The translations under genes and the position numbers were made by a program. From the NCBI GenBank assembly GCA_017513095.1, contig JAFWDJ010000019.1, positions 1 through 64,000 of the forward strand: a stretch of DNA of 64,000 nucleotides, given 5' to 3'. Each line of letters begins with the position of its first letter. The first letter of the stretch is position 1. This document shows, one piece after another, positions 1-64,000 of the stretch. The stretch is from Clostridia bacterium (lineage in GTDB: Bacteria > Bacillota > Clostridia > Oscillospirales > RGIG577). The notes beneath the pieces were generated by a model. The model was not told the DNA's origin. It worked only from the letters and a program-made list of their open reading frames with translations, and made no database searches.

Positions 1-123
1 GCCCATAAACAGACCGTACGTGTTACTGATAAGACCAACGCCGCAGAGACCTGCAAAGCAGCATACAATGAAGATTACCCAACAATACCTGTTCTTTTTT
101 ACCGGTTGTTGTTGTTCTGCCAT
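1..123 (-). CDS. MFS transporter, N-terminal fragment (cut by window edge)
   Basis: Only the first 41 codons are inside the window; the gene runs off the left edge. The start ATG (121-123) follows an AGGAGG ribosome site at about 132-138. The visible protein has a short polar head with QQQ and KKN, followed by a hydrophobic helix rich in Ile, Val, Cys and Gly that ends near NTYGLFMG. This resembles the first membrane segment of major facilitator transporters, possibly the oxalate/formate antiporter branch. The substrate cannot be told from this fragment. It has its own promoter and a folded leader (156-275), so it is probably controlled separately from the dehydrogenase genes before it. Confidence 0.55.
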   Translation of the reverse strand, partial: MAEQQQPVKKNRYCWVIFIVCCFAGLCGVGLISNTYGLFMG

Positions 124-155
124 AGTAAAAAAACCTCCTATAAATAATTTTATAT

Positions 156-233
156 ACTTGTTCCCCGTTCCCCAAGTCCGGGACGCTTTTTAATGTGAGC
201 CAAAGCGTCTCAGGCCCATTTATGGGAACAAGT
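156..233 (-). promoter_or_regulatory. Structured 5' leader of the MFS gene with alternative pairings
   Basis: A perfect 10-bp inverted repeat (156-165 with 224-233) encloses an 8-bp stem (182-189 with 202-209). The outer left arm can instead pair locally: ACTTG at 156-160 is complementary both to 229-233 and to 173-177. The two folds exclude each other. The element lies between the promoter at 247-275 and the ribosome site, at the very 5' end of the transcript. This is the layout expected of a cis-regulatory RNA, but I match it to no known riboswitch class. Confidence 0.5.
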
Positions 234-246
234 GTTTATACATATT

Positions 247-275
247 ATGATAATACCATTTTAATAATTTGTCAA
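247..275 (-). promoter_or_regulatory. SigA-type promoter for the MFS gene
   Basis: On the minus strand a -35 TTGACA (270-275) is separated by 17 bases from a -10 TATCAT (247-252). Transcription would start near 240, directly before the folded leader. Confidence 0.7.
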
Positions 276-342
276 ACTATTTATTAAATTTTATTAAAAA
301 TTTTCATAATTTTTACGTCATTTCCGCTCCAATCCTCGGGAA

Positions 343-380
343 CAAAAAAAAGACGGCACAGAACGTACCGTCTTTTTTTG
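343..380 (-). terminator. Intrinsic terminator after the first dehydrogenase gene
   Basis: The arms AGACGG and CCGTCT (351-356 and 368-373) extend with one C-A mismatch and are flanked by A8 on one side and T7 on the other, so it could work on both strands. It lies 45 bases beyond the stop of the gene at 425-1468. The rest of 276-424 holds AT-rich sequence and nothing else I recognise. Confidence 0.75.
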
Positions 381-424
381 ATTGTGATAAACAAGCCGAA
401 ATGATTATGCCGATAAGCCTGCGA

Positions 425-1468
425 CTATTTGTCGAACTTGATCATTATCTTTATGTCTTTTCCGTTCGGATCCTCAAGAGCCTCGAAAGCACTCTGAACC
501 TCCTCGAGCTTTATGTCTCTCGAATACTGCTTCAGAACGTTGAATTCCTTGTTGGCGATTATCTGCATAACTTCCTTGAATTCGGGTGCGGTGTAGCCGA
601 GGATGCCTATAACGGTAAGTCTGTAAAGCATCGTGTGGAAAATGGAGAACGGCTTCGGTGCAAGCTGTACGCCGATGAGGGCAACCTTGCCGCGCATCTT
701 CATAGCTGCGAGACCGGTGTTCGTGCCGTTTATATTGCCGGAGCACTCGATGAAGTAGTCGAAGCCCTTGCCGCCCGTTGCAGCGCGGAGCTTTTCAACT
801 ATCTTTTCGTCTCTGCCGTCGAACAGCTCGTCTATGTAGCCGTCAGCCTTAACCTTATTGCCGCGGAATTCGTTTACCTCGGTCATTGCAACGTACTTTG
901 CGCCGAAGTATTTAGCCCACTGTGCAGCGCAGGAGCCGATGATGCCGCCGCCGGAAACGAGAACGGTAGCGCCTCTCGAAATGCCGAGCTGCTTGCAAGC
1001 CGAATATGGAGTGGAAGCAGGCTCGATCATTGCAGCCTCTTCGTCGCTCATCGCGTCGGGCAGCTTAACTACCATCTGGGGAGCCGCGCGCATAAGGTCA
1101 GCATACGAGCCTCTTGCAGCTTCCTGCGGATAGTTGCCGGGAGCGGGTATCTTAGCGGTGCAGTTGTCGAAATCGCCTGCACGGCAAGCGTCGCAGCGGC
1201 CGCAGTAGGTGGTCAGCGGGATGGTCGTTATTCTGTCGCCTACTTTAAGGTCCGTTCTGCAGCCGGGGTCTGCAACAACGCCGGCATGCTCGTGTCCGGG
1301 AACGGTACTGTTGTACATCGCGCCGGAGCCTACCTGCCAGAAATGAACGTCGGATCCGCAGATGCCTACGGCCGTCGGCTTCATAAGTACGTGATACCCA
1401 TCAGCCTTGGGGGCGTCGATCTGAACTATTTCTATCTTCTTGTCCGCGGTAATCATTGCAGCTTTCAT
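425..1468 (-). CDS. Zinc-dependent dehydrogenase, MDR family (paralog 1 of 5)
   Basis: 347 residues, a medium-chain dehydrogenase/reductase of the threonine/sorbitol dehydrogenase type that would oxidise a secondary alcohol with NAD(P). Catalytic zinc ligands are visible as Cys37 in GICGSD, His59-Glu60 in GHEH and Glu149. Ser39 is the proton-relay position. Four structural-zinc cysteines lie at 89, 92, 95 and 103. The nucleotide-binding loop GGGIIG is at 173-178. It is the most divergent of the five paralogs, lacking the QFPRD ending of the others. It has its own promoter at 1551-1579 and a terminator at 343-380. The substrate is unknown; nearby paralogs and a transporter suggest sugar, polyol or inositol catabolism (inference). 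Confidence 0.85.
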   Translation of the reverse strand: MKAAMITADKKIEIVQIDAPKADGYHVLMKPTAVGICGSDVHFWQVGSGAMYNSTVPGHEHAGVVADPGCRTDLKVGDRITTIPLTTYCGRCDACRAGDFDNCTAKIPAPGNYPQEAARGSYADLMRAAPQMVVKLPDAMSDEEAAMIEPASTPYSACKQLGISRGATVLVSGGGIIGSCAAQWAKYFGAKYVAMTEVNEFRGNKVKADGYIDELFDGRDEKIVEKLRAATGGKGFDYFIECSGNINGTNTGLAAMKMRGKVALIGVQLAPKPFSIFHTMLYRLTVIGILGYTAPEFKEVMQIIANKEFNVLKQYSRDIKLEEVQSAFEALEDPNGKDIKIMIKFDK

Positions 1469-1517
1469 AAAACATACACCTCTCTTGATTTTTTATAAGT
1501 TTACTTATTATTTATCA

Positions 1518-1541
1518 AAAACGGCAAAAAAGCCGTTTTTT
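1518..1541. terminator. Terminator-like hairpin in the leader of paralog 1
   Basis: AAAACGGC and GCCGTTTT enclose six A residues, with a T run on either strand. On the minus strand it sits between the promoter at 1551-1579 and the gene, so it lies in the 5' leader. It may block read-through or stabilise the mRNA end. Confidence 0.5.
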
Positions 1542-1550
1542 AATATTATT

Positions 1551-1579
1551 ATTCTATCATTATTGCACAAAAAACCCAA
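1551..1579 (-). promoter_or_regulatory. Promoter of paralog 1, shared motif
   Basis: TTGGGT (1574-1579), 17 bases, TAGAAT (1551-1556). The spacer reads TTTTTGTG followed by an A/T stretch and ATGA. Almost the same spacer is found before the genes at 1851 and 4750. The rest of the 382-base gap 1469-1850 holds the hairpin at 1518-1541, the inverted repeat at 1643-1680 and the terminator at 1800-1832. Confidence 0.65.
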
Positions 1580-1642
1580 TCGGAAAATTTAACTATTTTT
1601 CCGATAACAATATATTTACATTTGATTTGCTTTTAATTGAAT

Positions 1643-1680
1643 AATGATAAAAAATCACCTTTCGGAAACGCTTTTATCAT
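1643..1680. promoter_or_regulatory. Inverted repeat with cre-like core upstream of paralog 1
   Basis: ATGATAAAA and TTTTATCAT arms enclose CGGAAACGCTTTTA, which fits the CcpA/LacI-type operator pattern except at two positions. It lies about 65 bases upstream of the promoter at 1551-1579. Treat it as a possible operator only. Confidence 0.25.
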
Positions 1681-1799
1681 ACTTTTATCCGCGTGTTTCG
1701 AAGTAACACGGGTTTTTATCGGCGCCATGCCGATTTGTACGGAGTTTTCCCGTTATTCACATGGAATAAACGCGCAATTTTAATACTTTTTTCTTATAA

Positions 1800-1832
1800 T
1801 TTGCGGCGCAGGGGGAAATCCTGCGCCGCAAA
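1800..1832 (-). terminator. Strong hairpin after paralog 2
   Basis: A 12-bp perfect stem (1800-1811 with 1821-1832, arm TTTGCGGCGCAG) lies just beyond the stop of the gene at 1851. The following T tract is weak on the minus strand. Confidence 0.6.
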
Positions 1833-1850
1833 ATCATATTTATTCGATTA

Positions 1851-2894
1851 TTACTTGCGGGGGAACTGTACCATTATCTTAACCTTGTCGCTGTCGGGCT
1901 TCTTAAGCTCCTCGTAAGCCTTCTGGATGTCCTCGAGCTTCCAGTCGCAGCTGTAATGACGCATAACGTCTATCTTCTTGTCCGCGATAAGCTGGATTAC
2001 CTCGTCGAACTCGTCGAACGAGTAGCAAAGATGGAACTTGAGCGTGGGGCGCTTGTAGAGAGCCGGTATGAGATTGAGCTGAGCCGGCTTGTCGGACGAA
2101 CCGATCATCGTGATGACCGCGCCTATTTTGCATGCCAGAACGGCCGTGTTTATCGGTACGGACTGACCGGTGCACTCGAATGCGAAGTCAAAGCCCTTGC
2201 CGCCCGTCGCCTTAAGAAGCTTCGGTACAAGCTCCGGGTCCGCGCCGTCGAAGAGCTCGTCAATGTTTCCGTCCTTTAAGTTCTTCTCACCGCGGAACTT
2301 ATTTACCTCTACCATTGCAACGTAGCCTGCGCCGAAGTATTTAGCCCACTGTGCCGCAAACGAGCCGATTATGCCGCCGCCGAATACGAGGACCTTCTCG
2401 CCCGTCAGTATTCTCTGACGCTTAACCGCAGAATAGAGCGTTGCGCACGGCTCTACCATTGCGGCCTCTTCGTTCGACATACTGTCGGGAATCTTTCTTA
2501 CGAGCGAGGGAGCCGTTGCGAAATATTCCGCCATAGAGCCTGCGGGGCCGTTCGGGAAGTTGCCTACGCCCGTTTCTCTGTTTTCGCAGCGGTCAAACTT
2601 ATGTTCGAGGCAGGGGCCGCACTTTCCGCACGGAGCGGGCAGCGGTATGGACGTAACTCTGTCGCCCGGCTTTAAGTCGGTGCGTGCTCCGGGGTCAACG
2701 ACTACGAGCGAATGCTCGTGACCTACGCGCGTGAACTTGTGCGCGGGCAAATCGCCTAAATCCCAGAAATGCAGGTCGGAGCCGCAGATACCTACGGTCT
2801 CAACTCTCGTTATTACGTGATAGCCGTCAGACTCGGGCATCGGGAAATCCTGTACTTCGATTTTTTTTGCGCCGGTAATTATTGCACCTTTCAT
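1851..2894 (-). CDS. Zinc-dependent dehydrogenase, MDR family (paralog 2 of 5)
   Basis: 347 residues. It has the same plan as its neighbours: catalytic GICGSD and GHEH motifs, a structural-zinc block CGKCGPC with a fourth Cys eight residues on, a nucleotide-binding GGGIIG loop and a final IMVQFPRK. The start ATG at 2892-2894 follows AGGAGGAACGAAC. It is transcribed from its own promoter (2952-2980) and ends at the hairpin 1800-1832. Expected activity is NAD(P)-linked oxidation of an alcohol or polyol; the substrate is not determinable. It has GHEHSLVV where the others have GHEHAGVV or GHEHVGIV. Confidence 0.85.
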   Translation of the reverse strand: MKGAIITGAKKIEVQDFPMPESDGYHVITRVETVGICGSDLHFWDLGDLPAHKFTRVGHEHSLVVVDPGARTDLKPGDRVTSIPLPAPCGKCGPCLEHKFDRCENRETGVGNFPNGPAGSMAEYFATAPSLVRKIPDSMSNEEAAMVEPCATLYSAVKRQRILTGEKVLVFGGGIIGSFAAQWAKYFGAGYVAMVEVNKFRGEKNLKDGNIDELFDGADPELVPKLLKATGGKGFDFAFECTGQSVPINTAVLACKIGAVITMIGSSDKPAQLNLIPALYKRPTLKFHLCYSFDEFDEVIQLIADKKIDVMRHYSCDWKLEDIQKAYEELKKPDSDKVKIMVQFPRK

Positions 2895-2944
2895 GTTCGT
2901 TCCTCCTATATTTTTTTGCTTAATAAGCTTTATTATTATTCATG

Positions 2945-2980
2945 ATATCATAATTCTACAAAAAGTCCAATACTTTTTTG
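2945..2980 (-). promoter_or_regulatory. Promoter of paralog 2, shared motif
   Basis: On the minus strand TTGGAC is followed by a 17-base spacer, TTTTTGTAGAATTATGA, and TATCAT. The sequence from TATTGG through the -10 closely matches the promoter regions of the genes at 425 and 4750. Confidence 0.65.
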
Positions 2981-3011
2981 AAATTATTTGTTTAAAATAA
3001 TCATCTGTGCG

Positions 3012-3488
3012 CTAATTCATAACGGCTATCGAAAAATTCAGCACGGCGGCGTACATTATCCATAAGAGATACGGTATGAAAAGATAAAACGACACTCTGT
3101 CGACGCGGCGCATTTTCAAAAATGCCGCGCCCGCCGTACCGATAAGCAGAAGTATCCAGAAAAACGATGCCCAGAACGCGTTCAGAAGGAAAAACACCGG
3201 CGTCCACAAAAGATTTATAATTAGCTGCACCCAGAAGAGGTTAAGCGCCTCTCTGAGTCTCTCCGAGTCCTCCTTTTCGGGGAGATAGTATCGCAGGCGG
3301 TAAAGTATTATGCCTAAAATAACGTACAGTATCGGCCACACGATGCGAAACGCCGCCGCGGGCGGAGCGAATACGGGCAGCGTAAGGCTTTCGTATACGT
3401 CCGACGCTTTTATCGCCGCCGCACCCGAGACGAAGCCAAGCGCAAGGACAATGATTATTGATAATATGATTTTTCCGACTTTCTTCAA
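3012..3488 (-). CDS. tspO: TspO/MBR-family membrane protein
   Basis: 158 residues with five predicted membrane helices. Family features visible are YESLTLPVFAPP near the N-terminus, VWPILY, the FWVQLIINLLWT stretch and a closing PYLLWIMYAAVLNFSI. TspO proteins bind porphyrins or other small hydrophobic ligands and act in tetrapyrrole or stress responses. The likely start is TTG at 3486-3488, nine bases after GGGAGG. It lies between dehydrogenase paralogs 2 and 3 on the same strand; a functional link is not evident. The assignment to the family is firm, the role in this organism is unknown. Confidence 0.85.
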   Translation of the reverse strand: MKKVGKIILSIIIVLALGFVSGAAAIKASDVYESLTLPVFAPPAAAFRIVWPILYVILGIILYRLRYYLPEKEDSERLREALNLFWVQLIINLLWTPVFFLLNAFWASFFWILLLIGTAGAAFLKMRRVDRVSFYLFIPYLLWIMYAAVLNFSIAVMN

Positions 3489-3576
3489 AATGACGCCCTC
3501 CCGATATCTTTTTTATCAGTATATCTTGGAGAGCGTCGGATTATTCTATATGGCACGGCCTCCCGGGACGCAGAAA

Positions 3577-3600
3577 GGGCGCGGACGAAAGGCCGCGCCC
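3577..3600 (-). terminator. Hairpin after paralog 3
   Basis: GGGCGCGG (3577-3584) pairs with CCGCGCCC (3593-3600), 17 bases beyond the stop of the gene at 3618. On the minus strand the stem is followed by TTTCT, so termination may be partial, with read-through into the tspO-like gene. Confidence 0.55.
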
Positions 3601-3617
3601 CCTGATTTTCTTAAATA

Positions 3618-4661
3618 CTAATCTCTTGGGAACTGGATCATTATCTTTATCTTTTCGCATTCCGGCGAATGGAGATATTCGAAGCTCTTCTCTATCTCGT
3701 CAAGGCTGCAGTCGCCGGAGTGGTATCTTAAAACGTCGAACTTCTTCTCGGCGATAAGCCTTAATACCTCGTCGAACTCGGCGTCCGAATAGGTAAAATA
3801 CGCCTGAAGGCGCGCGCGCTTGAAGAGCGCGACTATATTATTAAAGAGTATCGGCTCGGCGGATATGCCTATTATGGCAATGCGCGCGTACATCTTGCTT
3901 GCCATCATCGCCATATTGAGCGGCTGCGCCGCGCCCGTGCATTCGAGCACGTAATCAAATCCCTTGCCGCCGGAGGCTTTGATGAGCTTCCCGAGAAGCT
4001 CGGGGTCCCTGCCGTCGAACAGCTCGTCTATATTGCCGACCTCAAGATTCTTTTTGCCGCGGAAGTCGTTGACCTCGACCATTGCGACGTAATCAGCGCC
4101 GAAATACTTCGACCACTGCGCCGCGAACGAGCCTATGATGCCGCCGCCGAATACGAGCACCTTGTCGCCGCGTCTTATGCCCATATCCTTGACTGCGGAA
4201 TACGGCGTCGCGCACGGCTCCACCATTGCGGCTTCCTCGTTAGTCATCGTATCGGGTATTTTTCTTACAAGCTGCGGAGCCGTGATAAAATACTCGGCGT
4301 AGGTTCCGGCCGGACCGTCCGAATAGCAGCCTATGCCCTTTATCCTGTTCGTGCAGTCGTCATAGCGATGCTCCATGCACGCCGTGCATACGCCGCACGG
4401 AGTGTTCTTGGGAAGCGAGGTTATCCTGTCTCCGACCTTTAAGTCGGTGCGCGAGCCGGGATCGAATACGACGCCCGCGTGCTCATGGCCGGGACGCACG
4501 CCGTAGCTGTCGGGCTGATCGCCGCGTTCCCAAATATGTATGTCGGAACCGCAGATGCCGCAAGTCTGCACTTTCATTATTACGTTCTTGCCGTCCGGCT
4601 CGGGCATCGGAAAATCGCGGACTTCTATCTTTTTTGCGCCGGTAATTATTGCACCTTTCAT
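3618..4661 (-). CDS. Zinc-dependent dehydrogenase, MDR family (paralog 3 of 5)
   Basis: 347 residues from the ATG at 4659-4661. This start is preferred over the upstream in-frame ATG at 4703 because GGGAGGG precedes it and it gives the same length and MKGAIITG opening as the paralogs. Catalytic zinc residues Cys37, His59 and Glu60, relay Ser39, structural Cys block CGVCTAC and GGGIIG loop are intact. It is closest to the gene at 4750-5793: long blocks such as SKYFGADYV and NIDELFDG are identical, pointing to recent duplication. It probably shares the transcript of that gene through the leaky hairpin at 4705-4728. Substrate unknown. Confidence 0.85.
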   Translation of the reverse strand: MKGAIITGAKKIEVRDFPMPEPDGKNVIMKVQTCGICGSDIHIWERGDQPDSYGVRPGHEHAGVVFDPGSRTDLKVGDRITSLPKNTPCGVCTACMEHRYDDCTNRIKGIGCYSDGPAGTYAEYFITAPQLVRKIPDTMTNEEAAMVEPCATPYSAVKDMGIRRGDKVLVFGGGIIGSFAAQWSKYFGADYVAMVEVNDFRGKKNLEVGNIDELFDGRDPELLGKLIKASGGKGFDYVLECTGAAQPLNMAMMASKMYARIAIIGISAEPILFNNIVALFKRARLQAYFTYSDAEFDEVLRLIAEKKFDVLRYHSGDCSLDEIEKSFEYLHSPECEKIKIMIQFPRD

Positions 4662-4704
4662 GTTATACGTCCCTCCCGTAGTGATATTTGGTATTTGTTG
4701 CAAA

Positions 4705-4728
4705 GAGCGCGGCCTTTCGGCCGCGCTC
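4705..4728 (-). terminator. GC-rich hairpin between paralogs 4 and 3
   Basis: A perfect 10-bp stem, GAGCGCGGCC with GGCCGCGCTC, has a four-base loop and is followed on the minus strand by only TTTG. It lies in the 88-bp gap between two dehydrogenase genes. It could be a partial terminator or an mRNA stabiliser that sets the ratio of the two products. Confidence 0.55.
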
Positions 4729-4749
4729 GGGCGTTATAGCATTAAATTA

Positions 4750-5793
4750 TCAGTCACGCGGGAACTGAAGCATTATCTTTACCTTCTGGCATTCGGGCGA
4801 ATGGAGGTACTTGAAGCAGTCCTCTATCTCCTCGAGCTTGCAGTCGCCGGAGTAGTATCTCATAACGTCGAACTTCTTCGTTGCGATAAGGTTCATTACC
4901 TCGTCGAACTCAGCGTCGGTGTAGCAAAGGTATGCCTGCAGGCGCGCTCTCTTGAACAGCGCGTAGATGTTGTTGAAGAGTATCGGCTGAGCGGATACGC
5001 CGATTATAGCGATGCGCGCGTACATCTTGCTCGCGAGGATCGCGGTGTTGAGCGGCTGCGACTGACCGGTGCATTCGAGCACGTAGTCAAAGCCCTTGCC
5101 GCCGGATGCCTTAATGAGCTTCTGTAAAAGCTCGGGGTCCTTGCCGTCGAACAGTTCGTCTATATTGCCTACCTCAAGGTTCTTCTTGCCGCGGAACTCG
5201 TTTACCTCTACCATGCCTACATAGTCCGCGCCGAAGTATTTCGACCACTGAGCCGCGAACGAGCCGATGATGCCGCCGCCGAATACGAGTACCTTGTCGC
5301 CTCGTCTTATGTTCATATCCTTAACCGCGGAATAAGGAGTTGCGCACGGTTCTACCATTGCGGCCTCTTCGTTGAGCATTCCGTCCGGTACCTTTCTTAC
5401 GAGGTTCGGTGCCGTGAAGAAATACTCGGCATACGTGCCTGCAGGGCCGTCGGCGAAGTTGCCTACGCCCTTTATTCTGTTCATGCAGTCGTCATAGCGA
5501 TGCTCCATGCAGGCGGTGCACTTGCCGCAGGGGGCGCTTACGGGAAGCGAGGTGATTCTGTCGCCTACCTTTAAGTCGGTGCGCGAGCCGGGATCCACTA
5601 CGATGCCCACGTGCTCATGACCGGGACGGATGCCCTTATAGCCGGGCTTGTCGCCCAGCTCCCACATATGTATGTCGGAGCCGCATATGCCGCAGGTCTG
5701 CACTTTCATTATTACATTTTTGCCGTCCGGCTTAGGATCCGGAAATTCCTGAATCTCCAGCTTTTTTAAATCAGTGATGATTGCGCCTTTCAT
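4750..5793 (-). CDS. Zinc-dependent dehydrogenase, MDR family (paralog 4 of 5)
   Basis: 347 residues, start ATG preceded by AGGAGGAACGTGT. Cys37, Ser39, His42, His59 and Glu60 are in place, the structural-zinc block is CGKCTAC, the nucleotide loop is GGGIIG, and the C-terminus is MLQFPRD. It is very similar to paralog 3, differing mostly in surface segments. It has its own promoter (5844-5871). Family knowledge gives NAD(P)-dependent alcohol/polyol dehydrogenase; the exact substrate is open. The repeated retention of near-identical copies suggests related but different substrates or a dosage effect (inference). Confidence 0.85.
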   Translation of the reverse strand: MKGAIITDLKKLEIQEFPDPKPDGKNVIMKVQTCGICGSDIHMWELGDKPGYKGIRPGHEHVGIVVDPGSRTDLKVGDRITSLPVSAPCGKCTACMEHRYDDCMNRIKGVGNFADGPAGTYAEYFFTAPNLVRKVPDGMLNEEAAMVEPCATPYSAVKDMNIRRGDKVLVFGGGIIGSFAAQWSKYFGADYVGMVEVNEFRGKKNLEVGNIDELFDGKDPELLQKLIKASGGKGFDYVLECTGQSQPLNTAILASKMYARIAIIGVSAQPILFNNIYALFKRARLQAYLCYTDAEFDEVMNLIATKKFDVMRYYSGDCKLEEIEDCFKYLHSPECQKVKIMLQFPRD

Positions 5794-5843
5794 AATACAC
5801 GTTCCTCCTATTATATATATTTTGGGATGTGCCGGGGTTTTCT

Positions 5844-5878
5844 TGCGTAATATTATATCATATTTTCACAAAAATCCA
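5844..5878 (-). promoter_or_regulatory. Promoter of paralog 4, shared motif
   Basis: On the minus strand TTGGAT is followed by TTTTGTGAAAATATGA and a perfect TATAAT. The pattern TATTGGAT-T-rich-TTGTG matches those before paralogs 1 and 2. A 16-base spacer and ATGA before the -10 are seen here. Confidence 0.65.
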
Positions 5879-5908
5879 ATACCCTTTTTAGAATTTTTGT
5901 TTATTTTT

Positions 5909-6952
5909 TTAATCTCGGGGGAACTGAATCATCATCTTTACCTTGTGCGACGTGGGCGAATGAAGCTCCTCGAACGCCTCGTTTAAGGTCTCGAGCGTGC
6001 AGCCGCCCGAATAATGGCGCGATACGTCGAACTTTTTCTCGGCAACGAGCTTCATTACCTCGTCGAACTCGGCGTTCGTGTATCCGAGGTACGCCTGAAG
6101 GCGCGCGCGCTTAAAGAGCGCCACTATGTTGTTGAAGGGTATCGGCTTTACCGCTACGCCGATTATAGCGATACGCGCGTACATCTTGCTTGCCATCATC
6201 GCCATGTTCAAAGGCTCTGCATGGCCCGTGCATTCGAGAACATAATCAAAGCCCTTGCCTCCCGATGCCTTTAAAAGCTTTTTAAGAAGATCGGGGTCCT
6301 TGCCGTCGAAGAGCTCGTCAATATTGCCTTCGTCAAGGTTCTTCTTTCCCCTGTACTCGTTCACCTCAACCATTGCTACGTAATCGGCGCCGAAATATTT
6401 CGACCACTGCGCCGAGAACGAGCCGATTATGCCGCCGCCGAATACGAGCACCTTATCGCCGCGCTTTATTCCCATATCCTTCACTACGGAATACGGCGTC
6501 GCACACGGCTCTATCATGGCCGCTTCCTCGTTCGTCATGGTGTCGGGTATCTTTCTTACGAGCTGCGGATCGGCCGAAAAATACTCGGCGTAGGAGCCGG
6601 GCAGTCCCGCAGCGGAGAGTCCCATGCCCGTTATCCTGTTCGTGCATTCGTCGTAGCGGTGTTCAAGGCAGGCGGTGCACATGCCGCAGCCTACGCTTAC
6701 GGGTATCGTGGTAACTCTGTCGCCCGCCTTTAAATCGGTGCGCGCGCCCGGATCAACGACCACGCCTGCGTGTTCGTGTCCCATAATCGTACCCTTGTAC
6801 GTGGGCGTATCGCCAAGCTCCCATACGTGGATGTCGCCGCCGCATATGCCTACCGTCTGCGACTTAACTATTACGTTCTTTCCGTCCGATACAGGCTTGT
6901 TTATTTCCTGCACCTCAATGTTTTTTGCACCTGCTACAACTGCCGCTTTCAT
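5909..6952 (-). CDS. Zinc-dependent dehydrogenase, MDR family (paralog 5 of 5), relay Ser replaced
   Basis: 347 residues, start ATG preceded by AGGAGGGATTATTTTC. The catalytic zinc ligands Cys37, His59 and Glu60 and the structural block CGMCTAC are kept, as is the GGGIIG loop. The usual GICGSD motif reads GICGGD, so residue 39 is Gly instead of Ser. In liver alcohol dehydrogenase the equivalent Ser/Thr48 passes the substrate proton to solvent, so catalysis or substrate choice may be altered. It is first in the direction of transcription and uses a promoter (about 6991-7020) that lacks the motif of the other copies. Confidence 0.85.
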   Translation of the reverse strand: MKAAVVAGAKNIEVQEINKPVSDGKNVIVKSQTVGICGGDIHVWELGDTPTYKGTIMGHEHAGVVVDPGARTDLKAGDRVTTIPVSVGCGMCTACLEHRYDECTNRITGMGLSAAGLPGSYAEYFSADPQLVRKIPDTMTNEEAAMIEPCATPYSVVKDMGIKRGDKVLVFGGGIIGSFSAQWSKYFGADYVAMVEVNEYRGKKNLDEGNIDELFDGKDPDLLKKLLKASGGKGFDYVLECTGHAEPLNMAMMASKMYARIAIIGVAVKPIPFNNIVALFKRARLQAYLGYTNAEFDEVMKLVAEKKFDVSRHYSGGCTLETLNEAFEELHSPTSHKVKMMIQFPRD

Positions 6953-7049
6953 GAAAATAATCCCTCCTGTTATGTAAAAAATGAATGTTTCTTTTTAGAG
7001 AATACCATAATATGCCGATAATAGCAACAATAACAGTACAAAATATATA

Positions 7050-7085
7050 CAAAAAAACGAAGGGGCGCGTACAACGCGCCCCTCT
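7050..7085 (-). terminator. Intrinsic terminator of spo0A
   Basis: On the minus strand a GC-rich stem (AGGGGCGCG with CGCGCCCCT, loop TTGTA) is followed by CG and T7. It ends the spo0A transcript. Confidence 0.9.
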
Positions 7086-7099
7086 TCAGCTTTGATTTT

Positions 7100-7897
7100 T
7101 TATATTATCTTCATGCCCGATGCGTTTCTGCCCATCTTGATTTTAAGCCTCAGCTTGTCCGCTATCATGGCGATGAACTCCGAATTCGTGGGCTTTCCCT
7201 TCTCGTTCTGAATGGTATACCCGAATATCCCGTCGAGTGCGTCTATATCTCCCCTGTCCCACGCGACCTCAATGGCGTGGCGTATAGCTCTCTCAACCCG
7301 CGACGGCGTCGTCGAAAATCGCTTTGCCACGGACGGATACAAAAGCTTCGTTATGGCGTTTATAACGTCCATATCCTCCACCGCCATAATTATGGCTTCG
7401 CGCATATACTGGTAACCCTTGATATGCGCGGGAACGCCGAGCTCGTGCATGATTTTCGTGACCTGCGCCTCGAGCGAAAGCTCGCCCTCGTCGGAGAATA
7501 TTATCCTTGCGTCGCGGCGCTTTTTATCCTTTGAGCAAAGGCTTATCATTCGCTCCTCAAGCGCTCTGAAATCGACGGGCTTGAGCATATAATAATCGGC
7601 GCCGAAATCTATGGCTTCCTGCATTATCTTATCGCTTCGCAATGCGGTGACGATGATGAACACAGGCTTTTTTGTCAATACCCCGGCGTTTTTCAATACC
7701 TGCAGGCCGTCAAGTCCCGACAGCACGATATCCAAAAGAACGACGTTCGGCGAAAGCTGTTCAAGCTTTTCCACGACTTCCACGCCGTTTGAAGCAGTTC
7801 CGACTATTTCTATCCTGTCATTGGGCAGATTGGCTTTAAGCGCGTCGATAAACTCCGTGCTGTCATCGGCGACAAATACCTTTATTTTCTGCAACAT
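7100..7897 (-). CDS. spo0A: Stage 0 sporulation protein A
   Basis: 265 residues. The N-terminal receiver domain (about 1-120) has the acidic pair Asp11-Asp12, phosphoacceptor Asp56, Thr84 and Lys106. The C-terminal DNA-binding domain (about 150-262) carries the Spo0A signature [19 protein letters not shown] and the recognition-helix region [15 protein letters not shown]. Phosphorylated Spo0A is the master switch into sporulation and binds 0A boxes. The gene follows spoIVB, as in other spore formers, and ends at the terminator 7050-7085. A start at ATG 7895-7897 is supported by GAGAGGACAG. No good 0A box was seen in its own upstream region. Confidence 0.97.
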
Positions 7898-7945
7898 ATT
7901 CTTCTGTCCTCTCTTAATAGTATTTTATTTCTCGGCCGCGATATT

Positions 7946-7974
7946 ATATTACCATATATTTACATAAAATTCAA
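7946..7974 (-). promoter_or_regulatory. SigA-type promoter of spo0A
   Basis: TTGAAT (7969-7974), 17 bases, TAATAT (7946-7951), with TGG just before the -10 as an extended element. It lies 49 bases upstream of the start codon. Confidence 0.6.
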
Positions 7975-7977
7975 GTG

Positions 7978-8002
7978 TTTGTTTACATTATTTGTAAACA
8001 AA
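7978..8002. promoter_or_regulatory. Perfect inverted repeat upstream of spo0A promoter
   Basis: TTTGTTTACA (7978-7987) and TGTAAACAAA (7993-8002) are exact inverse copies with a 5-base centre. The repeat touches the spoIVB stop codon and ends four bases before the -35 of spo0A. This position suits a regulator binding site; without a T run it is not a terminator. Confidence 0.5.
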
Positions 8003-9082
8003 TTACGCCGCAAAAGCCCCGTATTCGACGTGTTTCGCGTTCTTTATCATGTTTTCTATTGAGATCGCGTATCCGCGCGCGGGATCGTGCACCATAACGT
8101 GCGTCACGGCGCCTATGATCTTTCCGTTCTGGATTATGGGGCTGCCGCTCATGCCCTGGATTATGCCGCCTGTCGCAGAAAGCAGGCGTTCGTCGGTCAC
8201 GCGTATGAGCATATTCTTAGAAACGTTTGTCTTTGAATTATACACTCTTTCAATTACTATTTCAAATCTTTCGACATTATCCGACAAAATATCCGATAAA
8301 ATTTCTGCTTTGCCGCAGATTATTTCACCGTCGGATGCAGTTTCGGCCGCTTCAAGCTCAAAAAGCCCCGAACCGCGCGCCGCCGTGCCGTATATGCCGC
8401 TGTCCGTATTGAATAATACTTCGCCTGTTTTTTCATCGCCTTCCACGAATATTCCCAAAAGCTCGCCCGGTTTATCCTTATATCCCTTAATGATGCCGGT
8501 AATAATAACATTTGAAGCGTCTCCGCTTTTCATGGAAAAAAGCCGGCCCGTATCGGGATCCTGTATCCCGTGACCGAGACCGCCGAACTCGCCGGTCGTC
8601 GGGTCGAGATACGTAAGCGTGCCTATGCCAGCTTCGCTGTCGCGAATAACAAGTCCGAGCTTATATGCGCCGCATCCGGCCGCGCGCGCGGGACGTATCA
8701 CCGTCTCTTTTTCCTCGCCGCAGCGCTCAAAGCCTATTTCGATATCGCCGCCGGAATGGTTTTCCATAAAGGCGACAACGTCTGCGATACAGCCGGTCTT
8801 TTCGCCGTCAAGCGACGTTATTACGTCGCCGACCCTTATCCCCGCGTCCTTTGCGGGAGCAGCTTTGCCCTCGTCCGTCTCAACGGGGTTTATCCCGACC
8901 ACGGCGCAGCCGCCGCAGTAAAGGCGTATGCCCGACGCGACGCCGAGCGGTATCACGTTTTGGGGCATTTCACACGAAGCCTGCACCGCCGCGCAGCTTT
9001 GCGTTTCCGCCTCACAGAGCGAAACAAGCGTCGCCGAAAGCGCACAGAAAATAAAAACGTAAAAAGATTTTTTTCCCGGCAT
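8003..9082 (-). CDS. spoIVB: SpoIVB peptidase (S55 family)
   Basis: 359 residues. A hydrophobic N-terminal segment (about 5-25) serves as signal or anchor, a PDZ domain lies near 50-125 (IRVGDVITSLDG), and a chymotrypsin-like protease domain follows. His171 (GLGHGI), Asp297 (VTDERLL) and Ser312 (QGMSGSP) fit the catalytic triad. In Bacillus, SpoIVB is secreted from the forespore and cleaves SpoIVFA, which switches on pro-sigma-K processing. It is upstream of spo0A as is usual. The ATG at 9080-9082 follows GGGGGGATGAA. It is shorter than the Bacillus protein but complete in all catalytic motifs. Confidence 0.95.
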   Translation of the reverse strand: MPGKKSFYVFIFCALSATLVSLCEAETQSCAAVQASCEMPQNVIPLGVASGIRLYCGGCAVVGINPVETDEGKAAPAKDAGIRVGDVITSLDGEKTGCIADVVAFMENHSGGDIEIGFERCGEEKETVIRPARAAGCGAYKLGLVIRDSEAGIGTLTYLDPTTGEFGGLGHGIQDPDTGRLFSMKSGDASNVIITGIIKGYKDKPGELLGIFVEGDEKTGEVLFNTDSGIYGTAARGSGLFELEAAETASDGEIICGKAEILSDILSDNVERFEIVIERVYNSKTNVSKNMLIRVTDERLLSATGGIIQGMSGSPIIQNGKIIGAVTHVMVHDPARGYAISIENMIKNAKHVEYGAFAA

Positions 9083-9136
9083 TTCATCCCCCCGATCCTA
9101 TTTTTCGGTACGCGGCGCATCTGCCGCGTACATTCT

Positions 9137-9165
9137 TATTTTCGCCGGATCGCATCGATGCAAAC
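9137..9165 (-). promoter_or_regulatory. Possible forespore (SigF-type) promoter of spoIVB
   Basis: On the minus strand GGCGAAAATA (9137-9146) fits the SigF -10 pattern GGNRANANTW fully. GTTTG (9161-9165) fits the -35 pattern GYWTA at four of five positions, 14 bases away. It would fit the known forespore expression of spoIVB, but was found by eye. Confidence 0.35.
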
Positions 9166-9191
9166 GCGGGAAATCCAGCAGAACGGTTTAC

Positions 9192-9222
9192 ATAAAACAA
9201 AAAGGCGCATACGATGCGCCTT
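9192..9222 (-). terminator. Intrinsic terminator after pfkA
   Basis: AAGGCGCAT and ATGCGCCTT stem, followed on the minus strand by TTTTGTTTT. It closes the hprK-to-pfkA unit. Confidence 0.85.
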
Positions 9223-9245
9223 CAAGCTTTTTTGTAAAATTTTTG

Positions 9246-10232
9246 TTACAGCGAGACTTCCGCCGACGTTTCGTAAAAGTCGCGGCTTAACTCTTTTTTC
9301 ATGTTTACGCCTTCCTCTATGGAGAAATCGGTGAGTCTCCCGTCTCTTACGGCGATGATCCTGTCGAATCTCTGCTCGTTAAGCGTTTTTACGGCATATA
9401 CGCCCATCTGTGTTGCGCGTATCCTGTCAAGCGCCGACGGCACGCCGCCGCGCTGGATGTGACCGAGTATCGTCACCCGCAAATCTACGTCGTCGAGCGC
9501 CCGCAGCACCTCCGCGATGCGCGCGGCGCCGCCCTCGACGCCCTCGGCCACAATGATTATATTGTGGCTTTTGCCCGATTTTTTCGCCTGCCTTAAAACC
9601 TCTACAACGTCGCGCATTATATCGTATTTCTTCTCGGGTATCATTACCGCGGCGGCGCCCGCCGCCATGCCGCACGAAAGGGCAAGCTGCCCGCTCGTAT
9701 GTCCCATAACCTCGACCACGCTCGTGCGGTCGTGCGACGCGCTTGTGTCGCGCAGTCTGTCAACGGCCTCCACCGCCGTATTGAGCGCGGTGTCAAAGCC
9801 TATGGAATATTCGCTGCAGCCCACGTCGTTGTCTATGGTCGCCGGTATACACACGGTCTTTACGCCCTCGCGCGAAAGCTTGAGAGCGCCCTGAAACGAG
9901 CCGTCGCCGCCTATTACCAAAACGGCGTCAAGCCCCATCGACTTTGCCGCGGACGCCGCCCGCTTTACGCCCTCGTCGGTCATAAATTCTTTGCATCTCG
10001 CCGTTTTCAATATCGTGCCGCCCTGATTTATGATATTAGACACCGACTTAAAGCCGAGGCGCACCGCGTCGCCGTCAAGAAGGCCGTTAAATCCGCGGCG
10101 GATGCCGTAAACCTCCATCCCGCTCTTTATCGCCGCGCGGCAGGCCGCGCGTATGGCCGCGTTCATGCCCGGCGCGTCCCCGCCCGAGGTAAGGATGCCG
10201 AGAGCTTTTACGCGGTCACTCTTATTACCCAT
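9246..10232 (-). CDS. pfkA: 6-phosphofructokinase
   Basis: 328 residues from ATG 10230-10232; the ATG nine bases upstream has no room for a ribosome site. It phosphorylates fructose 6-phosphate in glycolysis. ATP-type features are GILTSGGDAPGMNA at the N-terminus and GGDGS (about 108-112), where a Gly rather than Asp favours ATP over pyrophosphate. The catalytic loop TIDND is at 132-136. Two deviations are visible: PATIDND instead of PGTIDND, and MGHTSG where most PfkA have MGR, the Arg normally touching substrate. It is the last gene of the unit, 15 bases after dnaE. Confidence 0.9.
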   Translation of the reverse strand: MGNKSDRVKALGILTSGGDAPGMNAAIRAACRAAIKSGMEVYGIRRGFNGLLDGDAVRLGFKSVSNIINQGGTILKTARCKEFMTDEGVKRAASAAKSMGLDAVLVIGGDGSFQGALKLSREGVKTVCIPATIDNDVGCSEYSIGFDTALNTAVEAVDRLRDTSASHDRTSVVEVMGHTSGQLALSCGMAAGAAAVMIPEKKYDIMRDVVEVLRQAKKSGKSHNIIIVAEGVEGGAARIAEVLRALDDVDLRVTILGHIQRGGVPSALDRIRATQMGVYAVKTLNEQRFDRIIAVRDGRLTDFSIEEGVNMKKELSRDFYETSAEVSL

Positions 10233-10247
10233 AAACACCATCCCGAT

Positions 10248-13200
10248 TTACTTGATTTTTACGTGTTCCGGCGGAAGTATGCCGCAAAGCTCGTCTATAA
10301 GCTCGTCCGTTAAATCCACCCACAGCTCGCTTTTTACGGCGAACAGCTTTTTTACGTCCTCGAAATAGATAAGCACCTTTGAATTGCCCGGATGCTCCGA
10401 AAGTATTTTGCGCGTCTTTATCATTTCAAAGCTTCGCTCGGACGGAAGCTTTATATAAAGCTTTCTGCCCGAGGCCTCCTTAGGCGCGCTCACGCTTTCT
10501 ATCGGGTCTATCGAATCCGCGATAAGCGTGGGAGCGGCCGCACCCTCCTGCTCCGAGCCGCCCGGGTCGCTTTTTTTGAATCGCCCGTCGCTTTCGCGGA
10601 ACTGCACCTTCGCCCTCATATATATTACCCTGCCGGGGCGGATAATATGGCTGCACGTTTCGTAAAGATTGGGAAATACGACGGCCTCGGCGGAGCCGTA
10701 CTGGTCCTCAAGCTCCAAAAACGCCATCATTTTATCGTTTCGCGTCGTCTTGTCCTTGCGCGTCGCAACGACCGCCGCGACCTTTACGCTGTCGCCTTCG
10801 CGGATGCGCGCGCCGTGACCCGCGGCCGCCGCCGCAAGGTCGCCTATCGTCATCGCGCCCAAAGCGCGTACAAGCGGCGCGTACTCGTTCATCGGGTGGC
10901 TTGAAAGATAAAGGCCCGTGACCTCCTTCTCCATCTCGAGAAGCGCCATCTGCGGCAGCTCCGGTATGTCTGGCAGCTCCACCTCGTCGTTCTTCTTCTC
11001 GCCGGCGTCCGGCATAAGGTCGAACATGCTTATCTGACCGCGCACTATGGAGGCGTTCTTCTTCGCCGTGTCGTCCATCGTCTGCTCGAACACCTTCAAA
11101 AGCTGTGAGCGCTTTAAACCGAGACTGTCAAAGGCGCCGCATTTTATAAGGCTTTCGACGGCGCGCTTGTTTACTTCGCGCCCGCTCATGCGTTCGCAGA
11201 AGTCAAGAAACGTTTTGAACGCGCCGTTCTTCTCGCGCTCCTGTATAAGCATGTCGATTAGCGACACGCCTATATTCTTTACGGCGACAAGGCCGAAGCG
11301 CACGTTTTCGCCGTCTATCGAAAATCCAGACTGGCTTTTGTTTATGTCGGGCGGCAGCACGGAAACTCCGAGCCTTTTTGCCTCGGCGCTGTACTGGCTT
11401 ACCTTGTCGCTGCTCTGAAGCGACGCGGTGAGCAGCGCCGCCATAAATTCCTTCGTATAGTGACATTTGAGATACGCCGTCTGATACGCGATGAAGGCGT
11501 ATGCCGCCGCGTGCGATTTATTGAAGGCATACGCCGCGAAGTCCATAAGCTCGTCGAATATGGATATAGCCGCGTCGCGCGGCACTCCGCGCCGTATCGC
11601 GCCCTCGACGACGACGTTCCCGTTTTCGTCCGTTATGCCGTTTAAGAACGTCTCGCGCTCGCGCGCCATTACGTCGGCCTTCTTTTTGCTCATCGCGCGG
11701 CGCACCATGTCGGCGCGTCCCAGAGAAAAGCCGCCCAGCTTTCTTACTATCTGCATTACCTGCTCCTGATATACGACGCAGCCGTAGGTTACGTCGAGAA
11801 TATCGCGAAGGCTCTCGTGCTTGTAGCGCACCTTAGACGGGTCGTTCTTCCATTCGATATATCGCGGTATCGAATCCATAGGCCCGGGGCGGTAAAGCGA
11901 TATGACGGCTATGATATCCTCTATGCTTCGCGGCTTTAGTCCCTTTAAGACCTGCTTCATGCCGCCGCTCTCAAGCTGGAACACGCCGTCGGTGTTGCCG
12001 CTCGTTATAAAATCGTAAACCTCTTTGTCCTCGTAGTTTATTTTGTTTAAATCGAAATCGGGCTCGCTTTCGCGTATCATTTTTACCGCGTCGTAGATTA
12101 TCGTAAGCGTGCGAAGCCCGAGAAAGTCCATCTTTAAAAGGCCCAGGTTCTCGATCGTCTTCATCGGGAACTGCGTTACGACCGCTTCGTCGTTTAAGGC
12201 AAGCGGCACGAACTCATAAAGCGGGCTGCTTGCGATAACTATGCCCGCCGCGTGCGTCGAGGCGTGGCGCGGCATTCCCTCGAGCTTTCGGGACATATCT
12301 ATGATTCGCTTTACGCTTATATCGTTTTTGTATCTTTCCGAAAGCTCGGGCGACTTTAAAAGCGCCTTATCTATCGTCATGCCGAGGTCGTTCGGCACGA
12401 GCTTCGCAACGGCGTCCGTCTCCGCGTAGGATATGTTGAGCGCGCGCCCCACGTCGCGTATCGCGGCCCTGGCCGCCATCGTACCGAACGTGATTATCTG
12501 CGCCACGTGGTCCGCGCCGTATTTACGGACGACGTAATCTATTACCTGCTGGCGCTTTTCGTAGCAGAAGTCTATGTCGATATCGGGCATCGTCACGCGC
12601 TCGGGGTTTAAAAATCGCTCGAAGAGCAGATTATACTTTATCGGGTCAACAGACGTTATATAAAGGCAGTATGATACGATGCTGCCCGCCGCGCTGCCGC
12701 GGCCGGGTCCCACGGGTATGTCGTGCTCGCGCGCGAATCGCACGAAATCGTGCACGATGAGAAAATAATCGACAAATCCCATGCTCTTTATCGTCGAAAG
12801 CTCGTATTCAAGCCTGTCGGTATGTTTTTGCCAGCCTTCGTATCTGTCTTTTAAGCCCTCATAGCAAAGGGCTTTCAAGGTCTCGAAATTCTTCGCCTCA
12901 TCGCCGTCGCCGAATTTCGGCAGGTGCCTCTTTGAAAAGTCAAATTCCACATTGCACATATCGGCTATCTTTTTCGTATTCTCCAAAGCCTCGGGCACAT
13001 ATGAAAAAAGCTCTGCCATTTCCTCGGAGCTTTTTACGTAGAATTCGTTGTTTTCAAAGCCCATCTTATTCGGGTCGTCCACGGTCTTGCCCATCTGTAT
13101 GCACATGAGCACGTTGTGCGACTCAAAATCGCCGGGCGCGATATAATGCGCGTCGTTCGTTGCAACGAGCGGTATGCCCGTCTCGCGCGACATCCGAACG

Positions 13201-13769
13201 AGCGCCTCGTTTACCTCTTTTTGCTCCTCGATGCGGTGATCCTGCATCTCTAAAAAGAAGTTCCCGCTTCCGAATATCTCGTTATACTTGAGCGCCGCCG
13301 CCTTTGCCGCATCAAAGTCGCCCGCGTTTATCGTGCGCGCTATTTTCCCCGCAAGGCACGCCGACATTCCGATAAGTCCCTCGCTGTGAGCAGAGAGAAG
13401 CTCCTCGTCGGCACGCGGCCTTCTGTAAAAGCCCTCGGTATACGCGGCGGAGACGATCTTTATAAGATTTTTATAGCCCGTTTCGTTTTTCGCAAGTAAA
13501 ATAAAGTGATAGCTTTCCGAGTCGTATTCGCTCATCTTGTCAAAGCGCGTTCTTTTGGCAAGGTATATCTCGCAGCCGATTATCGGCTTTATGCCCTCGG
13601 CCTTCGCCGCGTTGTAAAAGTCTATAACGCCGTACATATTGCCGTGGTCGGTTATCGCCACGGCGGACTGGCCGAGCTCCTTTACGCGCTTCATAAGCTC
13701 GCCTATTTTGCATGCGCCGTCGAGCAGGCTGTATTCCGTATGAAGATGAAGATGTACAAAATCAGGCAC
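10248..13769 (-). CDS. dnaE: DNA polymerase III subunit alpha (DnaE type)
   Basis: 1173 residues. The start is GTG 13767-13769, five bases after GAGGTGA; an upstream in-frame ATG overlaps whiA and lacks a ribosome site. Domains in order: PHP domain (about 1-270, HLHTEYSLLDG), palm with PDIDIDF (395-401) giving catalytic aspartates, fingers with the helix-hairpin-helix region, then an OB fold and tail. GPGRGSAAGS precedes the palm motif. The protein lacks the intrinsic DEDD exonuclease of PolC, so it is the DnaE branch. It is the sixth gene in the hprK-pfkA unit. Confidence 0.96.
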   Translation of the reverse strand: MPDFVHLHLHTEYSLLDGACKIGELMKRVKELGQSAVAITDHGNMYGVIDFYNAAKAEGIKPIIGCEIYLAKRTRFDKMSEYDSESYHFILLAKNETGYKNLIKIVSAAYTEGFYRRPRADEELLSAHSEGLIGMSACLAGKIARTINAGDFDAAKAAALKYNEIFGSGNFFLEMQDHRIEEQKEVNEALVRMSRETGIPLVATNDAHYIAPGDFESHNVLMCIQMGKTVDDPNKMGFENNEFYVKSSEEMAELFSYVPEALENTKKIADMCNVEFDFSKRHLPKFGDGDEAKNFETLKALCYEGLKDRYEGWQKHTDRLEYELSTIKSMGFVDYFLIVHDFVRFAREHDIPVGPGRGSAAGSIVSYCLYITSVDPIKYNLLFERFLNPERVTMPDIDIDFCYEKRQQVIDYVVRKYGADHVAQIITFGTMAARAAIRDVGRALNISYAETDAVAKLVPNDLGMTIDKALLKSPELSERYKNDISVKRIIDMSRKLEGMPRHASTHAAGIVIASSPLYEFVPLALNDEAVVTQFPMKTIENLGLLKMDFLGLRTLTIIYDAVKMIRESEPDFDLNKINYEDKEVYDFITSGNTDGVFQLESGGMKQVLKGLKPRSIEDIIAVISLYRPGPMDSIPRYIEWKNDPSKVRYKHESLRDILDVTYGCVVYQEQVMQIVRKLGGFSLGRADMVRRAMSKKKADVMARERETFLNGITDENGNVVVEGAIRRGVPRDAAISIFDELMDFAAYAFNKSHAAAYAFIAYQTAYLKCHYTKEFMAALLTASLQSSDKVSQYSAEAKRLGVSVLPPDINKSQSGFSIDGENVRFGLVAVKNIGVSLIDMLIQEREKNGAFKTFLDFCERMSGREVNKRAVESLIKCGAFDSLGLKRSQLLKVFEQTMDDTAKKNASIVRGQISMFDLMPDAGEKKNDEVELPDIPELPQMALLEMEKEVTGLYLSSHPMNEYAPLVRALGAMTIGDLAAAAAGHGARIREGDSVKVAAVVATRKDKTTRNDKMMAFLELEDQYGSAEAVVFPNLYETCSHIIRPGRVIYMRAKVQFRESDGRFKKSDPGGSEQEGAAAPTLIADSIDPIESVSAPKEASGRKLYIKLPSERSFEMIKTRKILSEHPGNSKVLIYFEDVKKLFAVKSELWVDLTDELIDELCGILPPEHVKIK

Positions 13770-13779
13770 CCGTATCACC

Positions 13780-14670
13780 TCACGATTTTGAAAGTTCAAC
13801 TATCTTTTTAAGTCTGTGATTTACGCCGCTGCGCGAAAGCCGCGGAGAAAGCTGCTCCCCGAGCTGCGAAAGGGAAAGGTCGGGATTTTCAAGGCGCAGC
13901 TTTGCAAGCTCCCTCAAATGCTCGGGCAGAAACTCAAGACCCTTTTCGTTTTTTATTCTTTCTATGGCCTCTATCTGCTCCGCGGAGGCCGAGGCTGTTT
14001 TCATCAGATTTGCCGTTTCAAAATTTACGCGGCGGTTTATGTCGTTTCGCACCTCTTTTATTACCTTCGCCTCCATAAGGCGAAGCGACGCCGAGGACGC
14101 GCCGAGCATATTAAGAAACGAGAAAATCTCGTCGGCGTTCTTAAGATACGCCCTCGTCCGCCTTCCCCTGCTCGACGCCGTTTTGAGCGGCGCCGAAAGG
14201 TGCGCCGCCACGTCGACGATGAGCGCGCAAAGCTCCTCGCTCGGCGCGTCTATCTCAAGATGATACGAGCCCTCCGGCTCCGCGACGTAGCCCGCGGCAC
14301 AGAACACGCCGCGTAAAAAAGCCGCGCGGTCGCACTTTTTAATAAGCGCGCCCTCATCCAAAGAAAGCGGCATCGCATGAGCCGCCTCGTAAAGCTGTGC
14401 CACCGTCCGGCCGGTAAGCTCTATCTTATAGAGCGTGCGTCCCCGGCGCGTAAATTCTACAATGTCCGACACCTCTATGCCCACAAGCTTTTTAAGCGAG
14501 GCGACCGTCCTGTCGAGAAATTCGCGGCAGTCCGACGAAAGCACTATCTTCTTCTCGGTGAACACCTGAGAAAAAAGCAGCACGCCCGTTAAGAACGCGT
14601 CGGCGCAGCATGGTTTTTTCGTATATTTGAAGTTGCAAAGCTCGTCCTTTACTTTTGCAGAAAAGCTCAT
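13780..14670 (-). CDS. whiA: DNA-binding protein WhiA
   Basis: 296 residues. The N-terminal part resembles a degenerate LAGLIDADG homing-endonuclease fold (AAFLRGVFCAAGYVAEPEGS around 130-150). The C-terminal part is a helix-turn-helix with NRRVNFETANLMKT and LSRSGVNHRLKKI. WhiA influences cell division and sporulation or chromosome segregation in Gram-positive bacteria. Its ATG overlaps the stop of the RapZ-like gene as ATGA, and it is followed ten bases later by dnaE. The usual partner yvcK is missing between the two upstream genes. Confidence 0.95.
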   Translation of the reverse strand: MSFSAKVKDELCNFKYTKKPCCADAFLTGVLLFSQVFTEKKIVLSSDCREFLDRTVASLKKLVGIEVSDIVEFTRRGRTLYKIELTGRTVAQLYEAAHAMPLSLDEGALIKKCDRAAFLRGVFCAAGYVAEPEGSYHLEIDAPSEELCALIVDVAAHLSAPLKTASSRGRRTRAYLKNADEIFSFLNMLGASSASLRLMEAKVIKEVRNDINRRVNFETANLMKTASASAEQIEAIERIKNEKGLEFLPEHLRELAKLRLENPDLSLSQLGEQLSPRLSRSGVNHRLKKIVELSKS

Positions 14671-15056
14671 GTTTCCCTCCCGAGCTCACGATGCACGACG
14701 CGCGCGTCGTATCCGCGGCGCACGCATTCGTCAAAAAAGCGCTGCGCGAAGTATACGGAGCGGTGGCGTCCGCCCGTACAGCCGAACGCAACGGTCACGT
14801 TTCTTTTCGCCCTGCGGCTCTCTTCTATGTAATAAAAGGCGAAACGCGCCATATTGTCGTAAAACGCGCCGCACTCCTCATGCGCGGCCATAAAGGCGCG
14901 AATCGGCTCGTCCGTGCCGCAAAGCGGCCTAAGGCTCTCATCGTAATACGGATTGGGCATAAGGCGCACGTCGAAAAGCAGGTTTACCTCGCCCGCGCCG
15001 CCGTATTTATACCCGAAGGAGCATATGTCTATTTTAAACTTTTCGTTATTCTCCAC
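14667..15056 (-). CDS. RapZ C-terminal domain protein (stand-alone)
   Basis: 129 residues that match only the C-terminal half of RapZ/YvcJ: FGYKYG and FDVRLMPNP near the start, then GCTGGRHRSV (92-101). The N-terminal P-loop kinase-like domain of full-length RapZ (about 285 residues) is absent, and there is no room for it because the gene starts inside murB. In enterobacteria the C-terminal domain binds GlmZ/GlmY RNA and RNase E. Here a nucleotide or RNA-binding role in cell-wall sugar control is possible (inference). Overlaps with murB (11 bases) and whiA (4 bases) show tight coupling. Confidence 0.88.
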   Translation of the reverse strand: MENNEKFKIDICSFGYKYGGAGEVNLLFDVRLMPNPYYDESLRPLCGTDEPIRAFMAAHEECGAFYDNMARFAFYYIEESRRAKRNVTVAFGCTGGRHRSVYFAQRFFDECVRRGYDARVVHRELGRET

Positions 15057-15990
15057 TTTTATCCCTTGCTTCTTTATTGATATAGGAAAAATCGCCGATA
15101 AGCCTTACCTCCGGCTCAAGCGAAACGCCGTGAAGGCGTTTTACCTCGCTTTGAACGTGCGCGATAAGAAGATATACGTCGCGCGCCGTCGCGCCGCCCG
15201 TATTTATCACAAAGCCCGCGTGCTTAACGCTGACCTGCGCACCGCCGACGGACGCGCCCTTTAGGCCGCTTGCCTCGATAAGACGTCCCGCAAAATCGCC
15301 CTCGGGGCGCTTGAAGGTGCTGCCCGCGCTCGGGTATGAAAGCGGCTGCTTTTCGGTGCGGCGGCGGTTCATGTCCTTCATTAGCGCCGAGATATCGTCG
15401 TAATTGCCGCGTGCAAGCTTTAAATACGAGCCTGTGATTATCAGCTGCGTACCCGAAAACGCGCTTCTGCGGTAAGAAAAGCCGTGCTGCGCGCCCTCGG
15501 TCTCGCCCGTCGCGCCGTCGGGCGTCATATAGCGCGTGCGCACGACGACGTCCTTCATCTCTCCGCCGTACGCGCCCGCGTTCATATATACCGCGCCGCC
15601 CAGCGTGCCCGGGATGCCGCCCGCGAACTCCATGCCAGAAAGCGAATTGTCGCGCGCGAAAGCAGCGATGCGTGAAAGCCTCACGCCCGCGCCCGCGAAT
15701 ATCGTGTCATCCGAGATGAGCGAAAGCTCCGAAAGCCCCTCCGTGCTTATAACGACGCCGCGGACGCCCTCGTCGGATATGAGCACGTTCGTGCCGCCGC
15801 CGAGAACGAACATCGGAAGCTCGTTTTCTTTGGCGAACGAAAGCGCCGCTTTGAGCGCGTCTTCGTCATGCGGCACTATCAGCACGTCGGCGGGGCCGCC
15901 TATTTTGAACGAAGTATAGTCGCAGAGCGGCACATCGAAGCTTATATCTAAATTATACTTATCCAAATGGGTAAAAATTCGTCTATCCAT
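15046..15990 (-). CDS. murB: UDP-N-acetylenolpyruvoylglucosamine reductase
   Basis: 314 residues from ATG 15988-15990, preceded by AGAGAGGTACCG. This cytoplasmic FAD enzyme reduces UDP-GlcNAc-enolpyruvate with NADPH to UDP-MurNAc. Visible motifs: FKIGGPAD and VLGGGTNVLISDEG (FAD-binding), GIPGTLGGAVYMNAGAYGGE, SYRRSAF, the catalytic serine region SAGSTFKRP, and LEPEVRLIG near the C-terminus. The lack of an extra C-terminal domain marks the Gram-positive type. Its start overlaps the PHP gene by eight bases. Confidence 0.96.
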   Translation of the reverse strand: MDRRIFTHLDKYNLDISFDVPLCDYTSFKIGGPADVLIVPHDEDALKAALSFAKENELPMFVLGGGTNVLISDEGVRGVVISTEGLSELSLISDDTIFAGAGVRLSRIAAFARDNSLSGMEFAGGIPGTLGGAVYMNAGAYGGEMKDVVVRTRYMTPDGATGETEGAQHGFSYRRSAFSGTQLIITGSYLKLARGNYDDISALMKDMNRRRTEKQPLSYPSAGSTFKRPEGDFAGRLIEASGLKGASVGGAQVSVKHAGFVINTGGATARDVYLLIAHVQSEVKRLHGVSLEPEVRLIGDFSYINKEARDKSGE

Positions 15991-16699
15991 CGGTACCTCT
16001 CTTTTTGGAAACAAGCTCGAGTATCATTTCGGGCGAATAATTTATCACAAGGTCCTTATTGTAACCAAAATCATTTATAAGCCTTTCGGCGTCGGACACC
16101 TCGCCCACGTCAAAGCAGACGTGCGCGTCCGAGTTGATGCCGAGGAGCACGTCGTATTTTTTACAGAGGCGCACGATATCCTCTAAATCGCGCACGCTCC
16201 CGCGCGTCATGCGAAACGAATGGTTGTTTATCTCAAGCACCTTGCCGTATTCGCGGCAGGCCTTTATCACCGTTTCGTGGTCGAACACGAAGGGCAGCCT
16301 GTCGGGGTGCCCCAGCATATCGACGTGCGGATTTTTTATTATATTGAGCCACGTTTTCGTATTCGCCGCCGCGTCGCCGCCGCGGTACGCGTCGTCGTGA
16401 AACGAGGCTATCACCCATTCGAGCGCCGACAGAATCCTGTCGGGCAAGTCGAGCGTGCCTTCCTCGTCCATAATATTGGCCTCGACGCCCCTTAAAAGCC
16501 TTATCCCGTCATATTCCTCCGGCAGGGTGCGAAGGTTGCGAAAATGCCAGATTTGCGGCGAGTCGGGAAGCGCCGGGCCGTGGTCGGTCATCGCAAGAAC
16601 AGAAAGCCCCTTCCTTTTTGCGAAGGTCAAAAGCTCCAAAAGCGTGCTGTATGCGTGTGCGCTTGCAAGCGTATGACAATGTAGATCCGCCTTAAGCAT
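15983..16699 (-). CDS. PHP-domain phosphatase, YcdX type
   Basis: 238 residues. Metal-binding motifs of the polymerase/histidinol-phosphatase fold are clear: DLHCHT at 5-10, MTDHGP, ASFHDD, MLGHPDR, INNHS and INSDAH. It matches the YcdX-like phosphatases that sit beside murB and hprK in many Firmicutes. The physiological substrate is not known. AAGGAGG lies eleven bases before the ATG. It is the second gene of the hprK unit, 15 bases after hprK. Confidence 0.88.
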   Translation of the reverse strand: MLKADLHCHTLASAHAYSTLLELLTFAKRKGLSVLAMTDHGPALPDSPQIWHFRNLRTLPEEYDGIRLLRGVEANIMDEEGTLDLPDRILSALEWVIASFHDDAYRGGDAAANTKTWLNIIKNPHVDMLGHPDRLPFVFDHETVIKACREYGKVLEINNHSFRMTRGSVRDLEDIVRLCKKYDVLLGINSDAHVCFDVGEVSDAERLINDFGYNKDLVINYSPEMILELVSKKRGTDG

Positions 16700-16714
16700 A
16701 CGGACGCCGCCTCC

Positions 16715-17671
16715 TTAAAACTTTTTCGCCCTGTCGATTCGATCCTTAAGCTCCTGCTGCTTCATGCGCTGGTCAAGCTCGTCGAGCGCGTTGTAGCCCA
16801 TGCGCTTCTGACGGTTGTTCATGGCCGCCGTCTCAATTATAACGGCCAAGTTTCGGCCGGGCTTTACGGGGATCGTGACGGAGGGTATCTTTACGTCGAA
16901 GAACTGCGAATACTCGCCGTCGTTTCCGAGCCTGTCGTAATATTTATTATCGTCCCACGACTCTAAGTTTATAACGAGGTCTATGACGGTGGAATCCTTT
17001 ACCGCGCCGATGCCGAAAAGGTTCTTTACGTCTATTATGCCTATGCCGCGTATCTCCATTAAATGCTTTATAAGCTCGGGCGCCATGCCGAGTATCTCGC
17101 GGTCGGAGATCTTTCTTATAAGCACCGCGTCGTCTGCTATAAGTATATGGCCGCGCTTTATAAGCTCTATCGCGGTCTCGCTCTTTCCGACGCCGCTTTC
17201 GCCCATGAAGAGAACGCCCTCGCCGTATACCTCAACGAGCACGCCGTGGCACGAAATAATCTTCGACAGGCGGCGGTTTAGGTAATATATAAGCTCGCTG
17301 ACGAACTGCGAGGTCTTCGCGCTCGTGCGAAGAATCGGCGTGTTGTACTGATGCGCGAGCGGCGCCATCTCGGTGAAAATGGGCAGATTACGCGCAATGA
17401 CGACAACGGAAAGCTGCTTTTGAAAATACGCCTCGAGCGCCTTGTAACGGTCCGCGGCCGAGAGCTTTTCAAGGTAGCTCATCTCCACCCTGCCGAATAT
17501 CTGCACGCGCTCGGGGTCGAAGTGGTCGAAATATCCGGCAAGCTGCAGTCCGGGGCGTATCAGGTCCGACGAGTATATTCTCTTGTCTTCAAATCCGTCG
17601 GGGGCTATTATTACCTCTAAATTGAAATCATCTATCAAATCTTTAACTAAAATATAAGCGCGATCTTCCAT
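16715..17671 (-). CDS. hprK: HPr kinase/phosphorylase
   Basis: 318 residues from ATG 17669-17671 (AGGTGAG six bases upstream; an alternative GTG three codons earlier lies inside that ribosome site). The N-terminal domain (about 1-125) precedes the catalytic domain with His142 and the Walker A GESGVGKS at 157-164. The family signature MEIRGIGIIDV and a C-terminal KPGRN stretch follow. The enzyme phosphorylates and dephosphorylates HPr at Ser46, setting carbon catabolite control. It heads a seven-gene unit ending with pfkA. A TATAAT box at 17701-17706 (minus strand) is the probable -10. Confidence 0.96.
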   Translation of the reverse strand: MEDRAYILVKDLIDDFNLEVIIAPDGFEDKRIYSSDLIRPGLQLAGYFDHFDPERVQIFGRVEMSYLEKLSAADRYKALEAYFQKQLSVVVIARNLPIFTEMAPLAHQYNTPILRTSAKTSQFVSELIYYLNRRLSKIISCHGVLVEVYGEGVLFMGESGVGKSETAIELIKRGHILIADDAVLIRKISDREILGMAPELIKHLMEIRGIGIIDVKNLFGIGAVKDSTVIDLVINLESWDDNKYYDRLGNDGEYSQFFDVKIPSVTIPVKPGRNLAVIIETAAMNNRQKRMGYNALDELDQRMKQQELKDRIDRAKKF

Positions 17672-17788
17672 TCTTCTCACCTCGTAAATGTGATAATATA
17701 ATTATACCGCTTTTCCGTATAATTTGCCATTGTTTTTTTATCACACGCCGCGTTTATACAAAAATTTTAACAAAAAGAGAAAAAGGGC

Positions 17789-17817
17789 TTGCATTTGTCC
17801 CGGTTCTCTGCTACACT
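17789..17817 (+). promoter_or_regulatory. Promoter of rpmB
   Basis: TTGCAT (17789-17794), 17 bases, TACACT (17812-17817). It is followed 50 bases later by a GGGGAGGTG ribosome site and the rpmB start. It diverges from the hprK promoter. Confidence 0.65.
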
Positions 17818-17883
17818 ATACAAGTTGAAATATGTATGTATCCGTTTTCGGATTTTTTGAGTAATCAAGGGGAGGTGTAGATC

Positions 17884-18072
17884 ATGGCAAAATGCGATAT
17901 CTGTGGAAAGGGCGTTACCTTCGGCATCGCTGTATCCCACTCGCACAGAAGAAGCAACCGCAGCTGGAAGCCGAACGTAAAGAAGGTCAACGCGATCGTT
18001 AACGGCAGCAAGAAGAAAATCAATGTTTGCACCAGATGCTTGAGATCTAACAAGGTTGAACGCGCCGTTTGA
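17884..18072 (+). CDS. rpmB: 50S ribosomal protein L28
   Basis: 62 residues, the normal length. MAKCDICGKG at the start and VCTRCLRS near the end place two CxxC pairs that bind zinc. HSHRRSNRSWKPN in the middle is typical of L28. It is a single-gene transcript with promoter 17789-17817 and terminator 18105-18134, divergent from hprK. Confidence 0.97.
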   Translation: MAKCDICGKGVTFGIAVSHSHRRSNRSWKPNVKKVNAIVNGSKKKINVCTRCLRSNKVERAV

Positions 18073-18104
18073 TCCGGGGCCGCGGGAGAAATCAGTACGT
18101 AATA

Positions 18105-18134
18105 AAAGAACGTGTGAAAACACGTTCTTTTTTC
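18105..18134. terminator. Bidirectional terminator between rpmB and ispH-rpsA
   Basis: AAAGAACGTG (18105-18114) and CACGTTCTTT (18121-18130), loop TGAAAA, followed by TTT on the plus strand and TTTT on the minus strand. It can serve both convergent genes. Confidence 0.85.
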
Positions 18135-18218
18135 GTTGGGGGGGATTTATTTTCGCAAAAAACAGGAGCGGCATATAAAATATATACCGCTCACGTCTGT
18201 TTTTCGTCTTATTGGTTA

Positions 18219-20285
18219 TTACTCAGCGTCTGCCGGAGCCTCTGCGGGCGCTTCGGCGGGAGCCTCAGCCGGAGCCTCAGCCGGAGCCTCGGCGGGAGCC
18301 TCTTCGCTCTGCTCAGCAGCTGCCGCTTCCTTTGCGGCCGCGTCAAGCAGCGCGCGGATGCTCAAGTTTACCTTCTTCTTCTCGAAGTCGATAGCCGTGA
18401 TCTTCGCGTCTACGACCTGATCGATGGAAAGCTCGCTTTCGGGGCTGGGTATGTGCTTCTGAGCTATCTGGGAAACGTGGATAAGACCGTCAACGCCCGG
18501 AATTATCTGCGCGAACGCGCCGAACGGCATCAGCTTTATGATGCGGCAGGATACGACGTCGCCCACGTTATATTTGGACTTGAATATCTCCCACGGATTG
18601 TCCTCGGGCTTCTTATGACCGAGCGATATCTTCTTCTTTTCGCCCTCGGTGTCGAGCTTTAAGATGAATACGTCTATCTCATCGCCTACGGACATGATTT
18701 CGGACGGATTCTTTATGCGCTGCCACGACATCTCGGAAATATGAAGCATACCGTCCACGCCGCCGATATCAACGAAAGCGCCGTAGGGCATGATAGACTT
18801 AACAACACCCTTGTAAGTCTTGCCCACTTCGATCTCGTCCCAGATCTTCTTTGCGGCCTCGGCCTTGCGCTCAACGAGAACGGCCTTTATGGAGCCTATA
18901 ACTCTCTTTCTCTGGCGATTTATCTCAAGTATGCGTAAATCCACAGTAGTTCCTACGAGACCGGAAAGATCCTCGGTATAACGTTCAGCGGCAAGCGACG
19001 CGGGTACGAATACTCTTACGCCGTTCACCATAACGACAACGCCGCCTCTAACGGCTTCCGTAACGACGCCGGAGAGCACTCTCTGATCCTCTACGGCCGC
19101 TTCAACCTCTTTCCACATCTTCATAGAGTCGATCTTCTTCTTCGAGAGCATAATAACGCCTTCAACGTCGGATACTCTCACAACAAACGCCTCGACCTCG
19201 TCGCCGACCTTGACAAGATCGTTTAAGTTGGCATTGGGATCCGAAGTGAATTCATCAATCGGGATATAGCCGTCCTGCTTGGTGTCGAGATAGAGTCTTA
19301 TCTCGCCGGGAAGTATCTTGCTGACAGTACCGGTTACCACATCTCCCGTATGTAAAGATTTGATGGATTCCACAGCTTCCGCAAAGCTTAACTCCTCGTT
19401 GTTGTCCATGATTACTTTTTCGTCTTCCATTCTTTCAATAACCTCCCTAATAATAAAGGCGGGTGTAGACGCTCCCGCGGTTATGCCCACTTTGTCGTCT
19501 TGCCCAATCGTAATATTTGAAAGCTCCTCCGGCGTTTCAATATGAAACACGTTTTTGCAATGTTCAAGGCAGACCTCGTAAAGCTTTATGGTATTTGAGC
19601 TTTTTCTGCCGCCGATAACTATCACGGTATCGGAAACCTTTGATATCTCGGCCGCGTCGTTCTGCCTCTCCTCGGTCGCAAGACAGATGGTGTCGTACGT
19701 TTTTGCGTTCGGTATGTTTTCCTTAACGTAGGACAGGCACCTGTGCCAGTTCGCTTTATTGATAGTCGTCTGAGCCACCAAACATACGTTAGTATTCATT
19801 ATATCAAATGCGACAGATTTTTCAAGCCCTGTTTTTAATTCATTTAAAGTTTTATAAATATTTGCGCTTTCGGCGCACCAGCCGTTGATGCCGATGACCT
19901 CCGGATGCGCCCTGTCGCCTATTATTATCACCTCGTCGCCCGCTTCGTGGTGCTTCTGAACGATGCGGTGTATCTTTCTTACGAACGGGCACGTCGTATC
20001 GATGCACTCGACGCCCAGCCGCTCAAGCTCTTCGTATACTTTTTTGGCCTCGCCGTGCGCCCTGATTATAACGCGCGCGTTCTTTCCTTTTATTTCATCG
20101 GGCGAATGGATGAGCTTCACGCCCTTTTCGATAAGCTCGTTTACGACCAGGTCGTTATGTATTATTTCCCCCAGCATATAAAGGTTTTCGGCGTTTTCGG
20201 CTACGGCCTCGTATGCCATCTCCACCGAACGCTTTACTCCGAAGCAGAATCCTGCGTGGGGCGACACGATTATTTCACGCGGCAT
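18219..20285 (-). CDS. ispH: IspH / ribosomal protein S1 fusion
   Basis: 688 residues. Residues 1-285 form IspH, which reduces HMBPP to IPP and DMAPP in the MEP pathway, with iron-sulphur cysteines 14 (AGFCFGVKRS), 99 (DTTCPF) and 201 (TICLATEE). From about 300 to 625 there are four S1 RNA-binding repeats, for example MPYGAFVDIGGVDGMLHISEM. The same IspH-S1 fusion is known from other Clostridia. The C-terminal tail is a repeat of Ala-Pro-Ala-Glu encoded by 12-bp DNA repeats. A TATAAT box at about 20332-20337 (minus strand) is a likely -10. Confidence 0.95.
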   Translation of the reverse strand: MPREIIVSPHAGFCFGVKRSVEMAYEAVAENAENLYMLGEIIHNDLVVNELIEKGVKLIHSPDEIKGKNARVIIRAHGEAKKVYEELERLGVECIDTTCPFVRKIHRIVQKHHEAGDEVIIIGDRAHPEVIGINGWCAESANIYKTLNELKTGLEKSVAFDIMNTNVCLVAQTTINKANWHRCLSYVKENIPNAKTYDTICLATEERQNDAAEISKVSDTVIVIGGRKSSNTIKLYEVCLEHCKNVFHIETPEELSNITIGQDDKVGITAGASTPAFIIREVIERMEDEKVIMDNNEELSFAEAVESIKSLHTGDVVTGTVSKILPGEIRLYLDTKQDGYIPIDEFTSDPNANLNDLVKVGDEVEAFVVRVSDVEGVIMLSKKKIDSMKMWKEVEAAVEDQRVLSGVVTEAVRGGVVVMVNGVRVFVPASLAAERYTEDLSGLVGTTVDLRILEINRQRKRVIGSIKAVLVERKAEAAKKIWDEIEVGKTYKGVVKSIMPYGAFVDIGGVDGMLHISEMSWQRIKNPSEIMSVGDEIDVFILKLDTEGEKKKISLGHKKPEDNPWEIFKSKYNVGDVVSCRIIKLMPFGAFAQIIPGVDGLIHVSQIAQKHIPSPESELSIDQVVDAKITAIDFEKKKVNLSIRALLDAAAKEAAAAEQSEEAPAEAPAEAPAEAPAEAPAEAPADAE
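18236..18306 (-). repeat. 12-bp tandem repeat encoding the APAE tail of IspH-S1
   Basis: About six imperfect copies of GAGCCTCAGCCG-like units in the plus-strand sequence, coding on the minus strand for repeated Ala-Pro-Ala-Glu. Copy number is likely to vary between strains by slippage. Confidence 0.8.
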
Positions 20286-20397
20286 AAGTATTCTCCTTAC
20301 AAATATTGTCCGCTCAAGGCGGCGTATTTTTTATTATACACTATTTTGCGCCGATGTGAAGGACATATATAAAAAACGTCATTTCGTTTTAAAAAAG

Positions 20398-20426
20398 TTG
20401 CGAAATAACGCATTATGCGGTATATT
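20398..20426 (+). promoter_or_regulatory. Promoter of the SLH/protease gene
   Basis: TTGCGA (20398-20403), 17 bases, TATATT (20421-20426). It lies 55 bases before the chosen GTG start. Confidence 0.5.
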
Positions 20427-20480
20427 AAGAATATAAGTCAATATTTATTTACTGTTTTTTTCGGTTACGGAGGTGTTGAT

Positions 20481-22340
20481 GTGAAAAAACGAGTCATAAG
20501 TATTCTTGTGTGCGCCGTTCTTTTGTTCTCGATTATGTCGGCGGGAGCCTTCGCCGCGCAACCGCGCGATACCTCGTTCGAGGAGGGGCTTGCCGTATCT
20601 TTAAAGACGCTCGGCCTCTTTCGCGGCGTTTCGGAGACGAATTTCGACCTCGGAAGGGAGCCCACGCGCACCGAGGCGCTCGTTATGCTCATTCGCGCGC
20701 TCGGCCGCGAGAGCGAGGCGCTCAAATCAGAGCTTACGCATCCCTTCGACGACGTTCCCGCGTGGGCCGACAAATATGTGGCCTACGCATACGAAAACGG
20801 CCTTACGAACGGCGTATCCGCCACGAAATTCGGCGGCGAGGCGGCCGCAGGCTCAAATATGTATCTTACCTTCATGCTCCGCGCGCTGGGATACTCCGAT
20901 GCGAACGACGCCGACTTTTCGTGGTCTTCGCCGTACTCCCTTTCAAGGACGACGGGGATACTTCCCTCCTACGCCGACACCGAGAACTTCCTTCGCGCCG
21001 ACGTTGTGAGCATATCGTACGCTTCGCTTTCGGCGTACCTTAAAAATTCGCAACAGACGCTGGCCGGGAAGCTCATCTCGATGGGCGTGTTCACCGAAGA
21101 GGAGTTCGCCCGCGTATACGACCCCTCGCTCGTGACCGCGAAGCCTCAGACGAACGCAAGCGGCGGCGAGTCCTCAAAAAGGGAGCTTTCCTCCGAGGAG
21201 ATATACGCCGAATGCTCGCCCGCCGTATTCTATATAGAGACGTACGACGCGTCGGGCAGCCCGCTCTCCGGCGGCAGCGGCTTCTTTATTGAGTCCGACG
21301 GCACCGCCGTCACGAATTATCACGTTATAAAGGGCGCGAAAAGCGCGAAGATAACGCTTTCGGAAACGGGGCGAACACTCGACGTCGAGGGCGTTTACGC
21401 CTCCAGCGAGTCGGAGGACTGGGCGGTCTTAAAGATTAGCGGCACGGGATTTCCTACGCTTCCGATGAACGCCGAGACTCCCGCGGGCGGCGCTGTCGTT
21501 TACGCCATCGGAAGCCCGCTCGGGCTTCAGAACACGATCTCACAGGGCATCGTGTCGAACCCCTCGCGCCTTATCGAGGGGCATTACTTCATACAGACGA
21601 GCGCGGCCATCTCGAACGGCTCAAGCGGCGGCGCGCTCATCAACAAATACGGCGAGGTCATCGGCATAACGTACGGCTCTTACGTAAACGGACAGCTTCT
21701 GAACCTCGCGGTGCCGCTCTCGTACGTTTCGGGATATTCGAAAGCGTCGCTTACGGCGCTGTCGCGGACTAATGCGCAGTCCGGCACCTCAGGCACCGCG
21801 AACACTGCGGCTCCCGAACGTCAGAAGGAGGCCTACAACGCATTAAGAGCGTGGCTTGTGCGCAACGGAACGAGGCAGACGGGCGAGGACGGCGGACGCG
21901 TCTATTTGTTCCAGACGCAAAGCAGCGACGAATACGGCGGCGTGACCACGTATATTCTCGGCTACTACGTCTCCTCGGGAAATATAGCGATCACCGACTC
22001 GTATATGACCGACGAGACGGCGATAATGCATCTTACGACGGTGCTCACCGAAGAGACGGAGCCGTATATATTCAGCTACGAATATAAGCCGAGCGTTTAC
22101 TCGCGCCCGACGCTTGACGCCGTGGGCTTTTACTACGCGCCCGCGTTCGACGAGTCCTCCGAGCTTGCCTTTTACAGCACGAGCGGAATTTTAAGCTACG
22201 ACTCCGAAGCCGTTTATACTAATCAGGTGCTTGCGAAATACCTGCTCCTTGAGCTGCTCAACTTCACCGATTACATCTTTGAAAGCGATATCCCGGCATA
22301 CGGTATAGCCGACTTCGGCTTCGCGAAATTCGCGAGGTAA
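20481..22340 (+). CDS. Exported trypsin-like serine protease with SLH domains
   Basis: 619 residues from GTG 20481, seven bases after GGAGG; the upstream ATG at 20415 has no ribosome site. A signal peptide (about 1-26, cleavage after AFA) is followed by S-layer homology repeats (about 45-200, including PFDDVPAWADKYVAYAYENG) that should anchor the protein to the wall. A DegP/HtrA-like protease domain follows with His281 (TNYHVIKGA), Asp313 (SEDWAVLK) and Ser382 (GSSGGAL). No PDZ domain is seen; the last 190 residues match nothing I know. It may process or degrade surface proteins. It is a lone plus-strand gene. Confidence 0.85.
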   Translation: MKKRVISILVCAVLLFSIMSAGAFAAQPRDTSFEEGLAVSLKTLGLFRGVSETNFDLGREPTRTEALVMLIRALGRESEALKSELTHPFDDVPAWADKYVAYAYENGLTNGVSATKFGGEAAAGSNMYLTFMLRALGYSDANDADFSWSSPYSLSRTTGILPSYADTENFLRADVVSISYASLSAYLKNSQQTLAGKLISMGVFTEEEFARVYDPSLVTAKPQTNASGGESSKRELSSEEIYAECSPAVFYIETYDASGSPLSGGSGFFIESDGTAVTNYHVIKGAKSAKITLSETGRTLDVEGVYASSESEDWAVLKISGTGFPTLPMNAETPAGGAVVYAIGSPLGLQNTISQGIVSNPSRLIEGHYFIQTSAAISNGSSGGALINKYGEVIGITYGSYVNGQLLNLAVPLSYVSGYSKASLTALSRTNAQSGTSGTANTAAPERQKEAYNALRAWLVRNGTRQTGEDGGRVYLFQTQSSDEYGGVTTYILGYYVSSGNIAITDSYMTDETAIMHLTTVLTEETEPYIFSYEYKPSVYSRPTLDAVGFYYAPAFDESSELAFYSTSGILSYDSEAVYTNQVLAKYLLLELLNFTDYIFESDIPAYGIADFGFAKFAR

Positions 22341-22352
22341 AAAGAGAATACA

Positions 22353-22387
22353 AAAAACGGATGAGCTTCGTGAAGCTCATCCGTTTT
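22353..22387. terminator. Bidirectional terminator, SLH protease / ABC operon
   Basis: AAAACGGATGAGCTTC pairs with the following complementary arm, giving a stem of about 16 bp flanked by A and T runs. It lies between two convergent genes. Confidence 0.9.
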
Positions 22388-22400
22388 AATTTTGTTCGTA

Positions 22401-23195
22401 TTACGAAAGCAGGGCTTTGTCGTTCGCAAATTCCTCGCCGCTTTTGGCGCTGAATTTTTCAAGCAGGTCTTCGACCGTAAGATTTTTCTTCGTTTCGCCC
22501 GAGATGTCGAACATGATCTTTCCTTCGTTCATCATGATAAGACGGTTGCCGTAGGCAATGGCGTCGCGCATATTGTGCGTTATCATGAGCGTGGTGAGAT
22601 TGTGGTCGGCTATTATCTTGTCCGAAAGCGAAAGCACCTTCTGCGCCGTTTTCGGGTCGAGCGCGGCCGTATGCTCGTCAAGAAGGAGTACCTTCGGCTT
22701 CTTTATCGAAGCCATGAGCAGCGTTATCGCCTGACGCTGACCGCCGGAGAGAAGTCCCACCTTCGTGGTAAGTCTGTCCTCGAGTCCCAAATCAAGCGTT
22801 TTTAACATCTCGCGGTACTCGTCGCGCTCGGCGTTCGTGATGCCCCAGCGAAGTCCGCGCATCTGTCCGCGTCTTGCGGCAAGCGCAAGATTTTCGACTA
22901 TGCTCATCGTCGCCGCCGTACCCATCATCGGGTCCTGGAACACGCGTCCGAGGAACTTCGCTCTTTTGAACTCCGGCATTGACGTAACGTCAAGTGCGTC
23001 TATCATTATCTTGCCGCGGTCCGGCTTCCATACGCCCGCTATGGCGTTGAGCATCGTGCTCTTGCCCGCGCCGTTGCCGCCGATGACGGTAACGAAGTCG
23101 CCCTCGTTCAAAACGAGGTCAACGCCGTTAAGCGCGGTCTTTGCGTTTACGGTGCCGGGATTGAAGGTCTTGTGTAAATCTTTGATCTCAAGCAT
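22401..23195 (-). CDS. ABC transporter ATP-binding protein (TrpZ-like)
   Basis: 264 residues from ATG 23193-23195, after AAGGAGG. Walker A GGNGAGKST (39-47), Q-loop Gln87, signature LLSGGQRQ (148-155), Walker B VLLLDEH (169-175) and switch His207 are intact. It powers the permease encoded just upstream, which it overlaps by eight bases. This three-gene type, with a DUF534/TrpX-like binding protein, is proposed to take up aromatic amino acids or similar compounds; the substrate here is not proven. Confidence 0.9.
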   Translation of the reverse strand: MLEIKDLHKTFNPGTVNAKTALNGVDLVLNEGDFVTVIGGNGAGKSTMLNAIAGVWKPDRGKIMIDALDVTSMPEFKRAKFLGRVFQDPMMGTAATMSIVENLALAARRGQMRGLRWGITNAERDEYREMLKTLDLGLEDRLTTKVGLLSGGQRQAITLLMASIKKPKVLLLDEHTAALDPKTAQKVLSLSDKIIADHNLTTLMITHNMRDAIAYGNRLIMMNEGKIMFDISGETKKNLTVEDLLEKFSAKSGEEFANDKALLS

Positions 23196-24108
23196 TCTTT
23201 TTTCCTCCTTTTGCACCGGAGCCGTAGTGTGATTTCCAGTACGGTATTCCGAGGAAAAGCGCAACCACAACGGCCGAGAGCATCTTAAGAAGGTCGGTAT
23301 CTATTCCGCACCAGATAACTATCTGATAAACTATGTAATAAACAACGCCGCCTATGCCCACGGCAAGAAGCTGTACCGCAAAATTCGAGAAAAATCTGCC
23401 TATGATCGCCTCGCCTATGATAACGGCGGCAAGGCCGATAACTATCGCGCCGCGTCCCATCTGAACGTCGGCGAAGCCCTGATACTGAGCAAGCAGCGCG
23501 CCCGACAGCGCAACTATGCCGTTTGACAGCATAAGCGCAAAGACCGTATTAAAGTTGGTGTTTATGCCCTGCGCGCGGCTCATGTTAAGGTTGCATCCGG
23601 TTGCCCTTATCGAACTGCCGAATTCCGTACCGAAGAACCAATACAGTACAGCGATGAGCACGATTACAATAACGACGATAACGAATATCGAATTTTTATA
23701 AAACGGCACGTTCCTCAAATACTGCAGTGAAACGAGCAAGTCGTAATTGCGGACGCTGAGCGCCTGATTGGCCTTGCCCATGATCTTTAAGTTCACGGAA
23801 TACAGCGCAAGCTGCGACAAAATACCCGCAAGTATTGCCGGTATGCCCATAAACGTATGGAACAGACCGGTAACGAGACCCGTTATCATGCCGACGATGA
23901 CAGCCACTAAAAACGATACGAATATGCTGTGGCCGCTTATCATCATCATTACGCATACCGCGCCGCCCGTACACATCGAGCCGTCAACGGTAAGGTCCGC
24001 GAAGTCGAGTATTTTGAATGTTATGTAAACGCCTATCGCCATTATGCCCCAGATAAAGCCCTGGGCCACGGCGCCGGGCATACTGCCTAACAAGCTTAGA
24101 ATGTTCAT
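23188..24108 (-). CDS. ABC transporter permease (TrpY-like)
   Basis: 306 residues with about eight hydrophobic helices, of the branched-chain amino acid type permease fold. Motifs seen: GIMAIGVYITFKILDFADLTVDGS near the N-terminus and RATGCNLNMSRAQGIN in the cytoplasmic coupling region. The first motif is characteristic of the permease paired with TrpX/DUF534 binding proteins. It lies 31 bases after the binding-protein gene and overlaps the ATPase gene, so the three are one operon. Confidence 0.88.
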   Translation of the reverse strand: MNILSLLGSMPGAVAQGFIWGIMAIGVYITFKILDFADLTVDGSMCTGGAVCVMMMISGHSIFVSFLVAVIVGMITGLVTGLFHTFMGIPAILAGILSQLALYSVNLKIMGKANQALSVRNYDLLVSLQYLRNVPFYKNSIFVIVVIVIVLIAVLYWFFGTEFGSSIRATGCNLNMSRAQGINTNFNTVFALMLSNGIVALSGALLAQYQGFADVQMGRGAIVIGLAAVIIGEAIIGRFFSNFAVQLLAVGIGGVVYYIVYQIVIWCGIDTDLLKMLSAVVVALFLGIPYWKSHYGSGAKGGKKNA

Positions 24109-24139
24109 TAAAAGGCCTCCGAACTATACTTGGCGAAAA

Positions 24140-25237
24140 TTAAGCTTCCGGCTCGGTTTCAGCTTCTGCCTCTGCCTCGGCTTCCACCTCAGCCTCTGCC
24201 TCTGCCTCAGTCTCTGCCTCAGCTTCAGCATCTGCTTCGGTCGCGATAGCAACGTAATCCTCGGGTACTGCTACGCCAAGCTCTGCGCATATTTCAGCAT
24301 TGTACTTCTTGGTAACCTGCGGAGCGTATTCGATAGGCATCGTGGATATGTCAGCGCCCTCTGCAAGGATCTTTGCAGCCATAAGACCGGTTGCATAGCC
24401 AAGGTCATAGTAGTTGATGGACAGGGTAACGGTGCCGCATACGGAGCAGATGCCCTCTTCGCCTGCAACTACCGGAACCTTCGCGGGACGGCAGATACCG
24501 TCAACTATGCCTGCGGAGGAAGCAACGGTGTTGTCGGTGGGCACGTAGATAAGGTCGCACTCGGAAACAGCGGTGGTGCAAACTGCAGCGATGTCGTTAG
24601 CGTCGGAGAAGGAGTAGAGCTTTACGTTCTTGCCCTGTGCGGTAAGCTCAGCGGATACAACGTCGATCTGATACTGCGAGTTCGGCTCTGCCGAGCAGTA
24701 GAGAAGGCCGATGTTCTGTGCGTCGGGGAATAATTCCACGATCATTGCAGCCTGCTGATCGAGCGGAGCGAGGTCGGACGTACCGGAGATGTTGCCGCCT
24801 ACGGTGCCGTCGAAGTCGGCGATCTCAAGAGCAACGCCGTATTCGGTGATGGACGTGCCGAGGATCGGGATGGTAGCGGTAGCCGATGCAGCTGCCTGGA
24901 GTGCAGGCGTTGCGTTGGCCATGATAAGGTCGTAATCCTTGGAAACGAAGTTGTTTACGATAGTCGAGCAAGCGTTCGAGTCGCCGGAAGCGTTCTGAAC
25001 GTCGATGTTCACTGCGTCTTCGCCGAGCGTCTCAACAAGCGCGTCGCAGAAGCCCTGAGTTGCGGCGTCAAGTGCAACGTGCTGGATGAGCTGGCATACG
25101 CCTACGTTGTAAACAACAGCTTCGCCCGCGCCGTCGTCGGCAGCAGGCTCTTCGGTTTTGCTCTGGTTGCTGCATGCTGCGAATGCAAACGCAAAAATAA
25201 GCGCAAGCACGAGAGCCAGAATTCTTTTTGCATTCAT
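24140..25237 (-). CDS. ABC transporter substrate-binding lipoprotein (TrpX-like, DUF534)
   Basis: 365 residues. A lipoprotein signal ends in the lipobox FAAC with Cys22. The body matches the DUF534 binding-protein family (VGVCQLIQHVALDAATQGF, IMANATPALQAAASAT, PILGTSITEYG), which in some Firmicutes is linked to tryptophan. The last 33 or so residues are only Ala, Glu, Thr, Val, Asp and Pro in an AEAE pattern. This acidic tail is unusual for a binding protein and could be a spacer or slippage product. Promoter 25393-25421 and a long hairpin-rich leader precede it. Confidence 0.87.
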   Translation of the reverse strand: MNAKRILALVLALIFAFAFAACSNQSKTEEPAADDGAGEAVVYNVGVCQLIQHVALDAATQGFCDALVETLGEDAVNIDVQNASGDSNACSTIVNNFVSKDYDLIMANATPALQAAASATATIPILGTSITEYGVALEIADFDGTVGGNISGTSDLAPLDQQAAMIVELFPDAQNIGLLYCSAEPNSQYQIDVVSAELTAQGKNVKLYSFSDANDIAAVCTTAVSECDLIYVPTDNTVASSAGIVDGICRPAKVPVVAGEEGICSVCGTVTLSINYYDLGYATGLMAAKILAEGADISTMPIEYAPQVTKKYNAEICAELGVAVPEDYVAIATEADAEAEAETEAEAEAEVEAEAEAEAETEPEA

Positions 25238-25254
25238 TTTTCTTGTCCCCCATA

Positions 25255-25380
25255 TTTTTTATTTTTATACACAATAAGCAATCCGAAAAATCGGATCGCC
25301 GACTGTCAGATTTTTCGCGCCGTCGGGCGCATTTTTTAAAAACCGCCGGTTTTCGGCGTCAAACGTCTTATCGTTTGAGT
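25255..25380 (-). promoter_or_regulatory. Hairpin-rich leader of the ABC transporter operon
   Basis: About 155 nt of leader lie between the promoter and the start codon. In transcript order there are four stems: CAAACG with CGTTTG; CGCCG with CGGCG; GCGCC with GGCGC; and ATCCGA with TCGGAT. No T-box sequence (GGTGGNACCGCG) is present. It may be a regulatory RNA; no class is recognised. Confidence 0.4.
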
Positions 25381-25392
25381 AAATACTATTTA

Positions 25393-25421
25393 ATTATATA
25401 TTCCGCGCATATAAAAGTCAA
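25393..25421 (-). promoter_or_regulatory. Promoter of the ABC transporter operon
   Basis: TTGACT (25416-25421), 17 bases, perfect TATAAT (25393-25398). Confidence 0.8.
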
Positions 25422-25453
25422 CTGAAATTCACAATAACGCATGAATAGCGGCG

Positions 25454-26290
25454 TCAGTATTTTTCCAAAAAGAAGTGAGTCTCGTTTTTCGTCTTATACG
25501 CGGGGAAGGTATCCAAAACGACGGAATGGATGCTGTTGAAAATGCTCTTTTCAATATCGGGATTCGTGCGCTTAAGGCTGCGTATGAGATTTTTTACCTC
25601 CTGCCGCTTAGAAGTGAGGCTTTCGTCGTCCGTTCCCTCGTTTTTTTCGGTAAATCTGCAGGCGCAGCGTATAAATTCAAGGCCGTTGTAATTCATCCAG
25701 CGGATTATGCTGTCCTCATGGACGCAGTAGAGCGGACGAATAAGCTCCATGCCCTCGAAATTCGTGCTGTGAAGCTTCGGCATCATGGCCTGAAGCTGCG
25801 CGCCGTAGAACATTCCCATAACGGTCGTCTCTATCACGTCGTTGAAGTGGTGCCCCAAAGCTATCTTATTGCAGCCGAGCGACTTTGCCTTGCTGTAAAG
25901 GTGGCCGCGGCGCATTCTCGCGCAGAGATAGCAGGGCGACTTTTCGGTATTGTTCGCAACGGCGAAAATATCGGACTCAAAAACGGTTATCGGCACGTTC
26001 AAAAGCTTCGCGTTATACTCGATCTTTTCGCGGTTCTCGCGGTTGTAGCCCGGGTCCATCACAAGAAACTCAAGCTCGAACGGGACCTCGCTGAAGCGGC
26101 AGAGAAGCTGCATAAGCTTCGCCATAAGCATTGAATCCTTGCCTCCGGAGACGCACACGGCGATGCGGTCGCCCTCCGAGATAAGCTCGTAGCGCTTTAC
26201 CGCAGCGATAAAGGGATTCCAAAGCTCCTTGCGGAATTTTTTCGATATGCTGCGCTCAACGAGCCGGTATTTTTCAAGTTCTCTGCTCAT
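25454..26290 (-). CDS. TtcA-family tRNA 2-thiolation protein
   Basis: 278 residues. The PP-loop SGGKDS (48-53) binds ATP. Two cysteines in CYLC (120 and 123) and a later CAC fit the iron-sulphur cluster site of TtcA, the enzyme that makes 2-thiocytidine at tRNA position 32. GHHFNDVIETTVM is also typical. Firmicutes carry several TtcA-like paralogs, so the exact tRNA target is uncertain. It lies 34 bases after the aldolase gene and probably shares its transcript. Confidence 0.82.
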   Translation of the reverse strand: MSRELEKYRLVERSISKKFRKELWNPFIAAVKRYELISEGDRIAVCVSGGKDSMLMAKLMQLLCRFSEVPFELEFLVMDPGYNRENREKIEYNAKLLNVPITVFESDIFAVANNTEKSPCYLCARMRRGHLYSKAKSLGCNKIALGHHFNDVIETTVMGMFYGAQLQAMMPKLHSTNFEGMELIRPLYCVHEDSIIRWMNYNGLEFIRCACRFTEKNEGTDDESLTSKRQEVKNLIRSLKRTNPDIEKSIFNSIHSVVLDTFPAYKTKNETHFFLEKY

Positions 26291-26324
26291 CTTTCACTCC
26301 CGCCGCTTTTGCGGCAATGCTTTC

Positions 26325-26966
26325 TCACTGTCCGTAGGATTTGAACTTCTTTATAAGCCTCTGCATCTCATCCTCGGGCAGTATTATGGGCTTTCCGATG
26401 CTTCGCGCCAGATGATACGTGCGGCAGCACTCCTCTATCGTAAGCGCGATGTGAAAGGCGCCCGCTAAATCGGGCGCGCCCGCAACAAGGCCGTGATTTG
26501 AGAGCAGCACGCAGTTTCGGTCCGTCATGTACTCATATGCGGCTTCGGCAAGCTCGCGCGTTCCGTATGTGCGATACGGCGCACAGCGCACGTCGGGGCC
26601 CGCGAAGGCCGTAAGGTAGCTTGCGGCAGGCAGTCCCTCGCCAAGCGTGGCCAGGGCCGTTGCGTACGGCGAATGCGTATGCACGACGGCGCGGATATCG
26701 CTTCTGTTGTTGTAAAAAATGCTGTGGAGCAGATATTCGCTCGAAGGCTTTAAGCGCCCGTCTATCTTCTTTGAATCCGAGGCGCGCAGCACGGCCACGT
26801 CCTCGGGAGCCGTTTCAAAATAATCGACGCCGGTCGGGCTTATCGCCATATACCCCGTTTCGGGGTCAAAAACGCTTATATTGCCGCCCGTGCCCGTCGT
26901 AAGGCCCTGCGTTATAAGCTTTTTACCGTATTCAACAACGAGCGTCCGCTCTTTTTCCATAAGCAT
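26325..26966 (-). CDS. Class II aldolase, L-fuculose-phosphate aldolase-like
   Basis: 213 residues from ATG 26964-26966; the ATG two codons upstream leaves no spacing to GGGGA. The zinc site HTHS (about 97-100) and the later SNHG are visible, with TGTGGNIS in the phosphate-binding loop. It would split L-fuculose 1-phosphate or a related sugar phosphate to dihydroxyacetone phosphate and an aldehyde. Related family members act on ribulose phosphates, so substrate is open. It lies downstream of the ribosomal operon but beyond its terminator. Confidence 0.8.
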   Translation of the reverse strand: MLMEKERTLVVEYGKKLITQGLTTGTGGNISVFDPETGYMAISPTGVDYFETAPEDVAVLRASDSKKIDGRLKPSSEYLLHSIFYNNRSDIRAVVHTHSPYATALATLGEGLPAASYLTAFAGPDVRCAPYRTYGTRELAEAAYEYMTDRNCVLLSNHGLVAGAPDLAGAFHIALTIEECCRTYHLARSIGKPIILPEDEMQRLIKKFKSYGQ

Positions 26967-27006
26967 CGGCATATCCCCGTTCCGTGAAAAATTTTACTGT
27001 CACTGC

Positions 27007-27041
27007 AAAAAAGGCGGAAACATGACTGCTTCCGCCTTTAT
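27007..27041 (-). terminator. Terminator of the ribosomal protein operon
   Basis: AAAGGCGGAA and TTCCGCCTTT stem followed by TTTT on the minus strand, 15 bases after the rplQ stop. It ends a unit of about 16 kb. Confidence 0.9.
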
Positions 27042-27054
27042 AAGCTTTAATTGA

Positions 27055-27396
27055 TTATACAAGCTCGATTATCGCCATCTCCGCTGCATCGCCGCGGCGG
27101 GGGCCGATCTTTACGATGCGCGTATAACCGCCGTTACGGTCCTCATAACCGGGAGCTATCTCAGTAAAGAGCTTGTGTACAACTTCCTCCTTAGTGATAT
27201 AGGCCATTGCGCGGCGGCGCGCATAAAGCGTGTTCTTCTTTCCGAGAGTTATCATCTTTTCAGCAATGGGGCCAACCTCCATTGCTCTGGTAACAGTCGT
27301 TTCTATTTTACCATTCTCAAGCAGATAAGTAACCATTGCGCGAAGCATTGCGCGGCGATGGTCGGTAGGTCTGCCGAGCTTACGTGCTTTAGACAT
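27055..27396 (-). CDS. rplQ: 50S ribosomal protein L17
   Basis: 113 residues. [20 protein letters not shown] at the N-terminus and a final EMAIIELV are diagnostic. It is the last gene of the S10-spc-alpha unit, 38 bases after rpoA, and has its own ribosome site. Confidence 0.97.
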
Positions 27397-27434
27397 TGTT
27401 CGTGAACCTCCTCATTCAATATCTCAAAGAGGCT

Positions 27435-28388
27435 TTAATCTTCCTCTTTCTTCAAGTTGAGTCCTAATGCGACAAGCTTGTTGACTACCTCGTCAAGCGA
27501 TTTTCTGCCGAGATTACGAACCTTCATCATGTCGTCCTCGGTACGGTTGGTAAGATCCTCAACCGTATTTATTCCCGCGCGCTTTAAGCAGTTGAAGGAG
27601 CGTACCGACAAATCGAGCTCTTCAATCGTCATTTCAAGCACCTTTTCCTTGTTTACCTCTTCCTTGCCGACCATGATTTCAGCGTTCATGCCGTCGTCGG
27701 AAAGCTCAACGAAGAAGGAAAGGTATTCGTTTAATATCTTCGCGCCCAGGGAAACGCTCTCCTTGGGAGTGATAGTGCCGTCCGTCCATATCTCTATCGT
27801 AAGACGGTCGTAGTCGGTCTTCTGCTCCACGCGGTGGTCCTCAACGTAGTAGTTTACCTTGAGCACCGGCGTGTATATCGAATCTACGGGGATAGTGTCG
27901 ACAGCAAACGGGTAAAGCTGCTTGTTCCGCTCGGCGGAAACGTAACCGCGTCCCTTGTTTATCGTTATCTCCATATGAAGCTTTGCATCGGGTCCCAGTG
28001 TAGCTATGTGCAAATCGGGATTTAATATTTCAACGTCGGCGTCTTCCTTTATGCTGCCCGCAGTGATCTCGCATTCGCCCTGCGCGGAAATATAAAGGGT
28101 CTTAAGATCGTCCGAATGAAGCTTGGCCGTAAGCTGCTTTAAGTTGAGTATTATCTCGCTTACGTCCTCCTTGACTCCCGGAATCGTGGAAAATTCATGC
28201 TGTACGCCGTCAATCTTAACGCCCGTAACAGCTACGCCGGCAAGCGAGGAAAGCAGTACGCGGCGCAGGGAATTTCCGAGCGTCGTTCCGTATCCGCGCT
28301 CTAAGGGCGCAACAACGAATTTGCCGTAGCAAGGGTCTTTGGCGTCGGCGTTTTCATGTGTTATCGTAGGCTTCAGTATCTCAATCAC
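27435..28388 (-). CDS. rpoA: RNA polymerase subunit alpha
   Basis: 317 residues from GTG 28386-28388, after AAAGGAGGG. The N-terminal assembly domain (about 1-230) has [21 protein letters not shown]. The C-terminal domain (about 245-310), which contacts UP elements and regulators, has [22 protein letters not shown] and [10 protein letters not shown]. It is separated from rpsD by an unusual 164-base spacer containing a stable fold (28492-28554). Confidence 0.97.
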
Positions 28389-28491
28389 AAAAATAACCCT
28401 CCTTTGGAATCATCTAAAATACTCGGATAATGTCATGTATGTTTCGCAGTACACACATCACACAATCTAACTCGTTGCCTTTCGAGGGTGA

Positions 28492-28554
28492 AATATAGGA
28501 CTTACAGCCTTCACCTGGAAAGGTAAACAGCTGCAAGCGCCGTACCCTAATATT
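28492..28554 (-). promoter_or_regulatory. Structured RNA spacer between rpsD and rpoA
   Basis: In the transcript, AATATTAGG at the rpsD stop codon pairs with CCTATATT, enclosing an 8-bp stem CTTGCAGC with GCTGTAAG (one G-U) and an inner ACCT-AGGT hairpin. No other spacer in the ribosomal operon is this long. It could be a protein-binding site, processing site or attenuator; no T run follows it. Confidence 0.4.
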
Positions 28555-29164
28555 ACTTGGAGTACAACTCAACGATAAGATGTTCTTGAACGTCGAAGTC
28601 TATATCTTCTCTGAGCGGCATTCTTGTAACGGTTGCCTTGAGCTCGGTATTGTCGCGCTCGATCCACGTGGGGATGGTGAACTTGGGCGCATCCTCGCCG
28701 GTAAGGCGCTTGAACATAACCGAATTGCGGCTTCTTTCCTTAACCGTTATAACGTCGCCGGAGTTGATAAGATAAGACGGGATGTTCACAGATTTTCCGT
28801 TTACTAAAAAGTGACCGTGATTAACGAGCTGGCGCGCTTCTCTTCTCGTCATAGCGAAGCCCGAACGATATACTACGTTGTCGAGGCGTCTTTCTATAGT
28901 CGTAAGCAAAACCTCACCGGTGATGCCGCGCGCTCTTACGGCCTTTTCATAATACATGCGGAACTGCTTCTCCAAAATGCCGTAAATGAACTTTACCTTC
29001 TGCTTTTCCTTGAGCTGGATGCCGTATTCGCTGGACTTTCTGCGTCTGTCTTTCTTGGGATCGCGTATGGATTCTTTCTTAGATGCAGACGTGTAGCCCA
29101 TAACCGACGGCGAAATACCAAGCTCTCTGCAGCGCTTTACAATAGGTTGCATATTCTTTGCCAT
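28553..29164 (-). CDS. rpsD: 30S ribosomal protein S4
   Basis: 203 residues. The central S4 RNA-binding domain shows [20 protein letters not shown] and [18 protein letters not shown]. No zinc cysteines are present near the N-terminus (the C-minus form). It is a primary assembly protein of the small subunit. It lies 17 bases after rpsK. Confidence 0.97.
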
Positions 29165-29181
29165 GATTTTTCCTCCTTAAA

Positions 29182-29580
29182 TTAGACGCGTCTGCGCTTA
29201 GGCGGTCTGCATCCGTTGTGCGGAATGAGAGTAACGTCCTTTATCATGCTTACCTCAAGACCTGCCGTCTGAAGCGCGCGGATTGCGGCTTCTCTGCCGG
29301 AGCCGGGGCCCTTTACAAATACTTCAACGTACTTGAGTCCGTGCTCCATAGCGGCCTTAGCGGCAGTCTCGGCAGCCATCTGTGCTGCGAACGGCGTGGA
29401 TTTTCTCGAACCTCTGAAACCCAAACCGCCTGCCGACGCCCAAGAAAGTGCATTACCCTGCGTATCGGTTATTGTAACTATCGTGTTGTTAAACGAGGAG
29501 CGGATATGAGCTGCGCCGCGCTCGATGTTCTTTCTTATTATGCGCTTTCTTCCGCCCTTCTTCTGCGTTCCTTTAGCCAA
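29182..29580 (-). CDS. rpsK: 30S ribosomal protein S11
   Basis: 132 residues. [31 protein letters not shown] and the C-terminal [13 protein letters not shown] are diagnostic. The start codon is TTG (29578-29580), after GGGGAGGG. It forms part of the mRNA exit region of the 30S platform. Confidence 0.97.
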
Positions 29581-29600
29581 ATCTGTCCCTCCCCTTCGTA

Positions 29601-29969
29601 TTACTTCTTCTTATTGGCGATCGTCTTCTTGGGACCTTTTCTCGTACGCGCATTCGTCTTGGTGCGCTGTCCGCGAACGGGAAGTCCTCTTCTGTGTCTC
29701 AGGCCGCGGTAGCAGCCGATTTCGGTAAGACGCTTTATGTCGAGTGCTACGGTACGTCTTAAATCGCCCTCAACCTCAAAGTGCTTATCTATATAGTCTC
29801 TTATGAGTGCTACCTCGTCCTCGCTTAAGTCTTTAACTCTCGTATCGGGATTGATACCGGAGTTCTTAAGGATCTCAAGCGCATGGCTTCTTCCTATACC
29901 GTAGATATACGTGAGTCCTATCTCAACTCTCTTATCTCTGGGAAGGTCAATGCCTGCTATTCTTGCCAT
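29601..29969 (-). CDS. rpsM: 30S ribosomal protein S13
   Basis: 122 residues. [19 protein letters not shown] and [18 protein letters not shown] with a basic tail are typical. S13 contacts the P-site tRNA and the subunit bridge B1. It lies 24 bases after rpmJ. Confidence 0.97.
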
Positions 29970-29993
29970 TACACTTTCACCTCCATTAAAATT

Positions 29994-30149
<156 letters not shown>

Positions 30150-30168
30150 TCAATTTTCGTATGCCGGT

Positions 30169-30387
30169 TTATTTCGCGCGCCACGTTATCCGGCCGCGCG
30201 TAAGATCATACGGACTCATCTCGAGGGTCACCTTGTCGCCGGGCAAAATCCTTATGAAATTCATTCTGAGTTTGCCGGAAATGTGCGACAAAACCTTGTG
30301 ACCGTTGGGAAGCTCAACCATGAATGTAGCATTAGGAAGCGCTTCGATTACCTTACCTTCAACTTCAATTACATCATCCTTAGCCAA
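30169..30387 (-). CDS. infA: Translation initiation factor IF-1
   Basis: 72 residues, a single OB fold ([40 protein letters not shown]). The start is TTG at 30385-30387, eight bases after GGGGGT; the ribosome site lies inside the end of the KOW gene. IF-1 occupies the A site during initiation. Confidence 0.96.
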
Positions 30388-30389
30388 GA

Positions 30390-30695
30390 CTAATTACCCC
30401 CTGTCATAGAAACATCTGACTCGTCGGACTCAATACTCAGTCCGGCGATTTCTCTTCGCAATTCGGCGTTTGTGACCTTTTCGCCGGTTCTCAGCTTCTG
30501 CGCCGTGCGCGTATCGCTTCCTGCGACGCGCTCTACGTGCTTTAGCTTCTTTATTTTCGGCGACTCGATCTTACGCTGCTTACCGTTTGCAATCGACACA
30601 TGGTTTTCTTTCGGAAAACCCACGACAATGAACAACCTTCCCCTGTCGCGTCCGTTAAGACTGCGGACTATATCGGAAATGATGATGTCATCCAT
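30390..30695 (-). CDS. KOW-domain RNA-binding protein (L14e-like)
   Basis: 101 residues from ATG 30693-30695 (GAGGTG upstream, inside the map stop region). The N-terminal part (about 8-70) resembles the KOW/SH3 fold of archaeal and eukaryotic ribosomal protein L14e: [12 protein letters not shown] and [10 protein letters not shown]. Such small proteins occur between map and infA in many Firmicutes and are presumed ribosome-associated, but no function is established. The C-terminal 25 residues are acidic and poorly ordered. Confidence 0.75.
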
Positions 30696-30705
30696 GCCGC
30701 GCACC

Positions 30706-31455
30706 TCATTCCGCGAGCGTCGTTATTATCGGTTCGTCGCCCATAATAACGACCGTGTTTTCATAATGTGCCGAGAGCCTTGCGTCGGCCGTATGAACTG
30801 TCCATTTATCTTCGTCAACGTAAACGTCGGGCGTGCCGGCGTTTATCATAGGCTCAATCGCCAGCGCCAGGCCGTCGCGCAGCAAAAGGCCGCGTCCGGC
30901 TCTGCCGAAATTCGGTACCGGCGGATCCTCGTGAAGGGACCTGCCTATGCCGTGACCCACGTATTTTTCAACGACGCCGTAGCCGAAGCTCTGTGCGTAG
31001 GTGCCGATGGCGTTTGATATGTCGCCGAGCCTCTTGCCCGCGACCGCCATTTTAAGTCCCTCGAAGAAGGACTGTCTCGTCACCTCGATAAGCTTCTTCG
31101 CCTCGTCGGATACCTCGCCCACGGGGACGGTGTCGGCACAGTCGCCGTGAAAGCCCTTGTAGCAGGCTCCCACGTCTATGCTTACGATATCGCCCTCTTT
31201 GAACCTGCGCTCCGACGGGATGCCGTGGATAACTACGTCGTTGATTGAAATGCATACGCTGTTTGGAAATCCGCCGTAGTTAAGAAACGACGGCGTTGCC
31301 TTGTGGTGCGTGATGTAGGCGTGGACCTTTCGGTCAACGTCGAGCATCGACATGCCCGGCCTGCAAAGCGAGGCCGCGAGCGCTCTCGCGCCTCCGGCAA
31401 TCTTTCCTGCCTCGCGCATACATTCGATCTCCGAACGGGATTTGATATATATCAT
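30706..31455 (-). CDS. map: Methionine aminopeptidase, type I
   Basis: 249 residues. It removes the initiator methionine from new proteins. The conserved metal ligands of the pita-bread fold are seen in SIDVGACYKGFHGDCADTV (two Asp), GHGIG (His) and the later Glu residues in LAIEP and YENTV. The short N-terminus without a zinc finger is the bacterial type Ia form. Six bases separate it from adk. Confidence 0.96.
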   Translation of the reverse strand: MIYIKSRSEIECMREAGKIAGGARALAASLCRPGMSMLDVDRKVHAYITHHKATPSFLNYGGFPNSVCISINDVVIHGIPSERRFKEGDIVSIDVGACYKGFHGDCADTVPVGEVSDEAKKLIEVTRQSFFEGLKMAVAGKRLGDISNAIGTYAQSFGYGVVEKYVGHGIGRSLHEDPPVPNFGRAGRGLLLRDGLALAIEPMINAGTPDVYVDEDKWTVHTADARLSAHYENTVVIMGDEPIITTLAE

Positions 31456-31461
31456 ATCCCA

Positions 31462-32094
31462 CTAACCTTTCAACGCTGCCAGAATATCCGCGGTAACCGC
31501 CTTGAGCTCACGCTTGCCGTCGATGTTGATCAGCTTGTTCTTCTTAGCGTAAAAGTCTTCAAGCGGCTGCGTCTGCTCGTGATATATCTTTAAGCGGTTG
31601 ACAACCGTTTCCGGCTCGTCGTCTTTTCTTAAAATAAGCTTCTTGCCGCATTTGTCGCAGTGTACGTTGTCCTTGGACGGAAGGCTTATAAGATGGTACG
31701 TAGCGCCGCAGCCCTCGCACACGCGTCTGTTCGTAAGGCGGTCGATTATAACGTCGTCGCCCAGCACGATGTTTACAACGCGGTCAATCTCAATGCCCAT
31801 GCCCTCGAGCGCCTCGGCCTGTACGACCGTGCGCGGGAAGCCGTCAAGAAGGAAGCCGTTCTTGCAGTCATCCTCGGAAAGGCGTTCCTTTATTATCTCG
31901 ATAACGACCTCGTCGGGAACGAGCGCGCCGGACTTCATGTAGGATTCGGCTTTCTTGCCGAGCTCCGTCTGATTCTTAAGCGCCGCTCTGATTATAGCGC
32001 CCGTGGATATCGCGGGAATCGAAAGCTCCTTGCATACGAACTCCGCCTGCGTGCCCTTGCCGGCGCCGGGCGCTCCTAAAAATATAAGCTTCAT
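31462..32094 (-). CDS. adk: Adenylate kinase
   Basis: 210 residues. P-loop GAPGAGKGTQ at 7-16, the AMP-binding DGFPRTVVQAEAL and a lid with four cysteines (CEGC and CDKC) that bind zinc, as in Gram-positive enzymes. It equilibrates ATP, ADP and AMP. It lies 12 bases after secY. Confidence 0.97.
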   Translation of the reverse strand: MKLIFLGAPGAGKGTQAEFVCKELSIPAISTGAIIRAALKNQTELGKKAESYMKSGALVPDEVVIEIIKERLSEDDCKNGFLLDGFPRTVVQAEALEGMGIEIDRVVNIVLGDDVIIDRLTNRRVCEGCGATYHLISLPSKDNVHCDKCGKKLILRKDDEPETVVNRLKIYHEQTQPLEDFYAKKNKLINIDGKRELKAVTADILAALKG

Positions 32095-32106
32095 GTGAAT
32101 TTCCTC

Positions 32107-33390
32107 CTATTCAAGGAAGCCCTTGTAATGACGCATAAGCATCTGCGACTCCATCTGCTTAACCGTATCAAGCGCAACGCCGACTACTATAAGGAGCGAA
32201 GTGCCGCCGAAGTAGAGGTTTAAGCCGAGCGCTCTCGAGAAGAATATCGGAAGCACTGCGATGAGGCCTAAGAATATTGCGCCTATAACGGTTACCTTCG
32301 AAAGTATCTTGCCAATATAGTCGCTGGTGGGCTTGCCGGGGCGTATGCCCGGAACGAAGCCGCCGTTCTTCTTTAAGTTGTTCGCAACTTCTATCGGGTT
32401 GAACTGGATCGACACGTAGAAGAAGTTGAAGAATATGATAAGCAGGAAGTAGAGCACTGCGTAGAACCACGAAGACGAGCTTATCAGATTCAGTACGAAG
32501 TAGCCGAAGCTGCCGACCTCGGGAGCAGGTAAGAATCTGCCGATGAGTTCGGGGAGGCTGACGATGGAGGATGCGAAGATTATCGGAAGCACGCCGCTCA
32601 TATTTACCTTTAACGGTATATGGGTCGACTGGCCGCCGTACATCTTGCGTCCTACGACGCGCTTTGCGTACTGAACGGGTATTCTTCTTTCGGCGTTTGT
32701 CATGAATACGACGAAAGCAACGATGAGCACTGCGACAACTATAAGGATTATCGTCGTCAGCACATTGAGCTGACCGGACTCGTTCATAGCCATAACCGAC
32801 TTTACCATAGCGGGGCCTCTCGAGATTATACCTGCAAAAAGGATTATCGATATGCCGTTGCCGATGCCGTATTCGGTTATCTGCTCGCCGAGCCACATGA
32901 TGAACGCCGTGCCGGCCGTGAACGTGAGTATTATAACGAAAGCTACGAACACGTTGTTGGGATAAAGCACTGCGTCGAACTGGTTGCGGAGCACCATATA
33001 ATAAGCGAAGCCCATGAGCAGACCGATAAGCACGGTGAGATAACGCGTGTACTTCGCTATCTTCTTTCTGCCCTCAACGCCTTCCTTTGCGAGTCTCTCA
33101 AGTGCGGGAATCGCAACGGTCAAGAGCTGCATGATGATCGAGGCGTTGATATACGGTGTGATGGACAGTGCGAATATCGTTGCCGAGGCAAACGCGCCGC
33201 CCGTCAGGGTGTCCAAAAAGCCGAATATAGTGCCGCCCGTCGCTTCCATAAAGGCATTCATTGCCACGGGGTCTATATAGGGCACCGGAATTACCGAGCC
33301 TATTCTGAAGATGACGATCATCAGGATAGTGAACAGTATTTTTTTCCGAAGCTCCGGTATACTCCATGCATTCTTTATGGTTTCTACCAT
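32107..33390 (-). CDS. secY: Preprotein translocase subunit SecY
   Basis: 427 residues with ten membrane helices. The plug and pore region (VPYIDP, LTGGAFASATIFALSI, TPYINASIIMQLL) and the cytoplasmic loop FNFFYVSIQFNP are typical. SecY forms the protein-conducting channel with SecE and SecG. It follows rplO by four bases, so it is translationally coupled to the ribosomal genes. Confidence 0.97.
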   Translation of the reverse strand: MVETIKNAWSIPELRKKILFTILMIVIFRIGSVIPVPYIDPVAMNAFMEATGGTIFGFLDTLTGGAFASATIFALSITPYINASIIMQLLTVAIPALERLAKEGVEGRKKIAKYTRYLTVLIGLLMGFAYYMVLRNQFDAVLYPNNVFVAFVIILTFTAGTAFIMWLGEQITEYGIGNGISIILFAGIISRGPAMVKSVMAMNESGQLNVLTTIILIVVAVLIVAFVVFMTNAERRIPVQYAKRVVGRKMYGGQSTHIPLKVNMSGVLPIIFASSIVSLPELIGRFLPAPEVGSFGYFVLNLISSSSWFYAVLYFLLIIFFNFFYVSIQFNPIEVANNLKKNGGFVPGIRPGKPTSDYIGKILSKVTVIGAIFLGLIAVLPIFFSRALGLNLYFGGTSLLIVVGVALDTVKQMESQMLMRHYKGFLE

Positions 33391-33394
33391 AGGC

Positions 33395-33835
33395 TTATAT
33401 CACCTCAGTCTGTCCGCCGGCAGCCGTGATCTTCTCCTGTGCCGTCTTGGAGAATTTAGCGGCTTTCACCGTCAGCTTTTTGGTAAGCTCACCGCCTCCC
33501 AAAATCTTAACGCCGTCGCACTCCTTTTTGATGATACCTGCTTCGAGTAATGCAGCGCTGTCAACGGTCGCGCCTGCTTCAAACGCTTCGAGAGCCGATA
33601 CGTTTACGCTTACGTAGGTCTTAGCGAAAATGTTGTTGAAACCTCTCTTGGGGAGGCGTCTCTGCAGCGGCATCTGGCCGCCTTCAAAGCCGATTCTCAC
33701 ACCGCCGCCGCTTCTTGCGTTCTGGCCCTTATGGCCTCTGCCTGCCGTCTTGCCGTTTCCGGAGCCGGGGCCTCTGCCCTTTCGGTATGCGGGCTTTGCG
33801 GAACCGGCCTGGGGAGCAAGTTCATGTAAATTCAT
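33395..33835 (-). CDS. rplO: 50S ribosomal protein L15
   Basis: 146 residues from ATG 33833-33835 (MNLHELAP); a GTG four codons upstream overlaps the GGAGG site. [19 protein letters not shown] and [17 protein letters not shown] are diagnostic. L15 is a late assembly protein of the large subunit. Confidence 0.96.
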
Positions 33836-33853
33836 CTCGCAATACACCTCCTT

Positions 33854-34036
33854 TTAATTTTCCTCTTGTACGTCGATCAAGTGTATGATGCGTTTTATCT
33901 TTCCCTGAGTCTGAGCGTTATCGGGCTGTAAGGTCACATCGTTTATTTTCCTCAAGCCTAAAGAGTGAGCGGTCAAAATCTGCTTTTCGCCTCTTCCGAT
34001 AAGGCTCTTTTTGAGCGTAATCTTTAATTTCGCCAT
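33854..34036 (-). CDS. rpmD: 50S ribosomal protein L30
   Basis: 60 residues from ATG 34034-34036. KITLKKSLIGRGEKQ and TAHSLGLRKIND are typical of the short bacterial L30. It lies 13 bases after rpsE. Confidence 0.95.
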   Translation of the reverse strand: MAKLKITLKKSLIGRGEKQILTAHSLGLRKINDVTLQPDNAQTQGKIKRIIHLIDVQEEN

Positions 34037-34049
34037 GATGTCTGACCTC

Positions 34050-34553
34050 CTATCCAATAATCTCCTCAACGGTCCTGCCGCGCGTGGAAGCGACCTTAGC
34101 CGCGTCTCTCATGCCTGCAAGACCCGCTATCGTGGCCATAACAACGTTTCTCGGATTGTTAGATCTGAGAGACTTCGTTCTTATATCCTTTATACCTGCG
34201 AGCTCTAAAACCGCACGAACGGGGCCGCCTGCGATAACGCCGGTACCGGGAGCAGCCGGCTTTAAAAGAACTCTTGCCGCGCCGAACGCGCCGATGGTCT
34301 CGTGCGGAACGGTCGACTCGTCAAGGGAAACCTTGATGATGTTCTTCTTCGCGTCTTCTATTCCCTTTCTTATTGCCTCGGGAACTTCTGCAGCCTTGCC
34401 CATGCCGCAGCCTACGTGTCCGGCGCCGTCGCCAACTACAACGAGTGCTGCGAACTTGAAGATACGGCCGCCCTTAACGACCTTCGTAACGCGGTTTATC
34501 GTTACGACCTTCTCGCTGAGCTCCAATGCATTTGCATCTATTTTCTCTAACAT
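34050..34553 (-). CDS. rpsE: 30S ribosomal protein S5
   Basis: 167 residues. The N-terminal double-stranded RNA-binding fold has [19 protein letters not shown] and [14 protein letters not shown]; the C-terminal part has [18 protein letters not shown]5 contributes to decoding fidelity and mRNA helicase action of the 30S entry site. Confidence 0.97.
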
Positions 34554-34569
34554 GGCTCTCCTCCTTATC

Positions 34570-34929
34570 TTAGAATTTCAGTCCGCCTTCTCTTGCCCCG
34601 TCCGCAAGCTCCTTGATGCGGCCGTGGTAGAGATATCCGCCTCTGTCGAATACAACAGTGTCGATGCCGGCGTCAAGCGCCTTCTTGGCGATGAGCTTGC
34701 CGACCGTCTTTGCGCCCTCTTTATTGGAGCCAATACCCTCAAATTCTTTGTCAAGCGAGGAAGCCGCAGCTAAAGTTCTGCCCGCTACGTCGTCAATTAT
34801 CTGAGCATAGATGTGCTTGCCGCTGCGGAATACGTTAAGTCTCGGTCTTTGGGGAGTACCGGAAAGTGTGCGTCTTATTCTGTTGTGGCGTTTTGCGCGC
34901 GCCTTGTATTTATCGGGTTTAGTTACCAC
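34570..34929 (-). CDS. rplR: 50S ribosomal protein L18
   Basis: 119 residues. Binds 5S r[24 protein letters not shown] and [20 protein letters not shown] are diagnostic. The start is GTG 34927-34929 after GAGGAG. Confidence 0.96.
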
Positions 34930-34946
34930 TGACAGTCACTCCTCTC

Positions 34947-35492
34947 TTACTTCTTCTTAGCGCCGGTCTTGCCTTCCTTGCGCTTTATCACTTCGTCTGC
35001 ATACTTGATGCCCTTGCCCTTGTACGGTTCGGGCGGTCTCTTCTCTCTTATCTCGGCTGCGAACTGGCCTACGGCCTGCTTGTCGTAACCGGAAACAACT
35101 ATTCTGTTCGGAGTGGGGCACTCAATGGTGATGCCCTCGGGCTCATCCATTATTACCTGGTGCGAATAGCCCAGACCCATAACGAGCTGCTTGCCCTGCT
35201 TTTGCACTCTGTAGCCGACGCCGTTTACCTCAAGCTCCTTCTTGAAGCCTTCCTTCGTGCCTACTACCATGTTGTTTATAAGAGTTCTCGTAAGGCCGTG
35301 GAGAGAACGGTGAAGCTTGTCTTCGCTGGGGCGCTTGACCGTTATCGTATTGCCTTCCATCTCAACTATCATATCCTTGTGAAGCTCCCGCGTTAAGGTG
35401 CCCTTGGGGCCTTTAACGGTAATCTTGTTGCCGTCTAAGGTGACTTTAACATCGGAGGGAACTTCAACAGGCATTCTGCCTATTCTCGACAT
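34947..35492 (-). CDS. rplF: 50S ribosomal protein L6
   Basis: 181 residues, two similar domains. [34 protein letters not shown] and the C-terminal [20 protein letters not shown] are typical. It sits near the factor-binding centre of the 50S subunit. Confidence 0.97.
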
Positions 35493-35510
35493 ATCGCATT
35501 TCCTCCTTAA

Positions 35511-35909
35511 TTACCAAATAAACGCTAAAACTTCGCCGCCGACGTTCTGCTTTCTTGCTTCCTTGTCGGTCATTATGCCCTTCGACGTGGAGATTATCGC
35601 AACGCCAAGGCCCTTTAATACTCTGGGGAGCTCGTCGCAGCTTGCGTAAACTCTTAAGCCGGGCTTCGATATACGCTTTAAGCCCGTTAAGGAGTTAACC
35701 TTGCCGGGGCCGTACTTTAAGGTGATTCTTATAACGCCCTGCTTGTCGTCGTTGATTATCTGAAAGTTCTTGATATAGCCTTCGTCCAGAAGAATCTGAG
35801 CTATCGCCTTCTTTATGTTGGACGCGGGGATATCAACACTGTCGTGCTTTGCCTTCGATGCGTTTCTTATGCGAGTAAGCATATCCGCAATCGGATCTGT
35901 CAAATACAT
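35511..35909 (-). CDS. rpsH: 30S ribosomal protein S8
   Basis: 132 residues. [18 protein letters not shown] at the start and [20 protein letters not shown] at the end are diagnostic. S8 binds central-domain 16S rRNA and, in some bacteria, the spc mRNA as a repressor. Confidence 0.97.
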
Positions 35910-35942
35910 TCTTTCACTACCTCCTTCTCATTTCCAAGGTAA

Positions 35943-36128
35943 TTACCAGCTTGCCTTTTTTACGCCGGGAATGTGTCCCTTGTAAGCAAGCTCTCTAAAG
36001 CAGATGCGGCAAATACCGAATTTTCTTAAATAGCCGTGGGGACGGCCGCAGATCTTGCATCTGTTATATGCTCTGGTGGAAAATTTCGGCTTAGCCTGCT
36101 GCTTTAAAACCATCGCTTTTTTAGCCAT
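35943..36128 (-). CDS. rpsN: 30S ribosomal protein S14, zinc (type Z) form
   Basis: 61 residues. CKIC and CRIC pairs bind zinc, marking the short zinc-dependent S14 type. The C-terminus [18 protein letters not shown] is standard. It lies between rplE and rpsH as usual. Confidence 0.97.
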
Positions 36129-36143
36129 TATTTACCTCCTAAT

Positions 36144-36686
36144 TTAAGCGCGTACGAACGGTGCGCCAAGAAGCGACAACAGTTCGCGGGCCTCTTCATC
36201 GGTCTTTGCCGTCGTTACGAATATGATATCCATACCGCGGATAGCATCGATCTTATCGTACTCTATCTCAGGGAATATAAGCTGTTCCTTCACGCCGAGA
36301 GCATAATTGCCGCGGCCGTCGAATGCGTTGGGGTTTATGCCTCTGAAGTCGCGTACTCGCGGGAGCGCTACGCTGAAAAGCTTATCAACAAACTCGTACA
36401 TCTTTTCGGAACGAAGCGTTACCTTTGCGCCGATGTTCATGCCCTCTCTTAACTTGAAGGCTGCAACGGACTTTTTAGCCTTGGTGATAACGGCCTTCTG
36501 ACCGGTGATGTTGGCCAGATCAGAAAGAGCGCCTTCCAGTGCCTTCTGGTTGTCCTTTGCTTCGCCTAAGCCGATGTTTATAACTACCTTGTCGAGCTTC
36601 GGAATCTGCATGGGGCTCTTATACTCAAACTTCTTCATAAGCGCCGGAGCTGCTTCGGTTGTGTATTTTTCTTTTAAACGAGACAC
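36144..36686 (-). CDS. rplE: 50S ribosomal protein L5
   Basis: 180 residues when started at GTG 36684-36686, seven bases after AAAGGAGG. The longer frame back to 36734 runs into rplX and has no ribosome site. [18 protein letters not shown] and [20 protein letters not shown] are typical. L5 binds 5S rRNA and contacts P-site tRNA. Confidence 0.95.
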
Positions 36687-36706
36687 GTCATATCCTCCTT
36701 TCGCGC

Positions 36707-37027
36707 TTACAGGGTTTCGCCGCAGTGCTTGCAAACGCGAACCTTTTTGCCGTTCTCTAAGAACTTGTGGCCTATGCGGGTCGGCTTATTGCACTTGGGG
36801 CAGATATTCATGACCTTACTTGCGTACAGCGGGATCTCCTTCTTGATGATGCCGCCGCGCTCGCCCTGACGTCTGGGGCGGACATGAGTGGTAGCTACGT
36901 TTATACCGTCAACTACGACTTTTCTTTCGGACGGGATAACGCGAAGAACCTTGCCGGTCTTGCCCTTATCCTTGCCGGAGAGTACCTTAACGGTGTCGCC
37001 GGTCTTAACGTTTACTTTATTGTTCAT
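36707..37027 (-). CDS. rplX: 50S ribosomal protein L24
   Basis: 106 residues. The KOW motif [21 protein letters not shown] starts the protein. The C-terminal half holds two CxxC pairs (CPKC and CKHC), suggesting a zinc ribbon that many L24 proteins lack. An assembly initiator of the 50S subunit. Confidence 0.96.
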
Positions 37028-37042
37028 TGCCTGCGCACCTCC

Positions 37043-37411
37043 TTAAAGTACTTCGGGAGCGAGCGAAAGGATCTTTATATATTCCTTATCGCGGAGCTCT
37101 CTTGCCACGGGGCCGAATATACGCGTGCCCCTGGGGTTTTTGTCTTCTTTGATTATAACGGCCGCGTTATCGTCAAATCTGATATACGTGCCGTCCGAAC
37201 GTCTCAAGCCCTTAGCGGAACGAACTATTACACACCTGACAACATCGCCCTTCTTAACCATGCCGCCGGGAGCAGCTTTCTTAACGGAAGCCACTATAAC
37301 GTCGCCTATGTTGGCGTACTTTCTCTTCGAACCACCGAGGACCTTAATGCACATGATTTCCTTTGCGCCGGTGTTATCGGCTACTCTCAAAAACGATTGT
37401 GCCTGAATCAA
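37043..37411 (-). CDS. rplN: 50S ribosomal protein L14
   Basis: 122 residues. [20 protein letters not shown] and [15 protein letters not shown] are diagnostic. Start codon is TTG 37409-37411, eight bases after GGAGG; the ATG close to it is out of frame. Confidence 0.96.
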
Positions 37412-37487
37412 GGTGCCATCCTCCTTCTGTGTTGAACTTCGAATACGGATTATATGTGCTAAACATATGTCCGAACTCTTAAAGCTT

Positions 37488-37742
37488 TTATTTTGCTTTT
37501 TCTATGATTTCCACGAGACGCCATCTCTTGTCCTTAGAAAGCGGTCTCGTTTCCATTACTTTGATCTTGTCGCCGACGCGGCATTCATTGTTCTCGTCGT
37601 GCGCCTTGAGCTTGTAGGTGCGCTTTACTATCTTCTTGTAGAGCGGATGCTTAACGCTGTCAACGATAGCTACGACAACGGTCTTATCCATCTTGTCGCT
37701 TACGACCATACCGACTCTTGTTTTTCTATTGCCTCTTTCCAT
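37488..37742 (-). CDS. rpsQ: 30S ribosomal protein S17
   Basis: 84 residues, OB fold. [40 protein letters not shown] and a final [16 protein letters not shown] stretch are typical. A primary binder of 16S rRNA. Confidence 0.97.
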
Positions 37743-37756
37743 AGCTGCCCTCCCGA

Positions 37757-37951
37757 TTAAGCGTTAAGCTCTTTTTGACGAAGGATGGTCTTGCACCTTG
37801 CTATATCCTTCTTTACGTGAACTATCTTCATGGGGTTGTCAAGCTGATTAGTTGCATGCTGGAATCTTAAGTTGAAAAGCTCGCTTTTAAGCTCGGTGAT
37901 CTTTTCGTTAAGCTCCACAGCCGTCATCTCTCTGATTTCCTGAGCCTTCAT
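37757..37951 (-). CDS. rpmC: 50S ribosomal protein L29
   Basis: 64 residues, two long helices: [20 protein letters not shown] and [16 protein letters not shown]. It forms part of the nascent chain exit site. Two bases separate it from rplP. Confidence 0.97.
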
Positions 37952-37953
37952 TC

Positions 37954-38382
37954 TTATTCAACCTCCGTTTCCGCAGTCTCTTTCTTGACAAACTTACACT
38001 TGAGAGGAAGCTTGTGGCTTGCAAGTCTTAACGCCTCGCGTGCGACTTCCTCGCTTACGCCGCCTATCTCAAACATAACTCTGCCCGGCTTTACGACCGC
38101 TACCCAATACTCGGGCGAGCCCTTACCGGAACCCATTCGGGTCTCGGCCGGCTTCTCGGTTACCGGCTTGTCGGGGAATATCTTAATCCATACCTGGCCG
38201 CCTCTCTTTATATAACGCGTCATCGCGATACGGGCTGCCTCTATCTGGTTGGACGTAACCCACGCGGGCTCAAGAGCCTGTATACCGAAATCTCCGTATA
38301 CTACCTTGTTGCCTCTTAAAGCCTTGCCCTTCATGCGGCCTCTGTGTACTCTTCTGTATTTTACTCTCTTAGGCATTAACAT
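37954..38382 (-). CDS. rplP: 50S ribosomal protein L16
   Basis: 142 residues. [19 protein letters not shown] and [20 protein letters not shown] are diagnostic. Its ATG overlaps the rpsC stop by one base (TGATG). L16 lies near the A site and peptidyl transferase centre. Confidence 0.97.
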
Positions 38383-39164
38383 CAGCGTGCATCTCCCTTC
38401 TGAAAGCTGCCGCGGCGGTCGCCGTCACGGCGGTCCCTGCGGTCGCGGCGGTCGCGGCGCTCGCGGCGTTCCTGAGGCGGAAGCGCGGGCTCGGGACGAA
38501 CGTCTGTGCGCTTGGAATCCGGAAGAACCTCGCCCTTGTATATCCAAACCTTTATGCCCAGCTTACCATATGTGGTGTTTGCCTCGGCAAAGCCGTAATC
38601 GATATCTGCGCGAAGCGTCTGCAGCGGGATCGAGCCCTCGTGATAATGCTCGCTTCTTGCGATTTCTGCGCCGCCGAGTCTGCCGGATGCTGCGGTCTTT
38701 ATGCCCTTGACGCCCATCTTCATGGCGCGCTCAATGGCCTGCTTCATTGCGCGGCGGAAGCCGACTCTGCGCTCGAGCGCGGATGCGATGCTCTCGGCTA
38801 CGAGCTGTGCGTTCGTTTCGGGGCGCTTGATCTCAACGATGTTGATGGAGACCTGCTTGCCGAGCATCTTTTCAAGGTTAGCCTTGAGCTTTTCTATCTC
38901 GGCGCCCGCACGGCCGATAACTATGCCCGGCTTTGCGCAGTGGATGTTTATCTTAACTCTTGCAGAAGCCGCGTCCGCGCCTGCCTGACGCTCAATCGCG
39001 ATTTTTGCAACTCCTGCAGCGTACAGAAGCTCTTTTAAATACTTTCTTATGTTGTAGTCTTCAACGAGCGTGTCTCCGAAGTCTTTCTTATTTGCATACC
39101 ACTTGGAGTCCCAGTCGTTAATAACGCCTACTCTGAAGCCTACGGGGTTAACTTTCTGACCCAT
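38382..39164 (-). CDS. rpsC: 30S ribosomal protein S3 with Arg/Asp-rich tail
   Basis: 260 residues. The KH domain ([20 protein letters not shown] near 60) and the C-terminal domain ending in [18 protein letters not shown] are normal. About 40 residues beyond the usual end consist mostly of Arg, Asp and Glu (RRDRRD repeats), making it longer than the common 210-235. Disordered charged tails occur on S3 of some Firmicutes, but no role is known. S3 lines the mRNA entry site. Confidence 0.96.
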
Positions 39165-39183
39165 GGTCTACCTCCTTTTCTTA

Positions 39184-39519
39184 TTACTCTTTCTCACGCA
39201 GTGTGATGGTGATGTGGGACGTGCGCTTATTTATTCTGAATGCGCGTCCCTGCGCTCTCGGCATAATGCGCTTCAGCGTGGGGCCGGGATTTGCGAAAAT
39301 CTCGGCTACGTAAAGCTTCGAAACATCCATCGAGTGGTTGTTCTCGGCGTTTGCCATAGCGCTCTTTAAAAGCTTAATAAGCGGCTCTCTTGCTATGCGC
39401 TTCGAAAGCGTTAAAATCGTCATGGCCTCCCCCACCGGCTTGTTGCGGATGAGATCGGCTACCGCCTTAACTTTTCTGGGAGACATACGAATATATCTTG
39501 CATGTGCTCTCGCTTCCAT
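39184..39519 (-). CDS. rplV: 50S ribosomal protein L22
   Basis: 111 residues. RYIRMSPRKVKAVADLIRNK and the exit-tunnel hairpin region MPRAQGRAFRINKRTSHITI are diagnostic. L22 lines the peptide tunnel constriction. Confidence 0.97.
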   Translation of the reverse strand: MEARAHARYIRMSPRKVKAVADLIRNKPVGEAMTILTLSKRIAREPLIKLLKSAMANAENNHSMDVSKLYVAEIFANPGPTLKRIMPRAQGRAFRINKRTSHITITLREKE

Positions 39520-39552
39520 GAAAATTTCCTCCTCTCGTAACAGATCCGGTGA

Positions 39553-39834
39553 TTATTTACCGTTATTAGACGTTCTCGAGCCGGCGTGACCGCGGTAAGT
39601 TCTCGTCGGAGCGAACTCGCCGAGCTTGTGGCCTACCATATCCTCGGTAACGTATACGGGAACGTGCTTTCTTCCGTCGTGTACCGCTATCGTATGACCT
39701 ACGAAGTCCGGGAATATAGTAGAAGCTCTCGACCAGGTCTTTAATATCTTCTTGTCGCCGCTCTCGTTCATCTCACGAACGCGCTTTAACAGCACTTCCT
39801 GAACGTAGGGGCCTTTTTTAGTACTTCTGCTCAT
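39553..39834 (-). CDS. rpsS: 30S ribosomal protein S19
   Basis: 93 residues. [38 protein letters not shown] and [16 protein letters not shown] are typical. It binds 16S rRNA with S13 in the head. Confidence 0.97.
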
Positions 39835-39847
39835 CTACTTCTCCTCC

Positions 39848-40681
39848 TTACTTCGCATGTCTCGACTTAACGATCATCTTGTTGCTCTTTGCCTTCTTAT
39901 TGCGCGTCTTGTAACCGAGCGCGGGCTTGCCCCACGGGGTTACCGGACTGGGACGGCCTATCGGGGACTTGCCCTCGCCGCCGCCGTGCGGATGGTCGTT
40001 CGGGTTCATAACTACGCCGCGCACCGTGGGGCGTACGCCTCTGTGACGTGTGCGGCCGGCCTTACCTAAGTTAACGTTCTCCTGGTCTATGTTGGAGACC
40101 TGACCGATGGTAGCCATGCACTCTATTCTTATATAGCGAACCTCGCCCGAGGGAAGTCTTACCTGAGCGAGCTTGCCCTCTTTAGCCATGAGCTGCGCCA
40201 TGTTGCCGGCTGCGCGTACAAGCTGCGCGCCCTTGCCGGGGTGAAGCTCTATGTTGTGGATGAACGTACCTACCGGTATGCTTGCGATAGGCAGCGTGTT
40301 GCCGGGCTTTATGTCGGCGTGTTCGGAGCTTATTATCGTGTCGCCCACTTCAAGGCCGTGGGGAGCGATGATGTATCTCTTCTCGCCGTCCTCATACTCG
40401 ACAAGCGCGATGAACGCCGTTCTGTTGGGGTCGTACTCAAGCGTAAGCACCTTTGCGGGCATATCGAGCTTGTTGCGCTTGAAGTCGATTATTCTGTACT
40501 TCTTTCTGTTGCCGCCGCCGCGATGACGAACGGTGATCCTGCCGTAAGAGTTTCTGCCGGCAGTCTTCTTTATGGTATCCAAAAGGCTTTTTTCCGGTTT
40601 AACCTTGGACAGTCCGTCGTAGTTCGTGACAGTCATGCCGCGTCTGCCGGGCGTCGTGGGGTTGTACTTTTTGATTGCCAT
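39848..40681 (-). CDS. rplB: 50S ribosomal protein L2
   Basis: 277 residues. Two conserved domains, with [20 protein letters not shown] and the C-terminal [19 protein letters not shown] containing the His needed for peptidyl transfer function. Primary 23S rRNA binder. Confidence 0.97.
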
Positions 40682-40722
40682 ATCGTATCTCTCCTTCTTT
40701 CAATACTTAAACTTCGGGGCGC

Positions 40723-41016
40723 TTACATCATGCTCTCGAAGAATTCGATGGGCTTCGAGTTCTCGGTAAGCTTTACGATGGCCTTTTTCCTGTCAGGGCG
40801 ATAACCTACGAAGCGGCCCTGTCTCTTCTCTTTGCCCCAAACCTTAATGGTATTGACGTCCTTAACCGTTACGCCGAACACCTTCTCAACGGCCTCTTTG
40901 ATTTCGACCTTGTTGGCGTTAACGTCTACATAGAAAGTATATTTCTTATCAGCTATGCCCATCATGGACTCCTCGGAGATGACAGGCTTAATGATTACAT
41001 CGTATACGTTTTTCAT
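40723..41016 (-). CDS. rplW: 50S ribosomal protein L23
   Basis: 97 residues. [20 protein letters not shown] and [19 protein letters not shown] are typical. It is at the tunnel exit and docks trigger factor and SRP. Its ATG overlaps the rplD stop by one base. Confidence 0.97.
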
Positions 41017-41639
41017 TATGCGTACACCTCCTCAAGTTTTGCGAGCGCTGCTTTCGTAAGTATGAGCTTATTGTGAAGCAGTATGCTGTAAGTGTTTATA
41101 TTGGAAGCCATGCTCGTGGAAACGCCGGGGATGTTTCTTGCCGAACGTACAAGCTTGTCGTTCGTTCCCTCGGTTACGATCAGGGCCTTATTGTCAACGC
41201 CGAACGCCTTGAGCATCGAAACTACGGTCTTCGTCTTGTACTCGTCAACCGTTATATCGTCTATCACGATAACGTCGCCCGATGCGGCTCTCGACGAAAG
41301 CGCGCTGTAAAGCGCCGTCTTTCTTAACTTCTTGTTTACTCTGAAGCGGTAGCTTCTCGGCTTGGGTGCGAACACCACGCCGCCGTGAGTCCACTGGGGA
41401 GCGCGGGTGGAACCCTGTCTTGCGCGGCCCGTGCCCTTCTGGCGCCACGGCTTCTTGCCGCCGCCGGAAACCTCGCCGCGGGTAAGAGCGCTCTGCGTGC
41501 CCTGACGCTGTGCAGCAAGATAATTCTTAACCATCATGTGCATAGCCGGTACGTTTACCTCGGAGCCGAAAAGAAGTTCGTTTAATTCAACTTCACCTAT
41601 TTGCTCCGCTTTCATGTTATATAAAGCAACCTTAGGCAT
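41016..41639 (-). CDS. rplD: 50S ribosomal protein L4
   Basis: 207 residues. The tunnel loop [20 protein letters not shown] and [20 protein letters not shown] are diagnostic. In several bacteria L4 also represses the S10 operon by binding its leader; the long leader before rpsJ would be the candidate site here. Confidence 0.97.
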
Positions 41640-41668
41640 TAAATTTTCCTCCTTCCCTTATTCTCGGC

Positions 41669-42307
41669 TCAGACACCGGCCTTGACGGAATTCTTGACGT
41701 AAACAAGTCCGCCCTTAGGTCCGGGGATAGCGCCCTTGATAACAAGTATGTTGTTCTCGGCGTCTACCTTTACTATGTCAAGGTTCTGAACGGTCACCTG
41801 CTCAGCACCCATATGTCCTGCCATTTTCTTGCCCTTGAAGATTCTGCTCGGGTCGGAGTTTGCGCCCACCGAACCTATCGAACGGTGAACGGGGCCCGTA
41901 CCGTGCGTCGCGCGAAGCTTCGCATTGCCGTATCTCTTTACAACGCCGGCATAGCCTTTACCTTTGGAAATGCCCGTTACGTCTACTTTGTCGCCCTCGG
42001 CGAAAACCTCGGCCGTGATAACGTCGCCCACGTTCATGTCGGCGGTGTTCTCAAGCCTGAATTCCTTTAAATGACGCTTTAAGGGAGCGCCTGCCTTTGC
42101 GAAGTGACCCTTCTGCGGCTTCGTTGCCTTTCTCTCGGGGATATCCTCGAAGCCGAGCTGTACGCTCTCGTAGCCGTCGTTGTCCGTGTCCTTCTTCTGT
42201 ACTACCACGCAGGGACCCGCAGAAACCACGGTAACGGGGATTACCCTGCCGTCCTCGGCGAAGAGCTGTGTCATGCCGATTTTCTTGCCGATAATTGCCT
42301 TTTTCAA
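41669..42307 (-). CDS. rplC: 50S ribosomal protein L3
   Basis: 212 residues from TTG 42305-42307, eight bases after GGAGG; upstream extension of the frame lacks a ribosome site and homology. [20 protein letters not shown] and the [13 protein letters not shown] end are typical. The conserved loop [12 protein letters not shown] reaches the peptidyl transferase centre. Confidence 0.96.
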
Positions 42308-42440
42308 TTTTTTTACCTCCGTATTAGTTATTGGTTGGCTTTTTGCCAACTTGACTTGACCGTCCGCTTTGCGAAACGTCATAATGCCTTTTTATCCGGT
42401 TATCGGTTCTCCGTCGATCCGGAGCGTAATATCCTTTGGA

Positions 42441-42749
42441 TTAAAGCTTTATGTCTATTTCCACGCCTGCGGGAAGGTCGAGGCTCATAAGCGCTTCAAC
42501 GGTCTTAGCCGTCGGCTTTATGATGTCGATAAGTCTTTTGTGAGTTCTAAGCTCGAACTGCTCGCGCGAATCCTTGTATTTGTGTACCGCGCGAAGGATC
42601 GTGATTATCTCCTTCTTAGTGGGGAGCGGCACGGGGCCCGATACGCTTGCACCCGTTCTTTTAGCCGTCTCAACGATCTTTTCGCAAGACTGGTCGATAA
42701 GCAAATGATCATACGCCTTGAGTCTTATTCTGATCTTTTCCTGTGCCAT
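42441..42749 (-). CDS. rpsJ: 30S ribosomal protein S10
   Basis: 102 residues. [20 protein letters not shown] and [20 protein letters not shown] are diagnostic. First gene of the operon, preceded by AAGGAGG and a leader of about 330 nt. Genes for EF-Tu, EF-G, S7 and S12 are not upstream in this window. Confidence 0.97.
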
Positions 42750-43078
42750 TTTTTCCTCCTTGAAAATCGTACGTTTGTTTTTGTCGTACGACGGTAAAAC
42801 TCACTGCACACTCATCCGGGTGTTTCTTCTTTTTACATAAACAAACCGGATATTTGCTTCCTGCATCCATTGACAAACCGTATCCATTGCCTTTGGGGCG
42901 CAAATATTCCGGGAAATGTTCGAAAAACGAATCGCCATACCAGCGGGCTCATATGCCTTTTTGGCATAAGTCCATAATATGCACAGTAATTTTTACGTCG
43001 CCCGGTTTAAAATCGGACATACTCCGCGGAAATTTCCTGCGAAACGCAGCTACCTCCCGCATCATCGCTTGTCATGCC
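42750..43078 (-). promoter_or_regulatory. Long 5' leader of the S10 operon
   Basis: Several stems are seen in transcript order: CTGCG-TTT-CGCAG, TATGCC-AAAAA-GGCATA, and TCGTACG with CGTACGA just before the ribosome site. S10 leaders in other bacteria bind L4 for autogenous control. I cannot assign this leader to a described family. A small in-frame ORF here is not supported as coding. Confidence 0.45.
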
Positions 43079-43083
43079 ATATC

Positions 43084-43112
43084 AGTATACAATACAAAAC
43101 AGTGAAATGCAA
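43084..43112 (-). promoter_or_regulatory. Promoter of the S10-spc-alpha operon
   Basis: TTGCAT (43107-43112), 17 bases, TATACT (43084-43089). An A/T-rich region with runs of T (43116-43200) lies upstream and could act as an UP element. Nothing else is seen in 43113-43263. Confidence 0.8.
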
Positions 43113-43263
43113 GTGTTTTTTAAGAAAAACGAGAAAAATTTCGAAAAAATTTTTCGCAAAAATCGCCTGTTTTTAATGTATTTTCACAAAATCGGCTTTT
43201 CATACACTATTGCAACATGCTATAATAGGCTTAATGAGCAATACTACGCCGTTTTCGGCCGCG

Positions 43264-43476
43264 TCAGAGCGCTATGCGGCCCCCGCACGGGGACGCGCCT
43301 TCGTCGATCTGCCATACGTAAGCCGCGGTGTCGGCTTTTTCGGCGGCTTCCTTCTCGGCGTTCTCTCTTGCAAGCTTGGGTATCGTATTGTTTGCAAGCA
43401 GAATAAGCAGGACTATTACTATTGCCCATATCCACCAATACTTCGGATTGGGGCCTCTTCTTTTTCTCGGTCTCAT
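43264..43476 (-). CDS. Small single-span membrane protein, unknown
   Basis: 70 residues that I do not recognise. A basic head (MRPRKRRGPNPKY) is followed by one membrane helix rich in Trp, Ile and Leu (about 14-32) and a hydrophilic tail with an Ala/Glu/Lys helix, two Cys-containing residues at most and a GGRIAL end. GGAAGGTGATACC precedes the ATG, and a good promoter lies at 43498-43526, which support a real gene. The tail should be outside the cell if the positive-inside rule holds, reversed if not. Confidence 0.6.
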   Translation of the reverse strand: MRPRKRRGPNPKYWWIWAIVIVLLILLANNTIPKLARENAEKEAAEKADTAAYVWQIDEGASPCGGRIAL

Positions 43477-43497
43477 GGTATCACCTTCCGAAAAAGA

Positions 43498-43526
43498 AGT
43501 ATATCATATCAAAACGGCGCTGTCCA
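43498..43526 (-). promoter_or_regulatory. Promoter of the small membrane protein gene
   Basis: TGGACA (43521-43526), 17 bases, TATACT (43498-43503); the -10 is preceded by ATGA. Confidence 0.6.
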
Positions 43527-43565
43527 TTGCGTATTTTACTAATTTGGAATGAGAGGTATTTTATA

Positions 43566-44321
43566 ATGAAGAAAGAATTCATAAAAGGCAAGAACGGCTA
43601 CGATATTCCCTGCCTTCACAACATCTCCGGAAACGACAGTCTCGTCGTTATCAGCCTTCACGAGTTTAGAAGCTTAAAATACACGCCCATAACGGCCGCG
43701 CTCATGACAGCGCTCGAAAATGAGGGCATAGCCTCAATATGCTTCGACTTCGCGGGACACGACGAAAGCCCCGTTGACGGCGAGAAGTTTCTGATGGGCA
43801 ACTGCCTTGACGATCTTGCCGCTGTTGAAGAGTACGTGCACGCGCTCTCTCCCGACGCAGAGATCGCGTACTTCGCGTCGAGCTTTGGCGCGTATACGCT
43901 GCTTTTGCATTTCGCAATGAGAAAGCCGCTCGGCCGCCGCGCGTTCTTAAGATGCGCCGCAGTCGATATGGCGGCGGTCATCGAAAGGGTTGCCGCACCC
44001 GAGGCGTTCCGCACGCTTAACGAGCAGGGCTGGGTAGTGCTTGACAAGGGCCCGCTTCGCCCGCTCAAGATGATGAAGCAGCTCTATGATGAGTTCAGGG
44101 AGTACCGTCCCCTGCAGCTTCTCAAAAAGGGACAGGGCGATTTCGTCATGATCCACGGCGCTATGGACAAGAACGTTCCGCTTGAGTGGGTCAGCGAGTT
44201 TTCGGAGACGCTCGACATACCCCTTATTATAATAGAAGATACAGATCACTTCATGTTCAAGCCCAAGACAGCCATACCGAGGGTCGTGGACGAGGCAGTG
44301 AAGTTTTACAAGCGCGATTAA
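43566..44321 (+). CDS. Alpha/beta hydrolase
   Basis: 251 residues from ATG 43566, after GAGAGG; the frame extends upstream but has no ribosome site. The fold is shown by HEFRSLKYT (oxyanion strand), DFAGHDES, the nucleophile elbow ASSFG with Ser106, Asp201 in GAMDKNVP and His228 in DTDHFMF. It resembles serine aminopeptidase/esterase-like hydrolases. The elbow starts with Ala instead of the usual Gly. Substrate unknown. It is followed 20 bases later by the zinc-ribbon gene and may be cotranscribed. Confidence 0.78.
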   Translation: MKKEFIKGKNGYDIPCLHNISGNDSLVVISLHEFRSLKYTPITAALMTALENEGIASICFDFAGHDESPVDGEKFLMGNCLDDLAAVEEYVHALSPDAEIAYFASSFGAYTLLLHFAMRKPLGRRAFLRCAAVDMAAVIERVAAPEAFRTLNEQGWVVLDKGPLRPLKMMKQLYDEFREYRPLQLLKKGQGDFVMIHGAMDKNVPLEWVSEFSETLDIPLIIIEDTDHFMFKPKTAIPRVVDEAVKFYKRD

Positions 44322-44341
44322 CACGGGAAAGAGCTGATACT

Positions 44342-44932
44342 ATGAAAAAACCTCCGGACGATATCCGAAATGACAGGCGCTACACGTCGACGCTGAGCAG
44401 TGAAAAGCATAAAGAAGCCGACGACTATATAACCGCTAAAACAAAAGGACACATGAGGTGGGCGATACCCATAATACTCCTGTGCGTCATATTTTTCATC
44501 GCCGGATTGTCGGTAACGCGGGATTATATAGCTGAAGGCAATCCCGATGTTCCTTTTGCCATCGTTATGGATATACTTATGTTTCTGCCGATATTCTTTA
44601 TAGGCCTCATTATAGTGCGAAAAGCGGCGGCCTTAAGATACGGCTACGCGCTTGCGGATGCGTCTGAGCCTTTCATTGAGTTTTCAAATCTCGACGAAGC
44701 GCTACATACGACGCGCGCGGCCGCGAAGCTAAAAGGGCTCTCACGTCGCGGATATATACGAAACGTCGAATTTGAGGACGAGGCGCAAAGGCTCATTCTC
44801 CCGCTCAACCAAGAGCACACGTTGGAGCACATGATGAATCCGATAAACATAATATGCCCCGGATGCGGAGCGTCGCTTCAGAAGATGCCCGGCGAAAATG
44901 TGCAGTGCGACTACTGCGGCCGGGAGCTTTGA
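44342..44932 (+). CDS. Two-helix membrane protein with C-terminal zinc ribbon, unknown
   Basis: 196 residues. A polar head of 37 residues is followed by two membrane helices (about 38-58 and 74-93). A cytosolic part follows and ends in CPGC and CDYC, a probable zinc ribbon. I recognise no family. It follows the hydrolase gene closely. The ribosome site is weak (GGGAAAGAG). A terminator-like hairpin lies ten bases beyond the stop. Confidence 0.65.
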   Translation: MKKPPDDIRNDRRYTSTLSSEKHKEADDYITAKTKGHMRWAIPIILLCVIFFIAGLSVTRDYIAEGNPDVPFAIVMDILMFLPIFFIGLIIVRKAAALRYGYALADASEPFIEFSNLDEALHTTRAAAKLKGLSRRGYIRNVEFEDEAQRLILPLNQEHTLEHMMNPINIICPGCGASLQKMPGENVQCDYCGREL

Positions 44933-44941
44933 TAAAACGCC

Positions 44942-44973
44942 AAACGGGCCGAAGCTTTTCGCTTCGGCCCGTT
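44942..44973. terminator. Bidirectional hairpin between convergent genes
   Basis: AAACGGGCCGAAGC pairs with GCTTCGGCCCGTTT around a five-base loop (14-bp stem). T runs are short (three) but the stem is very stable. Confidence 0.75.
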
Positions 44974-44987
44974 TCAATATACGCGTC

Positions 44988-45290
44988 TTATTTCTTTGTG
45001 AACTTATCCTTTAAGTTGGTGAAGCCTGCCTTAATCTTGTCGTCTATATCGGTCTTGTCAAGCACTCCCTGCGCCTTCTGCTTCATGCTGTCCGCACCGG
45101 CCTTGATCTTGTCGTCGATGTCGGTCTTGTCAAGCATCTCCTGCGCCTTGTCCTTCATACCGCCGACGCCCGCCTTGATTTTATCGTCGATGTCGGTCTT
45201 GTCAAGCATCTCCTGCGCCTTGTCCTTCATTCCGCCGACGCCTGCCTTGATTTTATCGTCGATGTCGGTCTTATCAAGCGATTCCTGCGC
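44988..45290 (-). repeat. 72-bp tandem repeat in the LEA-like gene
   Basis: Four units coding for DKTDIDDKIKAG-type 24-mers. The middle two units are almost identical at DNA level, suggesting recent expansion. Farther upstream (45300-45940) the coding DNA holds weaker 33- and 66-bp periodicity. Confidence 0.85.
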
Positions 45291-45965
45291 TTTGCTCTTC
45301 AGTGTCTGCTTCGCATCCTCAACTTTTATTTTTGCCTCTTCGCGAGCTTCCTGTGCTTTTTCCTTTGCTTCACGGAGCTTTTCTTTTGCTTTCGCTTCGG
45401 CATCCTCGCGCGCATCAATGGCCTTCTCCTTTGCGCCTTCGAAAGTCTCTTTCATTTTCTCTCCGGCGCCGTAGCTTGCGTCGACAGCCTTATTTTTAAC
45501 TTCGCCGACCTTTTCCTTTACCTTCTCCTCGGCTTCGTCGCGTGCGTCGATGACTTTTTCCTTTGCCTCTTCAATCTTTTCCTTTGCCTCGTCGCGCGCG
45601 TCGATTACCTTCTCTTTTACTTCCTCTATCTTTTCCCTCGCCTTTTCTTTCACTTCTTCGCGCGTTTCGATAACTTTTTCTTTTGCTTCTTCAATCTTTC
45701 CCTTTACTTTTCCCTCGGCCTCGTCGCGCAGATCAACTGCCTTTTCCTTGGCTTCTTCGATCTTCTCTTTTACCTTTTCCTCGGCTTCATCACGCGCGTC
45801 GACAGCTTTTTCCTTAGCCTCTTCAATCTTCGCCTCAGCCTCGTCGCGTACGTCGACGGCCTTTTCCTTCGCTTCCTCTATTTTTTCCTTTACCTTCTCC
45901 TCGGCCTCGTCGCGTGCGTCCAATGCCTTATCCTTAATATCCTCCAGTTTGTCTTTTATGTCCAT
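44988..45965 (-). CDS. LEA-like amphipathic repeat protein
   Basis: 325 residues from ATG 45963-45965, nine bases after AAAGGAG. Almost the entire chain is repetitive. Residues about 10-215 carry 11- and 22-residue helical repeats such as EEAKEKAVDARDEAEEKVKE, like late-embryogenesis-abundant group 3 proteins. Residues about 230-325 are four 24-residue units, LDKTDIDDKIKAGVGGMKDK plus AQEM. There is no signal peptide or membrane helix, and no Cys or Trp in the repeats. Such proteins coat membranes or proteins during drying or stress. In a spore former a role in stress or dormancy is possible (inference). It has a strong own promoter. Confidence 0.8.
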   Translation of the reverse strand: MDIKDKLEDIKDKALDARDEAEEKVKEKIEEAKEKAVDVRDEAEAKIEEAKEKAVDARDEAEEKVKEKIEEAKEKAVDLRDEAEGKVKGKIEEAKEKVIETREEVKEKAREKIEEVKEKVIDARDEAKEKIEEAKEKVIDARDEAEEKVKEKVGEVKNKAVDASYGAGEKMKETFEGAKEKAIDAREDAEAKAKEKLREAKEKAQEAREEAKIKVEDAKQTLKSKAQESLDKTDIDDKIKAGVGGMKDKAQEMLDKTDIDDKIKAGVGGMKDKAQEMLDKTDIDDKIKAGADSMKQKAQGVLDKTDIDDKIKAGFTNLKDKFTKK

Positions 45966-46005
45966 CCCGTACACTCCTTTCAAAATTATAATATCTTTTG
46001 ATTTC

Positions 46006-46034
46006 AGTATACATTCTCCTGTGATAAAAGTCAA
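46006..46034 (-). promoter_or_regulatory. Promoter of the LEA-like gene
   Basis: TTGACT (46029-46034), 17 bases, TATACT (46006-46011) with TG two bases before as an extended -10. The -35 overlaps the trpF stop codon, so the gene has its own start right at the end of the trp operon. Confidence 0.75.
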
Positions 46035-46708
46035 TTTATGCGCGCTCCGAATTTTAATATCTCCCGAAGCTTTAGTTCGTCCTTAACCCCGGGGCTCATT
46101 TCCGCGCCCGTCATAATATCGGCCATAAAGGGATCGTACTTTTTTGCGATTTCCCCGATATTTTCGGAAGTTATGCCGCCCGCGAGTATCACGGGGACGC
46201 GGCTTTCATCTTTTATCGCCTCGTATAACGAAAAATCGGCGGGCAGGCTTCTTCCCGCGGCGTTTTCGGGCGCGCGCGGATCGCAGAGTATCGCATAAAC
46301 GCCCGCATCGCTCAAAAGCCGCGCGCATTCTCTTATATCGTCCGTGCCGAACTGCCTTAGACGCTCTCCCCGCGAAAACGGCATCGTCTTTATCACCCCC
46401 GTGCCGAGCGGCGAAAGCGCGCGCACGATGTGCATCGTATCCTCAAGCGTCTCTTTATAATGAAGCTGCACGAAATCGGGACGAAGCGCGGATATGAGCC
46501 CCACTATCTTCTCTCTGTCGCCGCCCGTAACTACGCACGTTTTAAGTCCCCGGGGGGCGGCGGCGATAAGGCGCGCCGCCTCGTCTCTTTTTAAATTCCA
46601 CGGCACCCGTGCGGGGTATTCGGTCACAAATCCCGCGACGTCCGCGTGAAGCCTTCCTAAGAGCCTTACGTCATCCTCGCGCATAAGGCCGCAAATTTTA
46701 ATTTTCAT
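46031..46708 (-). CDS. trpF: Phosphoribosylanthranilate isomerase (atypical)
   Basis: 225 residues. It converts N-(5-phosphoribosyl)anthranilate to CdRP. The N-terminal KICGL with catalytic Cys and VQLHYKE and ILAGGITSENI strands are clear. Two usual signatures are altered: the SPR region reads ARVPWNLKRDEA, and the GGTG/FDW phosphate loop region reads PRAPENAAGRSLPADF, although the general-acid Asp (LCDPR) is kept. Position as the last gene of the trp operon and a 4-base overlap with trpC support the assignment. Confidence 0.85.
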   Translation of the reverse strand: MKIKICGLMREDDVRLLGRLHADVAGFVTEYPARVPWNLKRDEAARLIAAAPRGLKTCVVTGGDREKIVGLISALRPDFVQLHYKETLEDTMHIVRALSPLGTGVIKTMPFSRGERLRQFGTDDIRECARLLSDAGVYAILCDPRAPENAAGRSLPADFSLYEAIKDESRVPVILAGGITSENIGEIAKKYDPFMADIMTGAEMSPGVKDELKLREILKFGARIN

Positions 46709-47403
46709 CGCGTTTCACCGCCGCACATTTCACGGTAGAACGACGCCGTATCCGCGGCGAGCCACAGCGCCGTGCCGACGAGCGCCGCGTCCGCGCCGTA
46801 TTTTATGGCGGCGCGCGCGTCGGCGGGCGTTTCTATGCCGCTTTCGCTTATAATGCACGCGCCCTCGGGCGCGTATGCGGCGAGAAGCTTCGTATGCGAA
46901 ACGCCGCCCGAGTCCTTCTCAAGGCCCGCAATATCGCGGTTGTTTATGCCCACAAGCCCCGCCCCGAGCGAACGCGCAAAGAGAAGCTCATCCTTCGTAT
47001 GCGTCTCAACGAGCGGCTCAAGGCCGATTTCCCCGGCCTTATAATAGAGTCTCGACACCGTCTCGCGGTCTGTCGTCGCGCAGATAAGCAGCACGGCCGC
47101 CGCACCGGCTTCTTTCGTTATATAAAGCTCGGCCTCGTCCGTTATAAAGTCCTTTCTCAGCACCGGCACGTCCACGGCGGCGGCTATCTTTCTTAAAAGC
47201 TCCACCGAGCCGCCGAAATGCTTTTCCTCGGTCACGACCGAGAGTGCCGGCGCCCCTAAATGTTCAAAGAGCATGGCCGTCTTTACGGGATCGCGCCCGC
47301 GCGTAAGCTCTCCTTCCTTCGGGGATATGAGCTTTATGTCGGGTATCACGGGGATAAGGCCCGATTTTTTCTTGTTCTTTATGCTGTCCGAAAAGCGCGT
47401 CAT
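46705..47403 (-). CDS. trpC: Indole-3-glycerol phosphate synthase (short form)
   Basis: 232 residues from ATG 47401-47403, which shares its first base with the trpD stop (TAATG). It closes the indole ring from CdRP. LRKDF, LVETH, GINNRDI and ISESGI provide the core catalytic residues. The first beta strand reads PDIKLISPKEG instead of the common AEIKRASPSKG, and about 40 residues of the normal N-terminal helix region are missing. The enzyme is therefore a shortened and divergent variant, together with its partner TrpF. Confidence 0.85.
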   Translation of the reverse strand: MTRFSDSIKNKKKSGLIPVIPDIKLISPKEGELTRGRDPVKTAMLFEHLGAPALSVVTEEKHFGGSVELLRKIAAAVDVPVLRKDFITDEAELYITKEAGAAAVLLICATTDRETVSRLYYKAGEIGLEPLVETHTKDELLFARSLGAGLVGINNRDIAGLEKDSGGVSHTKLLAAYAPEGACIISESGIETPADARAAIKYGADAALVGTALWLAADTASFYREMCGGETR

Positions 47404-48434
47404 TATTTTGCACCCGCGTATGCGTTCGATTTCTCTCTGAGTGCCGCAAGCTTCCTTTCTGCCGCGCCGCTGTCGATAAGCGAGCACGCAAGCTCGATGC
47501 CGTCCTTAAGGCTTTCGCATTTTCCGCCCACATAGAGCGCGCCGGCGGAGTTTATAACTATCGCGTCGCGTCTTGCGTCCTTTATCTCTCCCGAGAAAAC
47601 GCCGTTTATCGTCGCCGCGTTCACCTCGGGCGTGCCCGTCTTTATATCCTCGAGTCTGCATCTTTTAAGGCCGAAATCCTCGGGAGCGATGATATACTTT
47701 TTTACCTCGCCGTCCTTAAGCTCGTTTACCTTCGTTTCGCCGATGAGCGATATTTCGTCGAGGCCGTCCACGCCGTGAACGAACATTGCCCTCGTATAGC
47801 CGAGCTCCTTCGCAACGTACGTTACGGTATCGAGAAGCTCCTCCTTGTATACGCCTAAAAGGTGCCTCGGTGCGAATGCCGGATTGATGAGCGGACCTAT
47901 TATCGTATAAAATATCGTCTTAATGCCAAGCTCCGTTTCTGGCGGCAGCACCTTGCCCATAACGGGATGGAACAGCGGCGCGTAGATAAACGCAATGCCT
48001 ATTTCCTCGATGAGCTTTTCGACCTGCTCGGGTGTTAAGTTTATATTTACGCCGAGCGCCTCCAAAACGTCGGCGCTTCCCGAAAGGCTCGATATGGAGC
48101 GGCTGCCGTGCTTCGCGATCGGTATGCCGCCCGCAGCGGCTACGAGCGCCGTCGCCGTTGAGATATTGAAGGTACTAAGTCCCCCGCCGGTGCCGCAGGT
48201 GTCCATAAGCTCAAAGTCTACCTTCGGGCGAAGCGGCACGCAGTTTACTCTCATGGCCTTCGCTATTGCCGCGATCTCGGGCAGCGACGCGCCCTTCATT
48301 AAAAGAGCCACCTGGAAGCCCGCTATCTGAACGTCGGTCACCTCGTTTTTGTTTATCGCGGCTATCAGCGCGAATATCTCGTCCGAGCTTAAATTCTGCC
48401 TTGTCGTAAGTTTGGTAAGTATGTCCTTGTACAT
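47403..48434 (-). CDS. trpD: Anthranilate phosphoribosyltransferase
   Basis: 343 residues. Transfers phosphoribose from PRPP to anthranilate. DTCGTGGG (PRPP-binding) near residue 78, KHGSRSISSLSGSADVLEALG and NPAFAPRHLLGVY are diagnostic. It is not fused to a TrpG domain. It lies 31 bases after trpA. Confidence 0.95.
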   Translation of the reverse strand: MYKDILTKLTTRQNLSSDEIFALIAAINKNEVTDVQIAGFQVALLMKGASLPEIAAIAKAMRVNCVPLRPKVDFELMDTCGTGGGLSTFNISTATALVAAAGGIPIAKHGSRSISSLSGSADVLEALGVNINLTPEQVEKLIEEIGIAFIYAPLFHPVMGKVLPPETELGIKTIFYTIIGPLINPAFAPRHLLGVYKEELLDTVTYVAKELGYTRAMFVHGVDGLDEISLIGETKVNELKDGEVKKYIIAPEDFGLKRCRLEDIKTGTPEVNAATINGVFSGEIKDARRDAIVINSAGALYVGGKCESLKDGIELACSLIDSGAAERKLAALREKSNAYAGAK

Positions 48435-48465
48435 GTTTGTTCACTCCTGTTTTATATGAATTTTT

Positions 48466-49242
48466 TTATATATTTTTTATTGCCTCTTTCATGGATTTTA
48501 CGTATTCGTAAACGTGCTTTTCCGAGTCCCTGCCGTATTCTCCTATCAGGCGAACGATAGCGGAGCCTACGATTACGCCGTCCGAAAGCGCTGCCATTTC
48601 GCGCGCCTGCGCGGGCGTCGATATGCCGAAGCCGACCGCCGCGGGAATGTCGGAGACCTTCTTTGCAAGCGCCGTCATTTCGCTTATATTCGAGGTTATG
48701 CGGCTTCGCTCGCCCGTAACTCCGAGCGACGAAACGCAGTATAAAAAGCTCTCGGCTTCGCGCGCTATCATCTCTATGCGCTCCTTTGAAGTGGGCGCGA
48801 CGAGCGATATGAAATCAATGCCGTATTTCCGGCAGAGCGGCGCAAATTCGGCCTTCTCCTCAAACGGTACGTCGGGAAGTATCACGCCGCCTATGCCCGC
48901 GTCGCGAGCGCGCTTTAAAAACCGCTCCGTGCCGTATGAGAAAAGCACGTTCGCGTAAGTCATGAACACGAGCGGCACGTCTATATCGCCTCTTATCCTC
49001 GCCGTCATATCGAGTATCTTATCCGTCGTAACTCCGCCCGAGAGTGCACGAACGTTGGCCGCCTGAATTACGGGCCCTTCCGCCACGGGGTCGGAAAACG
49101 GGATGCCAAGCTCTATTACGTCGGCGCCCGCCGCGGCCATTGACTTTACGATTCGCTCCGTCGTTTCAAGATCGGGGTCGCCGCACGTTACGAACGGGAT
49201 GAAGGCCTTGCCGCCTTCAAACGCTTTTCTTATCCTGCTCAT
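48466..49242 (-). CDS. trpA: Tryptophan synthase alpha chain
   Basis: 258 residues, a TIM barrel that cleaves indole glycerol phosphate. Glu44 in [16 protein letters not shown] and the Asp in ILPDVPFEE are the catalytic pair. It overlaps the trpB stop by four bases, in line with the alpha-beta complex. Confidence 0.96.
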
Positions 49243-50423
49243 TCGTAGATCTCCTCCCCTCTGTATCGCGCCATCGCGGCGCAGTCCTTGTCGCCGCGTC
49301 CCGAAATGTTTATAACGATTATTTTGTCCTTGTCCATCGTCGGCGCAAGCTTCATGGCGTACGCCACGGCGTGCGCGCTCTCGATGGCCGGTATTATGCC
49401 CTCGGTCTTTGAGAGATACTCAAAAGCCTCTACCGCCTCCTCATCGGTTATCGCCGTATATTCGGCGCGGCCGATATCGTGAAGGTACGCGTGCTCGGGG
49501 CCAATGCCCGGATAATCGAGCCCCGCCGAAATCGAATATACGGGAGCTATCTGCCCGTATTCGTCCTGGCAGAAGTAGGACTTCATGCCGTGGAATATGC
49601 CCTCGCGCCCCGTTGCGATCGTCGCCGCCGTCGACGGCGTATCTATGCCGAGCCCCGCCGCCTCGCAGCCGATGAGCCGCACGCTCTTGTCTTCGATGAA
49701 GTGGTAGAACGCGCCGATCGCGTTCGAGCCGCCGCCCACGCAGGCTATAACGGCGTCGGGCAGCCGCCCCTCTTTTTTTATCATCTGCTCTTTTATCTCC
49801 TTCGATATAACGGACTGAAAGTCCCTCACCATCTCAGGGAACGGATGCGGCCCCATAACGGAGCCTAAAACGTAATGCGTGTCGTCCATGCGCGCCGTCC
49901 ACTCTCGCATCGTCTCCGATACCGCGTCCTTGAGCGTAGCCGTGCCGCTTTTTACGGTGTGGACTGTCGCGCCGAGAAGGCGCATCCGATAGACGTTTAA
50001 CGCCTGGCGCTTCGTGTCCTCCTCGCCCATGAATATCTCGCACTCAAGCCCCATGAGCGCGGCCGCGGTCGCCGTCGCGACTCCGTGCTGTCCCGCGCCC
50101 GTTTCGGCTATGACGCGCGTTTTGCCCATCTTTTTTGCAAGCAGCGTCTGTCCCAGCACGTTGTTTATCTTATGGGAGCCGGTGTGATTTAAGTCCTCGC
50201 GCTTTAAATAGATTTTCGCGCCGCAAAGGTCGCGCGTCATATTCGCGGCGTAATATAAAAGCGAGGGCCTGCCCGCGTATTCGTTTAATAAAGCTTCAAG
50301 CTCGCGGTTAAAATCCGCGTCGTTCTTATATTTATCATACGCCGCCTCAAGCTCGCTTACGGCGTTCATAAGCGTTTCGGGTATATACTGCCCGCCGTGT
50401 ATGCCGTATCTTCCTTTTGCCAT
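49239..50423 (-). CDS. trpB: Tryptophan synthase beta chain
   Basis: 394 residues from ATG 50421-50423 (GGAGGATAAAACC upstream). PLP-binding Lys85 in [10 protein letters not shown] and Glu107 in AETGAGQHG are present, with GGGSNAIG for the phosphate. It condenses indole and serine. It is the first gene behind the Trp T-box, giving the order B-A-D-C-F with no trpE or trpG. Confidence 0.97.
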
Positions 50424-50439
50424 GGTTTTATCCTCCGTA

Positions 50440-50738
50440 CCTTGAAAATGCAAATAAAAAAGACCCTTCCTCAACGTAAATACGTCAAGGACGAGTCTTA
50501 TAGCTCGCGGTGCCACCTTGATTCGGAAAATTTGACTTTTCCGCGCTCTTTGGGATACCAACATATCCCCGGCAACTTACGTATGCCTTCACGTCGCCGA
50601 ATACTCGAAAGATACCTTTCTTTGTTCGACGCCCTCAGCGGCCCATTTGACAGCTTGTTTTCCGCCGGGCTCTCACCTGCCCCGACTCTCTGTGGGAACA
50701 TCACTGCCGTTACTTCCGCTTCAACGGTTTGTATTTGT
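50440..50738 (-). promoter_or_regulatory. Tryptophan T-box leader of the trp operon
   Basis: On the minus strand the T-box AGGTGGCACCGCG is at about 50506-50518, the distal stem I features AGAGAGTCGGGG and AGGTGAGAG are present, and a probable TGG specifier is at 50643-50645 (followed by GCCGCTGAGGG). The terminator hairpin at 50458-50498 ends in T6. Uncharged tRNA-Trp would favour the antiterminator and raise trp expression. Confidence 0.92.
50458..50498 (-). terminator. T-box-controlled terminator
   Basis: CCTTGACGT pairs with ACGTTGAGG (loop ATTT side) above a second AAGAC/GTCTT stem, followed by TTTTTT on the minus strand. Confidence 0.85.
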
Positions 50739-50743
50739 GTCAC

Positions 50744-50772
50744 ATATTATCACCGAAAAATGCGTCTGTCAA
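50744..50772 (-). promoter_or_regulatory. Promoter of the trp operon
   Basis: Perfect TTGACA (50767-50772), 17 bases, TAATAT (50744-50749). Confidence 0.85.
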
Positions 50773-50796
50773 TACTTTTTTGAAATTTATTCTAAA

Positions 50797-52674
50797 TTAT
50801 TCTAATTCGTTCGTCGGCGGATAACAAAGCTCGCCCTCGCAGACGTAATACGTCGGCTTATCGTTGACGATTTTGTACTCGCCGCCCTCGGCCGCGAGCT
50901 TAAACGCCCAGTCGGAGCGAACGCGCACGCCCTTGGGCGGCTTTTTACCTCGCGTCACGCAGATTATCTTCCGTGCGGGCAGGCGCGAACAGAGATAGAA
51001 CGCGAACGCCACGGGGCGCTTCATTGACTGCGCGTCCATGAACGCGTTCTGCCGCTTTGATAACTCCTCAAACGCGCCGTCCCCGCAAAGCAGCGAAAGG
51101 CGCGAGAGCACATACGCCATCACGCTGTTGCCCGACGGCATCGCGCCGTCGTACGTCTCCTTCGGCCTTGTAAAAAGGCGCTCGTTCTGCGCACCGGAGA
51201 AGAAAAATCCACCGTTTTGTGCGTCCCAAAAGTCGCGGCAGACTGCTTTTGCAAGCTCGGCCGCACGGTTTAAATACTTTTCGTCGAGCGTTGCCTCGTA
51301 AATCTCCAAAAGCGCGTAAATATAGAAGGCGTAATCGTCTAAAAAGCCCGCGCCCATGCGCCTGCCGCCGCCGATACCGGCGTAAACGACGCCGTCCGAC
51401 GTAAGCTTTTCCTCGATGAACGCCGCCGTCGCCTCGGCCTTTTTCGTATACTCTTCGCCGCCCGTTATGCGTCCCGCCATCGCGTACGCGGCCGCGGCGA
51501 GCGCGTTCCACGACGTGAGCCGCTTTTCGTCGGTATGAAGCTTCGCGCGGCTTTTCCTGTATTCGTACACACGCGCGGCAAGCTCGTCCTCGTGTCCGTT
51601 CGTATCGGGGTGATCTATGAGATTTAAAATATTCTTTCCGCCAAAGTTTCCCTCCTCGCTTACGCCGAAGCGCTCACAGAAGCGTTCGCCGTCATCGGGG
51701 CCGAGAAGCGAGATAAGCTCGTTTTTTGAAAAAACATAAAACTTCCCCTCCTCGCCCTCGGAATCGGCGTCCTGCGCCGAATAGAATCCGCCGTCGGGCG
51801 ACATAAGCTCCGATTCAAGATACGAAAAGACGCGAAGGGCCACGTTCTTATAAAACTCGTCGCCCGTCTCCTCGTAGGCGCAAAGATACGCGGCGGCGAG
51901 CCACGCGTTCCCATAGAGCATCTTCTCAAAATGGGGCACAAGCCAGTACCGGTCGGTCGAATAGCGGCAGAATCCGCCGCCGACGTGGTCGAACATACCG
52001 CCCTCGAACATCGCGCGAAGCGTCTTTTCGGCCATGCGCGGCGCAGTGCGCATAAGATACATCATTGCGTGCGGCGACGGGAACTTGGGCGCGCCGCCGA
52101 AGCCGCCGTACTCCTCGTCAAAGCCGCTCTCATACATTGATACAATGTAATCCCGCGACGGGTACCGGGCGTCGCTTTCGCCCGACGCTTTCGTGCGGTT
52201 TAACACCTCCGCCACGTGGGCGGACTGCGAGAGCACGCCCTCGCGGTTATTCTTCCACTGCTCGATTACGGCCTCCAGAAGCTTTAAAAAAAACGCCTTC
52301 GTAAAATAATTCCCCGCGTGAAAGGGCTTTCCGTCCGCGTCGGCGAATATGCTCATCGGCCAGCCGCCGCGGCCCGTCATCGCCTGACACGCGCGCATGT
52401 ATACGCCGTCAATATCGGGACGCTCCTCGCGGTCGACCTTTATGCAGACGAAATCGCGGTTTAAGGCCTCGGCCGCCTCTTCGTCCTCAAAGGTCTCGTG
52501 CGCCATGACGTGACACCAGTGGCACGTCGAATACCCTATGCTTATAAATACGGGCTTGTCCTCGCGGCGCGCCTTTTCAAAGGCCGCCTCTCCCCACGGA
52601 TACCAGTTCACGGGATTATGCGCATGCTGCAAAAGATACGGGCTCGTTTCGTGTATCAGCGCGTTTTCATACAT
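50797..52674 (-). CDS. Thioredoxin-like DUF255 protein (YyaL/SPATA20 family)
   Basis: 625 residues from ATG 52672-52674, after GAGGTG. The N-terminal thioredoxin-like domain (about 1-165) opens with [20 protein letters not shown] and has the redox pair Cys51 and Cys54 in CHWCHVM. The rest is an alpha/alpha six-barrel resembling glycosidases or N-acylglucosamine epimerases ([20 protein letters not shown]). The family is widespread but its function is unknown. It is monocistronic and lies upstream of the trp promoter. Confidence 0.88.
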
Positions 52675-52874
52675 GATATTCACCTCGCGAATATTATTTG
52701 CGGTTTTTATAATATTATTTTTACATTGCATTGCACCGTTTGTCAAAAATATTCGGAACTTTTTTTATTATTTCTCCCGTCAAAAGTCGAAAACAGAGAA
52801 TCCGGTATTGAATTATACTTAAAAAAGTGATAAATTACCGTATGTTACCCCAACAGGCTTACAAGGAGAAAAAA

Positions 52875-54092
52875 ATGGCTAAGAAAAGAGAGCGGCAGCG
52901 CAGGCACGTTTTCAGGAATACGATAATAACGCTTCTGATACTCGGCTGCGTATATTCGTTTCTGGTATATACCGATATGCCGTTTATAGCGAAGTGGCGC
53001 ACGATTTACATAGAAACGGCCATGACCACGTTTACGCACAAGTGGCTTGCGACCGCGTTCATCCCGAAGCAGGTCATAGCCGAGACGATGGGCTACGCGG
53101 CCGAGGTGGAATCAAAACAGGAGTCCATGTCAACTAATTCCTACTGGCACATATCGAAAGAGGACCTTGAGACCGTCTTTACCTTAAGCGGCAAAAAGGA
53201 CGACGGCAAAAAGTTCTCAAAGAAGAATCCCGACTTTGCGAAGGTCTATCCCGAGATCGACATAGACACGCTCGACGCCTACATGAGCGAACACGAGGAC
53301 GAGGCCTACGTTGACGGCTGCCTTTGGATTGACGCGGCGGACACGGCCGACGAGGACACGGGCATAAGAACGACGGCGGGCGACCGCGTGCTTGCCATAG
53401 ATACGAAGAACGGCATAGTGATAATCATGCGGCGCACGTCCGATTTTGTGGCGCGCATGGCGATAATAAAGAATCCCGATCGGGTAAGCGTCGCCGCGTC
53501 GCCCAACTACGGGCGCTCAGGCGCGAAGATCGCCGATATTTGCAAAAGCTCCGACGCCGTTTTGGGAATAAACGCCTCCGGCTTCGACGATCCCGACGGC
53601 AAGGGCAACGGCGCCGTATCCTACGGGCTTCTTATATCGGACGGTACGAAGCGCACCCAGGCCGCGGGAGGCACGTATAAGATGACAGGCTTCGATTACA
53701 GCGATACGCTTCTCATCGGAAGCTATTCGGATACGTCCGTTTTCAGGGACGCCGTGGAATTCAAGCCCATTTTGGTGCTCGACGGCAAAAGGGCGGTCGA
53801 GGGCAGCGCGGGCTGGGGCGTTCAGCCGCGAAGCGCGATAGGACAGACCGCGAACGGCGAGGTGCTTTTATTAATCGTGGACGGGCGTTCGCCCGGCTAT
53901 TCGATAGGCGCTACAATGGAGGAAATTGCAGAGCTCATGCTTGAATACAACGTATATCAGGCGATAAATCTCGACGGCGGCTCGTCGAGCGTGATGTATT
54001 ATAACGGCAGGATTATAACGAAGCCGTCCGCCGGCGATAAGGCAAACGGAAGACTACTGCCCGACGCCTTCGTCGTAAAAGCCGCGTCGTAA
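52875..54092 (+). CDS. Phosphodiester glycosidase family (NAGPA domain) protein
   Basis: 405 residues from ATG 52875, after AAGGAG. A basic N-terminus and one membrane helix (about 17-36) anchor it with the rest outside. The C-terminal domain (about 210-400) is of the NAGPA type (AIGQTANGEVLLLIVDGR, YNVYQAINLDGGSSSVMYY). Family members remove N-acetylglucosamine from phosphodiesters or act on cell-wall polymers. The central part (90-200) is not recognised. A repeat element begins directly after the stop codon. Confidence 0.8.
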   Translation: MAKKRERQRRHVFRNTIITLLILGCVYSFLVYTDMPFIAKWRTIYIETAMTTFTHKWLATAFIPKQVIAETMGYAAEVESKQESMSTNSYWHISKEDLETVFTLSGKKDDGKKFSKKNPDFAKVYPEIDIDTLDAYMSEHEDEAYVDGCLWIDAADTADEDTGIRTTAGDRVLAIDTKNGIVIIMRRTSDFVARMAIIKNPDRVSVAASPNYGRSGAKIADICKSSDAVLGINASGFDDPDGKGNGAVSYGLLISDGTKRTQAAGGTYKMTGFDYSDTLLIGSYSDTSVFRDAVEFKPILVLDGKRAVEGSAGWGVQPRSAIGQTANGEVLLLIVDGRSPGYSIGATMEEIAELMLEYNVYQAINLDGGSSSVMYYNGRIITKPSAGDKANGRLLPDAFVVKAAS

Positions 54093-54308
54093 GCCGAAAA
54101 AGGGCCGGACCGCCGAAAAGAATAGAATAACAGTGTAAAAACCACGTATAGCAGTTTTACGAACAGAAAATATTATTCACGTCGTTCTCAAGCAGCTTTT
54201 GCGCCGTAACCTTTGGGTTACGGCGTTTTCGTCTATTGCCGATTGCCTTCTCTGCCGTATTTAATACGCCGACGTTCGCCAATCGACAATTCCAACCGCT
54301 TTTTCGGC
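54093..54308 (+). repeat. Intergenic element, copy A (inverted ends, multi-hairpin)
   Basis: It starts at the base after the NAGPA gene stop codon. The ends pair: GCCGAAAAAG at 54093 with CTTTTTCGGC ending at 54308. Inside are GTAAAA-TTTTAC, the terminator-like GCCGTAACC-TTTG-GGTTACGGC (about 54203-54224), and a nested TTGCCGATTG/CAATCGACAA stem with CGTATTTAATACG at its tip. Copy B is at 61002-61222; the 92-bp core 54201-54292 differs from it by about six substitutions and two single-base gaps. There is no ORF. Confidence 0.75.
54202..54230 (+). terminator. Terminator-like hairpin within copy A
   Basis: CGCCGTAACC, loop TTTG, GGTTACGGCG, then TTTTC. It would end the NAGPA transcript. Confidence 0.7.
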
Positions 54309-54320
54309 ATACTTTTAAAC

Positions 54321-54351
54321 CATTCCGAGAAAAAACGGAATGCTTTTTTAT
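54321..54351 (+). terminator. Second hairpin with T tract before the amidohydrolase gene
   Basis: CATTCCG (54321-54327) and CGGAATG (54336-54342), then CTTTTTTATT. It insulates the following promoter. Confidence 0.8.
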
Positions 54352-54379
54352 TGTTTATGCGGGATTTTTTTGGTACAAT
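54351..54379 (+). promoter_or_regulatory. Promoter of the amidohydrolase-sirtuin unit
   Basis: TTGTTT (54351-54356), 17 bases, TACAAT (54374-54379), with TGG before the -10. Confidence 0.6.
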
Positions 54380-54432
54380 ATACTAAAAGGCCGCACATTC
54401 GGGCGGCAAAGAATAAAAAGGAGGGGTAAAAC

Positions 54433-55581
54433 TTGAATATAGTAATAAAAAACGGTACGATACTCGATCCAAAGACGAAGACGATGCGCGAGGGCGATAT
54501 TTACGTAAGGGACGGAGTCTTTTGCGAGCCGAAGGAGCATTACGGTCAGGCCACGGAGCAGATCGACGCGACGGGCTGCATCGTGACTGCGGGCCTTATC
54601 GACGCGCATATGCACGCGTTCCACGCCGACTTTCCGTACGGAACGAACGCCGATATGATGTGTCCCCCCTCCGGCGTTACCACGGTCATCGACCAGGGGA
54701 GCGGCGGCGTATACAATATGGATATGTGCCTAAATACGACCGAGCTTTCGACCGTCACGATAAAGGCGCTCCTTCAGCCGTCGATGTACGGCGTACAGCC
54801 CGCGCCCTACGGAGAGATACAGGACCCGATGTACGTAACGCACGAGCGCGTGTGGGAGCTGTTTTCAAAGTATCACGACAGAATAATAGGCTTAAAGCTG
54901 CGCACGGGCGGCGGACTTTCATGCGGCTTCGGTCTTTCGACCTTAAAAGAGATAAAAAAGATGCAAAAGGAGCTTCGCTCCCGCGGGTACCGGTGCAATG
55001 TCACCGTACATTTCGGCCCGCTCGACGAGGGCATAACCGTGGGCGATATTCTTTCGCATCTTGAAAAGGGCGACGTGTTCACGCACGTGTTCCGCGGCGA
55101 CTCCACTATATTCGCGCCCGACGGAAGCGTTCTTCCCGAGGTATTGGAGGCAAGAAAGCGCGGCGTTATCTTCGATACGGCGGCTTCGGTTGTAAATATG
55201 ACGATAAACTGCGCGAAGCAGGGCATATCGCAGGGATTTTTGCCCGATATAATAAGCACCGACATGGTGCGCCCTACGCAGTATAAAAGGCGTCTTGGCT
55301 CGCTTATCCATCAGGCGTCGATGTTTCTCAATATGGGCATGGAGCTTCCCGACGTTATCCGCGCCGTAACGTACACTCCGGCGCTCACCTACGGGATAAC
55401 GAGCGAGGCGGGCACCCTCGATATCGGCGCTCCGGGCGACGTGGCCGTAATAAAGGCGGTGCCGCACAAGCTTACCTTCGCGGACAGCTTCGGCGGGGAG
55501 GTAAAGGCGGACAAGATGCTCGTGCCGCAGCTTACCGTAAAGGCGGGACATATAATTTACCGCGACGCGCTTATGTATTAA
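54433..55581 (+). CDS. Metallo-amidohydrolase/deacetylase
   Basis: 382 residues from TTG 54433, after GGAGGGG. The two-metal amidohydrolase site is complete: His59 and His61 (DAHMH), Lys155 in GLKLR as carboxylated bridge, His193, His218 and Asp277. It resembles the EF0837-type amidohydrolase/deacetylase branch near dihydroorotases. The substrate is unknown; N-acetyl-amino acids or cyclic amides are plausible. It is followed 13 bases later by a sirtuin gene, suggesting a shared deacylation theme (inference). Confidence 0.82.
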   Translation: MNIVIKNGTILDPKTKTMREGDIYVRDGVFCEPKEHYGQATEQIDATGCIVTAGLIDAHMHAFHADFPYGTNADMMCPPSGVTTVIDQGSGGVYNMDMCLNTTELSTVTIKALLQPSMYGVQPAPYGEIQDPMYVTHERVWELFSKYHDRIIGLKLRTGGGLSCGFGLSTLKEIKKMQKELRSRGYRCNVTVHFGPLDEGITVGDILSHLEKGDVFTHVFRGDSTIFAPDGSVLPEVLEARKRGVIFDTAASVVNMTINCAKQGISQGFLPDIISTDMVRPTQYKRRLGSLIHQASMFLNMGMELPDVIRAVTYTPALTYGITSEAGTLDIGAPGDVAVIKAVPHKLTFADSFGGEVKADKMLVPQLTVKAGHIIYRDALMY

Positions 55582-55594
55582 GGAGGTTATAAAA

Positions 55595-56317
55595 ATGGAC
55601 GAAAAGATAAAAAAACTTCGCGAAATCTTAAATGAGAGCAAAAAGATTGTATTCTTCGGCGGCGCGGGCGTATCCACCGAAAGCGGGATACCCGATTTCC
55701 GCTCCGCTTCGGGCGTGTTTTCGATGGATTACAAATACCCGCCCGAGATGATTTTAAGCCACACGTTCTTTGAAACGCACACGAAGGAATTTTATAAATT
55801 CTACCGCGACGTAATGCTCTACCCCGACGCCGAGCCGAACGACGCGCACAAGGCGCTTGCCGAGCTTGAACGGCAGGGTAAGCTTCTGGCCGTTATAACT
55901 CAGAACATCGACGGGCTTCATCAGAAGGCGGGCAGCCGCACGGTGTATGAGCTTCACGGCTCCGTACATCGCAACTACTGCACGAACTGCGGAAAGACAT
56001 ATGGCCTTAAATTCATCATCGACAACGTTCCGCTTCCCGTATGCTCCTGCGGCGGCCTTATAAAGCCCGACGTCGTTCTTTATGAGGAGTCGCTCGACCC
56101 GCGCACGATAGACAACTCGATAATTGCCATAAACAGCGCCGATACGCTGATAATCGGCGGCACCTCCTTAAACGTCTACCCCGCGGCGGGCCTTATAGAT
56201 TACTTCAGGGGCAAAAATCTCGTGCTCATAAACAAGAGCGAAACGCAAAGCGACGCGATAGCAACGCTTTGCATACACGATTCCATCGGCAAGGTATTAA
56301 AAGAAGCGATGGCGTAA
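55595..56317 (+). CDS. NAD-dependent protein deacylase (sirtuin)
   Basis: 240 residues. NAD-binding GAGVSTESGIPDFR at 23-36, TQNIDGLH at 102-109 and catalytic His121. The zinc site uses Cys129, Cys132, Cys150 and Cys152; the second pair is CxC rather than the frequent CxxC. It removes acyl groups from protein lysines using NAD. Two-gene unit with the amidohydrolase; ends at 56325-56366. Confidence 0.92.
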   Translation: MDEKIKKLREILNESKKIVFFGGAGVSTESGIPDFRSASGVFSMDYKYPPEMILSHTFFETHTKEFYKFYRDVMLYPDAEPNDAHKALAELERQGKLLAVITQNIDGLHQKAGSRTVYELHGSVHRNYCTNCGKTYGLKFIIDNVPLPVCSCGGLIKPDVVLYEESLDPRTIDNSIIAINSADTLIIGGTSLNVYPAAGLIDYFRGKNLVLINKSETQSDAIATLCIHDSIGKVLKEAMA

Positions 56318-56324
56318 GAACAAT

Positions 56325-56366
56325 CAAAAAAAGCTTCCCCGAAGAAACCTCGGGGAAGCTTTTTTA
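56325..56366. terminator. Bidirectional terminator, sirtuin / clpX
   Basis: AAAAAAGCTTCCCCGA pairs with TCGGGGAAGCTTTTTT; the runs of A and T make it effective for both convergent units. Confidence 0.92.
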
Positions 56367-56371
56367 CGTCT

Positions 56372-57682
56372 TTACGACGCCGTATTCTGTTTTTTCTCGG
56401 TCTTCTTTTTAGGTTTCGCCTTCGCAGTGTCGCGTTTTACCTTTACGGGCTCGCTCTTGCCCTCGATAAAGTCCTTCGTTATGACAAGCCGCTCCACCTC
56501 GGGCTGCGAGGGGATCTCGTACATAAGCTTCATCATGGACTCCTCGAGAATCGAGCGCAGTCCTCTCGCGCCGATGCCGCGTTCGAGCGCCATATCCGCC
56601 ACGGCTTCAAGCGCCTCGTCTTCAAACTGAAGCTCAACGCCGTCGACCTCGAACAGCTTTTTATACTGCTTCGCAAGCGCGTTCTTCGGCTCGGTCAGTA
56701 TGCTTATGAGCGCCTCGCGGTCAAGGTCTTGAAGTACGACGCGCACGGGCAGACGGCCGATGAGTTCGGAGATTATGCCGTATCTCATTAAATCTTTCGT
56801 CGTCACCTGCTTTAAGGCGTCGTATGTGCTCGTCTGCGCCTTGCTCTTTATCTCCGCGCCGAAGCCCATCTGACTTTTGCCGATGCGCTTCTTTATTATC
56901 GCGTCGAGGCCGCCGAACGAGCCGCCGCAAATGAAGAGAATGTTAGTCGTATCAATCTGGATGAACTCCTGATGCGGATGCTTTCGTCCGCCCTGAGGCG
57001 GAACGGAGGCTATGGTGCCCTCAAGTATCTTTAAGAGCGCCTGCTGCACACCCTCGCCCGAAACGTCGCGCGTTATTGATACGTTCTCGCTTTTTCGCGA
57101 TATCTTGTCTATCTCGTCGATGTATATTATGCCCTGCTGCGCGCGCTCTATATCGTAATCCGCCGCCTGAATGAGCTTTAAGAGGATATTCTCAACGTCC
57201 TCACCCACGTATCCCGCCTGGGTAAGCGTAGTCGCGTCGGCTATGGCGAACGGAATGTTTAATACCTTCGCAAGCGTCTGCGCAAGATACGTTTTGCCGC
57301 TTCCCGTGGGGCCGATGAGCAGTATGTTGCTCTTTTGTATGTCAACGTCTTCCCCGGGCTCGCTGTTATATATCGAGCGCTTGTAGTGATTGTATACCGC
57401 CACCGCCAGCGCCACCTTGGCGTCGTCCTGACCTATTACGTATTCGTCGAGCTGCTCCTTTATCTGGCGCGGCTTTAGCCTTGCCGCAGGCGACGCGAAC
57501 ATGTCATTGGGGGCGCAGCTTCTGTTCGGGCGCATCTCGTTTTTTATAATGGAGCTGCACAGCTCAACGCATTCGTCGCAGATGAATCCGTGCGGGCCCT
57601 CTATCAGATGGCGCACCTCGCGCTGCGATTTGTCGCAGAAGGAGCACCTTTTAAGGCCGTCGTTTTTACTCAGTTTACTCAT
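56372..57682 (-). CDS. clpX: ATP-dependent Clp protease ATPase subunit ClpX
   Basis: 436 residues. An N-terminal zinc finger (Cys13, 16, 35, 38) binds adaptors and substrates. The AAA+ domain has Walker A GPTGSGKT (124-131) and Walker B with [24 protein letters not shown] is the sensor-2 region. The Lys-rich tail KKKTEKKQ is longer than usual. Unfolds proteins for ClpP, whose gene is 66 bases upstream. Confidence 0.97.
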
Positions 57683-57748
57683 CCGTGACCTCCCTTCTTC
57701 AAGAGAAACGGGTCCAGGACGAAAACGTCCCGAACCGTTTGATAAATT

Positions 57749-58333
57749 TTACTGTCTTTCGATTATCTTGTCTATAAGACCGTACTTTAAAGCGTCCTCG
57801 GCCGACATAAAGTTGTCGCGGTCGGTGTCGTTCTCTATTTTTTCAAGAGGCTGACCCGTGCGCTCCGCTAAAATCTTATTTAAGTTGTCGCGGATCTTTA
57901 AAATCTGCTCCGCGTGAATCTTTATATCGGACGCCTGGCCTCTCGCGCCGCCTAAGGGCTGATGTATCATTATTTCGCTGTTGGGCAGCGCAAAGCGCTT
58001 GCCCTTCGTGCCCGCCGCAAGAAGGAACGCGCCCATCGAGGCCGCCATTCCTATGCATATCGTCGATACGTCGCACTTTATATACTGCATCGTATCGTAG
58101 ATTGCAAAGCCCGCGGTAACGGAGCCGCCGGGGCTGTTTATATAGAACTTTATGTCCGCGTCGGGGTCCTGAGCTTCAAGATAGAGAAGCTGCGCCACTA
58201 TAAGGCTTGCTGTGGTGTCGTTTACGTCTTCCGAAAGGAATATTATTCTGTCGTTTAAAAGTCTCGAAAAAATATCGTATCCGCGTTCGCCGCCGCCCGG
58301 CGTCTGTTCAACAACATATGGCATTGTAGGCAT
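57749..58333 (-). CDS. clpP: ATP-dependent Clp protease proteolytic subunit
   Basis: 194 residues. Catalytic Ser99 (GMAASMGA), His124 (MIHQP) and Asp169 (NDTDRDNF). [20 protein letters not shown] at the N-terminus is typical. Start ATG 58331-58333 after AAGGAGG. Forms the tetradecameric chamber used by ClpX. Confidence 0.97.
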
Positions 58334-58382
58334 TGTTCATGCCCTCCTTTCTTGGGTCATAAGACCCGCTTTTTGGATTTTT

Positions 58383-58415
58383 AAAAAACGGCAGCGGTCA
58401 CCCGCTGCCGTTTTT
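58383..58415 (-). terminator. Terminator between tig and clpP
   Basis: AAAAACGGCAGCGG, loop GTGA, CCGCTGCCG, then T6 on the minus strand. Separates tig from clpPX; some read-through must feed clpP unless a promoter was missed in the 49 bases that follow. Confidence 0.9.
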
Positions 58416-58459
58416 ATATGCTTGGTTAAAAGCACGGGGTATCGGAATTTTATATTAAC

Positions 58460-59908
58460 TTATTTGTTCTCCTCGGCGGGAGTCTCGTCGTCCTTCGTTA
58501 CGTGGATTATCTCGGGCTCTTTTGCGGTCTCGGCCTTCTCCTTTAATTCCTCGGCTGCCTTCTTCATGGCTTCCTCGGCCTGCTTCGCTTCGAACTCCTC
58601 TTTCTTCATCTTCTCGTATTCCTCGCCGGGCATCTCGGTTATCTCGGAAAGGCCCTTGATATGTTCAACGGCAAGCTGCGTCTTTAACTCTTCCCTTACG
58701 GTATCGAGCGGAACAACGTTTCTTATCTGGTCGGGCTCCATCTCGAAGCGCTTCGCTATGCGCTCTATCTCCATATCGAGATCGGCGTCGGAAACTTCTA
58801 TGTTCTCTATCTCTGCAACCTTCTCAAGCGCAAGACGGCTCTTTACTCTGCGCTCCGCCTGATTCATCATAAGCTGAACGAATTCCTGCGGATCCTGTCC
58901 CGACATCTGGAAATACTGGTCCATGGTCATGCCCTGCTCCATGAACTGCTGATTCTGCTCCTTCTGCACCTGCTCGAACTCGTTTGCTATCATTACGCTG
59001 GGGATGTCTGCGTCGAGCGTGTCAACGAGCTTGGAGATTATCTCGCCCTCAAGCATATCGTTCGCGTTCTTTACGCGCATTTCGAGAAGCTTTGCCTTAA
59101 GCTCTGCGCGCACTTCGTCTATCGTATCGTGCTCGCTTACTTCCTGTGCGAACTCGTCGTTTATCTCGGGAACTATCTTTTCCTTGACTTCGTTTAATGT
59201 TACCTTGAATACTGCTTCCTTGCCCGCAAAGTCCTTCATATGATAATCCTCGGGGAAGGATACGGTAACGTCAAATTCCTCGCCCGCCTTATGGCCGATG
59301 AGCTGATCCTCGAAGCCGGGGATGAACATATCGGAGCCAATTTCAAGATTGAAGCTCTTAGCTGCGCCGCCCGCGAACGACTTGCCGTCGATAAAGCCCT
59401 CGAAATCTATAACGGCGGTGTCGCCCTTCTTCGATTCGCGGTCCTCAACGGTCACGAGACGCGAGTTCTGCTCGGCCAGCTTCTTTACTTCCTCTTCTAC
59501 CTCTTCATCGGTAACAGTATACACCGCGCGGGTGAGTTTTAAACCCTTGTACTCGCCTATTTTTACCTCGGGCTTAACGGTAACGGTAGCCTTCATAACG
59601 AGGCCTGCCTCGCCTACGTCAACAACGTCGGCCTCGGGCTGGTCAACGGGCTCTATTTTCGCTTCCTTAACGGCCTCGTCGTACATATCGGGGTAAACGA
59701 AATTTATCGCATCCTCGTAGAATACGCCTTCGCCGTACATTTTTTCTATCATTCTGCGGGGCGCCTTGCCCTTTCTGAAGCCGGGCACGTATATTTTGCC
59801 CACGTTCTTTTTGTAAGACTTTTCTATCGCCTTGTCGAATTCTGCGCGGTCTATCGCAAATTCCATCTCAACGGTGTTGCCGTTTCTCTCCACCTTATTA
59901 AGTGTCAT
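58460..59908 (-). CDS. tig: Trigger factor
   Basis: 482 residues. The ribosome-binding domain has FRKGKAPRRMIEKMYG (about 43-58), then the PPIase domain with GDTAVIDFEGFIDGKSF, and the C-terminal chaperone arms. It binds L23 at the tunnel exit and folds new chains. About 50 residues longer than usual at the C-terminus, with a charged Glu/Lys/Ala tail. Promoter 59952-59980. Confidence 0.96.
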   Translation of the reverse strand: MTLNKVERNGNTVEMEFAIDRAEFDKAIEKSYKKNVGKIYVPGFRKGKAPRRMIEKMYGEGVFYEDAINFVYPDMYDEAVKEAKIEPVDQPEADVVDVGEAGLVMKATVTVKPEVKIGEYKGLKLTRAVYTVTDEEVEEEVKKLAEQNSRLVTVEDRESKKGDTAVIDFEGFIDGKSFAGGAAKSFNLEIGSDMFIPGFEDQLIGHKAGEEFDVTVSFPEDYHMKDFAGKEAVFKVTLNEVKEKIVPEINDEFAQEVSEHDTIDEVRAELKAKLLEMRVKNANDMLEGEIISKLVDTLDADIPSVMIANEFEQVQKEQNQQFMEQGMTMDQYFQMSGQDPQEFVQLMMNQAERRVKSRLALEKVAEIENIEVSDADLDMEIERIAKRFEMEPDQIRNVVPLDTVREELKTQLAVEHIKGLSEITEMPGEEYEKMKKEEFEAKQAEEAMKKAAEELKEKAETAKEPEIIHVTKDDETPAEENK

Positions 59909-59951
59909 TTTAATACATCCTTCCTCAATTTGACTTTGCCTGCATTATATA

Positions 59952-59980
59952 AATATAATACATTTGCTTTGCGTTGTCAA
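59952..59980 (-). promoter_or_regulatory. Promoter of tig
   Basis: Perfect TTGACA (59975-59980), 17 bases, TATATT (59952-59957). Confidence 0.85.
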
Positions 59981-60022
59981 ATGTTCTTGTCAATATTATT
60001 ATTTCGTTCACAATTACGGTGT

Positions 60023-60721
60023 CTATCTTATTCTTCTCGGCACAAAATCCATCGTATCGGCCGAAACGAGCAGATATTCCACGCCGAAGAACTCTCCCTC
60101 TATCGAATTGTGCACCGCACTTGAATGGATATGCCCGTATACGCACGTCGTAACGCCGTAATCCGTCAGCATATTCATTATATCGGGGCATTCATACGTG
60201 CGGTAAAGCGGCGGATAATGTATCGCCGCGACGATATCGCTTTTACCCGTCTTCTTTGCCGCGTCGAGAGCCGCGCGAAGGCGCGATATCTCGCGTGCGA
60301 AAATCTTTTGGTCGTGAGCCGTATTCTGCTGCTCAGGGGCGAACCACCCGCGCGTGCCGCATACGGCCGTATCCTCTATAACGACGCAGTCGTGATTTAT
60401 GAAATCTATTGTTGTAAATCCGCAGCGCGCCGTAAAATCGCGGTTTTTCTTCATGGTGTCAAACCAGAAGTCGTGATTTCCCTTTACGATATACTTTTTT
60501 CCCGGCAGCGCGTCGATAAACTCAAAATCGGCATAAAGCTCGTCGTAATTCATGGCCCACGAAACGTCGCCGACCATAATTACGCTGTCGCCCGGCCCCA
60601 CTTCTTTTTCCCAATTCTCGCGAAGCTTCCTTGCGTAATCGTTCCAGCGGCCGCCGAATACGTCCATCGGCTTGTCCGTGCCGAACGAAAGATGAGTGTC
60701 TCCTATCGCAAAAATCGCCAT
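60023..60721 (-). CDS. Metallophosphoesterase
   Basis: 232 residues from ATG 60719-60721, after GCAGGTGA; the longer frame to 60877 runs through the DUF1540 gene. The calcineurin-like motifs are GDTHLSF (D and H), GDVSW, GNHDFWFD, IHYPP and GHIHSS. Substrate unknown; similar proteins are listed as phosphohydrolases. Convergent spacing to tig is 114 bases. Divergent from the DUF1540 gene. Confidence 0.85.
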   Translation of the reverse strand: MAIFAIGDTHLSFGTDKPMDVFGGRWNDYARKLRENWEKEVGPGDSVIMVGDVSWAMNYDELYADFEFIDALPGKKYIVKGNHDFWFDTMKKNRDFTARCGFTTIDFINHDCVVIEDTAVCGTRGWFAPEQQNTAHDQKIFAREISRLRAALDAAKKTGKSDIVAAIHYPPLYRTYECPDIMNMLTDYGVTTCVYGHIHSSAVHNSIEGEFFGVEYLLVSADTMDFVPRRIR

Positions 60722-60768
60722 TGCGTCACCTGCCTGTCTGAAAATAGATACCGAGCGCAAAATCGCGT

Positions 60769-60798
60769 GAATATACGCCGCGCGTTTCGGCGATAATA
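60769..60798 (+). promoter_or_regulatory. Possible SigG-type promoter before the DUF1540 gene
   Basis: GAATA (60769-60773), 18 bases, GATAATA (60792-60798) fits the forespore SigG pattern GNATR-N18-CATNNTA except for one base. Caveat: the expected start would fall at the ribosome site itself (60804-60808), so the fit may be chance. Confidence 0.2.
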
Positions 60799-60818
60799 GC
60801 CTCGGAGGTGAATAAACC

Positions 60819-60992
60819 GTGAAAAACGTAAACGTAAACAAGGAAGTGATCCCGGGCGTCACCTGCACGGTCGACAACTGCGCCTACAACTGCTCGGAAT
60901 CGAACTGCTGCTGCGCCGGCAGCATCGACGTCGGCCCTCATTCCGCTAAGGCAAAAGCGGATACGATATGCGCGACGTTTAAAAAGGGTTAA
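60819..60992 (+). CDS. DUF1540 cysteine-rich peptide
   Basis: 57 residues, GTG start eight bases after GGAGGTG. Seven Cys at 16, 21, 25, 30, 31, 32 and 51 in the DUF1540 pattern (VTCTVDNCAYN, CCCAGSIDVGPHSA, DTICATFK). These small proteins are common in Clostridia and may bind metal; function unknown. It stands alone on the plus strand and is followed nine bases later by repeat copy B. Confidence 0.85.
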   Translation: MKNVNVNKEVIPGVTCTVDNCAYNCSESNCCCAGSIDVGPHSAKAKADTICATFKKG

Positions 60993-61001
60993 ATTGCGGC
61001 C

Positions 61002-61222
61002 GTCAAAAAAAGGGCCAGACCGCCGAAAAAAACAAGAGAATTAAAACGGCTAAAAACAATGTGTAGATATTTTACAAGGTCAGTCTTTTCACACACTGCT
61101 TCAAAGCCTCTCTTGCGCCGTAACCATTTGGTTACGGCGTTTTCGGCTATGTGCCGATTGCCTCGCTGCCGTATTTAATACGCCGACGCTCGGCAATCGA
61201 CAATTCTGACCTCTTTTTTGGC
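61002..61222 (+). repeat. Intergenic element, copy B (inverted ends, multi-hairpin)
   Basis: Ends GTCAAAAAAAGGGCCAGA (61002-61019) and its near-complement ending at 61222 pair at 14 of 18 positions, more with G-U. The core 61115-61206 matches copy A (54201-54292). Where the ends differ from copy A, the partner base often changes too (for example GGA/TCC in A, AGA/TCT in B). There is no ORF. It fills the space between the DUF1540 gene and thrC. Confidence 0.75.
61115..61144 (+). terminator. Terminator-like hairpin within copy B
   Basis: CGCCGTAACC, loop ATTT, GGTTACGGCG, then TTTTC; it would end the DUF1540 transcript. Confidence 0.7.
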
Positions 61223-61236
61223 GCCCTTTTGCTTGT

Positions 61237-62727
61237 TTATTTAAGATAATCGTCCACGAAGGCTTCCATATCCTCTTTCTTTATCTTTTCCGAGAATCTC
61301 ACGGGCTTCGTCTTTAAAAGTCCCAGCGCGTCGGGCACGGGTACGCCGCTCTTTTCGTTCAGCATATTGAGAAGCTCAAAGTCGTCCTTCCCCGCGATAT
61401 CGGCCTTCAGCGCCTCAAGCACGCTCTTTGCGAATTTGTAGGGGCTTGCCGTGGACGCGATGACCGTCGGCGTCGTGTCGCCGGTCCGCTTTACGTAATC
61501 GTTATAAACGGTCACGGCCACGCCCGTATGCGTGTCGCAGAGATAGCCCTTTTCCTCAAATACTCTTCGTATCGTCTCCTTCGTGCCGTCATCGTCGGTA
61601 AATCCCGACTCAAAGAGCTTCGATATGCGCGACTTTATTTCGTCGGTGACCTCGTAGCGTCCCTTTTCGGAAAGCGACTTCATATACGACGTTACAAGCT
61701 TCTCGTCGCCGTCCGAAAGATCGAATAAAAGGCGTTCGAGATTCGACGAGATAAGTATGTCCATCGAAGGCGATATCGTCGTATAGAACGTGCGGTTTTT
61801 GTCGTATACGCCCGTCTTTATGAAATCCGTAAGCACGTTGTTCTCGTTTGAAGCGCAGATGAGGCGGTTTACCGGCACGCCCATCTTCATGGCGTAATAC
61901 GACGCGAGAATGTTGCCGAAGTTGCCCGTGGGCACGCAGATATTTATTTTCTCGCCGGCCTTTACCCGGCCCATCGCAAGAAGGCGCGCATACGCGTATA
62001 CGTAGTATACTATCTGCGGCAGCAGTCTGCCCCAGTTTATCGAGTTAGCGGAGGAGAGCATAAATCCGCGTGCGGCTATTCTTTTTGCGAACTCCTTGTC
62101 CGTGAATATCTTCTTTACACCGTTCTGCGCGTCATCGAAGTTGCCGATTACCGCGCCTACGTTCACGTTCGCGCCGCTTTGCGTCACCATCTGAAGCTTC
62201 TGCATATCGCTTACGCCGTCGTCGGGATAAAATACGGCTATGCGCGTGCCTTCAACGTCGGCAAAGCCCTCAAGCGCCGCCTTGCCCGTGTCTCCCGAGG
62301 TGGCGACGAGTATAACGACGGTCTTGTCCTCGCCCGTCTTCTTAATCGAATACGTTAAGAACTTCGGCAGTATCTGAAGCGCCACGTCCTTGAACGCGCA
62401 GGTGGGGCCGTGGAAAAGCTCAAGTATATACGCGCTGTCCGAAAGAGGCACGAGCGGCGTTATCTCGGACGCGGCCCAGCGCTTTTCGCTGTACGCGGAG
62501 TCGATGCAGTCCCAAAGCTCCTCGTCCGTAAAATCGGTGAGATACTTTTTCAGTACCGCAAAAGCCGCGTCGCGGTAGGGTCTGCCGCTGAGCGCAGAAA
62601 TCTCGTCCTTTTCAAAGGGTACAACCGTTTCCGGCACGAAGAGCCCGCCCTCCTTTGAAAGGCCCTGCTTCATCGCCTGAGCCGAGGAAAAGCCGATCGA
62701 TGTGTCTCGCGTGCTTATGTATTTCAT
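61237..62727 (-). CDS. thrC: Threonine synthase
   Basis: 496 residues, the longer type I form. PLP Lys113 lies in FHGPTCAFKDVALQILPKFL. VATSGDTGKAALEGF binds phosphate, and FPDDGVSD-like and PTGNFGNILA segments follow. Converts O-phosphohomoserine to threonine. Start preceded by GGAGGTCTGAA. No other threonine genes adjoin it. Confidence 0.95.
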   Translation of the reverse strand: MKYISTRDTSIGFSSAQAMKQGLSKEGGLFVPETVVPFEKDEISALSGRPYRDAAFAVLKKYLTDFTDEELWDCIDSAYSEKRWAASEITPLVPLSDSAYILELFHGPTCAFKDVALQILPKFLTYSIKKTGEDKTVVILVATSGDTGKAALEGFADVEGTRIAVFYPDDGVSDMQKLQMVTQSGANVNVGAVIGNFDDAQNGVKKIFTDKEFAKRIAARGFMLSSANSINWGRLLPQIVYYVYAYARLLAMGRVKAGEKINICVPTGNFGNILASYYAMKMGVPVNRLICASNENNVLTDFIKTGVYDKNRTFYTTISPSMDILISSNLERLLFDLSDGDEKLVTSYMKSLSEKGRYEVTDEIKSRISKLFESGFTDDDGTKETIRRVFEEKGYLCDTHTGVAVTVYNDYVKRTGDTTPTVIASTASPYKFAKSVLEALKADIAGKDDFELLNMLNEKSGVPVPDALGLLKTKPVRFSEKIKKEDMEAFVDDYLK

Positions 62728-62766
62728 TTCAGACCTCCGATAGGTTTTATTTTTATCACTTTGCCG

Positions 62767-63702
62767 TTAAAGCACGGTAAGCATTATTCTTTCAAGATTG
62801 TCGTAAAACAGCTTCTTTACCGTTTTCTCGGGGTAATTGAGCCGAAGCAGCTCCTCGTATAGGTTTTCTATGTGCACTACGTCCGGAAGACCCTTGACCG
62901 TGCGTTCAATGCCGTCGAAGTCGGCGCCGATAAAAAGGCTGTCCTCGCCGCCCAAAGCCATGAAATGCTCGATATGGCGCACGACGTCTGATATGTGCGC
63001 CTCAAAGCGGTCGCTTATAAAGTCGGCGTATAAATTTATGCCGCAGCCGCCGCCCGAAGCCTTTAAAAGCCCGAACTGCTCGTCCGTTAGGTTGCGCCTG
63101 TGCGAACACTCGGCAATCGAATTCGAGTGAGACGCCACGACTATGCCGCGGTGCGCCTCAAAAACGTCGTAAAAACCGCGCACCGAAAGGTGCGATACGT
63201 CTATGAGCATATTGAGGCTTCCCATGCGCGCGACGACCTCTCTGCCGAAATCGGTAAGTCCCCTTCCCGTCTGTTCGGTTATGCCGTCCGCGATGCCGTT
63301 ATAGCGGTTCCACGTAAGCGTCATAAGGCGGACGCCCGCCTCGTAGAATTTATCGAGATTATGGGCGTCGCCCTTTAAGGGAAGGCCGCCCTCTATTGAT
63401 AAAAAGGCCGCGATTTTCCCCTCCCGCTTCGCGCTCTCGTAATCGGCGCGGCTTTTGCAGAAGGTTATTATATCGCTGTGCTTTTTCGTCTCTGAAATCC
63501 AGTAATCGTAATACTTAAAAAAGCCGTCGTAGGCCGCCTCGGGCGTTTTCGTGTCGTCCTGCCATATGGCGAATATGCCCGCGTAGCTCTTGAAGCGTTT
63601 GAGCTTTGAAAACGAGATGTGCATATCGTTTTCGTACATCGAAAGCCCCGCGTCGGCGGTGCGTGTTATCGTGTCGCAGTGCGCGTCGAAATAGCGTATC
63701 AT
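62767..63702 (-). CDS. Membrane dipeptidase (M19 family)
   Basis: 311 residues. The zinc site is formed by DAHCDT (positions 6-11), SIEGG (Glu), DVSH and VASHSN (His) and a late GADFDG (Asp). Renal-dipeptidase-like enzymes cleave dipeptides, including D-containing ones. There is no signal peptide. Overlaps yraN by four bases. Confidence 0.9.
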   Translation of the reverse strand: MIRYFDAHCDTITRTADAGLSMYENDMHISFSKLKRFKSYAGIFAIWQDDTKTPEAAYDGFFKYYDYWISETKKHSDIITFCKSRADYESAKREGKIAAFLSIEGGLPLKGDAHNLDKFYEAGVRLMTLTWNRYNGIADGITEQTGRGLTDFGREVVARMGSLNMLIDVSHLSVRGFYDVFEAHRGIVVASHSNSIAECSHRRNLTDEQFGLLKASGGGCGINLYADFISDRFEAHISDVVRHIEHFMALGGEDSLFIGADFDGIERTVKGLPDVVHIENLYEELLRLNYPEKTVKKLFYDNLERIMLTVL

Positions 63703-64000
63703 TCTTCCGTCTCTCCGAATGCGTTCTTTATGTGCGTTATCTGCCAGCGCGTGGAGTCGCCTCTCTCGCGGTCCGCGAACAGCTCGATTACGTCGAAGCG
63801 CGGCTGAAGCGGAGGCTTGTTGTCGTAGATAAAGCGCTTCGCTGCCTTTATGAGCTTCTTTTGCTTCTCCGTCGTCACGGCCTCGGCGGGCGTTCCGAAC
63901 GGAGTGCCTATGCGCGTCTTTACCTCAACGAAGCAAAGATACTTGTCGTCGTTTGCTATAATGTCAATCTCGCCTTCTCTCGTGCGGTAATTTACCGTTA
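63699..64000 (-). CDS. yraN: UPF0102 endonuclease-like protein YraN, C-terminal part
   Basis: About 100 codons are visible; the gene runs off the right edge. NYRTREGEIDIIANDD and CFVEVKTRIGTPFGTPAEAV match the nuclease-like core (Asp, Glu and Lys of the PD-(D/E)xK type). KQKKLIKAAKRFI follows. Function is unproven; often near ribonuclease HII and tRNA processing genes. Confidence 0.9.
   Translation of the reverse strand, partial: TVNYRTREGEIDIIANDDKYLCFVEVKTRIGTPFGTPAEAVTTEKQKKLIKAAKRFIYDNKPPLQPRFDVIELFADRERGDSTRWQITHIKNAFGETEE

Follow-up and report, generated by a model that had tools for sequence, protein, structure and literature searches.

The gene studied here lies on the minus strand of a 64-kb stretch of DNA; below, "the window" means this whole stretch. 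Its open reading frame has exactly the boundaries given in the original prediction and encodes a protein, P0001, that is built of two repeat modules. The features of the locus are as follows.

44988..45965, minus strand: gene of the two-module charged repeat protein P0001 (325 aa; ATG at 45965; supported by orthologues)
46034-46006, minus strand: promoter-like TTGACT-N17-TATACT of the sigma-70 type; the first hexamer overlaps the trpF stop codon
45974..45980, minus strand: ribosome binding site AAAGGAG, read from sequence; also present in the related genomes G001 and G002
44974-44942, minus strand: intrinsic terminator-like hairpin of 14 pairs, between the P0001 gene and a convergent plus-strand gene
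45474..45965, minus strand: N-terminal 3-11 amphipathic helix, residues 1-164 (22- and 18-residue units; moment peak at 98.5 degrees; predicted single helix 3-164)
45459..45473, minus strand: predicted helix break, residues 165-169 (SYGAG region; AlphaFold2 secondary structure)
45300..45458, minus strand: second hendecad segment, residues 170-222 (helical wheel; low-confidence predicted helix 170-232)
45003..45290, minus strand: four 24-residue KTD repeats, residues 226-321 (units 45219-45290, 45147-45218, 45075-45146 and 45003-45074)

This is a real and unusual gene. The computed mass of the product is 36.6 kDa, with a pI of 5.0 and a GRAVY of -1.25. It consists of 22% K, 18% E, 14% A and 12% D, and residue counts over the whole protein gave zero Pro, Cys and Trp. 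No enzymatic domain was matched. As predicted, there is no export signal: on inspection the N-terminus (MDIKDKLED...) has no hydrophobic stretch, and the sequence contains no signal peptide.

The gene was expected to have a promoter of its own, and this holds. Both hexamers of the sigma-70-type TTGACT-17-TATACT are kept in G001 and G002, the two other genomes of the genus, despite diverged spacers. The conservation of the hexamers and of AAAGGAG against this background supports a monocistronic unit that is probably transcribed by the housekeeping sigma factor. Upstream on the same strand lie trpB-A-D-C-F (named by eye from translations), and the orthologues in G001 and G002 share the position after trpC and trpF. 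A different hairpin is found downstream of the orthologue in G001. Since the genome encodes both Spo0A (inside the window) and SpoIVA, sporulation is possible for the host; the promoter sequence shows no sign of sporulation control. An Rfam scan around the gene gave no RNA element at gathering scores. The codon adaptation index of 0.658, rank 16 of 36 entries (two of which are sub-parts of P0001), is uninformative, and the neighbouring genes give no functional context. The convergent plus-strand gene (window 44186-44932) encodes membrane segments and a C-terminal zinc-ribbon-like CPGCG..CDYCG, with no Pfam match at E 0.001.

The repeats of the two modules are clearly distinguishable from chance. 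In residues 1-222 self-identity at lag 22 is 0.48 (the maximum of 500 shuffles is 0.27), and the peaks at lags 22, 40, 44, 33, 18 and 11 all exceed the maximum of 500 shuffles. In residues 223-325 self-identity reaches 0.78 at lag 24 (maximum of 500 shuffles 0.28). The charged amphipathic repeats reported originally are thus confirmed, and so are the four 24-mers. The description of the remaining repeats as 11/22-mers has to be corrected, however, to units of 22 and 18 residues: they start at RDEA, with anchor spacings of 22, 18, 22, 22, 22, 18, 44 and 22.

The hydrophobic moment of residues 1-222 (the N-module) peaks at 98.5 degrees, i.e., 3.65 residues per turn, and equals 0.276 versus a shuffle maximum of 0.182. 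Units in residues 2-164 and 170-222 hold one helical phase at 3.65 residues per turn; the moment of residues 177-222 alone is not above shuffles. Within residues 2-164 the mean deviation from the hydrophobic direction is 42 degrees for ILVMF, 48 for A, 75 for K/R and 137 for D/E, and permutation of the charged residues only gave p = 0.0002 for these stripes. The orthologues in G001 and G002 have the same three stripes, at 98.25 degrees. The N-module is 61% charged, its net charge is -17 and its mean local 3-11 moment is 0.31-0.32.

Five control proteins were compared with the N-module in segments of 163 residues. For coiled coils of the SMC and RecN kind encoded in this genome, the peak lies at 102-103.75 degrees and the acid-minus-base separation is at most 23.5, versus 62 in the N-module. 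An ATP-synthase-b/DivIVA-like protein from a relative (L006) reaches a separation of 42 at best in 163-residue segments and of 56 in 66-residue segments, so high separation is not unique to the N-module. The combination of high separation with a coherent 98.5-degree moment of 0.31 occurred in none of the five. A stretch of ApoA-I peaks at 98.5 degrees with a separation of 30.9, and eight copies of the LEA 11-mer quoted in PMC6559209 peak at 98.0 degrees with a separation of 79.8. The 3-11 moments given in an excerpt of PMC5889406 are 0.30 for alpha-synuclein, 0.35 for Plin3, 0.39 for ApoA-I and 0.257 for Plin4; if the scales are equivalent, as we assumed, the N-module falls among the first three and above Plin4. 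Given the order of the stripes and these controls, the N-module has the layout of a class A 3-11 amphipathic helix, with hydrophobic, basic and acidic stripes. Helices of this kind are known, but the bacterial setting is unfamiliar.

Other kinds of long charged helices were considered. A single alpha-helix (ER/K) rod was rejected: there are 24 acid-to-base i+4 pairs versus 19.9 expected (z 1.3) and 44 acid-acid i+4 pairs versus 25.4 expected, counts that are not typical of such helices. Hendecad periodicity also defines right-handed coiled coils, and it would fit a structural rod, a spacer or scaffold in which the hendecads of a homodimer or higher oligomer wind into a right-handed or straight coiled coil and the KTD helices provide a tail for oligomerisation or docking. 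AlphaFold2 does predict a single helix over residues 3-164, with block-mean pLDDT of 84-94 over residues 1-60; the structure predictions have low confidence (pLDDT 62 and 54). We regard the rod as rather unlikely, since the core is Ala-rich, 61% of residues are charged, the heptad-type geometry of SMC and RecN is missing, and Foldseek found for the predicted structure no solved structure with E below 0.1. Clear homology to a coiled-coil protein of cell division or the cytoskeleton, named at the outset as the result that would count against the prediction, was not found either. Matches to Scy, DivIVA and SMC do occur below the cut-offs, but at E 0.16 to 1.6 and with scores far under those cut-offs, and the helix geometry with its stripes differs from that of the genome's own SMC- and RecN-like proteins. 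Membership in such a family is very improbable, and we rejected it.

The search for apolipoprotein-like families that had been proposed did return a match, though one short of the model's threshold: Pfam Apolipoprotein (PF01442) scored 67.7 bits (E 1.4e-18) with a cut-off of 90. A sequence search of the PDB gave ApoA-I at E 2.5e-5. Pfam YtxH (PF12732) scored 37.9 bits with a cut-off of 37.5 via the charged helical part, which is what YtxH proteins and P0001 share. The best stretch covers only profile positions 28-70 of 71, and P0001 has no hydrophobic N-terminal segment, which we take to be the defining trait of YtxH. Against the whole genome the YtxH model gave nothing at E <= 0.1. Scrambled N-modules were also scanned against Pfam (three of four full scrambles and three of four phase-preserving ones). 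Apolipoprotein was matched by 3/3 phase-preserving scrambles (30.6-38.3 bits) and by 0/3 full scrambles, so periodicity explains much of the Apolipoprotein and YtxH scores, and these matches measure geometry as well as any ancestry. Descent from either family was rejected as a conclusion from the Pfam matches alone, because helical phase itself yields matches; the 62.9 bits of the real N-module, compared with the scrambles, make a remote ancestry possible. NCBIfam gave sub-cut-off matches only. PADLOC gave weak matches only (E 0.003 or worse), and a defence system was rejected.

The exchangeable apolipoproteins A-I, A-IV and E have class A stripes like those of P0001, which differs from them in being far more charged and in having no Pro punctuation of 22-mers and no signal peptide. 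Perilipin 4 and alpha-synuclein resemble it in their long, weak, uninterrupted 3-11 amphipathic helix. According to an excerpt of PMC5889406 the charged share is 24% in the synuclein helix and 15% in the Plin4 helix, versus 61% here, and these proteins have no sequence family in common with P0001.

The designation "LEA-like" proved correct as a physical analogy but not as a family assignment. Like group 3 LEA proteins (PF02987; Deinococcus dr_1172), P0001 has an 11/3 period, Ala/Lys/Glu stripes, high hydrophilicity, variable repeat number and no Cys or Trp. Their trait of tandem units with an amphipathic 11/3 period is present as 22/18-mers. Further traits of group 3 LEA proteins are disorder in water, a helical state upon drying or lipid contact, and induction under water stress. 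Unlike them, it is built of 22/18-residue units rich in RDEAE...KVKEKIEEAKEKA, not TAQAAKEKAGE, carries the extra KTD module and lacks a LEA_4 match. The LEA_4 (PF02987) search that had been suggested gave 0 matches in the genome at E <= 10, and the model is absent among the Pfam matches of P0001 at E <= 10; membership in LEA_4 was rejected on these grounds. The best identity of P0001 to the consensus 11-mer TAQAAKEKAGE is 6/11 (P = 0.28 by shuffles), and 13 segments have at least five identities to it versus 2.5 expected. Literature searches on hendecads with LEA and on LEA with YtxH found nothing.

The C-terminal 24-mers, of the form AQExLDKTDIDDKIKAGvggmKdK, had been taken for an expanding variant of the hendecads. 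They are instead a separate repeat family that was missed earlier and that usually has no long hendecad region. We define this KTD family by tandem L[DE]KTD[IVL]D[ED]K[IVL] motifs at a spacing of 24, 17 or 28 residues; P0001 fits with four units at 24. A profile of the region of residues 223-325 found 127 relatives in genome contigs, 80 of which are listed. The titles of all 80 listed relatives name Clostridia, Clostridiales, Bacillota, Firmicutes or a named taxon within them. By eye, 61 of the 80 listed of 127 carry isolate names of the RUG or RGIG type, a share that may mirror sampling: each of the 32 RGIG titles names a ruminant gut site, and the 29 RUG titles presumably denote rumen genomes. 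In the 269 units of the listed loci and P0001, the signature positions are kept in 268 (L), 265 (T), 265 (D), 269 (D) and 265 (K) cases; these are upper values, since the pattern used for finding units already fixes the residue classes. Motifs in the same set are 24 residues apart in 149 cases, 17 apart in 20, 28 apart in six and at scattered distances otherwise. The 75 complete KTD proteins have a median length of 124 (71-334). One listed relative, L057, has no motif, and its frame is open at the contig start.

The family is rare in the sampled genomes: the C-terminal query found it in 4/394 genomes of the order, and profile A4 in 7/391 genomes of the class, several of the seven being near the limit of E = 0.001. 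For the 29 A4 members, judged by scores for the first one and by best E-values for the other 28, no model of Pfam or NCBIfam was above cut-off, the best matches being CAP18_C at 1.6e-6 (2/29) and YtxH at 1.9e-5 (11/29). CsbD (PF05532) matched one KTD relative at E 0.00048; its 20.4 bits are far under the cut-off of 40. The small CsbD stress proteins are, like KTD relatives, short and charged. Profile A4 found no relative in the PDB below E 0.025, and no paper came up when the literature was searched with the motif spelled in four ways. The KTD repeat is thus in no catalogue that we searched. Structure models of it are weak (pLDDT 54, pTM 0.23), with helices that break around DKTD. The pattern T-D-x-D/E resembles a helix N-capping box, and one heptad is the difference between the spacings of 17 and 24.

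Extensions of at least 50 residues flanking the KTD block were surveyed in 78 listed relatives (L018, from the same genus, and L057 were left out), with the first ATG taken as the start, so that some residues are doubtful. Among 27 such extensions, from loci that are not independent, 20 have a moment above all 60 shuffles and seven do not; 13 of the 20 peak at 97.5-99.5 degrees. Five hand-picked relatives agree with this survey, which is the more trustworthy of the two. The KTD module and 3-11 helices recur together in many relatives.

A phage or plasmid origin of the KTD module was rejected: the C-terminal module had no match in 50,697 phage and 72,556 plasmid records. A conserved gene partner was rejected as well. 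The largest cluster of genes near KTD genes, an ABC-type ATPase (by eye), occurs at 9/80 loci at scattered distances and looks like background, and the tight clusters are small clades. In one small clade (L042, L071, L089 and L091) the KTD gene lies 38-208 bases from a desulfoferrodoxin-like gene (by eye), a hint of an oxidative-stress context in that clade. Other KTD genes adjoin GlnRS-like or BipA-like genes (by eye), each in small clades.

KTD motifs also occur in 13 environmental viral contigs (L114-L126; e.g., L115:3001-3225). Ten of the 11 translated viral frames have two motifs at 17-residue spacing followed by a hydrophobic C-terminal segment (104 aa); L114, which by eye looks like an algal or giant virus, encodes 120 aa with three motifs. 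The viral motifs may reflect either homology or convergence.

The number of KTD units differs between species: four in P0001, five in G001 and at least three complete ones in G002, where the contig ends inside the array. At the DNA level, the near-identity ascribed to the repeats is true of 24-mers 1 and 2, which share 66/72 bases, but not of the other pairs (54-61/72). The identity of units within a genome (0.79-0.83) is little higher than between genomes (0.75-0.78), so of the proposed ongoing length change the difference between species stands, and ongoing expansion within species is weakly supported.

Other repeat-derived tails and a local family expansion were seen elsewhere in the window. 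At 18225-18302 the tail of an IspH-S1-like fusion protein is a tandem repeat, APAEAPAE. A 6-base repeat at 24165-24235 encodes the acidic C-terminal tail, (AE)n, of an ABC substrate-binding-like protein, and the RRDRRDRRD tail of a ribosomal protein uS3-like gene (38411-38472) likewise derives from a repeat. Five similar zinc-alcohol-dehydrogenase-like genes lie close together at 425-6952 on the minus strand.

We tentatively favour, at somewhat under an even chance, the reading of P0001 as a cytosolic, conditionally folding LEA-like protein that would bind membranes weakly and reversibly and protect membranes and proteins under stress. This preference comes from a geometry suited to folding on weak lipid contact, together with the LEA literature. 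Group 3 LEA homologues conserve a weak hydrophobic moment and weak reversible membrane binding, according to an excerpt of PMC10808001, and protection of E. coli against drying by LEA motifs is reported in excerpts of PMC8670023 and PMC6559209. The free protein would be largely unfolded or dynamic and, on contact with lipid or dehydrated surfaces, would fold into long helices of the class A 3-11 type. Its approximately 220 N-terminal residues would then be a long, weak helix of many contacts, in which Ala/Val/Ile make up one face, lysines lie at the interface and acids point outward. The KTD repeats may add amphipathic helices of approximately 20 residues, each capped and kinked at L-D-K-T-D-x-D-E-K. 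In the way proposed for group 3 LEA proteins, P0001 could thereby cover packing defects of membranes reversibly and with low affinity, and shield proteins during osmotic stress, drying or exposure to detergents. The acidic net charge (-17) makes anything more than weak membrane binding unlikely. The lipid-binding rule D > 0.68 is passed by 20/308 segments of 18 residues, and with the net charge this suggests that the protein may have very little affinity for anionic bacterial membranes.

An alternative in which lipids play no part, a soluble molecular shield or disordered chaperone, would suit the extreme charge, the lack of Cys, Trp and Pro and the GRAVY of -1.25, and hydrophilic LEA domains are reported to protect enzymes and counter aggregation (excerpt of PMC6559209). 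Such a protein would not need the order of Ala/Val/Ile, Lys/Arg and Asp/Glu stripes, yet this order is kept across three species, and we consider the shield unlikely. Still less probable is a perilipin- or phasin-like coat of a lipid or polymer inclusion. The 3-11 geometry is like that of Plin4 and synuclein as described in the excerpt of PMC5889406, and the orthologues have weak Perilipin and Phasin matches (E above 0.7), but no PHA synthase (PhaC_N) was found in the genome by a search that was positive in the Caulobacter control, and a coat of PHA inclusions was rejected for that reason. A WS/DGAT search of the genome was empty, and no positive control matched, so it is uninformative.

If the LEA-like reading holds, bile-salt stress may be relevant in the gut. 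The parallel is with CsbD, which contributes to bile-salt resistance in group B Streptococcus (excerpt of PMC10294668), and is an analogy only. More speculatively, and with a rather low probability, KTD repeats, in many cases linked to class A 3-11 helices, could be a new membrane-buffering family of ruminant-gut Clostridia, one that corresponds in prokaryotes to the exchangeable apolipoproteins, perilipins and group 3 LEA proteins. The number and length (17 or 24) of the helix-capping KTD units would set the binding surface, and the viruses would carry the 17-residue unit on a hydrophobic tail that probably spans the membrane.

LEA-like and apolipoprotein-like 3-11 helices have mostly been studied in eukaryotes. 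With a model of the KTD family, annotation pipelines could put a name to many proteins of gut Clostridia that are now called hypothetical. Natural orthologues vary in repeat number, and the relatives have KTD repeats alone, hendecads with KTD repeats, or variable spacing; this natural variation in repeats and modules would make the roles of helix length and capping directly comparable.
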